The position numbers were made by a program, and so were the translations under genes. 31,929 bases of DNA from a virus: positions 1 to 31,929 of the IMG/VR virus record IMGVR_UViG_3300044695_004291; one strand, given 5' to 3'. Below the pieces are notes generated by a model. The model was not told the origin of the DNA. It saw nothing but the letters and a program-made list of their open reading frames with translations, and made no database searches. This document shows, piece after piece, positions 1 to 31,929 of this stretch; position 1 is the first letter of the stretch; each line of letters begins with the position of its first letter.

Positions 1-201
1 AACCAAGAGGAAATACTATCTGAACAATTAAATCGTCTGTATGACCTTTTAAATCGTTGTAGACTATCAGGTAACAGAAGGGTTGAATCAGAAGTTCTAA
101 GGGACATAACAAAGATATTAGGAATGGATGCACCAAAGAAGATAGATTTAACTTCAGGTGGACAACCCATATCAATTAATATTAATATAACAGAGGACTA
201 A
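1..201 (+). CDS. terS: Small terminase subunit, C-terminal part (5' truncated)
   Basis: The frame is open from the first base to the stop at 199-201 and gives 66 residues without a start, so the gene begins left of the window. The visible part holds an amphipathic helix (SEQLNRLYDLLNRCRLSGN), then VLRDITKILGMDAPKKID and a hydrophobic beta-like tail (QPISININI). A helical stretch followed by a KILGMDAP-K-ID-LT type tail is common at the C-terminus of small terminase subunits, which recognise packaging sites on phage DNA and feed the large subunit. The large terminase follows directly, which supports the call. The DNA-binding N-terminus is not in the window, so the assignment rests on context and this tail. 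Confidence 0.6.
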   Translation, partial: NQEEILSEQLNRLYDLLNRCRLSGNRRVESEVLRDITKILGMDAPKKIDLTSGGQPISININITED

Positions 202-242
202 AAAAATTTACTAATAACGTTAGTAATGTTTCGTTTTTGACT

Positions 243-1571
243 ATGGAGATAGATATTAATCTTACAAAGAAACAATCCCAATGTTGGAAACTATTGATGG
301 ATGATAAAACAAATATCATTACATATGGTGGTTCAGCAGGTGGAGGTAAATCATTTCTTGGTTGTTTGTTTATAGCAACACTATGTTTAAAGTATAATGG
401 TATTAGATGTTTAATTGGTAGAACAGTATTACAACAATTAAAGATGACCACATTAAATACTCTATTTGAGATTCTACAAAGAATGAATTTAAAATCAGGG
501 GAACATTATACATACAATGGTCAGAGTAATATTATAACATTCTATAATGGTTCTGAGATTATATTAAAAGATTTAGCGTATCAACCAAGTGACCAGAATT
601 GGGATAGTCTTGGTGGTATTGAGGTGTCAGCAATCTTTGTGGATGAAGCAAGTCAAATAAACTATCTATGTTATTCAATCCTTAAATCACGTATCCGTTT
701 TAAATTGGATGAGTTTAAGTTAGTACCAAAGATGTTACTTACTTGTAACCCTGGTCAGAATTGGATTAAGAAAGAATTTTTCACACCATACGTTCAAGAG
801 ACATTGGATGCAAACAAAGCGTTTGTTCCTGCGTTAGCATTGGAAAACTCCTATCTACCTGACAGTTACATAGAAATGTTAAAGGAGTTACCTCCACAAC
901 AACGTAAAAGATTATTGGAAGGTGATTGGAATTATATGGATGAATCAGATAATCTATTTGACTTTGATTCAATATCCAACTCAACATTTAAGTTAGTACC
1001 AAATCCAACAGATAAGAAGTATATGTCCGTGGACGTAGCAAGGTTTGGAGCAGACAGGTCCGTAGTGGTGATTTGGGTGGGACTGGTGGTCACAGAAATA
1101 TTTGTGTATAACAAACTATCAGCGGTACAATTAACGGACGAAATAAAGGAACTTATTGCAAAGTACGGAATCCATCCATCAAACATAATTGTGGATGCTG
1201 ATGGAGTTGGTGGACCAGTGAGTGATATTTTGAGGGGAGTAAACTTTGTGAACAACTCAAGTGCATTACACAAACAGAACTTCATCAATCTTAAATCACA
1301 ATGTTATGTAAAACTATCAGAACTATTTAAAGAAGGTAAGATAAGTTTAAACATAATGGACCCATCAACAGTAGATGAATTAACACAGGAACTATTAGCA
1401 GTGAAACTAAAAGACATAGATAAAGATAATAAAGTAGCAGTACAATCCAAGGATGAGATGAAAAAGATACTGGGTAAATCACCTGACATATCTGACGCAC
1501 TCATGATGAGGATGTACTTTGAAGTTAAGAATTTAAAATCAACAGGAAGATATTCCATAGCATTTGTATAA
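243..1571 (+). CDS. terL: Large terminase subunit (packaging ATPase and nuclease)
   Basis: Motor that pumps phage DNA into the prohead and cuts the concatemer. An in-frame TTG lies 6 bases upstream (237), but the ATG at 243 is preferred, giving 442 residues. Numbering from the TTG, Walker A is GGSAGGGKS (31-39), Walker B is AIFVDEAS with D136/E137, and the coupling motif is LLTCNP (167-172). The RNase H-like nuclease half starts near SVDVARFGADRS (D266), continues with IIVDADGVGGP (D320, D322) and ends with SPDISDAL (D428). All ATPase and nuclease acidic residues expected of the family are present and the length is normal. It follows terS by 41 bases and the next gene starts one base after its stop, suggesting one operon. 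Confidence 0.95.
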   Translation: MEIDINLTKKQSQCWKLLMDDKTNIITYGGSAGGGKSFLGCLFIATLCLKYNGIRCLIGRTVLQQLKMTTLNTLFEILQRMNLKSGEHYTYNGQSNIITFYNGSEIILKDLAYQPSDQNWDSLGGIEVSAIFVDEASQINYLCYSILKSRIRFKLDEFKLVPKMLLTCNPGQNWIKKEFFTPYVQETLDANKAFVPALALENSYLPDSYIEMLKELPPQQRKRLLEGDWNYMDESDNLFDFDSISNSTFKLVPNPTDKKYMSVDVARFGADRSVVVIWVGLVVTEIFVYNKLSAVQLTDEIKELIAKYGIHPSNIIVDADGVGGPVSDILRGVNFVNNSSALHKQNFINLKSQCYVKLSELFKEGKISLNIMDPSTVDELTQELLAVKLKDIDKDNKVAVQSKDEMKKILGKSPDISDALMMRMYFEVKNLKSTGRYSIAFV

Positions 1572-1572
1572 T

Positions 1573-2364
1573 ATGAAAAAAGTAACAATAGAAATTAAAG
1601 GACAGGAGTATGAATTACCAAATTTCCTATCAATTGAAAATTACGTAAAGGTTTATAGTGTAAAAGACTTTTTGGGAGACAAGTTCTTTCAAGCTAAACT
1701 AATCAATCAGGTATTAGGTATTAAGATGGAACTGATATTAAATTCAAACCATACTCAAGTTAATTACATATCAGACCACATAACAAGTTTATTCCCTAAC
1801 ACAGACTATCCATTCTATGATAGGTTTGAATTAAATGGTGTTCAGTATGGATTTATTCCATCGTGGAAGAATATGTCCTTTGCTGAGTTTGTGGATTTGG
1901 ATACTCTATTAAACAAAGAACCAAAAGACATTATAAATAACTTCCATATCATATGTGCAATAATGTACAGACCAATCATATCCCAAAAATCAGAACACGA
2001 CTTTTTAATTGAGGAGTATGATAGTAATGTTATGGAAATACGAGCAGAACTATTTAAAAAGGAATTAGATGTTAAGTATATATTAGGTGGTCAATTTTTT
2101 TTTTCACGTTTCGTAAATCACTCTTTAAATCATATCCCACTATTTTCAACACTGAAGAAATTGAGTACTATGAAGAAAATGGGATTAGTATGGAAGATGA
2201 GGAAGATACTATGGAAAACTCTTTTGAACAAGCGTTCGGATGGTTTGCGATTATCAATAGACTATGTAATGATGACATTACGAAACATACAAGTGTCCTC
2301 AAAACCACCGTTATGGAAGCGCTTAACCAACTTCTTTACATCATGGAAAAAGAAAAAGAAGTAA
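1573..2364 (+). CDS. Tail assembly chaperone-like protein, zero frame
   Basis: The ATG at 1573 lies one base after the terL stop (a TTG at 1564 overlaps terL and is less likely). Zero-frame product is 263 residues. Residues 1-177 look natural: a small beta-rich start, then SWKNMSFAEFVDLDTLL, CAIMYRPI and EEYDSNVMEIRAELFKKELD, a pattern I associate with tail assembly chaperone-type proteins of Bacteroidota phages. From the T10 run (2095-2104) on, the zero frame becomes a basic, leucine/lysine-rich stretch ending in six lysines that does not look selected, while the -1 frame looks like real protein. The zero frame stays open 87 codons past the run. Function comes from memory of family pattern and the possible frameshift, and is tentative. 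Confidence 0.55.
   Translation: MKKVTIEIKGQEYELPNFLSIENYVKVYSVKDFLGDKFFQAKLINQVLGIKMELILNSNHTQVNYISDHITSLFPNTDYPFYDRFELNGVQYGFIPSWKNMSFAEFVDLDTLLNKEPKDIINNFHIICAIMYRPIISQKSEHDFLIEEYDSNVMEIRAELFKKELDVKYILGGQFFFSRFVNHSLNHIPLFSTLKKLSTMKKMGLVWKMRKILWKTLLNKRSDGLRLSIDYVMMTLRNIQVSSKPPLWKRLTNFFTSWKKKKK
2095..2104 (+). other. T10 slippery run, candidate frameshift site
   Basis: Ten consecutive T between CAA and CACG in the gene at 1573. It contains the heptamer T-TTT-TTT that fits the classic -1 slippery pattern X-XXY-YYZ. Coding quality switches here from the zero frame to the -1 frame. Confidence 0.6.
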
Positions 2365-2381
2365 TTAGAAGACAAAAGTAA
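2103..2381 (+). CDS. Minus-one frame continuation of the 1573 gene
   Basis: Read in the -1 frame after the T10 run, the gene continues as FTFRKSLFKSYPTIFN, an acidic linker (MEDEEDTMEN), then a helical domain with FGWFAIINRLCNDDITKH and a leucine-rich charged C-terminus ending at 2381. This frame is open only from 2076, just after a TAA at 2073, so it needs the upstream frame to be translated; an internal ATG at 2190 would give only 63 residues. Joining the frames inside the T run gives a 269-residue protein. Programmed -1 frameshifting is well known for tail assembly chaperones. A homopolymer sequencing or assembly error would give the same picture. Confidence 0.6.
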   Translation, partial: FTFRKSLFKSYPTIFNTEEIEYYEENGISMEDEEDTMENSFEQAFGWFAIINRLCNDDITKHTSVLKTTVMEALNQLLYIMEKEKEVIRRQK

Positions 2382-2406
2382 ACTTTCACACATCACTAAT
2401 AATAAA

Positions 2407-2421
2407 TTTATATTTAATACA
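2407..2421 (+). promoter_or_regulatory. Late-type upstream motif, copy 1
   Basis: TTTATATTTAATACA directly before the ATG at 2423. It shares the 13-mer TTTATATTTARTA with motifs before 15851, 19596 and 24092. The nearest -33-like element is only TTTC 21 bases upstream of TATATTTA, so it differs from the TTTG-N19 promoters of the control region. Confidence 0.5.
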
Positions 2422-2422
2422 G

Positions 2423-3421
2423 ATGGTTATATACAAACAAATTATTGAGGACCTTAAAGGTATCGCGTACCACAACCCACAGATTAATTCATTTGGTTTT
2501 GGTGACATTACTCAATTAACAATGGATATTGAGAATAAGGTGTCACCAGTATATCAGAAAATGTACGTGGTCCCTGGTAATGTTGTATTAAAAGAAAATG
2601 CCATCCAATATAATTTATCCGTAATTGTTATGGATTTAATTAATAGTGATTATTCCAATCAACAAGAGGTAATGTCAGATACAATAGAAACCATTAAAGA
2701 TATATGGACTATTTTGTATCAATCATACACACAATACTATGGTGGATTTACATTAGACTACGAACCATTATGGTCACCAACCATTGAACCATTCCTTGAA
2801 TCCTATGAGGATATTTTAGGTGGATGGACAATGTCATTGGTTATTGAAGAAGGGTTTGACTACAATAGTTGTGTCATTCCTGATACGGATGTATTTCCAC
2901 AGGACGAATCTTTCTCAAGTTACTTCCAAATCATACAAGATTTTAAAAACTTTGCTACTCAACATAGACAAGTAAACTCATTTGGGTACGGAGACATAAC
3001 ACAACTAACAATGGATATTTCAACTAAGGTTGAACCAGTCTATCCAAAACTATATTTTGTTCCACAAACAACAAGATTTGACCAAAATCACATGCACATA
3101 ACTTGGGATGTACTTATAGTAGACCAATTAAATGATGATTATTCAAACCAATTAGAGGTTCTTTCCGATACATTAGAGATTGCAAAGGACTTTTTTGCTA
3201 GAACATACCTATCAGATTATGAAGCAGATTGGGATGCAGACATTCAACCATGGTTAGAAGAGACAGAAACAATACTTTGCGGGTGGACAATGAGGTTAAG
3301 TATTACACAGAAGTTTGATTTTAATAGATGTGTACTTCCTGAATTACCATTCGAGAATAAAAAATGGTATGAACTTGCCACTAAATGGAATGAAGTTAAT
3401 ACCGATTGGAAGAACACTTAA
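2423..3421 (+). CDS. Tail completion/structural protein made of two tandem copies
   Basis: 332 residues built from two related halves, about 1-160 and 168-312. Each half has the order I-x-DLK/DFK, Q-x-NSFG-x-GDITQLTMDI, K-V-x-PVY, a YVVP/YFVP strand, D-YSNQ-EV-SDT, an acidic W-rich stretch, ILGGWTMSL or ILCGWTMRL, and FDYNSCVIP or FDFNRCVLP. I recall single-copy relatives as structural (neck or tail-completion type) proteins of Bacteroidota phages; the exact role is not visible. The tail beyond residue 312 (WYELATKWNEVNTDW) looks like a separate small segment. It follows the chaperone-like gene and starts behind a late-type motif, so it probably opens a structural transcript. Confidence 0.5.
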   Translation: MVIYKQIIEDLKGIAYHNPQINSFGFGDITQLTMDIENKVSPVYQKMYVVPGNVVLKENAIQYNLSVIVMDLINSDYSNQQEVMSDTIETIKDIWTILYQSYTQYYGGFTLDYEPLWSPTIEPFLESYEDILGGWTMSLVIEEGFDYNSCVIPDTDVFPQDESFSSYFQIIQDFKNFATQHRQVNSFGYGDITQLTMDISTKVEPVYPKLYFVPQTTRFDQNHMHITWDVLIVDQLNDDYSNQLEVLSDTLEIAKDFFARTYLSDYEADWDADIQPWLEETETILCGWTMRLSITQKFDFNRCVLPELPFENKKWYELATKWNEVNTDWKNT

Positions 3422-3445
3422 ACAAACACAAATATATAAATATAT

Positions 3446-6400
3446 ATGGGACAATTAACTAATTTATACGTAAGTGAATCCTACCAAGGATTAATCAAAC
3501 TTGCTAATTCAACCACAGGAGTTACTGGTACTTTGCAGTACACACAGGACGGGGTTGGTAATAACTTACCGATACAAATATCAACATCATCTGTTAATAT
3601 CACAGGTTCCTTTACTGTAAATGGTTTACCTATCGTTGCAGTTAATACTGGTTCACTTATGACAACAGGTAGTGTATCGGGTAATACATTAACATTTACA
3701 AAGGGAGATGGTTCAACATTTCCTTTAACTGTTAATACTGGTTCATTACCATCAGGGGTGGTATCAGGGTCAGCACAAATTGTTGATTTAGGATTTGCAA
3801 CAACAAGTTCACTAACATCATTATCAAGTTCAATAGCAACAACCGACCTAAGTCAGAACAATAGACTAACTTCAATTGAGAGTATCACTGGTTCACTTGC
3901 AACCACATCATCTTTAACATCTTTATCTCAATCAATTGCAGTAACTGACTTAGGTCAGAATAATAGATTAGGTAGTTTAGAAACTGCAACAGGTTCCCTA
4001 CAAAACCAAATAAATCAGAAATTAGATACAGGTAGTTTCAATTCTTATACGTCTTCAAATGATAGTAAAGTTAATTCACTTATCGCTAGCACTGGTTCTT
4101 ATGCTACTACTTCATCGCTTACTTCGCTATCGCAAAGCATAGCATTAACTGATTTAAATCAGAACAATACAATTGCAGGACTTGCAACAACAAGTTCAGT
4201 TAATACTAAATTAGACACAGGTTCATTCAATTCATATACAAGTAGTAATGATGGTAAGGTTAATTCTTTAATTAGTGCAACAGGTAGTTATGCAACTACA
4301 GGTTCAAATAACTTCGTTGGTCAACAAAATATAAATAATAGTGTTAATATAACAGGAAGTTTAAATGTTACAGGAGAAATTACTGCACTATCAGCATCCA
4401 TTACTTATTTAGAAACAATATATCAAACATCGTCTGTTATATTCTCAAGTGGTTCAAACATATTGGGAGATGAAGCAAGTGATACACAAACATTAAATGG
4501 TGTAGTTAATATCCCATTAGGTAACTTAAATGTTACAGGTGCAACAACATCATCATTAGGTTTCTTTGGTAACTTACAAGGTACTGCATCTTATGCAACC
4601 AATGCATTATCTGCATCAAATTCTGTAAATTCAGATAGTTCTATATCATCAAGTTTTGCACAAACAGCAATCAGTTCAAGTCAAGCACAGAATGCAGTAT
4701 CAGCATCTCAAGCGACTAATGCAAATACAGCATCATATGTATTACAAGCGGTATCTGCATCTTATGCAACAAACGCTTTAAGTAGTTCATATTCAAACAA
4801 TAGTACAAGTGCAAGTTACGCAAACAATGCAACATCCGCATCATTCTCACAAAATACAATAAGTGGTTCATTCAGTAACTTTGCTGTAAGTAGTTCATTT
4901 AGTCAATTTGCAATAAGTTCATCTCAAGCACAAAACGCAGTAACAGCATCTTTCTTATTAGGTACAATAGCTTCAGCATCTTTTGCAACAAATGCGGCAA
5001 CAGCTTCAATTGCATTTGACTTAGTAGTTAATGGTAAATGTGATAATCCTGGTGGTTTATTAAAAGGTACTATAGTAAGAATTACAGGTAATTCTGGTGA
5101 CAACGCTTTATTCAATTCAGCAAGTTGGGAAGATGACAATAACTCAGCAAATACATTAGGTATGTTGACAGCAGATGTTGCACACAATGCTTTTGCTAAT
5201 ATTGTAACTCAAGGTACAGTAATTGGTATCAATACAAACGGAATGACCGCTGGTGATTTATTATACTTATCATCATCAGGACAATATACAACATCATCAG
5301 TTCCTGCACCATATCACGAAGTAAGATTAGGTCAGGTATTAAGACCACAATTAAATAATGGTTCCGCATATATCTCCATTGATAATGGTTATGAATTAAC
5401 GGAACTTCACGACGTAGATATTACAAGTCCTGTTAGTGGTGACCTATTGGTTTATCGTTCAGGTTCTTACGGACAATGGGTAAATGAAACAGGTGCTGAG
5501 TTAGGATTTGCAACAACAGGTTCAAACATATTCAAAGGTGACCAAACAATCACAGGTTCATTAAATGTTAGAAGTGGAAGTTTATCAACCATTTCAAATA
5601 ATACAACTGTTGATATAAATTTATATTTAACAAGTTCACAAGCAGGACAAGTTAATATAATTAAAGGTTGGAGTGAAAATCCAAATTCAGGTGGTCCAGG
5701 TGCTGTACAAGCAAACTATACAGGTTCATTAAGAATTACAGGTAGTAACAATATTGTATCAATGCCACAAATTAGGGCTACAGGTGTTGGTGGTGGTACA
5801 GACCAACAAGGATATATTTCAGGTTCAGATAATACAATTGCGTCTAATGGTAGTGGTATATTCTTAAACACAGGTTCATTATTATTCCCAAAAACATCAG
5901 GTAATTATGTTGGTGTAAGTGGAAATATATTTATGAACTTTACCACATCGTCTTTATCAGGTGGTCATCCTATTTTAACAAACAATATACTATATGGAGG
6001 TAGTGCTACAATTAATAGTAATAGTGGTTCAATTACGTCACTTTCAAATAATATAATAGTTGGTGGTAGTATTACATCTACTCAAAACTTTGTAACTAAT
6101 ACAAGACCATCAATAAGTAATAATAATATTATTGGTATAGTTGCATTAAATCATATCAGTAGTTCAATTAACTATCAAAATAATTATAATAACTCACCTG
6201 TAACTGTTAATAACCATTTAAGTTCATCTATTACTAATAATTCATTAACAATTAATAACAACGCAATATTTGGTGGTTCATCTAGCACAGGTTTAAGTAT
6301 ATGGGCATCTGGTTCACAATCATCAAATGCAACAAGAAATATAATTGACAACTTAATTGGTGGTAAAAACATTATTGTTTCATCATCATTTGTAAGTTCA

Positions 6401-7864
6401 TCAAATTCAAATCTTGTATCATCTTTAATATATGGTCAGAATTTAATTGTAAGTGGTAACCACGCAGCAACAATTGGTGGTTCAACATTCTTAGGTAGAT
6501 ATAACGATGCAACATCATTACATCTTGCACAAGATATTGTATTTGCAGTAGGTACAGGTACAGGAACATCAACAAGAAGAACAGGTTTATACGTAACATC
6601 AGGTTCATTGGTTGGTGTGTCAGGTTCATTACAAGTGATTGGTAATACAACAATGTCAGGTTCATTAGATGTAATTGGTAATACAAATTTCACAGGGTCA
6701 GTTAATATTACATCAAGTCTTACAAATGCATTAAATGTAAGTGGAACAATGAATGTTCAAAGAATCCAACTTGATACATCTCCATTTGTGGCAAGTACAT
6801 TATCAAATCTCGGTGCTATGAGATTTAATGATAATAATACATTTAACATTAGTAACTATGATAAAACTCTTTTCCCATCAGGTGCATATATTGATTTAAC
6901 TTCTAACACAGGAAGTAATTTTGCTGAGATAAACCTTTATGCTAAATATGGTGGGGTTGATAATGATGGAGTAAAAATATCAAACTATAATGGTTCAACA
7001 GTAACAACAATCACTACAGATAATACAATTGTTGTTGGTAATACAACAATGACTGGTTCGTTAAATGTAACTGCAGGTATTACAGGTTCACTAGAAGGTA
7101 CAGCATCATACGCAAGTCAAGCATTAACAGCATCATTTGCATTAAATGCAGTATCAACAGATACAGGTTCTTTAATGAAAACAGGTAGTGTTGCAAGTAA
7201 CGTTTTAACTTTTACAAAGGGTGACGGTTCAACATTTAATTTAACTGTAGCTACAGGTTCAGGAGGAGGTTCATCATTCCCTTTCACAGGTAGTGCAATC
7301 ATCTCAGGTTCTTTAACTGTAACAGGTTCAATCTTAGTAAGTAATGGTACAAATTCAGGTAGTGTAATAACTAATCAAACAGATGATCAAAGTTTACCAA
7401 GAGTAAATAATATTGTTACTTTAACATCAGCAGAATATAACACAATGGCCACAGCATCTACATTGGATGCAAATACATTATATGTAGTTAGTGGTTCAGC
7501 TGCAGTATCACCATTCCCTTATTCAGGTTCAATTGTTGTAACAGGTTCAATTCAAGGTAATGTAAACGCATTATCAATTAGTTCAAATACAGCTTCATTG
7601 GATTTAAATAATGGTAACTTCTTTACACTACAATTGGTGTCAGGTTCAGCAACCCATATCAATCCATCTAATATTAAACCAGGTCAAACAATAAACATAT
7701 TGTTAAGTACAACAGGTTCAGGAACAGTAAACTTCCCATCATCTGTTAAACAAGTAAGTGGTTCATCATATGTTCCAACTACAACAACAAGTAAAGATAT
7801 AATAACATTGGTTAGTTTTGATTCATCATCACTATTCCTTGCAAACGTAAAGAACTTAATATAA
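3446..7864 (+). CDS. Long repetitive tail fibre protein
   Basis: 1472 residues, almost entirely glycine, serine, threonine and asparagine, with no lysine-rich or membrane part. The N-terminus (MGQLTNLYVSESYQGLIKL) resembles tail-attachment starts of fibres in related phages. Next come units ending in TGS with SLTSLSQSIA and LDTGSFNSYTSSND repeats (about 90-290). A zone of ASYATNALSAS-type repeats follows (about 375-520). A folded domain from near 522 (VVNGKCDNPGG, then GDLLYLSSSGQ and LRPQLNNG) is a type found in many phage fibres. An asparagine/serine stretch (about 830-1010) could be a beta-helix. The C-terminal 90 residues end in short beta strands. It probably makes trimeric side or tip fibres for host contact. 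No SD; the start is preceded by an AT-only stretch. Confidence 0.75.
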   Translation: MGQLTNLYVSESYQGLIKLANSTTGVTGTLQYTQDGVGNNLPIQISTSSVNITGSFTVNGLPIVAVNTGSLMTTGSVSGNTLTFTKGDGSTFPLTVNTGSLPSGVVSGSAQIVDLGFATTSSLTSLSSSIATTDLSQNNRLTSIESITGSLATTSSLTSLSQSIAVTDLGQNNRLGSLETATGSLQNQINQKLDTGSFNSYTSSNDSKVNSLIASTGSYATTSSLTSLSQSIALTDLNQNNTIAGLATTSSVNTKLDTGSFNSYTSSNDGKVNSLISATGSYATTGSNNFVGQQNINNSVNITGSLNVTGEITALSASITYLETIYQTSSVIFSSGSNILGDEASDTQTLNGVVNIPLGNLNVTGATTSSLGFFGNLQGTASYATNALSASNSVNSDSSISSSFAQTAISSSQAQNAVSASQATNANTASYVLQAVSASYATNALSSSYSNNSTSASYANNATSASFSQNTISGSFSNFAVSSSFSQFAISSSQAQNAVTASFLLGTIASASFATNAATASIAFDLVVNGKCDNPGGLLKGTIVRITGNSGDNALFNSASWEDDNNSANTLGMLTADVAHNAFANIVTQGTVIGINTNGMTAGDLLYLSSSGQYTTSSVPAPYHEVRLGQVLRPQLNNGSAYISIDNGYELTELHDVDITSPVSGDLLVYRSGSYGQWVNETGAELGFATTGSNIFKGDQTITGSLNVRSGSLSTISNNTTVDINLYLTSSQAGQVNIIKGWSENPNSGGPGAVQANYTGSLRITGSNNIVSMPQIRATGVGGGTDQQGYISGSDNTIASNGSGIFLNTGSLLFPKTSGNYVGVSGNIFMNFTTSSLSGGHPILTNNILYGGSATINSNSGSITSLSNNIIVGGSITSTQNFVTNTRPSISNNNIIGIVALNHISSSINYQNNYNNSPVTVNNHLSSSITNNSLTINNNAIFGGSSSTGLSIWASGSQSSNATRNIIDNLIGGKNIIVSSSFVSSSNSNLVSSLIYGQNLIVSGNHAATIGGSTFLGRYNDATSLHLAQDIVFAVGTGTGTSTRRTGLYVTSGSLVGVSGSLQVIGNTTMSGSLDVIGNTNFTGSVNITSSLTNALNVSGTMNVQRIQLDTSPFVASTLSNLGAMRFNDNNTFNISNYDKTLFPSGAYIDLTSNTGSNFAEINLYAKYGGVDNDGVKISNYNGSTVTTITTDNTIVVGNTTMTGSLNVTAGITGSLEGTASYASQALTASFALNAVSTDTGSLMKTGSVASNVLTFTKGDGSTFNLTVATGSGGGSSFPFTGSAIISGSLTVTGSILVSNGTNSGSVITNQTDDQSLPRVNNIVTLTSAEYNTMATASTLDANTLYVVSGSAAVSPFPYSGSIVVTGSIQGNVNALSISSNTASLDLNNGNFFTLQLVSGSATHINPSNIKPGQTINILLSTTGSGTVNFPSSVKQVSGSSYVPTTTTSKDIITLVSFDSSSLFLANVKNLI
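4576..5010 (+). repeat. ASYA/SAS short tandem repeats in fibre gene
   Basis: Degenerate repeats of about 8-11 codons encoding A-S-Y-A-x-x-A-x-S-A-S variants. DNA copies are similar but not identical. Such alanine/serine repeats are common in Bacteroidota phage fibres and probably form an extended trimeric stalk. Confidence 0.7.
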
Positions 7865-7865
7865 T

Positions 7866-8681
7866 ATGATATTTGCACCTTTTGCATTTCAACAACAAGT
7901 GGTAAGTGCACCATCATTTAATCCAAACGATTTAAGTGATTTAACGTTTTGGATAGATTTTAGTAATAGTAGTACTATGACTTTAAGTGGAACAGATATT
8001 ACTGCAATTGATTCTAAAGTTGGTGGTTCAACAAATACCACATTGACTAGAGTTAATGGTAGTAATTCTTATTATACATTGGCAACATCATTATCAAATG
8101 GTGCTTTGAATAGTGCAAAGGTAACAGCAAGACCAACAACATATAGAAGTAGTACTTGGAATAATGGTGTTGCCACAGATGCAACATTTGGACCTAAAAC
8201 AAATACAACATCATATCCTGATGGTTCAATGTTCGTTGTAATTAATAGAGGTACAATATCAAGTGCTGGTTATATAATATCAAGATATAATAATTCAACA
8301 GATAGAGGTGTTATTTATGATTTAGATTCAGGTAGTCCAAATACAGATATAATTGGTTATGACTTTAACTCACCAGCTTATCAGTATTACAATACAACAG
8401 GTGCGGCAAATCACATACTAACAAGAGTTAATAATAGTGCAACGTCAACTATCTACAAAGGTAGTACACAACAAGCAACAGGTAGTAAAAACGATACACA
8501 GAATTTACTAACAAGACAATTCCACAACTTAGGTTTGTATGGTTCACCCACAGGTACTGGTGACACAACACCTATTAATACACAATATTGTGAAATAATA
8601 ATATATAACAGGGTACTTAATTCAACTGAGTTAAATCAGGTTTGGAATTACCTATCAGCAAAATGGACAATTAGTTTATAA
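7866..8681 (+). CDS. LamG/concanavalin-like adhesin
   Basis: 271 residues. The core begins DLSDLTFWIDFSNSSTM, the usual entry strand of LamG-like jelly-roll domains, followed by a polar beta-rich body and the closing pattern CEIIIYNRVLNSTELNQVWNYLSAKW, typical of the final strand and helix of LamG-type phage lectin domains. These domains bind carbohydrate, so a role as accessory fibre or receptor-binding protein on the virion is likely. It starts two bases after the fibre stop and overlaps the next gene as TAATG, so translation is probably coupled. The N-terminal 18 residues (MIFAPFAFQQQ) are hydrophobic but too short and uncharged for a convincing signal peptide. Confidence 0.65.
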   Translation: MIFAPFAFQQQVVSAPSFNPNDLSDLTFWIDFSNSSTMTLSGTDITAIDSKVGGSTNTTLTRVNGSNSYYTLATSLSNGALNSAKVTARPTTYRSSTWNNGVATDATFGPKTNTTSYPDGSMFVVINRGTISSAGYIISRYNNSTDRGVIYDLDSGSPNTDIIGYDFNSPAYQYYNTTGAANHILTRVNNSATSTIYKGSTQQATGSKNDTQNLLTRQFHNLGLYGSPTGTGDTTPINTQYCEIIIYNRVLNSTELNQVWNYLSAKWTISL

Positions 8682-8884
8682 TGACAAATAAAGAAAAAAT
8701 AGAACAATTCTTAACTAACGATACAATCGTAAAGGATTTTTACTTGGTAAGTGAAATAGATGAGAATCTGTTTACATACTATATAGATTTTGTTGATATG
8801 GAATCTTGGGATGGAATATATGATTGTTCCGTTGAGGTGGGTGACCAAATAAGTTATTTAAGACACATAAGACAAACTGATTAA
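8681..8884 (+). CDS. Small acidic protein of unknown function
   Basis: 67 residues, acidic, aromatic-rich (FYLVSEIDENLFTYYIDFVD, then WDGIYDC). The ATG overlaps the previous stop as TAATG, which decides the start and argues for translational coupling. It sits between two LamG-type genes. No recognised domain, membrane segment or cysteine motif. Possibly a small virion accessory or chaperone of the adjacent adhesin, by position only. Confidence 0.5.
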   Translation: MTNKEKIEQFLTNDTIVKDFYLVSEIDENLFTYYIDFVDMESWDGIYDCSVEVGDQISYLRHIRQTD

Positions 8885-8886
8885 TT

Positions 8887-9666
8887 ATGCCAGAACAACA
8901 ATTATATTTAGGAACATCACAATTGGCAGCATCTTATTTAGGTACTATTGCTAGTACAATATATGATAAAACAACATCAGCACCATCATTAACTAGTGGG
9001 TATAAGATATTTGTAGATGCAAATAATCCTACTTCATATCCTGGTACGGGTACAATTTGGTATGATTTATCAGTAAATTTAAATGATGCAACATTAATAA
9101 ATGGACCAACTTTTAATAGTGGAACACCAGATTATTTTTCATTTGATGGAACAAATGATTATGGTACTTTTCCATATACTTCATATGGTTCTGATACGGG
9201 TGATTTTACTTTTGGTGGTTGGATTAATTTTAATACAACTTTATATAAATCTATGGTGTTTAGAGGGCAAGATGATGGAACTGGTGGATGGAGTGCAGCA
9301 ATAGGTGTTAGTACTTCAGCTAATGGTACAAAAATAGAAGCAAATGTTGTTACGGAACAACCTATTTTGAATCAATCAGTAATATTAGGTTCAACAACTT
9401 TATCAAATAATACGTGGTACCATATATATGCAGTATGGAAAAATGGAGTTAGTTTAAAGGTATATTTAAACGGTGTATTAGATGGTACTCTTAATACATC
9501 AAGATCACAATTACGAAATAATACAGCAACTGGATGGGTTTTAAATAAAATCGGTGCAAGTTATTTTCCTGTAAAAATTGGTGAATTTGATTTATATTTT
9601 AATGAATTAAATAGTACTGAAATATTAAATAACTTTAATGCAACAAAAACAAATTATGGATATTAA
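8887..9666 (+). CDS. LamG-domain adhesin
   Basis: 259 residues. After a 38-residue head (MPEQQLYLGTSQLAASYLGT, an attachment-type start) comes a clear LamG/concanavalin-like fold: YKIFVDANNPTSYPGTGTIW, YFSFDGTNDYGTF, FTFGGWINF, WYHIYAVWKNGVSLKVYLNG and the last strand KIGEFDLYFNELNSTEILNN. This order of strands is standard for LamG domains that bind glycans. It is a second such gene within 1.3 kb, so the phage probably carries two different sugar-binding appendages. The gene stop overlaps the next start by 11 bases. No SD is visible. Confidence 0.75.
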   Translation: MPEQQLYLGTSQLAASYLGTIASTIYDKTTSAPSLTSGYKIFVDANNPTSYPGTGTIWYDLSVNLNDATLINGPTFNSGTPDYFSFDGTNDYGTFPYTSYGSDTGDFTFGGWINFNTTLYKSMVFRGQDDGTGGWSAAIGVSTSANGTKIEANVVTEQPILNQSVILGSTTLSNNTWYHIYAVWKNGVSLKVYLNGVLDGTLNTSRSQLRNNTATGWVLNKIGASYFPVKIGEFDLYFNELNSTEILNNFNATKTNYGY

Positions 9667-9916
9667 TTATATAATATTAGATTATTCGGAGATAGACAAG
9701 GTAAATTTTGATGAGATATTAATTACATCAATTGATACTTTAAGATTAAACAATGATGGGACTAAAACATTTATAAAATGGATTGGTGATGAACCAACAT
9801 TCGTTTCGGAATTGGTTTCTAAATCTATTATATATAATAATGAGGAAATATTAATAATCTTAGAACAACCTGAATGGGTAGCAATACCACCAATTTCAGG
9901 AACAACAATAAACTAA
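9656..9916 (+). CDS. Small protein of unknown function
   Basis: 86 residues from the ATG at 9656 (MDINYIILDYSEIDKVNFDE). An earlier ATG at 9638 would add six residues (MQQKQI) lying entirely inside the end of the adhesin gene, so the later start is preferred. Beta-strand-rich and acidic, with FIKWIGDEPTF and ILIILEQPEW. It has no recognised domain. In related phages, small genes after LamG adhesins often encode proteins of similar size and composition, but their role is not known to me. The stop overlaps the next ATG as TAATG. Confidence 0.5.
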   Translation: MDINYIILDYSEIDKVNFDEILITSIDTLRLNNDGTKTFIKWIGDEPTFVSELVSKSIIYNNEEILIILEQPEWVAIPPISGTTIN

Positions 9917-10401
9917 TGGACGCAGCAAAAATAGCACCAATTATTGAGGATATTTTAAAGAGAACGTTAGAAGAAAAACGTTACCCATTTGGATTTTCCA
10001 AATACAAAGGAATGGGTAATAAAGTTGCGTCAGGTAGATTGGTTAATAGTATTAGTGTACAAGTTTCACAACAATCAGAAGATACTATTATTCAAGTTCT
10101 AGCAGATGATTATTTTCAATGGGTACAATCAGGAAGACTACCAGGTAAGAAAGGTGTTCCTATTGAAGCAATAGAAAAGTGGATTAAAGATAGAGGTTTA
10201 CAAGGAAGAGATAAGAAGGGAAAATTTATAAAGAAAAGAAGTTTTGCGTTTGCAATACAAAATAATATAAAGAAGTTCGGAATAAGACCAGCAAGTTTCT
10301 TGGATGTTGCTTTAGAATCTATTGGGGATGACCCAAAAGTTATGGAGTTATTGGGAGATGCTGCTTATGAAGATTTAATTAATTTAATAGAAGGAATATG
10401 A
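9916..10401 (+). CDS. Neck/tail-completion protein, HK97 gp10-like
   Basis: 161 residues from the ATG at 9916, which overlaps the previous stop (TAATG); a more distant ATG at 9874 lies inside that gene and is less likely. The pattern ASGRLVNSISVQV, then YFQWVQSGRLPGKKGVPIEA, EKWIKDRGL, and a final helix after FGIRPASFLDVALESI fits the HK97 gp10/virion morphogenesis group, which sits at the head-tail joint or end of the tail tube. The basic loop (GRDKKGKFIKKRSF) is typical. The gene ends in an ATGA overlap with the next structural gene. Assignment is from motif pattern only, without a search. Confidence 0.6.
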   Translation: MDAAKIAPIIEDILKRTLEEKRYPFGFSKYKGMGNKVASGRLVNSISVQVSQQSEDTIIQVLADDYFQWVQSGRLPGKKGVPIEAIEKWIKDRGLQGRDKKGKFIKKRSFAFAIQNNIKKFGIRPASFLDVALESIGDDPKVMELLGDAAYEDLINLIEGI

Positions 10402-12005
10402 GTTATACATTTGGATACCAATCATTATATAGTAATGGTTTAAATAACAACACTCAAATTAGAAGAAGCACCGACATGGTTTACCAAAGAGGTGGAAACT
10501 ATAATATAGTTTTGACAGGAGATACTTATGTATCATCTATGGAATTAGATGTAGATTTATATTCTGACGATGTTAAAGTGGGTAGAATGTCTTTGGTTCC
10601 ATTCTCAACTACATTATCAGGTTCAACTTATACCTATCAATTTAATTTAAGACCATACGATTATTTATCCAACTATATTCAATCACAACATTATACTGGT
10701 TACACTAAAAACGATTTTTATACTAGCAATTTAAGTATAAATTATAACAATCCATATCCAAATAGTACTGTTGCAAATTTTAAATACGGATATAGATATA
10801 TAACAGGTGGGACAAGTACGGTATATGAACAAACATATCAAGATGCTGGTGAACCAGTAAACGATTTATATCATTATACAAATTTACCATATTGTGTTAC
10901 TCAAACATCTTTTGTTCCTTCAGGAATGACCAATACAGGTCCAAAATTTGATTATATCGGTGGGTCCTTTCAAATGGGTACAGAAAAGTATTTTCTTCCA
11001 AATTTTGACCAAGAATTGGGTACTGTGATAGGTACAGGAACAACAATACCTGCTTCTTTAACAAGAAGATTATCACCAATGTCAAATTACTTAGTGGATT
11101 ATCCAACAGTACCTGAGATGAGTCAGACAGGTAGATTCTTAACTGACGCACCACGTATCCAATATGTACAATCCGATGATAATTATGTACTTTATTATAT
11201 AAACGGACAAACAGGAGATAGACAAGTGATAGAGGCAGACTACGCAGTATTTGAATTTTTTGATGATACTAATACAAAGTTGACAGGTTTAACAACTAAT
11301 CAACAATTAAATTATGTGGGAACATCATATGCATCACCAACAGGTTATACAGATACAACACAAATATTTGCACTACCATGTGGACCAGCAGATTTAGATA
11401 ATTTATATTCAAGTTTATCATTTAGCGACGTAGCATATTACACAGTACAATTATTCTATTCATTCCCAACAAATAGTGAAAGTAGAAGTTCAGTAGGTCC
11501 AATAGGTCCTGTATCAGAACAATTCTATTTCTATTTGTATGACAATTGTCAACCTGAAAATACAAGATTAGCGTTCTTAAATGCACGTGGTGGATATGAT
11601 TATTTCACATTCACATCATTCAGGAATGACACCAAAAAGATTAGTTCACAAACATATGATAGTAAGTACTACTCAACAGATTTGGCGGGACCAGACAGAG
11701 ATTATGGACGTTCTGTAAAGACATATGCAACAGATTTGAATCAGGAAATAATATTAGAAAGTAATTTCTTATCTGTACCAACAGGTAATTGGTTGGAACA
11801 ACTATTTTATTCACCACAGGTTTATATTATGAAACCTGATTTTATTTCACCAATGGATAGTTCAACAAAATATTATAAGGACTTAATTCCTGTTCAAGTA
11901 TTATCAACTGAGGTTGAAACAATCACCAAAAAACATAGAAAGTTAAATAAGTATAGAATAACATTGAAGACAGCAGATACATTCTTCATAAATAGAGGAT
12001 TTTAA
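10398..12005 (+). CDS. Baseplate/distal tail structural protein
   Basis: 535 residues, beta-rich with many tyrosines. The first 100 residues form a strand-rich domain (YNIVLTGDTY, SMELDVDLYSDD, YTYQFNLRPYDYLSNYIQ). A later segment, RLAFLNARGGYDYFTFTSF (about 394-412), is a motif I know from structural proteins of Bacteroidota phages, followed by DRDYGRSVKTYATD and a C-terminal VEVLSTE-like domain (VQVLSTEVETITKKHRKLNK) reminiscent of distal tail proteins. Starts by ATGA overlap with the gp10-like gene and ends 3 bases before the next gene, so it is co-translated with the tail-tip set. Exact position in the tail is inferred. Confidence 0.5.
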   Translation: MSYTFGYQSLYSNGLNNNTQIRRSTDMVYQRGGNYNIVLTGDTYVSSMELDVDLYSDDVKVGRMSLVPFSTTLSGSTYTYQFNLRPYDYLSNYIQSQHYTGYTKNDFYTSNLSINYNNPYPNSTVANFKYGYRYITGGTSTVYEQTYQDAGEPVNDLYHYTNLPYCVTQTSFVPSGMTNTGPKFDYIGGSFQMGTEKYFLPNFDQELGTVIGTGTTIPASLTRRLSPMSNYLVDYPTVPEMSQTGRFLTDAPRIQYVQSDDNYVLYYINGQTGDRQVIEADYAVFEFFDDTNTKLTGLTTNQQLNYVGTSYASPTGYTDTTQIFALPCGPADLDNLYSSLSFSDVAYYTVQLFYSFPTNSESRSSVGPIGPVSEQFYFYLYDNCQPENTRLAFLNARGGYDYFTFTSFRNDTKKISSQTYDSKYYSTDLAGPDRDYGRSVKTYATDLNQEIILESNFLSVPTGNWLEQLFYSPQVYIMKPDFISPMDSSTKYYKDLIPVQVLSTEVETITKKHRKLNKYRITLKTADTFFINRGF

Positions 12006-12008
12006 TAT

Positions 12009-15000
12009 ATGAGTCAACAACAAACCGTATTACGTGTACAATCAAATATACCAGGTAGTTTATTACCTGTGTATGAATTTTTGGATTTATATACAGATAT
12101 TCCAATCAAATTGAATAAGTCTTTTGCTGAAATTCAGGACATTGGTAAGAAAAATACCGATTATACAATAGGTTTAACTATTCCTGGTTCAAAAAAGAAC
12201 AATAGATTCTTTGAGAATTTCTTTAATGTGGATGCACAATCGTTATATTTTGATGCAACTAAGAGAAATAATTGTGATGTACTATTAGGTGATGAACCAC
12301 TTTTCCGTGGTTACATGAGATTGAATAAGGTATCTGTAATGAATAGTAAGATTCAATATGATGTTACATTATATTCAACAGTATCAAACTTATTTGGAGC
12401 AATTGGTAACAACCTATTGAGGGATTTAAATTATGCTGATTCTGATTATCATTTTAATCATATCTTTAATTTATCTAATGTAACTCAAAACTTTAATTTT
12501 ACTAATTTTTCTATAGATGGTGAGAAACCATATCCTTATTTATACCCAATTGTTCACAATGGTTACAACTATGTTTCAGGTGCCACGCCAAATGTATCAG
12601 GTACAACTCTTGAGCAGACAAGAATATATTCATCAACATCACCAATTAGTGGTTTTACATCAGCTGCGGCAGCTTTTGCTGCTGGTGTTGAACAATATCA
12701 CATAAATTCTCCGACACAAGGATTAATTAATAATCAATTGAAACCAGCAATGAATGTTTGGTCAATATTACAATTGATGTTTAAAAAACATGGTTATACA
12801 ATCAAGTCAGATTTTTTTAACACACCTTGGATGAAAAGTTTATATATATATGGATATTTTAGTTCAGAAGCAACCAAATTTTCATATAAGATAAACACAA
12901 TACAAGAATTTGCACCAGAGGGTGTTGAACTTATTACAATTGTATCTGGTGGTAATGCAAATGTTTATGTCTGTAAAGTGGGGACAGGGATACCTTGTTA
13001 TTCATTATCAGATATTAACATTATTGTTGAAACAGAATTTTATAATGAATTACCTGCAACAATTAGAGCATTTACAACAGGAACAACAGTAAATTTGGGT
13101 GGTAACAACTATGTTGAAACAAGAACAAACTCATTTGCAACAATATCTGCAGGTCCAATAAAATATTTACCTCAAGCAGTTGGTACTAGTATCCCTTATA
13201 CTGATGGTTTACCTGTTGATTTTAGTCAGGTAATAGATATAAACATCAAACAAATTGATTTATTGGGTTCAATTGCTAAGAAATTTAACTTAGTATTTGT
13301 ATCAAATCCCGATAATCCAATTGAAATTGAAATAGAACCATATGATTTTTATATAGGTACAGGTACAATTTATGATTGGACAGATAAGATTAGTTATGAT
13401 AGAGGATGGTCAGTTGAACCAGCACTAAACTTTGTTGAAAGTCAATTAACAATTTCAGATTTAGAAGATTCTGATGAAGGTAATAAACAATTTAAACAAA
13501 GAAACAATCGTGTTTATGGTTCTAATATTGTTTATAACCCAACCGACTTTAAATCACAGGAAAAAAGTATTGAAACTATATTTGGACCTGAATTAATTCG
13601 TAAATGGGATGACTCAGTAACAGATAATATTGGTTTACCATTAGGTATTAACTACGTGGCAAGTAACCAACCTAGAGAAAATAGTACAATAATTGATTGG
13701 CAATATACAGGTATTAAAACAAAACCTAAGTTAATGTTTTGGTTGGGTGGATTTAATCCATTCTTAGATATTGTAGGTGAAACTTATAATCAATCTAACT
13801 TCCCAACATATAAAGTTTATGTAAATAATAGTGATGCCACAACCTATTTTACTTCAGATAAAATACCAGTAATATCACACACGATGCCAATGGGTTTATC
13901 AGATGAAGTTAAAAATAGTTATAACGGAAATGATAGTTTATGTATTTTATTTAATTCAGAACAAGTAACAGATATTGAGGGGACTATACGAACATATAAC
14001 ACATATACAGAAAACGACGCATACAACAAATTCTATAACAATAGAATTACAAATATATACAATCCCAATACAAGATTTTTGAATGGATTCTTTAACTTAA
14101 AATATAATGATGTTAAATTATTAAAACCAAATGACATTATTAAAATTCAAGAACAATACTTTAGTTGGAATAAAATAAGTGATTTTAATTTAACCCAAAG
14201 AGAAATGACTAATGTTGAATTAGTTCAATTAAATGTAAACCCACAAGAATATCCAACAAGATATTTTATATATGAATATTGTGATGGTAACACAGATTGT
14301 TTTAAAATAAAAACAGATTTTACAAATCCAAATTTGAGAGATACTAATTTTGGTTGGTCAGTTTATTATGATTTTCAAGTAGGTTCATTATCAGGACAAA
14401 CATCAGGATATACATCAACATTTGTTGATATTCAAGATGGGTTTCCAAAGTATGTTCCTTATTCAATGTATGAAGTTACAAAAGAACAATATGATAGTAC
14501 AACTTGTGAAAGTTCAGATTGCGGTGATACTTTATTAACTTATATTATTGATAATGATGGAATTTTTTCATCAGCTAATATGCCAACATTTTGGACCAAT
14601 AGTGGTGTAACAACAACTGGCATAAACGTATTTAATAATTGTGCAGAGTTTAATTCTGTAGCTTCAACTTATGGAATATTAACAGGAACATCTACATATC
14701 ATGGAAGTTCTATTTGTCCAACACCTACTCCTACATCAAGTCCTACACCAACCCCAACACCTACACCAAGTCCAACTCCAGGACCACTCTATGATGATAT
14801 TTTACTTGCAATCGCACGTGATGATTCATTACCACCTGGTTCAGATAAATACGATTTAATCATATCAACAGATGGTGGTAATAGTTTTGTTGCATTACAA
14901 GAAGATCTTGGTATAGAATACCGACAGACTACTCTTGCTTGTTCATATAATGCACAAATTATATATAGACAGAATATAAGTGATCTTTATATTTCTAAAA

Positions 15001-15818
15001 GTACAGATGGTGGAGTTACTTTTAATAATACAAATATGGGTGGAGCATTTACAAGTATGATTTGTTCTGCCGATGGTTCAAAAGTTGGTGGATATAGTGG
15101 TGAATATTTTACTTTATCAGAAGACTATGGTAATACTTCCACTACTTTTCAATCACCTGGTTATGGAGCTGGTTTAGTACGTGTACCATGGTATGATGTT
15201 GATATGACAAATACAGGATACCCAATTTATTTAGTTGGTTATAGAGAAAACAATACAAATTTAAGAACAAAACCAGTGTACATATTAACAGGATATACAT
15301 CAACAATTCAAGAATTAGTTGGGTTTCCTAATAGTAGATATGTAAATGTTGCAACAGATAATAGTGGACAAAATATAATTGCGGGAACATCATTTGCACC
15401 AACATTTAGTAATATAACACCAATTTATAAATCAACAAATGGTGGTACAAGTTCTGCAACAACTACAACTGGTACAGTACCACAAGTTTTAATGTCATAT
15501 GATAGTAAATATATGGTTCAATTTAGTAGCGTAGGTACAAATCCAGCTAATCAATACGCTTCTTTATCGACAGATAGTGGGACAACGTGGAATACCATTA
15601 CGGAGTTAAATGGTGTTATTACTAATTGGGATAATTGGCCCCAAAAAACAAATACCGCAATGTCGTGGAATGGTAAAAATATGTATGTGTCTAACGACCC
15701 AAATTATGGATTAAGTGGTATGTGGGTATCTAACGATTATGGTGATACTTGGACAAATAAAACTTATCCAAAATATAATGTTATTTATCAAATTTATTCA
15801 CCAAAAAAACAACTTTAA
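12009..15818 (+). CDS. Tail hub/baseplate protein fused to an Asp-box beta-propeller
   Basis: 1269 residues in two parts. Part one (about 1-900) starts with LPVYEFLDLYTDIPIKLNKSF and GYMRLNKVSV; this N-terminus is typical of large baseplate or hub proteins in Bacteroidota phages. A threonine/proline linker follows at about 904-927 (DNA 14718-14790). Part two (about 930-1269) has six Asp-box-like signatures: STDGGNSF (954), STDGGVTF (999), SEDYGNTSTTF (1038), STNGGTSS (1142), STDSGTTW (1187) and SNDYGDTW (1241). Asp-boxes mark hairpins in sialidase- and sortilin-like beta-propellers, so this is likely a receptor-binding or glycan-binding tip. No catalytic arginine triad was checked. The late-type motif of the next gene follows the stop. 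Confidence 0.65.
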   Translation: MSQQQTVLRVQSNIPGSLLPVYEFLDLYTDIPIKLNKSFAEIQDIGKKNTDYTIGLTIPGSKKNNRFFENFFNVDAQSLYFDATKRNNCDVLLGDEPLFRGYMRLNKVSVMNSKIQYDVTLYSTVSNLFGAIGNNLLRDLNYADSDYHFNHIFNLSNVTQNFNFTNFSIDGEKPYPYLYPIVHNGYNYVSGATPNVSGTTLEQTRIYSSTSPISGFTSAAAAFAAGVEQYHINSPTQGLINNQLKPAMNVWSILQLMFKKHGYTIKSDFFNTPWMKSLYIYGYFSSEATKFSYKINTIQEFAPEGVELITIVSGGNANVYVCKVGTGIPCYSLSDINIIVETEFYNELPATIRAFTTGTTVNLGGNNYVETRTNSFATISAGPIKYLPQAVGTSIPYTDGLPVDFSQVIDINIKQIDLLGSIAKKFNLVFVSNPDNPIEIEIEPYDFYIGTGTIYDWTDKISYDRGWSVEPALNFVESQLTISDLEDSDEGNKQFKQRNNRVYGSNIVYNPTDFKSQEKSIETIFGPELIRKWDDSVTDNIGLPLGINYVASNQPRENSTIIDWQYTGIKTKPKLMFWLGGFNPFLDIVGETYNQSNFPTYKVYVNNSDATTYFTSDKIPVISHTMPMGLSDEVKNSYNGNDSLCILFNSEQVTDIEGTIRTYNTYTENDAYNKFYNNRITNIYNPNTRFLNGFFNLKYNDVKLLKPNDIIKIQEQYFSWNKISDFNLTQREMTNVELVQLNVNPQEYPTRYFIYEYCDGNTDCFKIKTDFTNPNLRDTNFGWSVYYDFQVGSLSGQTSGYTSTFVDIQDGFPKYVPYSMYEVTKEQYDSTTCESSDCGDTLLTYIIDNDGIFSSANMPTFWTNSGVTTTGINVFNNCAEFNSVASTYGILTGTSTYHGSSICPTPTPTSSPTPTPTPTPSPTPGPLYDDILLAIARDDSLPPGSDKYDLIISTDGGNSFVALQEDLGIEYRQTTLACSYNAQIIYRQNISDLYISKSTDGGVTFNNTNMGGAFTSMICSADGSKVGGYSGEYFTLSEDYGNTSTTFQSPGYGAGLVRVPWYDVDMTNTGYPIYLVGYRENNTNLRTKPVYILTGYTSTIQELVGFPNSRYVNVATDNSGQNIIAGTSFAPTFSNITPIYKSTNGGTSSATTTTGTVPQVLMSYDSKYMVQFSSVGTNPANQYASLSTDSGTTWNTITELNGVITNWDNWPQKTNTAMSWNGKNMYVSNDPNYGLSGMWVSNDYGDTWTNKTYPKYNVIYQIYSPKKQL
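14718..14790 (+). repeat. Threonine-proline linker repeat, copy 1
   Basis: Codons for PTPTPTSSPTPTP-type sequence, CCA/CCT alternating with ACA/ACT. It links the baseplate part to the Asp-box propeller and resembles two linkers in the next gene. Confidence 0.85.
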
Positions 15819-15835
15819 AATACTAAAACAGATAA

Positions 15836-15850
15836 TTTATATTTAATAAT
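15836..15850 (+). promoter_or_regulatory. Late-type upstream motif, copy 2
   Basis: TTTATATTTAATAAT ending on the base before the ATG at 15851. Only a weak TTTA lies 20 bases before TATATTTA. If it is a promoter, the transcript would start at or near the start codon. Confidence 0.5.
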
Positions 15851-16900
15851 ATGGGAATAAAATACATAGGTCAGCAGTCGGATAATAATTTTATATATCC
15901 AAATTATGACCCTAAACAATATGATGTTGAGATTGTTCATGACATAAACAATAATAGCGTATATGGAGTTGTTACCAATTTTAGTGCTACAACCGTAAAT
16001 TCTACAGGGATTACTATTAGTTTTGATTATACTTGGGCATTAAATGGTGCTGAACGTTATATTAGAAGTGATGGTGCAAATATGTCTGTATTATCAGTTC
16101 ATATGATGGCTGCTGGTCAATCTTATTTTAAACCTTTTAGGTTGATAAATTCATTAGCAAGTAATAATTTAACTGGTACAACTTTTAGTGGAACAATTAC
16201 AGATACATTTTTACCATCGGAATTGGGTTTAACTTCATTTGTAAATGGTACATATTATTATGAGGTTAGAATGATTGGTAAACGTGCTGTTTTTCCAATT
16301 TGTAGTTCATTTGAGGTATCAACTATTCCTACACCAACACCAACACCAACAACTACACAGACACCTACACCAACACCAAGTAGTACAGCAACACCTACGC
16401 CTACTGGTTCAACACCTACACCTACACCAACACCAACTCCTGTTGTTAGTATATACAATAGTGGTGTTACAATTAACGTAACAGATACAGGATATATTAA
16501 ATATACAAATAGTGGTGGAACAACAACATATTTCTATTGTTCAACATTAGGTAGTCAAGTAATACCTGGTTGTATAGTATGTGGTTCAATAAATTATGGT
16601 TACCCATTTGCTGATTTAGCAGAATGGACATTGGTGACTTGTGGAACAAGTTGTGGTGGAATTTCTCCAACCCCAACTCCAACCCCAACTGCAGAAAGTT
16701 TTGGACATTATATAATGACTGATTGTCAAACATATCAAACAAGATATACACAAAATATAGAATATGGAACATTTGATAGTGGAGATAGAGTTGAGGGAAG
16801 TTTTGGTTATTTCTATGTAATAACAGGATTTACACCATCATCACCTGACCCATCATTAATATTCTTTGTAACGGCAACAGGTAATTATGGTTGTCCATAA
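15851..16900 (+). CDS. Modular fibre protein with threonine-proline linkers
   Basis: 349 residues in three domains separated by two PT linkers. Domain 1 (about 1-155) is beta-rich and ends FPICSSFEVS. Linker 1 is about 157-198. Domain 2 (about 199-275) has five cysteines (FYCSTL, PGCIVCGS, TCGTSCGG) and could carry disulfides or bind metal. Linker 2 (about 277-284) is short. Domain 3 (about 285-349) has one cysteine near each end (TDCQTYQTRY and NYGCP). PT-linked cysteine-bearing domains are common in Bacteroidota surface and phage fibre proteins. It starts at a late-type motif and precedes the tape measure. Probably a tail-tip adhesin; no enzyme motif seen. Confidence 0.6.
   Translation: MGIKYIGQQSDNNFIYPNYDPKQYDVEIVHDINNNSVYGVVTNFSATTVNSTGITISFDYTWALNGAERYIRSDGANMSVLSVHMMAAGQSYFKPFRLINSLASNNLTGTTFSGTITDTFLPSELGLTSFVNGTYYYEVRMIGKRAVFPICSSFEVSTIPTPTPTPTTTQTPTPTPSSTATPTPTGSTPTPTPTPTPVVSIYNSGVTINVTDTGYIKYTNSGGTTTYFYCSTLGSQVIPGCIVCGSINYGYPFADLAEWTLVTCGTSCGGISPTPTPTPTAESFGHYIMTDCQTYQTRYTQNIEYGTFDSGDRVEGSFGYFYVITGFTPSSPDPSLIFFVTATGNYGCP
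16325..16445 (+). repeat. Threonine-proline linker repeat, copies 2
   Basis: Alternating proline and threonine codons between domains 1 and 2 of the fibre gene. A shorter copy lies at about 16667-16690. Low-complexity DNA shared with 14718-14790 could act as a recombination joint. Confidence 0.85.
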
Positions 16901-16927
16901 TAAATAAAAAATATACATATATAAAAT

Positions 16928-19450
16928 ATGGCTAAGGAAATAGTAATTAAAGTAAGGGTTGATGGTCAAGAGATTGACGTGGCTAAAATGTCAACCCAAG
17001 AACTTGCCAAACAAATTGGTGAATTAAAAACCAAATTAGAGGAAGTTCCTATTGGGTCAAAAGATTTTAAGAAAATACAAGGAGATTTAGATGTTCTTGA
17101 AAAGGGATTTATTAAAGCTAAACAATCAACTCAAGGATTTGTTCAGAATTTATCTGAATTACCTGGTATTGCTGGTCTTGCAGGTAAATCACTACAAGGT
17201 ATTAAACAAGGTTTTGATTTATTGGTGACTAATCCAATTGTCGCTGTTTTTGCAATATTGGCAACCATTCTATTGAAAGTAATTGACAAGTTAAAGCAGA
17301 TGGATGGGGTGATGGAACCACTCAATAAAATCACAGCAATATTCTCAGGTTTATTAAGTAAGTTAGCGGATTTAATATTACCAGTTGTTGCAGGAGCAAT
17401 AGAATTAGTTGCAACAGGTGTTGAAAAACTAGCGAATCTTTTTACACTCGGAGCAAAAAATGGAGACGGATATGGAAAAGTATTAGGTGATATTGCTGAT
17501 AGAACAAATGAATTAGATGACGCACAAGCTGAATATGAATTAAGTTTAGCAAAATCAAATAGACAATTAGCTGAAGCAAGAGAAATTGCTGGTGATGCAA
17601 CAAAGTCAATAAAAGAAAGAAAACAGGCAGTATTAGATGCTTCTAAGATTGAAGAAGCTACCGCAAAAGAAGGTAAAAGAATTGCATTAGAAAAGGCTAG
17701 ATTGATGGCACAGCAAATGGCTGTGGATATGGATTTAACCACTCAAGAAATATCAAATCTTAAAAGAGCTGATGGTGTAAGATTAGAAAGTTTTGTTAAA
17801 CAACAACTTCAAAATAAAGCACTTAATGGTGAGAAGAAAGATGCGTTATTAAGACAACTAGCACAACTTGAACAGATTGACCAAACGTCAGCACAGATTG
17901 GTAGAAAGACTACTAATACTTTAAAGTCATTAGATAATGAAGCGGCAGCATCTGCACAGGCTGCCACATCAAAAAGAGAACAGGCGGCAAAAGATGCAGC
18001 AGCAAAAACAAAAGATTATCTTTCAAGATTAGCTACGTTCCAAAACGATACTCGTTTAAACAACATTAAAGATGAACAAGAGAAAGCAAGGGTTTCATTA
18101 GAGATAGAGAAAAAGAAAACATTAGATGAAATTGCCAGTCTTGAATTATCAAACACTCGTAAGAATGCATTAAAGGTAGCAGCATTGGAATCCTATCTTG
18201 CAAAAGAAAAGGTATTATTATCCAAACAAAAAGAAGATAATGATAAGAAAAATAAAGAAGATGAGGAAAGAGCAAGAGCATTTGCGTTTAAAATTGAAGA
18301 ATTAGAGATTGCCACATACGAGAAAGAATTAGAAAGACAAAAAGCATCAATAGATGCAAAAGCGTATCAAGATAAGATTGCACTATCAAATGATACACAA
18401 TTTAAAAAATATTCAGCTGAAGAACAGGCAAGAATCTTAGCTTTAGTTGATGAAAAGGCCAGAACGGATAAAGCAAAGTTAGATGATGATGAAAGAAAAA
18501 AGAATCATGAGAAGAAATTAAAAGACCTTGATGATGAGTTAAAGTTCCTACAGATTAGGGGTGAAGCAATTATGAAAGGTACAGGTGAATATTTTGATAA
18601 TTTAAGAGCAATTTCAGATTTATCTGAAAAAAGAGAATTAGCTGCACAAGAATTAACTGAATCACAAAAAACAGACATTAAAAAGAAGTATGCAAAAGAA
18701 AGACAAAATATTGACAAACAAGAACTTGAATCATATATCGCTTTTGCTGGTTCAATTTTAAGTGCTGTAAATCAAGTATATAGTAATATTAATGAAATTA
18801 ATCAAATGCAGATGGAGCAGGACCTTAAAAATGCTAAAGGTAATGCGGAAGAAGAAGATAAGATTAAAAGAAAGTATTTTGAAAAGAATAAAAAGACCCA
18901 AATTGCACAAGCAATAATTGGTACATTACAAGCGGCAGTTCAAGCATATCAATCATTAGCAGTTATTCCTGTTGTTGGTCCATTCTTAGGAGCGGCAGCG
19001 GCGGCAGCAGCATTAATATTTGGTTATAAGAAAGTTGATTTAATTAAACAACAACAATACGATAGTGGTGCAACACCAGCGGCATCAGCGCCAGCGGCCA
19101 CAACAATACCAGCAGAAGCAAGACCACAAGGTTATGCAGAGGGTGGAATGATTGGTGGAAATAGACACGCACAAGGTGGTACTATGATTGAAGCTGAACG
19201 AGGTGAGGCGGTAATGACAAGAGGTGCTGTTACAATGTTCGGACCTTTATTATCTCAGTTAAATCAAATGGGAGGTGGAAGGTCATTTGGACAAAATACA
19301 ATGGTGGCATCATATGATAATCCAAAATCTGCGTTCCCATCAGATTATCAACAACAACCAGTTTCAATAGTTAAAACATATGTTGTTGAATCAGAATTAA
19401 CATCAGAACAACAAAAACAAGCAAGATTACGAGACTTGTCAACAATTTAA
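16928..19450 (+). CDS. Tail tape measure protein
   Basis: 840 residues; sets tail length and is ejected with the DNA. N-terminal 75 residues are charged and helical (STQELAKQIGELKTKLEEV). Hydrophobic segments lie near 98-119 (TNPIVAVFAILATILLKVI), 150-170 (LPVVAGAIELVATG) and 669-700 (VIPVVGPFLGAAAAAAALIF). Between about 180 and 640 is a long lysine/glutamate/alanine coiled coil. The C-terminus has YAEGGMIGGNRHAQGGTMIE followed by AERGEAVMTRGA and a PLLSQLNQMGGG segment, a glycine-rich end typical of phage tape measures. If alpha-helical throughout, this length would match a tail a little over 100 nm (inference). It starts after a 27-base AT spacer, without SD. Confidence 0.9.
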   Translation: MAKEIVIKVRVDGQEIDVAKMSTQELAKQIGELKTKLEEVPIGSKDFKKIQGDLDVLEKGFIKAKQSTQGFVQNLSELPGIAGLAGKSLQGIKQGFDLLVTNPIVAVFAILATILLKVIDKLKQMDGVMEPLNKITAIFSGLLSKLADLILPVVAGAIELVATGVEKLANLFTLGAKNGDGYGKVLGDIADRTNELDDAQAEYELSLAKSNRQLAEAREIAGDATKSIKERKQAVLDASKIEEATAKEGKRIALEKARLMAQQMAVDMDLTTQEISNLKRADGVRLESFVKQQLQNKALNGEKKDALLRQLAQLEQIDQTSAQIGRKTTNTLKSLDNEAAASAQAATSKREQAAKDAAAKTKDYLSRLATFQNDTRLNNIKDEQEKARVSLEIEKKKTLDEIASLELSNTRKNALKVAALESYLAKEKVLLSKQKEDNDKKNKEDEERARAFAFKIEELEIATYEKELERQKASIDAKAYQDKIALSNDTQFKKYSAEEQARILALVDEKARTDKAKLDDDERKKNHEKKLKDLDDELKFLQIRGEAIMKGTGEYFDNLRAISDLSEKRELAAQELTESQKTDIKKKYAKERQNIDKQELESYIAFAGSILSAVNQVYSNINEINQMQMEQDLKNAKGNAEEEDKIKRKYFEKNKKTQIAQAIIGTLQAAVQAYQSLAVIPVVGPFLGAAAAAAALIFGYKKVDLIKQQQYDSGATPAASAPAATTIPAEARPQGYAEGGMIGGNRHAQGGTMIEAERGEAVMTRGAVTMFGPLLSQLNQMGGGRSFGQNTMVASYDNPKSAFPSDYQQQPVSIVKTYVVESELTSEQQKQARLRDLSTI

Positions 19451-19454
19451 AACA

Positions 19455-19580
19455 ATGGCTAAAGGAAAAACACAATCAAACAATAAAGTTACTTTTGGTA
19501 AGAGAAGAAATGGTAAATCACAAAAATCTTATGGTCCAAAAGCACAAAAACCTAAAGCCTACAGAGGCCAAGGAAGATAA
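19455..19580 (+). CDS. Small basic protein ending in YRGQGR
   Basis: 41 residues, strongly basic, beginning MAKGKTQSNNKVTFGKRRNG and ending KAYRGQGR. ATG is four bases after the tape-measure stop; the stop lies directly before the late-type motif of the next gene. I recall very short basic proteins ending in YRGQG(R) in many Bacteroidota phages near structural genes; the role is unknown. Net charge suggests nucleic acid or scaffold contact. Too short for most gene callers, but start, stop, spacing and C-terminal motif support it. Confidence 0.7.
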   Translation: MAKGKTQSNNKVTFGKRRNGKSQKSYGPKAQKPKAYRGQGR

Positions 19581-19595
19581 TTTATATTTAGTAAT
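19581..19595 (+). promoter_or_regulatory. Late-type upstream motif, copy 3
   Basis: TTTATATTTAGTAAT ending on the base before the ATG at 19596. No TTTG is found 17-21 bases upstream of TATATTTA, so a housekeeping-type promoter is not supported here. Confidence 0.55.
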
Positions 19596-21488
19596 ATGAT
19601 AAAGAAAGACAAAGTTTACGAACTTAAAATAGAAGAAGACGATGACATATCAGGTATTGATAGTATTTCCCTTGTTGATGAACCAGCAATTGAAGTTAAT
19701 TGGATGTTCTTTAATAAAGAAAAACCTCATGAATTTCATATCCCTGATGGGGAAGATGATAAATACATTGAGAAATTAATATCAATTGCACAGGACGAAC
19801 AAGAACTATTTGACGAAGGTTGGGTAGTTGATAGTGTTACAATCGTTGGTGATAATCAATTTGTATCTACAAACCCTAATGGACCATCTATTGAAGATGA
19901 AAAGGAATATAATGTTAGATACAAGTATATTCTAAATCCACGTATCACAGGACAATCAGCTGTTATTCCAACAACAAGAGATTTTTGTAAATCATTAATC
20001 GCTAAGAACTTTGTATGGAGAGTAGAAGATATGGAGAAAACTCAGAATGATTTTGGGGATTCAGCAATGGTATGGAGAGGTGGTTACAATTGTAGACACG
20101 TATGGAGTCGTATAAAATACAAAAAGGATGCTACAATAGTAAACAAAGCATCTGTAAACAAAGGTAAAGTGGAAGTAGGAGGTTTTCCAAATGATTTAAA
20201 ACCAGACCCAAGAGTCTTAGGATATGATGAACCATCAACGGTAACATCTAAAACATTAGCTAATCCATCCCCTTCAACTAAGAAGAACTTAGGTTTATCT
20301 AAGGAAAATATGGAAATTATTCCACCAAATGTAAACGTATATGGTTACCATACAAGGTTTTTCCAAATATGTCCTGGCGCACAAGCAACCTTTGAACATT
20401 TAGTATCTATGGATAATGATGACGATACCAAAGGAATGATTAGAAGTGCCGCACAGGTAGCTGATAATGTATTTAGAATTGAAGATGAGGTGATTAAAGC
20501 AGAAAGTGCAACACAACATCAATATGAAGAAGCGGTTATTTTAGTAGATGATTTTAAAGATATTATAAATGAGGTAGATAAGATTAGTGGTATGGTACAC
20601 GATGTATCATATATGGATGGTCATATTAAGAAAATTAAAGAATATCTAAAAGAAGAATTTGAGAGTGTTTCTGACTATCCTGATTCAGTTAAGAATAATG
20701 CTAAAGCAGTATTAAAATATGTTGAAGAAAATGGATGGGGTTCTTGTGGAACTGAAGTAGGTAAGATTAGAGCTAATCAACTTGCTAAGGGTGAACCAAT
20801 ATCTTTAGATACAGTTCAAAGAATGTACTCATATCTATCAAGACACGCAGTTGATTTAGAATCAAGTAAGGGTTATGGTGACGGATGTGGTAAATTAATG
20901 TACGATAGTTGGGGTGGTAAATCAGCATTAAGTTGGGCTGAATCAAAATTAAATGATTTTGGTTATGATGTTTCAACTATTGGTGGTTATGAAGACCCTG
21001 GTGTAAAGAAGAAAAAGAAAGACCAAAAGTTTGCTGCAGATGAAGAACAACGTACAATTATAGGACCCGCAATGGTTCCCAACTTACGTATCCCAAGAAA
21101 AGATTCTGAGGGAAATAAATATGAAGTTTATTTCAGTGCTGAAACTATCAAAATGATTGCAGATAAGTACATGAAGAATCAATATACACGTAATAATGAT
21201 TTGATGCATGATGGTACAGCTGTAAAAGATATATATGTAGTTGAAAGTTGGATTAAGGAAAGTGATGAAGATAAGTCAACAAAATATGGATTTGGGGATT
21301 TGGGAATCGGTACTTGGTTTGTAGCTATGAAATGTTCCAAAACACCTGAAGGTGATAAAGTTTGGGAGATGGTTAAATCAGGGGCTTTAGCTGGCTACAG
21401 TGTGTCAGGGTGGTTTGAAGAGATAGCACAATTCTGTAGAGAAGAGATGTTCCTTAAACAAGTTGCAGAAATTTTAAAGAAGTATTAA
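19596..21488 (+). CDS. Head morphogenesis protein: MuF-like domain fused to XkdF-type protease
   Basis: 630 residues with at least three modules. The start carries SISLVDEPAIEVNW, a common lead-in of phage protease proteins. Residues about 115-178 (NPRITGQSAVIPTTRDFCKS, then GGYNCRHVWSRIKY) resemble the C-terminal part of MuF-type minor head proteins. Residues about 366-455 hold a conserved phage domain of unknown function (CGTEVGKIRANQLAKGEP, TVQRMYSYLSRHAVD, YDSWGGKSALSWAESKL). Residues about 486-612 match the XkdF-like prohead protease: RTIIGPAMVPNLRIPRKD, LMHDG with H538, VESWIKES, LGIGTWFVAMK, GYSVSGWFEE with S602/S604. H and S are the probable catalytic residues. It likely matures the prohead. 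Scaffold and capsid genes follow. Confidence 0.7.
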   Translation: MIKKDKVYELKIEEDDDISGIDSISLVDEPAIEVNWMFFNKEKPHEFHIPDGEDDKYIEKLISIAQDEQELFDEGWVVDSVTIVGDNQFVSTNPNGPSIEDEKEYNVRYKYILNPRITGQSAVIPTTRDFCKSLIAKNFVWRVEDMEKTQNDFGDSAMVWRGGYNCRHVWSRIKYKKDATIVNKASVNKGKVEVGGFPNDLKPDPRVLGYDEPSTVTSKTLANPSPSTKKNLGLSKENMEIIPPNVNVYGYHTRFFQICPGAQATFEHLVSMDNDDDTKGMIRSAAQVADNVFRIEDEVIKAESATQHQYEEAVILVDDFKDIINEVDKISGMVHDVSYMDGHIKKIKEYLKEEFESVSDYPDSVKNNAKAVLKYVEENGWGSCGTEVGKIRANQLAKGEPISLDTVQRMYSYLSRHAVDLESSKGYGDGCGKLMYDSWGGKSALSWAESKLNDFGYDVSTIGGYEDPGVKKKKKDQKFAADEEQRTIIGPAMVPNLRIPRKDSEGNKYEVYFSAETIKMIADKYMKNQYTRNNDLMHDGTAVKDIYVVESWIKESDEDKSTKYGFGDLGIGTWFVAMKCSKTPEGDKVWEMVKSGALAGYSVSGWFEEIAQFCREEMFLKQVAEILKKY

Positions 21489-21492
21489 AAAA

Positions 21493-21522
21493 TTTGGGAA
21501 TATATATATATTTTCATATTTA
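21493..21522 (+). promoter_or_regulatory. Promoter-like TTTG-N18-CATATTTA before scaffold and capsid genes
   Basis: TTTG at 21493-21496 and CATATTTA at 21515-21522, spaced 18 bases, close to the Bacteroidota -33/-7 pattern. The predicted transcript starts near 21529, about 32 bases before the scaffold ATG. It also partly resembles the late-type motif. Confidence 0.4.
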
Positions 21523-21561
21523 GAAGTAGAACAATAAATTAAAATAAAATAAAAACAGATT

Positions 21562-22314
21562 ATGTCTAATCCAAAAACAGCAATTAATGAAATTAAGAAA
21601 CTGATGGTACAATTTGGTTTTATGGCTGATGAGCCTGTTTTAGCGTCTTTCAAATTAGAAGATAATACAATTTTACAAACTCCTAAATTAGAAGTTGGTA
21701 ACAAAATTGTTAAAATCAACGAGTTATTTGAACAAGTAGCGTTAGAAGATGGTGAACATAGATTGAAAGAAAACTTCTCAATCTCAGTTGTAAACGGTAA
21801 AATTACTAAAGTTAAAGAACATTTCATTAACGCAAAATTAGAAGATGGTACAGAAGTAAAGGTTGAAGGCGACGCATTAGCAGAAGGTGCTAAAGTTGTT
21901 GTTGTAACTCCTGATGCTGAAATACCCGCTCCAGATGGTGTACACAAATTAGAAGACGGTACAGAAATTGAAACTAAGGATGGTATGATTGCTTCAATCA
22001 AAGAAGCCGTTTCTGAGGAAATGGAAGAAGGTAAAGAAGATGAAATGCCAGAAGGTATTGATGGTGGTCAAGCTATTGAAATTGAATTAATGGATATGTT
22101 AAAAGAGTTTGTAAAGAAAATCTCTGAGAAAATGTCCGACATGGAAGAAAAAGTAGAAGAAATGAACGCTGAATTTAAAGCATTCAAAAAAGAACCAGCA
22201 GGTCGTAAAATATCTGATGGTAAAACGGAATTTAATAAAGAAATATCAGGTTATAATTCTGCTGACGATAAGGTTGCAGCAATTATGGCTATGAGAGAAT
22301 CTAATAAAAAATAA
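21562..22314 (+). CDS. Capsid scaffolding-like protein
   Basis: 250 residues, strongly acidic. The first half repeats short beta units around LEDGT or LEDGE (KLEDNTILQTP, ALEDGEHRL, KLEDGTEVKVEGDAL, KLEDGTEIETKDGM). The second half is an acidic stretch (EEMEEGKEDEMPEG) followed by a coiled coil (ELMDMLKEFVKKISEKMSDM to about residue 210) and a basic C-terminus. This plan plus position between protease and major capsid genes fits a scaffold that guides capsid assembly and is cleaved afterwards. A head decoration role is less likely because of the coiled coil. The small basic C-terminal part may contact the capsid protein. Confidence 0.65.
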   Translation: MSNPKTAINEIKKLMVQFGFMADEPVLASFKLEDNTILQTPKLEVGNKIVKINELFEQVALEDGEHRLKENFSISVVNGKITKVKEHFINAKLEDGTEVKVEGDALAEGAKVVVVTPDAEIPAPDGVHKLEDGTEIETKDGMIASIKEAVSEEMEEGKEDEMPEGIDGGQAIEIELMDMLKEFVKKISEKMSDMEEKVEEMNAEFKAFKKEPAGRKISDGKTEFNKEISGYNSADDKVAAIMAMRESNKK

Positions 22315-22336
22315 TTAAAACAAAATAAAAAGAATT

Positions 22337-23305
22337 ATGAAAATTTATTCAAAAGACGAATTTAGTTATGTAGTATCCACAATTACAGGATTTACTGACC
22401 AAAGTTCTCAAGAAATTATCGCTAAAGCTCTAATCGGAGCTACAACCCCTGCCAACACTACTGTAAAGTTAGGCGTTCGCGGAACGCAACAGATTCAGTT
22501 GTTAAACAGTGCACCTGTTTATCAAACTGGTGCTTGTGGATGGAACGCATCAGGTACAACAACTTTCACTCAAGTTAGTTTAGCTTCTCAACACGAGAAA
22601 GTACAAGAAGAATTATGTTTCCAACAATTGTGGGACACTTATCAATCATTGTTATTACCTGCAGGTCAAGACCCTGAAACTGTTCCTTTCTTAAATCAAA
22701 TCATTGATTTGAAAGTTAAACAAATTCAACAAAGAATTGAAACAAAATTATGGGGTGCATTAACAGCATCAGGAGATACCTTCAACGGTTTCAACTACTT
22801 AATTTCTACAGGTCAAACATCTGTAGCTGCTTCTGCTTCAGGAACAACTTTCAGTTCAACTGCAGCATACGGTACAAATGGTAACCCTATTACTGAGGTT
22901 GACAAATTAATCTCTGCATTATCTGATGACGCTTTAGTGTTTGATGATTTAGTAGTGTTTATGTCTTACTCTAACTTCCGTCTTTACAACCAAGCATTGG
23001 TTAAAGCAAACTTCTTCCAAAACTACATTGGTACAACTAACGTTACAAACAATATGAGTGCAATCCACCCATCAACTAACGTGAAAGTATTACCTACATT
23101 AGGTTTGGCAGGTAGTGGTAAAGTAGTAATCGGACCAGCGTCATACATTTTTTGCGGATTTGACCTTATGTCCGATATGGAAAAAATGGATGCATTCTGG
23201 TCAAGAGATTTTGACGTTTTAAAAATTAAAGCGAATTACTCTTATGCCGCGAATATCGCGTCATTCTCAGGAACTAACTACTTTGCAACAAATAACGTAG
23301 CATAG
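22337..23305 (+). CDS. Major capsid protein
   Basis: 322 residues. It begins MKIYSKDEFSYVVSTITGFT, followed by VKLGVRGTQQIQLLNSAP, a LASQHEKVQEELCFQQLWDT helix region, a long helix (IIDLKVKQIQQRIETKLWGAL, spine-helix-like) and C-terminal strands with VVIGPASYIFCGFDL and AFWSRDFDVLKIKANYSYA. Helix and beta order fit an HK97-type shell protein of ordinary length. Codon choice is richer in C-ending codons than in neighbouring genes (AAC, TTC, TAC), as expected of a highly expressed gene. A strong terminator follows directly, which isolates its mRNA end. Assignment rests on size, order and context after scaffold. Confidence 0.8.
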   Translation: MKIYSKDEFSYVVSTITGFTDQSSQEIIAKALIGATTPANTTVKLGVRGTQQIQLLNSAPVYQTGACGWNASGTTTFTQVSLASQHEKVQEELCFQQLWDTYQSLLLPAGQDPETVPFLNQIIDLKVKQIQQRIETKLWGALTASGDTFNGFNYLISTGQTSVAASASGTTFSSTAAYGTNGNPITEVDKLISALSDDALVFDDLVVFMSYSNFRLYNQALVKANFFQNYIGTTNVTNNMSAIHPSTNVKVLPTLGLAGSGKVVIGPASYIFCGFDLMSDMEKMDAFWSRDFDVLKIKANYSYAANIASFSGTNYFATNNVA

Positions 23306-23319
23306 TAATTAAAAATATT

Positions 23320-23346
23320 AAAGGGGGAGTTAATTCTCCCCTTTTT
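23320..23346 (+). terminator. Intrinsic terminator after capsid gene
   Basis: Ten-pair stem 23320-23329 with 23336-23345 (one G-U), six-base loop TTAATT, ending in a T5 tract. It lies 14 bases after the capsid stop. Confidence 0.85.
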
Positions 23347-23372
23347 AAAAAACATAAACAAAAAAAATTAAA

Positions 23373-23386
23373 GGGGGGGACCCCCC
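23373..23386. repeat. G7-A-C6 complementary tract
   Basis: Seven G, one A, six C in an otherwise AT-rich gap, 12 bases before the ATG at 23399. It can fold as a five-pair G-C hairpin with a three-base loop but has no T tract, so it is not a normal terminator. Confidence 0.7.
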
Positions 23387-23398
23387 ACACACAATATT

Positions 23399-23959
23399 AT
23401 GGGTACATGTTATATATCCTCTGGGATTCAAATTGGTTGTTCAGACGGCTTGGGAGGAATTAAAAAAGTATATATTGAAGGCGGTACAGGAACAACAACT
23501 GGTTATACATATAGTACTGATGGAACCGTAACTGGTGCAACATCAACTAGTGGTGTAACACTTTATGGTTTTGACGTTAAAAGAAATACTAGTTCATTAG
23601 TTCAGACGGTTACTAAGAGCTTCGAAAATGGTTCCATTTATTTCGACCAGGTTCTTACCTTAGTCTTCTACAAATACGACCAGGACAAAAGAAACCAATT
23701 AAAAATATTATCACAAAATGATTTTATACAAATTATTGCAATTGACCAAAACGATGTAAAATATCTTTTAGGACAAGTTAATGGTATGTATTTATCAGGT
23801 GGTGATGCAAATTCAGGTACAGCATTTGGTGACGGTAATAAATTTCAATTCGTGTTTTCAGGCCAAGAATTAGAACCAGCTAGAGTAATAGGTGGTACTG
23901 GTGCAACAGCTGCATTACAATTAGCGAATGTTTATACCGGAGCTACAATTAGTGGATAA
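23399..23959 (+). CDS. Probable major tail tube protein
   Basis: 186 residues. It opens with MGTCYISSGIQIGCSDGLGG and KKVYIEGG, then alternates beta strands: VTLYGFDVKRNTSSLVQTVT, GSIYFDQVLTLVFYKYDQDK, a FIQIIAIDQNDVKYLLGQVN segment, MYLSGGDANSGTAFGDGNKF and the final FVFSGQELEPA. A C-x(11)-C-x-x-GLGGIKKVYI start and this strand order are, from memory, typical of tail-tube or similar structural proteins in Bacteroidota phages. Location right after the capsid gene and between two strong terminators suggests high, separately tuned expression, fitting an abundant virion protein. A head decoration protein is the main alternative. No promoter was found in the 93-base gap before it. Confidence 0.55.
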   Translation: MGTCYISSGIQIGCSDGLGGIKKVYIEGGTGTTTGYTYSTDGTVTGATSTSGVTLYGFDVKRNTSSLVQTVTKSFENGSIYFDQVLTLVFYKYDQDKRNQLKILSQNDFIQIIAIDQNDVKYLLGQVNGMYLSGGDANSGTAFGDGNKFQFVFSGQELEPARVIGGTGATAALQLANVYTGATISG

Positions 23960-24011
23960 TCGTAAGTCGTAAGACTCATTTCTATATTCACACTATCTTC
24001 TGAAAGAAAAG

Positions 24012-24034
24012 AGGGGCATTACGCCCCTTTTTTT
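24012..24034 (+). terminator. Intrinsic terminator
   Basis: Stem AGGGGC/GCCCCT with loop ATTAC, followed by a tract of T from 24028. It closes the capsid/tail-tube unit. Confidence 0.9.
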
Positions 24035-24061
24035 ATATTATACCATTTCACCTAACTTTTT

Positions 24062-24076
24062 TTTATATTTAGTAAT
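24062..24076 (+). promoter_or_regulatory. Late-type upstream motif, copy 4
   Basis: TTTATATTTAGTAAT, the same 15-mer as at 19581. Here it lies 15 bases before the ATG at 24092 and 28 bases after a terminator, which argues that it restarts transcription rather than being part of a start-codon context. Confidence 0.6.
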
Positions 24077-24091
24077 ATATAGATATACCAT

Positions 24092-24463
24092 ATGTTAATA
24101 ATGAACAAGGGTCAAGAGAATGAATTAGTGTTAAACATTAATAACAATTCAAGAACCGATTTTAGTGGATACACACTTACTTTCAAACACATTTTATCTC
24201 AAGAGGTAAAATCATATACTATTTCTACCAGTAATACACAACAATATGCTGCAAATATTAGATATTGTGAAATTGTTTTAGATTTAAGTACTAACGATTT
24301 GAACTATGAAGGACAATATCAATTAGATATTTTTGGTAATGGTACAACAAATGTTTATACAGGTATGGTACGTCTTAATGGAACAACTGAACAAGGTAAT
24401 ACATACACAGAATATATCTCAAATAACGAGGATAATAGTAATTACATATATATACAAGACTAA
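24092..24463 (+). CDS. Structural protein of unknown function, upstream of portal
   Basis: 123 residues, beta-rich. ATG at 24092 is used; an ATG three codons later (24101) is possible. Pattern ELVLNINNNSRTDFSGYTLT, IVLDLSTNDLNYEGQYQLDI, GMVRLNGTTEQGN and the terminal YIYIQD is one I recall for small proteins next to portal genes in Bacteroidota phages; their role is not established to my knowledge. It reads as a single Ig-like beta domain. It starts behind a late-type motif and ends 2 bases before the portal ATG, so the two are probably co-translated. Confidence 0.5.
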   Translation: MLIMNKGQENELVLNINNNSRTDFSGYTLTFKHILSQEVKSYTISTSNTQQYAANIRYCEIVLDLSTNDLNYEGQYQLDIFGNGTTNVYTGMVRLNGTTEQGNTYTEYISNNEDNSNYIYIQD

Positions 24464-24465
24464 TT

Positions 24466-25629
24466 ATGAGTGAAGAAAAACAAAAATACCAATTAAATAG
24501 AGCACAATTTACACAAGAACCTTTATTACCAATCTTCTCGGAGGTTTTTAATAGGTTAGAGTATGTACTTTATGGTGAAGGTAACTTAATGCCACAATAT
24601 CTTATTTCAAGATATAATAATTGTGCAATACATAAAGCAATTATAACTTCAAAGAAAGAACAAATATTGGGTGATGGGATTGTATCCTTAAATAACCCAA
24701 TGGCAACGATTAATTTAATTAATGAAAGTGAAAATGTATCAGAAGTTTTGGCTAAATGTGCATTAGATTTGGTATTATTTGGTGGATTTGCATTAAATGT
24801 CATTTGGTCTAAGGATAGAAAAACTATTGCTGAAATATATCATTTGGATTTTAGTAGAATCCGTTCAGGTAAAATTAATCCTGATACTGATAAAGTTGAA
24901 AAGTATTACTACTCAGCTGATTGGTCTAATATTAAGAAATTCCCTGTTACAGCATACGGAGCATTTTCAAACAAAGAAAGTGACCCATCTCAAATATATT
25001 ATTACAAATCATATTCCCCATCTCAATCATACTACCCACATCCTGATTATTCAGGTGGATTGGCAGCAATTGAAATAGATGTAAACGTACACGAATTTCA
25101 TGCTAATAACCTTAAAAACGGGTGTTTACCAAGTCTTTGGATAAACATGAACAATGGTTTAGGAAACGATGAGGAACAAAGAGTTATTACAAGAGCATTA
25201 GAATCTCAATTTAGTTCAGTTAATAATGCTGGTCGTCCTATCATTTCATTCAATGAAAGTAAGGAAACTGCACCTGAAATTACACAAATTGAAACTAGTG
25301 CAAACGATGGATATTACCAAGCAATATCAGAAAATATTGTTCGTTCAATCTTATCAGCACATAGAATATCATCAGGTGAATTATTTGGTATCAGTACAGC
25401 AAACAAATTAGGTTCAAAAGACGAGATTGTTACTCACATAGAGTACGTGCGTAAAACTGTTATTATGCCATACCAAAAACAATTACTATCAGTATTTGAT
25501 AAATTATGTTCTCTGAAGTTTGAAAGACCAACAACTTTTGAAATTAAACCTTTAACAATTTATGAAGTAGGTGACATTGAACAAGCACCTTTAGTAGTAG
25601 ATAAACCAGAAACCCCAACACAAGTATAA
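24466..25629 (+). CDS. Portal protein
   Basis: 387 residues. Twelve copies of a portal form the ring through which DNA enters and leaves the head. Family signals: LEYVLYGEGNLMPQYLISRY near 30-50 and IHKAIITSKKEQILGDGIV; LALDLVLFGGFALNVIW near 100 with EIYHLDFSRIRSG (wing/crown region); VHEFHANNL; and ILSAHRISSGELFGISTANK near 290-310, a standard portal segment, followed by the helix IMPYQKQLLSVFDKLC. It is slightly short for a portal, as in related small phages. It sits just before the connector gene (one base apart). Confidence 0.85.
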   Translation: MSEEKQKYQLNRAQFTQEPLLPIFSEVFNRLEYVLYGEGNLMPQYLISRYNNCAIHKAIITSKKEQILGDGIVSLNNPMATINLINESENVSEVLAKCALDLVLFGGFALNVIWSKDRKTIAEIYHLDFSRIRSGKINPDTDKVEKYYYSADWSNIKKFPVTAYGAFSNKESDPSQIYYYKSYSPSQSYYPHPDYSGGLAAIEIDVNVHEFHANNLKNGCLPSLWINMNNGLGNDEEQRVITRALESQFSSVNNAGRPIISFNESKETAPEITQIETSANDGYYQAISENIVRSILSAHRISSGELFGISTANKLGSKDEIVTHIEYVRKTVIMPYQKQLLSVFDKLCSLKFERPTTFEIKPLTIYEVGDIEQAPLVVDKPETPTQV

Positions 25630-25630
25630 C

Positions 25631-26254
25631 ATGGCTAACAAGTTACTTATAAGCGAGCAAAAATTAAAAGCGTTTACTAACACCAATAAGAACGTAGATT
25701 TAGATACAATTCGTGCTGAAATTGGTATTGCGCAGGATATACACCTTCAAAATTTATTAGGGACACTTTTTTATGACCATTTGTTGGACCAAATATCCTC
25801 AACAGGTAATACATTTAATGCTGATGAAACAATATTGGTAAATGATTATATCGCCGACTACCTTGTACAAACCGCATATTACGAGATGATACCTCACCTA
25901 CACTACAGAACGATGAATCGTGCGATAGTTGTGGGGGAAATGCAGTCAGCACAGGCTGTAGATATACAGACAATGCAGTATTTGAGAACAATTCAGAAAC
26001 AACGTTCAGATTTTTATATGATGAGATTGCAAGATTATCTTATCACAGGACGTGGACAGAACAAGTTCCCACAATATAATACTCAATCAAGTATTGATGG
26101 AATGTTGCCAGCAAAATCAGATTCTTATCGTTCACCAATTTACTTAAATCATACAACAAGATATGGTTATTCATTGGCACAATCAATGAGAAATTTAGAT
26201 GTATATAGTGATAGAGCACACTACGACCCACCTTGCATGGATTGCGGATATTAA
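25631..26254 (+). CDS. Head-tail connector/adaptor protein
   Basis: 207 residues. It begins LISEQKLKAFTNTNKNVDLD, followed by a four-helix pattern: IGIAQDIHLQNLLGTLFYDH, LVNDYIADYLVQTAYYEMIP, NRAIVVGEMQSAQAVDIQTM and YLRTIQKQRSDFYMMRLQDY. This is the gp6/gp15-like adaptor plan, and I recall this arrangement in connector proteins of Bacteroidota phages. The C-terminal 60 residues are polar and end with PPCMDCGY, a possible metal or disulfide site. It follows the portal by one base, which supports the assignment, since adaptor rings dock below the portal. Confidence 0.7.
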   Translation: MANKLLISEQKLKAFTNTNKNVDLDTIRAEIGIAQDIHLQNLLGTLFYDHLLDQISSTGNTFNADETILVNDYIADYLVQTAYYEMIPHLHYRTMNRAIVVGEMQSAQAVDIQTMQYLRTIQKQRSDFYMMRLQDYLITGRGQNKFPQYNTQSSIDGMLPAKSDSYRSPIYLNHTTRYGYSLAQSMRNLDVYSDRAHYDPPCMDCGY

Positions 26255-26265
26255 ACTAAAATAAT

Positions 26266-26331
26266 ATGTATATAAAAACAACAACAACAATACCTTCTTA
26301 CGAATTTACTTGTTGGACAGAAAAGAAATGA
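26266..26331 (+). CDS. Possible 21-residue leader peptide
   Basis: Short frame MYIKTTTTIPSYEFTCWTEK with one more lysine, then TGA overlapping the next ATG as ATGA. Overlap with a real gene and closeness to the previous stop make translation plausible, but length gives no family evidence. Its role may be translational coupling. Confidence 0.3.
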   Translation: MYIKTTTTIPSYEFTCWTEKK

Positions 26332-26579
26332 TAGAACAAATAATATTAACAATTGTAACCACATTGATTGGTTATTTTGTGGGATATAGAAAATCAAAGA
26401 ATGAGATAGAAGGTGGTCGTTTAGAAAACCTTGAAAAATCTATTAAAATATATCAGGTCATCATTGATGACTTGGGTAAAAAGGTTGAGGAATTAACCTC
26501 CCATATTGTTAGATTAGAAACAACAATTGATAGTTTAAAAAAGGAAAATAAAGAACTGAAAAATACTAATGGATTATAA
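26328..26579 (+). CDS. Small membrane-anchored coiled-coil protein
   Basis: 83 residues from the ATG at 26328; a TTG at 26310 is less likely. Residues about 4-20 (QIILTIVTTLIGYFVGY) form one membrane helix, followed by basic residues (RKSKNEIEGG) that would remain cytoplasmic, then a long heptad-patterned coiled coil (LEKSIKIYQVIIDDLGKKVE, LTSHIVRLETTIDSLKKENK). One membrane anchor plus a coiled coil is seen in spanin-like and holin-associated proteins, but also in unrelated small phage proteins. No endolysin is recognised near it, so lysis is only a possibility. Overlaps the next gene by 11 bases. Confidence 0.55.
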   Translation: MIEQIILTIVTTLIGYFVGYRKSKNEIEGGRLENLEKSIKIYQVIIDDLGKKVEELTSHIVRLETTIDSLKKENKELKNTNGL

Positions 26580-26772
26580 ATTACCATACCCAACAAAAGA
26601 AGAATTAACGATGACAACAAAGTCACAATATTTCGCAAGGGTTTTACCCATGAATTTGGATAGGAAAATTAATATAACTCAGGAAGAATATACAGCGTGG
26701 ATTCATCACAATTTTGAATCGGTATATCTGTTTAATAAAGAACTAACCTTTAAGCAATACAAAAAATATTAA
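26569..26772 (+). CDS. Small protein of unknown function
   Basis: 67 residues, MDYKLPYPTKEELTMTTKSQ to LTFKQYKKY, basic and aromatic. ATG overlaps the end of the membrane-anchored gene by 11 bases and its stop is one base before the next ATG, so it belongs to the same operon. No domain recognised. The segment INITQEEYTAWIHHNFESVY could be a short helical core. Confidence 0.5.
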   Translation: MDYKLPYPTKEELTMTTKSQYFARVLPMNLDRKINITQEEYTAWIHHNFESVYLFNKELTFKQYKKY

Positions 26773-26773
26773 T

Positions 26774-27079
26774 ATGAATTTAGAACAAATCGTAAAACTT
26801 AGATTTAAATTATCTGATATTAAGAAACCAAAAGAAATGGCTGAAGATGGTCCGTGTTGGAATGGATATGAACAAATAGGTACCAAGATGTTAGATGGTA
26901 AAGAAGTACCAAATTGTGTTCCCATTAAAGCAAAGAAAGTAAAAGAAGGTTTCCCAATCCCTTCACCAGAAGGTGAGGATGAACAAACATTCATAAGTCG
27001 TTGTATTAGTAAGTTAATTGACGAGTATGGACAGGAACAAGCCGCAGCCATATGTTATGGTCAATGGGAAAAGAAGTAG
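26774..27079 (+). CDS. Conserved small phage protein with DGPCW and NCVPI motifs
   Basis: 101 residues. Two motifs stand out: AEDGPCWNGYEQIGTKMLDG followed by KEVPNCVPI (a cysteine pair about 22 residues apart), and EQTFISRCISKLIDEYGQEQ followed by AAAICYGQWEK (another cysteine pair). I recall both motifs at the C-termini of head morphogenesis and portal-like proteins in other phages, so this may be a free-standing version of that tail. No known activity. It ends the long plus-strand structural block and is followed by a bidirectional terminator. Confidence 0.6.
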   Translation: MNLEQIVKLRFKLSDIKKPKEMAEDGPCWNGYEQIGTKMLDGKEVPNCVPIKAKKVKEGFPIPSPEGEDEQTFISRCISKLIDEYGQEQAAAICYGQWEKK

Positions 27080-27102
27080 TCTTAAATCGTCTTAAAATAA
27101 GA

Positions 27103-27127
27103 AAAGGGTCCCTACGAAGGACCCTTT
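27103..27127. terminator. Bidirectional terminator between convergent genes
   Basis: Perfect nine-pair stem AAAGGGTCC/GGACCCTTT with seven-base loop CTACGAA. T-rich on both sides, so it can stop the plus-strand structural transcript and the minus-strand transcript of the 27155-27445 gene. Confidence 0.85.
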
Positions 27128-27154
27128 ATAGTTAGGAACAATATAGAGACAAAC

Positions 27155-27445
27155 CTAACTAATGTGTTTTAATTTACTTTTAATTAATAAACTACCCATA
27201 TTAATATTCTTACCTTTTGGTAATAACGGAATATGTTTTTTAAATATATCAATCGCATCTTGTTCATCTGCCTCAACATATAAAGCAACTGAATCCGCAC
27301 ATCCACACTTTTGTAATTTGTATAGACAATAAGTGGTTTCCATTTGATTGGGTACTTCATACATTACCCATCCTTTTTTTACAATAATTGGTGTCATATC
27401 TATTTGTTTTTGTTTCAACAAATGTACGGCGGGTTTTCTTACCAT
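27155..27445 (-). CDS. Unknown protein behind a structured leader
   Basis: 96 residues, MVRKPAVHLLKQKQIDMTPI onwards; a start at the second methionine (residue 17) is possible. Visible: GWVMYEVPNQMETTYCLYKL, a CGC pair (QKCGCADSVAL) with an earlier cysteine, then EADEQDAIDIFKKHIP and a basic end. It has no recognised domain. It is monocistronic, read from a promoter at about 27617-27648 through a leader of about 165 bases with a terminator-like hairpin at 27489-27520, so its expression is probably attenuated. It ends at the bidirectional terminator shared with the structural block. Confidence 0.6.
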   Translation of the reverse strand: MVRKPAVHLLKQKQIDMTPIIVKKGWVMYEVPNQMETTYCLYKLQKCGCADSVALYVEADEQDAIDIFKKHIPLLPKGKNINMGSLLIKSKLKHIS

Positions 27446-27488
27446 CCAAATCTTTTTTAAAGTTTTTTATAACTCATTTATAATCAAC

Positions 27489-27520
27489 AAAAAACCCCAC
27501 CGATAAAATCAGTAGGGTTT
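27489..27520 (-). terminator. Terminator-like hairpin inside minus-strand leader
   Basis: Thirteen-position stem with two C-A mismatches (27492-27504 with 27508-27520), three-base loop, followed on the minus strand by six T. It lies 44 bases before the ATG of the 27445 gene and would stop transcripts starting near 27611. Confidence 0.7.
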
Positions 27521-27611
27521 CTTATGCTTTCTATTTATTATAAACAATAGTGGGGGTCGTCAAGATATGGCAAATCATAGAATATACAGAATATTAAAAG
27601 ACTCCCCCCAC
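27489..27611 (-). ncRNA. Candidate structured leader or small RNA
   Basis: The minus-strand segment between promoter TTTTG-N19-TATATTTA (27617-27648) and the terminator-like hairpin, about 123 bases. Its first bases GTGGGGG (27611-27605) can pair with CCCCCAC (27556-27550) and, after a two-base bulge, GTC with GAC. CCCCAC can alternatively pair with GTGGGG in the 3' arm of the terminator (27500-27495). This is an attenuator layout, or a stand-alone small RNA. A 15-codon frame inside (MICHILTTPTIVYNK) has no support. Confidence 0.5.
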
Positions 27612-27616
27612 CTGTA

Positions 27617-27648
27617 TAAATATATAAAAAATATTTTGAATTACAAAA
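27617..27648 (-). promoter_or_regulatory. Bacteroidota-type promoter for the minus-strand leader
   Basis: On the minus strand: TTTTG (27648-27644), 19 bases, TATATTTA (27624-27617). Fits the TTTG/TAnnTTTG layout of the Bacteroidota housekeeping sigma factor. A palindrome ATTTTG-TAATT-CAAAAT (27633-27649) overlaps the -33 box. Confidence 0.65.
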
Positions 27649-27649
27649 T
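27633..27649. promoter_or_regulatory. Candidate operator ATTTTG-N5-CAAAAT
   Basis: Six-base perfect arms around five bases, sitting on the -33 box of the leader promoter. The arms match those of the larger palindrome at 28589-28607 before the regulator gene. Confidence 0.45.
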
Positions 27650-27656
27650 GTTTAAT

Positions 27657-27685
27657 AAAAAAAAGGGTGGTACACCAAACCACCC
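27657..27685 (-). terminator. Terminator of the regulator operon
   Basis: Stem GGGTGGT/ACCACCC (27665-27671 with 27679-27685), seven-base loop, then eight T on the minus strand. It ends the operon 28531 to 27692, directly before the next minus-strand promoter. Confidence 0.85.
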
Positions 27686-27691
27686 AATTCT

Positions 27692-27832
27692 TTACTTACT
27701 CGTTTTTAAATGTTCGTGATACATCTTTAAACAAAAGTTCTCAAATGTAATACTATCATCGTGAACGTTAGTTATGTATATATCATATAGACCTTCATAG
27801 TTGTCGGTCATGTACTTCATAAATTCTTCCAT
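27692..27832 (-). CDS. Small 46-residue protein of regulator operon
   Basis: Encodes MEEFMKYMTDNYEGLYDIYI followed by TNVHDDSITFENFCLKMYHE and a short basic end. The ATG overlaps the stop of the upstream gene as TAATG (minus strand), indicating coupled translation, and a terminator follows 7 bases after the stop. Acidic and helical, no recognised domain. It is short but well framed by its neighbours, so it is probably real. Confidence 0.6.
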   Translation of the reverse strand: MEEFMKYMTDNYEGLYDIYITNVHDDSITFENFCLKMYHEHLKTSK

Positions 27833-28056
27833 TACTTTCTTTTTTTTACCACCCACTCATCCAACGCCTTAATTCTTTTTTTAAGGTCATCGTCTTGTTT
27901 ATGAAGACAACATTGAACAAATACTTCAGTTACCCTCCAAAGTTCTTCTACGGTAGGTTTAACACCCATTAGATTTAAATACTCTAATGCCAGTTTACTT
28001 TGAGATTGTTGCAAGATTTTAATATCTGTGCTGTAAAATTCAGGACAATTTGCCAT
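27832..28056 (-). CDS. Small protein of unknown function, regulator operon
   Basis: 74 residues, MANCPEFYSTDIKILQQSQS, then KLALEYLNLMGVKPTVEELW, FVQCCLHKQDDDLKKRIKAL and WVVKKRK. Mostly helical. It starts 19 bases after the winged-helix gene and overlaps the next gene. The MGVKPTVEELWRVTEVFVQ part could be a helical DNA- or protein-binding unit, but no family is recognised. As part of the regulator operon it may act in early control or host takeover. Confidence 0.6.
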   Translation of the reverse strand: MANCPEFYSTDIKILQQSQSKLALEYLNLMGVKPTVEELWRVTEVFVQCCLHKQDDDLKKRIKALDEWVVKKRK

Positions 28057-28075
28057 TTTCTTTATTGTTTAGTTT

Positions 28076-28531
28076 TTAATAATTTAATTTAAATTTACGA
28101 GAAATTTTTGATAATACCAAATCTAACTTATCAATCATTTTCTCAATATCAATTTCACCTTCTTCTGTGAATTGTAATTCAAGTTTAACTGCGGTTGGGA
28201 TTTGTTGAATTTGTTTTCTTTCAATCACTTCAGGTAACTCATCATTCAAATGATATAAATTAACTGGTCTACCTTGGTCACCAGGTATTGTTCCTAATGA
28301 AGAAATAACATTTAGTTTGATTAATGTGTTAATACTTCTCCCAACACTACTTGGAATGATTGGGGATATTAATTCATTGTAGGTATCATAAACATCCCAA
28401 GTGGTCATACATCCAAACTTCTTGAATAGTTGGAAGATTTTATTCTCTTGGTCCCTTGCAGATGCTATTGCTGATGCTAATTGTTCATCAGTAATGTCTG
28501 TTGTTTTGTAATAAGATTTAATAATCGGCAT
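28076..28531 (-). CDS. Winged-helix-like transcription regulator
   Basis: 151 residues. After a short helical start, residues about 30-100 show a winged-helix pattern: ENKIFQLFKKFGCMTTWDVY, TPSSV-like PIIPSSVGRSINTLIKLNVI (recognition helix region) and SSLGTIPGDQGRPVNLYHLN, the latter fitting the wing. The C-terminus (IDIEKMIDKLDLVLSKIS) may dimerise. It is read away from the replication-type gene at 28771. Its own promoter (28575-28606) is overlapped by a 19-bp perfect palindrome, so it may repress itself. No integrase is present, so a lysogeny switch is not supported; early control is more likely. Confidence 0.6.
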   Translation of the reverse strand: MPIIKSYYKTTDITDEQLASAIASARDQENKIFQLFKKFGCMTTWDVYDTYNELISPIIPSSVGRSINTLIKLNVISSLGTIPGDQGRPVNLYHLNDELPEVIERKQIQQIPTAVKLELQFTEEGEIDIEKMIDKLDLVLSKISRKFKLNY

Positions 28532-28574
28532 ATCTTTTTCTGTTCAGATTATCCTGTCCCCGAGTTTATAAATA

Positions 28575-28606
28575 TAAATATACACAATATTTTGGAAATT
28601 CCAAAA
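28575..28606 (-). promoter_or_regulatory. Promoter of the regulator operon
   Basis: On the minus strand: TTTTG (28606-28602), 19 bases, TATATTTA (28582-28575). Predicted start near 28569, about 37 bases before the ATG at 28531. Confidence 0.65.
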
Positions 28607-28607
28607 T
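28589..28607. promoter_or_regulatory. Candidate operator, 19-bp perfect palindrome
   Basis: ATTTTGGAAATTCCAAAAT, nine-base perfect arms around one base. It covers the -33 box and part of the spacer of the minus promoter and lies 23 bases from the -33 box of the plus promoter (28631). Confidence 0.65.
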
Positions 28608-28630
28608 TATTAAGAAATATTTTTAAAAAT

Positions 28631-28661
28631 TTTGTTTTTTGGTAAATGTCATGTATATTTA
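28631..28661 (+). promoter_or_regulatory. Promoter of the replication-type gene
   Basis: TTTG (28631-28634), 19 bases, TATATTTA (28654-28661). Predicted start near 28668, giving a leader of about 100 bases that can fold. Confidence 0.65.
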
Positions 28662-28669
28662 TGATTGTA

Positions 28670-28756
28670 GTCCCTCATCACAATATAGGACATTAAAGAT
28701 TTTAAGGGTTGTCAAAGAAAACTGAAGTGATGAGCAGTGAGTATTTGATGACCCTT
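28670..28756 (+). ncRNA. Structured leader of the replication gene
   Basis: Hairpin 1: GTCC/GGAC (28670-28673 with 28688-28691). Hairpin 2: 13 pairs incl. two G-U (28704-28716 with 28744-28756). Loop 1 has CTCATCAC (28674-28681), the exact complement of GTGATGAG (28727-28734) in loop 2, allowing a kissing or pseudoknot structure. It ends 14 bases before the ATG. Confidence 0.5.
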
Positions 28757-28770
28757 TGTTATTAAATAAT

Positions 28771-29310
28771 ATGAAAAATAATTTTGGAACGTATCTACCA
28801 CAGGATATTAACCTATATGGACCTTCAAGGGGTATTATATTGGGAAGAATCAAATCGTGGTGTCATTACAACAAAAAGAAAAAACAACATCTACACGATG
28901 GTGAATATTGGAGTGGTCATATTACTCAACAAGAATTTGTTGAACAGACTGGTTTAGATATTCAAACAATTAAAAGAGGATTAAAATGGTTACTTGATAA
29001 TGGAATTATTGAGAAAGGTAACTTTAATAAATTAGGTTTTGATAGGACGGGATGGTATCGTCCAACGTATCAAAATGATACTATGGTGGTATCAAAATGT
29101 ACTAATGTAAGGTATCAAAATGATACTATGGAAAGTATCAGATTGGTACCAACAATACCTGATAGTCCCTTTAAATCAATAGATAGTCCACTCCATGATA
29201 GTCCCTATAAATCCTTTGAATATATTAGTACATTCAAATTTGATTTATTAAATGAAGAAGAAAGAAACCAGTATTTAAAAAATAAATTTAATCACGAAAA
29301 ACAATTATAA
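28771..29310 (+). CDS. Replication initiator-like winged-helix protein with origin inside the gene
   Basis: 179 residues from the ATG at 28771; a TTG at 28756 is inside the leader stem. The N-terminal part is a winged-helix domain typical of phage replication O/DnaD-like starts: GPSRGIILGRIKSWCHYNKK, YWSGHITQQEFVEQTGLDIQ (helix-turn-helix), TIKRGLKWLLDNGIIEKGNF and RTGWYRPTY. The middle part is encoded by four phased iterons at 29067-29150 and a GATAGTCC repeat group. The final part is AT-rich DNA encoding a lysine/asparagine-rich tail. N-terminal DNA binding followed by internal iterons and an AT-rich stretch resembles lambda O. It may bind its own iterons and recruit host helicase; no helicase gene is seen. 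Confidence 0.65.
   Translation: MKNNFGTYLPQDINLYGPSRGIILGRIKSWCHYNKKKKQHLHDGEYWSGHITQQEFVEQTGLDIQTIKRGLKWLLDNGIIEKGNFNKLGFDRTGWYRPTYQNDTMVVSKCTNVRYQNDTMESIRLVPTIPDSPFKSIDSPLHDSPYKSFEYISTFKFDLLNEEERNQYLKNKFNHEKQL
29067..29150 (+). repeat. Four iterons, candidate replication origin
   Basis: GTATCAAAATGATAC at 29067-29081 and 29112-29126, GTATCAAAATGTAC at 29089-29102 and GTATCAGATTGGTAC at 29135-29149. Starts are 22, 23 and 23 bases apart, about two helical turns. Each exact unit is itself an inverted repeat (GTATC/GATAC). Confidence 0.75.
29161..29217 (+). repeat. GATAGTCC repeat group
   Basis: GATAGTCC at 29161, 29182 and 29197. The first and third are extended: GATAGTCCCTTTAAATC and GATAGTCCCTATAAATC differ at one position and lie 36 bases apart. 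Followed by an AT-rich stretch to about 29300. Confidence 0.65.
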
Positions 29311-29311
29311 A

Positions 29312-29446
29312 ATGAACAAAACAACAGTAGTAAAAGCAGAACCAGAAATTGACTGGTATATTTATCAATTAATTAATCATCCAAATTTTAAACTAGAATT
29401 ATTACTAGAATTGTATAACGAATTAAAAAATAATGAAAATGAATAA
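29312..29446 (+). CDS. Small 44-residue protein
   Basis: MNKTTVVKAEPEIDWYIYQL followed by INHPNFKLELLLELYNELKN and an acidic end. It starts one base after the replication-gene stop and overlaps the next gene by 14 bases. Acidic and helical. No known domain. The tight spacing on both sides supports translation. It could be a replication accessory by position, but this is not shown by the sequence. Confidence 0.5.
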   Translation: MNKTTVVKAEPEIDWYIYQLINHPNFKLELLLELYNELKNNENE

Positions 29447-29636
29447 AGAAGCACAATGGAATTGGAGAAATGGCGAGCTATCGTTGAAGGAATATTATAA
29501 TCTATCCTCAACCGAAAGGAAAGCATACGTAGCAGCAATTCTAGAATTAGAACAATCTCAACGAAGCAGCACAGATAATATTATACTGTTATATTCTAAA
29601 ACAAAAGAAAAACAGGTAAATTTCTTTGAATTATAA
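29433..29636 (+). CDS. Small protein of unknown function
   Basis: 67 residues, MKMNKEAQWNWRNGELSLKE onwards; the ATG at 29439 (third residue) is also possible. The pattern WRNGELSLKEYYNLSSTERKAYVAAILELEQSQ is helical and could hold a small helix-turn-helix, but no family is recognised. It overlaps the 44-residue gene and ends within the next promoter region: TTTG of the promoter at 29625 lies in its last codons. Confidence 0.5.
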   Translation: MKMNKEAQWNWRNGELSLKEYYNLSSTERKAYVAAILELEQSQRSSTDNIILLYSKTKEKQVNFFEL

Positions 29637-29655
29637 ATAATTTTACATATATTTT
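29625..29655 (+). promoter_or_regulatory. Bacteroidota-type promoter
   Basis: TTTG (29625-29628), 19 bases, TATATTTT (29648-29655). Predicted start near 29663, giving a structured leader of about 90 bases before the ATG at 29753. Confidence 0.6.
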
Positions 29656-29664
29656 AATATAACG

Positions 29665-29730
29665 GTTACATTAGTAACGGTTTATCCCAGCACCAGGTTA
29701 GCTTCCATTTTCCTGCGATGCTGGGATTTT
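29665..29730 (+). other. Leader hairpins before the zinc-knuckle gene
   Basis: First, GTTAC-ATTA-GTAAC (29665-29678). Second, ATCCCAGCA/TGCTGGGAT (29684-29692 with 29719-29727) with inner CAGG/CCTG (29694-29697 with 29712-29715), followed by four T. It could be a terminator, an attenuator or a protein-binding RNA. Confidence 0.55.
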
Positions 29731-29752
29731 CGTTAAAACGCAGATATTTATA

Positions 29753-30493
29753 ATGAAAGTATGTACAATTTGTAAAATAGATAAGGATGAAAACCAATAT
29801 GAAAAATACTGGCACTCAACGCAGAAAAAGAATAGAATCAGATTACAATGTACAGAATGTTTTTATAAACAGAAAAACGAAAGAAGACGTTTAAAACGAA
29901 AAGAAGTTAAATTGATACAAGTATCCATACGACCAGAGATAATTCAACCAGTGCAACCAGAATTGCAACCAGACCTATCTAGTGATAATAACTACAAACA
30001 ATGTAGAACTTGTCAACAATTTAAATTTAAAACAGAATATTATTCCTACAGTAAAACAGGTAAAAAATCATTTTTAGATTGCAGGATTTGTGTTAATAAA
30101 AAAGAAGTTGATAGGGCAAGAAAGGATAGAATAGAATATCTTGAAGAAAATGGTGGTAGTTTGTACCGCAAAGAAAATCCTGGTGAATGGGTAGATGATT
30201 ATCAAAAGCAAGCAACATACAATATTCTCAAAGCAATTGGATGGAAACTCAACGAAGATAATGGTATTTGGTGGAAGGATGGAATTAAAACCAGTGACGG
30301 AGTATTTATTAATATTAAAACTAAACCATCATCATTTAAAAATTATCCAAAAGTAATTAATACATTCCAAAAAAAGAAAATTTTTGATAAAGCAGTTGAA
30401 TTAAGAAAGCAAGGTAAATCATATAAAGATATTAGTAATGAAGTTGGTTTATCTGATACAACAATACTTAACTGGTTAAATTACAAAGAATGA
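29753..30493 (+). CDS. Duplicated zinc-knuckle protein with C-terminal helix-turn-helix
   Basis: 246 residues. Two similar cysteine units: CTICKIDKDENQYEKYW with CTECFYKQKNERRR (about 4-46), and CRTCQQFKFKTEYYSYS with CRICVNKKEVDRAR (about 84-124); each is C-x2-C, 20-30 residues, C-x2-C, fitting a treble-clef or zinc-ribbon. Between them is a proline/glutamine linker. Then comes a middle domain (WVDDYQKQATYNILKAIGWK, IWWKDGIKTSDGVFINIK) and a C-terminal HTH, FDKAVELRKQGKSYKDISNE followed by VGLSDTTILNWL, resembling resolvase/IS-type HTHs. DNA-binding regulator is the best guess; an HNH-type nuclease lacks the needed histidines. ATGA overlap with the next gene. Confidence 0.6.
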   Translation: MKVCTICKIDKDENQYEKYWHSTQKKNRIRLQCTECFYKQKNERRRLKRKEVKLIQVSIRPEIIQPVQPELQPDLSSDNNYKQCRTCQQFKFKTEYYSYSKTGKKSFLDCRICVNKKEVDRARKDRIEYLEENGGSLYRKENPGEWVDDYQKQATYNILKAIGWKLNEDNGIWWKDGIKTSDGVFINIKTKPSSFKNYPKVINTFQKKKIFDKAVELRKQGKSYKDISNEVGLSDTTILNWLNYKE

Positions 30494-30747
30494 AAATGTT
30501 AAGAGTTGGTGAGTTAGAAATACCTGCAGACTATTTTTCTTTACCTAAAGATGATAAGGATATAATATGTAATTCAATATTGGAAGCAATACTATACCTT
30601 TTAGAGAAACACGTTGACGAAGAAATAATAAGCAGAAAGGTAATGTTAAAAAGAATTATTGAATCTAGCATAATAACAAATGAGATGGAAGAAAATTACG
30701 AAGTAGCTGGAGTCTTGTTTGACATACAAAAACTAATAGATGCGTAA
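30490..30747 (+). CDS. Small helical protein of unknown function
   Basis: 85 residues, MKMLRVGELEIPADYFSLPK, then ICNSILEAILYLLEKHVDEE, LKRIIESSIITNEMEENYEV and a final amphipathic helix. Starts by ATGA overlap with the zinc-knuckle gene and overlaps the sigma-like gene by 8 bases, so the three are co-translated. No domain is recognised. By position it could be a partner or anti-factor of the sigma-like protein; the sequence itself does not prove this. Confidence 0.5.
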   Translation: MKMLRVGELEIPADYFSLPKDDKDIICNSILEAILYLLEKHVDEEIISRKVMLKRIIESSIITNEMEENYEVAGVLFDIQKLIDA

Positions 30748-31261
30748 AGAAATTGAGAGTTACCTAACAAGGGAATATTATCAGTTATTAAAGATAGCTA
30801 AAAAACTAACCAAGGGTGACCAATTATCTCAAGATTTACTACATGAAGTAATTATCCAACTATATGACAAGAATGATATTGTTCTTAAATCATATGACGA
30901 CAACTCAATAAAGTATTATATAACCGCAGTGATGCGTATCAATTACTATTCAAAAACCAGTCCATTCTTCTATAGGATAAAGCGTGAAAGAACATTGATG
31001 ACCGTTGACGTTACAACTTGTTGGGATATGTCATACGAACAGGAATCATTTGAAACAGAGGAGTTATACCAATTATTGGAAGAGGAGTATTGTGAATTGA
31101 ATTGGTTTAAAAAATCATTATTGGATATGTACCTAACCTTAAACTCATCCATGAAGGCGGTGTCAAGGAAAACAAATATACCCATTCAGAGCATTTCTCG
31201 TTATATTAAGGAGACAAGATTGGAAGTTAAAACAAACATCATTAATAAATTAAACAATTAA
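30740..31261 (+). CDS. Small sigma-70/ECF-like factor
   Basis: 173 residues. Region 2-like part: YYQLLKIAKKLTKGDQLSQD, LLHEVIIQLYDKND and IKYYITAVMRINYYSKTSPF (core-binding and -10 contact helices in sigma factors). Region 4-like part: WFKKSLLDMYLTLNSSMKAV, SRKTNIPIQSISRYIKETRL, a helix-turn-helix. The linker is acidic (EQESFETEELYQLLEEE). Length fits ECF-type factors. I recall similar small sigma-like proteins in Bacteroidota phages. It may direct host RNA polymerase to the late-type motif TTTATATTTARTA, which lacks a -33 box. The link is an inference. Confidence 0.7.
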   Translation: MRKEIESYLTREYYQLLKIAKKLTKGDQLSQDLLHEVIIQLYDKNDIVLKSYDDNSIKYYITAVMRINYYSKTSPFFYRIKRERTLMTVDVTTCWDMSYEQESFETEELYQLLEEEYCELNWFKKSLLDMYLTLNSSMKAVSRKTNIPIQSISRYIKETRLEVKTNIINKLNN

Positions 31262-31263
31262 AT

Positions 31264-31809
31264 ATGGATAGATTAATTAAAGGAACAATCACAACGGAAC
31301 AACCTCAAGAGCATTGGGGATTTTTAAACGTACAAGGTAAAACAGTATTAGACTTAGGATGTGGAATCAATTCAGAACACACACCAACACCTTGGCATTT
31401 CTTACAGGATATGAAAGCTAAGCACGTGGTAGGTATTGACAGCAATCCACAATCATATGATTGGTTCATTAAAAACTTCAAGGTAAAGAACTTCCTACCT
31501 ATTATGGATATGATAGATAGGATTGAGAAGTTTGAACTATATCTTGGTTACTATAAACCTGAGGTAGTTAAGATGGACATTGAGGGTAGTGAGATACTTA
31601 TCAATGCATTAGACTCATCTTATTTAGAATCAGTCCAACAAATAGGAATAGAGTATCATAACTTATCTTGTTTAATATCTTGTGAACATAAACTAATAGA
31701 AGCAGGTTTCAAGTTGGAGTATTATAAGTTTGAACATTTGGATGTAGATTATCAGGGAGTACTTCACGGATACAAACCATTTGAACCTTTAAAATTAAAT
31801 AAGATTTAA
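31264..31809 (+). CDS. FkbM-like SAM-dependent methyltransferase
   Basis: 181 residues. SAM-binding motifs: VLDLGCGINSEHT (about 28-40), VVGIDSNPQS (motif II), FLPIMDMID (motif III) and VVKMDIEGSE near 99-108, a signature of FkbM-type methyltransferases, which methylate sugars or small molecules. Complete, with no truncated core; shorter than cellular FkbM proteins (which are often longer). The target is unknown: host or virion glycan is possible. It starts 2 bases after the sigma-like gene and is followed by the MGCNC gene, so it belongs to the right operon. Confidence 0.65.
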   Translation: MDRLIKGTITTEQPQEHWGFLNVQGKTVLDLGCGINSEHTPTPWHFLQDMKAKHVVGIDSNPQSYDWFIKNFKVKNFLPIMDMIDRIEKFELYLGYYKPEVVKMDIEGSEILINALDSSYLESVQQIGIEYHNLSCLISCEHKLIEAGFKLEYYKFEHLDVDYQGVLHGYKPFEPLKLNKI

Positions 31810-31810
31810 G

Positions 31811-31929
31811 ATGGGTTGCAATTGTAAAAAACCACCAGAGATTATATTACCTGTGGTAACACCACCAATAGTAGAATTACCAAAAGAAGAAATAGATTGG
31901 TATAATAACATAGATACGATAGAACCAAT
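31811..31929 (+). CDS. MGCNC protein (3' truncated)
   Basis: 39 residues visible, MGCNCKKPPEIILPVVTPPI, then VELPKEEIDWYNNIDTIEP, running off the window. Starts one base after the methyltransferase stop. The CNC start resembles a known small-protein start of Bacteroidota phages, often near terS, and the proline-rich part has no known domain. Because the left end of the window is the end of terS, these two ends may be neighbours in a circularly permuted genome, but the joint is not open in frame, so some sequence is missing. Confidence 0.55.
   Translation, partial: MGCNCKKPPEIILPVVTPPIVELPKEEIDWYNNIDTIEP

Follow-up and report, generated by a model that had tools for sequence, protein, structure and literature searches.

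A probable new family of small RNAs with a conserved seed complementary to gene starts in Bacteroidota phages

Results

Organization of the locus

The sequence analyzed here, referred to as the window, comprises the complete 31.9 kb of IMG/VR virus record IMGVR_UViG_3300044695_004291. It encodes a terminase, a portal protein and a replication-initiation protein and also contains a weak match to a phage sigma factor. The promoter and leader signals of the window are of the Bacteroidota type, and its nearest cultured portal relatives are phages of Nonlabens (Flavobacteriia), with 28% identity. The RNA locus resides on the minus strand (27612-27489). The relevant features, in the direction of transcription, are:

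28076..28531, minus strand: 151-codon gene upstream of the RNA, encoding a predicted winged-helix DNA-binding protein (predicted structure, homologues)
27832..28056, minus strand: 74-codon gene, starts AUGGCAAAU; best-ranked candidate target within the phage (loop complementarity)
27657..27685, minus strand: terminator of the upstream gene cluster, GGGTGGTTTGGTGTACCACCC-T8, separating the cluster from the RNA (sequence)
27617..27648, minus strand: putative RNA promoter of the -33/-7 type, TTTTG-N19-TATATTTA (sequence motif)
27600..27612, minus strand: 5' arm of the closing stem, GGUGGGGGGAGUC (GGUGGGGG-GA-GUC) (fold, covariation in relatives)
27562..27599, minus strand: A/U-rich loop of 38 nt holding the conserved seed (fold)
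27567..27572, minus strand: seed UGCCAU, the exact complement of AUGGCA (conserved across the family)
27549..27561, minus strand: 3' (middle) arm of the closing stem, GACGACCCCCACU (GAC-GA-CCCCCACU) (fold, covariation)
27489..27520, minus strand: intrinsic terminator, a 13-bp hairpin AAACCCUACUGAU-UUU-AUCGGUGGGGUUU followed by a U-run (sequence, fold)
27419..27450, minus strand: promoter of the downstream gene, TTTG-N20-TACATTTG, located 3' of the RNA terminator (sequence)
27155..27397, minus strand: downstream gene with re-annotated start, 80 codons (the longer open reading frame from 27445 overlaps the promoter)

The element TATATTTA fits TAnnTTTG, the -7 box of flavobacterial sigma-A, with a single mismatch. 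In the transcription start site map of Flavobacterium psychrophilum this box occupies positions -12 to -5 (PMC9723704), which would make 27612, where the closing stem begins, the +1 of the RNA. Four nucleotides separate the end of the promoter from the closing stem in the window, and throughout the RNA family the -7 box lies 4-6 nt 5' of the stem.

The promoter, the GC-rich arms and the terminator-like hairpin pointed out in the initial annotation are all present on the minus strand, and the G-U pairs of the terminator hairpin fit this strand only. The RNA segment folds with -44.5 kcal/mol, compared with -26.1 ± 3.2 kcal/mol for dinucleotide shuffles (z = -5.7, 0 of 200). The three arms had been described as mutually exclusive; instead, the stable fold consists of two compatible, independent hairpins, one formed by the 5' and middle arms (P = 0.98) and the other by the terminator (P = 0.998).

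Further observations were made in the vicinity. We rejected a plus-strand open reading frame (27567-27719) as coding: close relatives carry a disrupted frame, for example through a one-base difference in L010, and the peptide is not conserved. A 104-base stretch (26838-26941) is 75% identical to Synechococcus phage BUCT-ZZ01 and sits inside a small open reading frame conserved across these phages. The segment 28574-28662, near the replication-initiation gene, resembles its own reverse complement (a match of about 76%) and is possibly an origin-like element.

The RNA belongs to a covarying family

A structure search across related phages, suggested by the initial annotation as a check, returned a covarying hairpin family, and portal relatives carry the RNA at the same position and on the same strand. 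Covariance model R1 yielded 45 matches in environmental phage contigs, 39 of them distinct and each with E ≤0.0024; 31 of the 45 had been used to build the model, and additional members were detected outside this building set. All seven modelled pairs of the closing stem show changes on both sides, with 89.6% of cells paired, in an alignment that was fitted to the structure and is thereby biased in its favour. The covariation score was 0.604, compared with 0.269 ± 0.026 in shuffles and at most 0.474 in slid controls. RNAalifold reported double changes for six of the seven pairs, and an unfitted MAFFT alignment gave the same compensatory pairs.

The seed UGCCAU is present in essentially every copy, the exception being L114 with UGCCCAU. 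When promoter and stem were scanned for with the loop sequence left free, 31 hits were obtained, which by eye fell into 24 family-like ones, all with UGCCAU, and seven others without it. Conversely, a scan for promoter and UGCCAU with the stem left free separated about 37 sites, whose stem scores were 12-18, from about 20 unrelated ones with scores of 8 or less (null mean near 6.3). Many relatives appear to use the closing stem, together with the U-run that follows it, as the terminator. One 57-kb contig (G007) carries two divergent copies (L159:4527-4595 and L160 around 16176), and genes starting with AUGGCA lie upstream of each.

With terminators on either side, the locus between two gene clusters could be taken for a terminator-rich intergenic region devoid of any functional RNA. 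A covarying stem, an invariant seed and constant promoter spacing over 39 distinct sequences speak against this reading; covariation refutes it, barring an alignment artefact, and we regard it as hardly credible. What is found at the locus is the equipment of a stand-alone small RNA gene, namely its own promoter, a terminator and a conserved structure, with no conserved gene downstream. The option of a stand-alone RNA, which the initial annotation had also raised, is well supported by the dedicated promoter, by the terminator and by the covarying family that related phages carry at the corresponding site.

Neither the window nor any of six relatives matched an Rfam family (best sub-threshold score 28.5, cut-off 60), and the C4 model was not among the matches for these sequences. 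Searches of cultured phages for the RNA returned weak, chance-like matches only, and Nonlabens phage P12024S, the nearest cultured portal relative (28% identity), lacks it. No description of the family was found in the open-access literature. From these sequence comparisons we conclude that the window and dozens of relatives very probably share a new, undescribed family of covarying phage small RNAs in Bacteroidota phages.

A separate promoter for the downstream gene

In the initial annotation, the RNA was considered a candidate riboswitch or transcription attenuator governing the gene behind the terminator. The layout is indeed leader-like, CCCCAC in the middle arm is nominally complementary to GUGGGG in the terminator, and in five relatives a small open reading frame follows straight after the U-run. 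Pairing of the middle arm with the terminator arm is, however, negligible (P ~6e-12), and forcing it costs about 19 kcal/mol. Nor is the GTGGGG arm conserved, as it is absent behind the middle arm in six close relatives (L010, L011, L012, L090, L092 and L095). The downstream gene had been given a start at 27445, corresponding to 96 codons. Since this position lies within the gene's own canonical flavobacterial promoter (27419-27450), which is situated 3' of the RNA terminator, ATG 27397 is the likelier start. This promoter region shares about 78% identity with a stretch upstream of a gene of Elizabethkingia phage TCUEAP1. The region 3' of the RNA differs among relatives: several have no same-strand gene within 700 nt, while others have a gene with its own promoter. 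This variable context leads us to reject attenuation of a conserved gene for the family, and the gene at 27155..27397 is very probably not under cis control by the RNA. Altogether, the attenuator or riboswitch reading is largely refuted, and we consider it very improbable.

The open reading frames following the U-run in L039, L046, L053, L083 and L127 comprise 37-44 codons, and their products (e.g., MKKHIEDIIEVVITMVAFTVGML) resemble single transmembrane proteins. In these five phages the RNA might serve as a leader that controls the small open reading frame by read-through.

The seed is complementary to phage gene starts

UGCCAU is the reverse complement of AUGGCA, i.e., of a start codon followed by an alanine codon. 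Such starts were found for 29 of 125 same-strand open reading frames just upstream of the RNA, compared with 32 of 661 genes overall (raw counts that include shared ancestry). For 33 phages, the summed duplex energy between the loops and same-strand upstream gene starts amounted to -457.3. Shuffling the loops gave -340.7 ± 14.5 and shuffling the flanks only gave -407.6 ± 12.6, and in neither case did any of 100 controls reach the observed value.

In the window, the 74-codon gene ranked best, apart from the open reading frame antisense to the RNA itself; the loop sequence AUUUGCCAU matches its start at 28056 with 12 contiguous pairs, including two G-U pairs. Among 35 RNA-bearing cases, 20 have a homologue of this gene that starts with ATGGCA; the homologues in four contigs without detected RNA, a small sample of probably two lineages, start with ATGAGC or ATGTCA, in agreement with such pairing. 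As a universal target the 74-codon gene was rejected, since the remaining 15 RNA-bearing cases start with ATGGAA, ATGAAC, ATGGGA, ATGGCT, ATGTCA or ATGGTA.

The most extended complementarity was observed in clade C (L020, L034, L120, L124 and relatives), where about 19 of 21 nt match around the start of the 151-codon regulator gene. The gene start reads CAATATAC(T)ATGGCAATTAG and the complement of the loop CAATATAC(AA)ATGGCAATTAG. The context CAATATA...ATGGC recurs at three diverged starts of genes of about 150 codons, two diverged homologues of this gene among them. The homologue of the window's 151-codon gene is the best-supported candidate target in clade C. For the encoded protein, a structure was predicted with a pLDDT of 82, and its Foldseek neighbours are winged helix-turn-helix proteins of the PadR, TFE and ROK types, with weak E-values; it is likely a regulator of the phage. 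The family of this protein (28076-28531, minus strand, in the window) diverges fast and is conserved upstream of the RNA. Together with the loop-shuffle result, the clade C match is the strongest argument for the putative pairing at gene starts.

Other results went against such pairing. Swapping loops between clusters barely weakened it (mean fraction 0.455, 0.5 expected), and within 2.2 kb upstream the best duplex overlapped an annotated start in four of 33 phages, with 2.1 expected. No clade-level excess of flank matches was found. A gap-tolerant clade permutation gave p = 0.024, to which clade C contributed most and L083 and L102 some, and this value cannot be read as that of a single planned test because several statistics were tried in succession. 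Outside clade C the match is mostly confined to the seed, with flanks that rarely fit better than the loops of other clades, and contact through the seed alone amounts to 6-9 bp. Several RNA-bearing phages (L017, L038, L079, L111-L113, L115 and L132) have no AUGGCA-start gene in the searched region, and a genome-wide duplex search revealed no common phage target. For the loop of L028, the strongest duplex nearby (-25.5 kcal/mol) lies within the coding region of an upstream 53-codon gene and not at a start codon.

These findings can be read in more than one way. The same stand-alone RNA may mainly target host mRNAs, or a host small RNA, with a largely incidental match to phage genes. The seed is conserved far better than its fit to the phages' own genes, no shared phage-wide target emerged, several phages lack an upstream AUGGCA gene, and phage RNAs acting on host RNAs do exist (PreS, VpdS and AgvB, reviewed in PMC12197685). 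On the other hand, in clade C about 19 of 21 nt agree between the loop and the phage's own regulator gene upstream, and genes upstream of the RNA start with AUGGCA several times more often than genes do overall. No host genome could be tied to these phages in our searches: a portal scan of bacterial genomes returned no relative, and none of 25 hits for the promoter-seed pattern, likewise sought as a host or prophage link, had the family stem. We see host targets as a possible but rather unlikely main function.

Alternatively, UGCCAU could be a protein-binding or structural element, e.g., of a sponge or scaffold, for which mRNA pairing is not the function. A nearly invariant hexamer amid drifting flanks is what a recognition element would look like, and cross-phage swaps reveal no target-specific flanks in most clades. 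Against this stand the exact complementarity to an AUG-alanine start along with the enrichment of such starts nearby, the extended match in clade C, and the location of the seed in an open A/U-rich loop rather than in a defined motif. This alternative appears quite unlikely to us.

Discussion

As the loop seed is the exact complement of the common gene start AUGGCA, the RNA probably switches off translation during infection, that of phage genes or possibly of host genes. We picture a stand-alone small RNA of about 124 nt, transcribed from its own host-type promoter with the first base of the closing stem as +1. The closing stem would display the long unpaired loop and the intrinsic terminator would end the RNA. 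In vivo, UGCCAU would then pair at the AUGGCA starts of phage mRNAs from genes just upstream on the same strand, probably that of the 74-codon gene in the window and of the winged-helix regulator gene of about 150 codons in clade C; for most members the choice of target is a proposal. Covering the start codon, the duplex would keep ribosomes from binding, in hosts whose phylum does without Shine-Dalgarno sequences. That upstream phage genes are the main targets, repressed by an antisense RNA through its anti-start-codon seed, is in our view the likeliest reading, at roughly even odds.

A wider role is conceivable, though we think it unlikely: in bacteria that do without Shine-Dalgarno sequences, the widespread RNA may regulate many phage and host mRNAs through its invariant seed against the start codon plus GCA. 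If true, such an RNA would act as a general translational brake or as an RNA for host takeover.

Bacteroidota phages are common in water and gut, and to our knowledge few regulatory RNAs have been described from them. The family provides a handle on early-gene control in an uncultured phage group. Bacteroidota lack Shine-Dalgarno signals (work on Flavobacterium johnsoniae, PMC6847099). How small RNAs could recognize translation starts in this phylum may be answered, in a concrete and testable way, by a seed that is invariant across a family and directed against start codons. The RNA resembles the trans-acting small RNAs of Bacteroides and Flavobacterium in size, intrinsic terminator, sigma-A-type promoter and occurrence in this phylum, but differs in being phage-borne, in its conserved seed against the start codon and in matching no sequence family. 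GOLLD and ROOL are ornate conserved noncoding RNAs encoded in phages (PMC12286853). Those are large multi-helix RNAs, many GOLLD RNAs exceeding 800 nt, whereas a single stem with an open loop is found here.

Both sar of phage P22 and OOP of phage lambda are encoded antisense to, or within, the target transcript. They are small RNAs that base-pair with the mRNA of a phage regulator and down-regulate it (PMC12197685). The RNA described here is likewise a small phage RNA with proposed base pairing to a phage regulator mRNA. In contrast to sar and OOP, it does not overlap its candidate target, from which it lies downstream by some 0.3-2 kb in the same orientation, and would pair only partially. 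The C4 RNA of phages P1 and P7 blocks translation of a regulator gene through loops that pair around that gene's ribosome-binding site (PMC12197685). Shared with C4 are the phage origin and the proposed loop pairing at the translation start of a regulator gene; complementarity of a loop to such a start is strong in clade C and limited to the seed in most other members. The complementary loops of C4, however, target the ant ribosome-binding site, while here a start-codon seed resides in one large loop, the phages differ and Rfam gives no match. By the tests made not a member of either family, the RNA is best explained as resembling C4 or sar in its proposed action.

Follow-up and report, generated by a model that had tools for sequence, protein, structure and literature searches.

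Several replication origins are known to lie inside the gene of their own initiator. In phage lambda, four iterons are annotated within gene O in the deposited record; the O proteins of lambda and of Stx phages are dimers that bind iterons, and an AT-rich tract is located to the right of the iterons of ori-lambda (PMC7466680). The Rep protein of plasmid pSK41 binds four Rep boxes placed centrally within rep, and a joint swap of its domain and origin is reported (PMC5703833). Phage SPP1 has oriL, with direct repeats, in gene 38 (PMC6316719). ORF20 of S. aureus phage 80alpha could not be complemented in trans, from which an embedded origin has been inferred (PMC5499656); a putative origin is marked at ORF20 in the deposited record.

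The DNA analyzed here (the window) comprises all 31,929 bp of IMG/VR contig IMGVR_UViG_3300044695_004291. Two near-identical contigs (L002 and L004) link the end of the window to its start through 682 bp; the genome therefore measures about 32.6 kb and is either circular or circularly permuted. Its large terminase showed 45% identity to that of Flavobacterium phage 11b and the portal 28% identity to that of Nonlabens phage P12024; judging from these resemblances, the host is probably a flavobacterium. The 682-bp region contains small ORFs, one of which could, by its position only, encode a small terminase subunit.

The analysis identified the ORF at 28771-29310 as very probably a phage replication initiator gene, with the replication origin in its middle. 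An initiator with a winged-helix N-terminus had been proposed in the first-pass annotation and was supported: the protein belongs to phrog_11233 (PHROG, replication initiation protein; E 1.8e-15 over residues 14-122, the N-terminal domain), and the AlphaFold2 model contains a winged-helix (wHTH) domain at approximately residues 9-98, with a pLDDT of about 90. A match to phrog_6493 was also obtained (E 4.5e-9). In the same model, residues 105-152, whose coding DNA includes most of the iterons and the sequence that follows, form a predicted disordered linker, and short C-terminal helices occupy residues 145-178. The best PDB fold matches of the wHTH domain were the N-terminal domains of RepA_N initiators (4pql, Z 9.9 over 97 residues, 9% identity). 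When PDB sequences were searched with the wHTH profile, nothing meaningful was matched, and a Pfam scan of the protein gave no family at E 0.01. The C-terminal DnaD/DnaB_2 domain (TIGR01446 / PF07261), present in relative L005, was not found in the window protein.

No helicase, loader or primase was recognized among the scanned window proteins or in the 682-bp gap. The lack of a recognizable P-like loader beside the initiator is weak evidence of absence, since no family was matched for many of the small neighboring proteins. Of 24 phage relatives, 15 have a helicase or loader gene directly, or almost directly, downstream from the initiator. Two weak matches were found downstream from the initiator of the window, to an endonuclease VII-like protein (29753-30493; phrog_2340, E 1e-6) and to a phage RNA polymerase sigma factor (30740-31261; phrog_1740, E 5e-6). 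Upstream from the gene, the intergenic segment 28567-28669 holds an imperfect AT-rich inverted repeat with 50-nt arms (72%).

Four repeats, one every 22-23 bases, had been noted in the first-pass annotation. All four starts were confirmed in the window sequence, with spacings of 22, 23 and 23 bp (Table 1). The repeat unit is a 15-bp interrupted palindrome, GTATCA-AAA-TGATAC; iterons 1 and 3 are symmetrical at 12 of 15 positions, and copies 2 and 4 are degenerate. The repeat-chain score at the array was 12, compared with 9 at most when the whole 31.9-kb window was simulated 40 times under an order-2 Markov model. Just one place in the window scores higher, a Thr-Pro-coding tandem repeat (16330-16455) inside ORF 15851-16900. 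Contig L004 differs in iteron 3 by one T-to-G change (equivalent to window position 29113), which lies near the contig end and is either a variant or an error.

Table 1. Features of the initiator gene and of the putative origin within it (window coordinates).
Feature	Position	Strand	Sequence or basis
Replication initiator gene, 179 aa from ATG	28771..29310	+	phrog_11233 profile; AlphaFold2 model
Recognition-helix codons (putative), LDIQTIKRGL, residues 62-71	28954..28983	+	alignment with relatives; covariation with iteron arms; model helix 64-76
Iteron 1	29067..29081	+	GTATCAAAATGATAC; read as YQNDT
Iteron 2	29089..29102	+	GTATCAAAATGTAC; one base short, right arm damaged; other frame, VSKCT
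Iteron 3	29112..29126	+	GTATCAAAATGATAC; read as YQNDT
Iteron 4	29135..29149	+	GTATCAGATTGGTAC; degenerate, 3 of 15 differ; third frame, SIRLVP
Second element, AATACC-TGATAGTCC, with GATAGTCC at 29161, 29182 and 29197	29154..29204	+	corresponds to CCTATACCAGATAnTAAnACAGATA of relatives
AT-rich low-stability stretch, candidate strand-opening region	29205..29320	.	78-82% AT (about 29200-29320)

Relatives were collected from phages, viral contigs and bacterial genomes of many phyla, yielding 226 wHTH loci, 161 of them non-redundant. Sampling was done by peptide patterns including the DxTxWY motif, so that the sample describes the DxTxWY-type family and not all initiators; alignments of subsets were used in searching for related loci, whole-set alignments being too diverse for this. 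The nearest relatives of the window are about 99.9% identical and add little information. Loci with the same protein and no repeats at that place, named in the first-pass annotation as grounds against its reading, were looked for: a significant array, mostly with 22- or 23-bp spacing, was found at the same place in 119 of the 161 non-redundant relatives, and in 113 of these 119 its copies do not all share one reading frame. The array was significantly palindromic in 115 of 161. The window gene has the layout of the phrog_11233 type, with the array after the DxTxWY motif and a spacing of about 22 bp.

Autocorrelation of the DNA of the linker, the part behind the DxTxWY motif, was compared with synonymous shuffles for 154 non-redundant relatives. 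Peaks were obtained at lag 22 (z 14.7) and lag 23 (z 5.6), with harmonics at lags 44 (z 8.8) and 45; no such peaks were seen in the wHTH or farther downstream. Because the spacings of 22, 23 and 23 bp place the window copies in three reading frames, selection acts on the DNA. The earlier proposal of mid-gene iterons selected at the DNA level is thus upheld, by the differing frames and by arrays of relatives that exceed synonymous shuffles.

Behind the array, most relatives carry CCTATACCAGATAnTAAnACAGATA. This second element (CCTATACCAGATAnTAA...) begins 12-13 bp from the center of the last repeat; in the window its counterpart ATACC starts at 29155, 13 bp from the center of iteron 4. ATACC was found 12-13 bp from the last palindrome center in 63 of 90 arrays, and the element motif occurred in 121 of 161 genes, compared with about 50 after synonymous shuffling. 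Codon usage at the element is biased: in 23 GC-rich genes the third-position GC (GC3) was 0.21 there versus 0.60, and its Ile codon was ATA in 115 of 125 cases versus 38% elsewhere.

The DNA downstream from the iterons had also been described as AT-rich. Directly past the array this is not so, the sequence being only 63-67% AT to about 29220; the description holds for the low-stability stretch in Table 1, where the 100-bp segment at 29221 ranks in the lowest 0.9% of the record for stability. GC skew, a check proposed in the first-pass annotation, gave no useful inflection in the window.

The arm sequences of the iterons vary among relatives, tracking the recognition helix. Covariation of helix and arms gave a partial Mantel r of 0.157 (p 0.001) when controlled for identity in the rest of the domain; this is the preferred figure, re-registered half-sites being noisier (partial r 0.141). 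Helix classes were first spotted by eye in a discovery set and tested on 90 held-out distinct linkers from two later scans. Helix E.TI[KR]R occurred with GG[AT]CAA in 11 of 12 held-out linkers (6 of 78 in the rest) and N.T[IL]RR with GCTCAA in 4 of 4 (1 of 86 in the rest). For KQ[IV]R, at least two exact copies of TTTGCCC/GGGCAAA were found in 20 of 52 held-out linkers and in 0 of 38 others; the direction is right and the rule is loose. These counts are support and not proof, because related sequences are not independent; the palindromic form and the link between helix and arms are statistical, drawn from phylogenetically non-independent relatives.

In two protein-selected sets, all seven linkers with the exact 15-mer belonged to genes with helix [ILV][IMQ]TIKR, the window helix being IQTIKR. 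Conversely, the eight genes with this helix all carried GTATCA-type arrays, one of them the GTACCA variant, and IKTLKR, VRTIKR and similar helices in these sets were found without such arrays. The window and the Staphylococcus phages have the helix core and the iteron in common, their identity elsewhere in the domain being only 25-29%. Viral contigs were also scanned DNA-first for the paired 15-mer, which yielded 37 stretches, 21 of them distinct. Sixteen of the 21 lie in DxTxWY-wHTH initiator genes, two with helix SLPTVKR or SEPTLKR; five lie outside such genes, one of these (L417) shortly after the stop codon of one. The 15-mer GTATCAAAATGATAC was also seen in L404 and L427, in ORFs not of the DxTxWY wHTH type, where it is read as YQNDT and SIKMI; one of these ORFs has, by eye, a different HTH. 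Convergence or iteron exchange is a possible origin of these two cases.

The wHTH gene of L417 (helix QLTIKR) ends ahead of two perfect GTATCAAAATGATAC copies and an element CCTATACCAGAGACTAACAGAG, which are for this reason non-coding. In five further loci (L193, L204, L219, L182 and L233) the element and/or the repeats lie wholly or partly past the stop. Such cases fit a function at the DNA level, although single ones might be recent frameshifts or gene decay. In L020 and L027, a second initiator-like ORF comes immediately after a short ORF that consists of the wHTH only; in L027 this second ORF has repeats at 24-bp in-frame spacing.

The closest counterparts of the window are initiators of the phrog_11233/6493 type in Staphylococcus, Listeria, Bacillus, Vibrio, Bacteroides and Burkholderia phages, which have a homologous wHTH and, at the corresponding place, an array spaced at 22/23 bp. 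Their second element is similar to that of the window. In two of these phages, vB_SarS_BM31 and Sebago, the 15-mer is identical. Unlike the window, these phages have a longer C-terminal part (DnaD_dom in BM31) and usually an adjoining helicase or loader.

The first-pass annotation had called the locus lambda-O-like, and for the layout this is correct: in lambda, Stx phages and phi80, as in the window, iterons lie inside the initiator gene behind an N-terminal DNA-binding domain, and lambda-type origins likewise have inverted-repeat sites with an A-rich center, a spacing of 20-24 bp and an AT-rich tract to the right. The likeness does not extend to the protein family. Lambda O carries PF04492 (E 5.7e-36), which was not found in the window protein at E 0.01; comparison with lambda O profiles gave a weak hhalign probability of 5.9%, and lambda has a P-like loader whereas none was recognized in the window. 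RepA_N initiators such as pSK41 Rep share the N-terminal winged-helix fold, being the best fold match; a shared fold is not kinship, and the window protein, from a phage and not a plasmid, had no Pfam match to RepA_N (PF06970) at E 0.01 and is 9-10% identical. SPP1 gp38/oriL, by its published description, also has the origin inside the initiator gene. In 80alpha ORF20, where an embedded origin is likewise inferred, the wHTH has no detectable similarity to that of the window and the repeats differ.

Other explanations for the array were considered. The wHTH protein might bind the repeats as an operator inside its own gene, blocking transcription or limiting its own synthesis, with replication starting elsewhere. 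Repressors, too, typically have palindromic sites and a wHTH, and many regulators were among the fold matches; the mid-gene place, the 22/23-bp array, the second element at fixed distance and the AT-rich tract suit an origin better, and both the family and the neighboring genes in relatives are replicative. We consider this explanation improbable, although autoregulation may occur alongside origin function. A partition (centromere-like) or incompatibility site for the wHTH protein is less probable still: some centromere-binding wHTH proteins were among the weak fold matches, but no ParA-like partner was recognized and the family annotation is replication initiation.

That the repeats mirror a peptide, YQNDT, selected in the protein has a negligible probability. 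Copies 1 and 3 both encode it, but across the four copies the translations are YQNDT, VSKCT, YQNDT and SIRLVP, which rules out a peptide repeat as the explanation; moreover, 22 is not a multiple of 3 and the signal exceeds synonymous shuffles. A peptide repeat as the sole cause is refuted by the frames, the shuffles and the non-coding iterons of L417. Some observations count against an origin itself: two of the four iterons are degenerate, the usual partner (helicase, loader or primase) was not recognized and the C-terminus is short, and some of the places with the exact 15-mer lie outside the DxTxWY wHTH family.

The best reading is that the internal origin would work by analogy with those of lambda O or RepA_N plasmids. 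With its recognition helix IQTIKR, the winged-helix domain would bind the iterons, which are spaced at 22/23 bp. Since every site is an inverted repeat, a form compatible with dimer binding, it would probably do so as a dimer. The filled array would then destabilize the AATACC/GATAGTCC element together with the AT-rich stretch on its right, giving the replicative helicase of the host a place of entry; no helicase or loader was recognized in the phage. Binding, dimerization, melting, origin activity and helicase recruitment are what we infer from the computed features. The bases of the iterons would at the same time code for the predicted disordered linker, expected to tolerate a constraint at the DNA level.

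The internal-origin plan is of a known kind, and the earlier claim that such an arrangement had not been described was too strong: lambda, Stx phages, SPP1 and RepA_N plasmids have internal origins that are already described, one is inferred in 80alpha ORF20, and deposited genomes of Staphylococcus, Listeria, Vibrio, Bacteroides and Burkholderia phages contain homologues with the same layout. What may be new are rules shared across phyla, namely a code linking helix and arms and a second element set at a fixed distance. No description of either was found in the literature searched, which was open-access only and gives weak evidence of novelty. Tentatively, and with slightly less than even confidence, the window can be regarded as one case of a phylum-spanning origin module, absent as such from that literature, that combines a wHTH initiator, 22/23-bp palindromic iterons, a helix-arm code and CCTATACCAGATAnTAAnACAGATA at 12-13 bp; CCTATACCAGATAnTAAnACAGATA, retained outside coding sequence in some relatives, may be a strand-opening or ssDNA-binding signal with a role comparable to that of DnaA-trios.

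For most environmental phages no origin is known. Should the rules hold, the initiator gene by itself would be enough to read the origin and its binding specificity across phages of many bacterial groups, and the helix-to-iteron code would be directly testable. The second element provides a concrete candidate for the site of strand opening.
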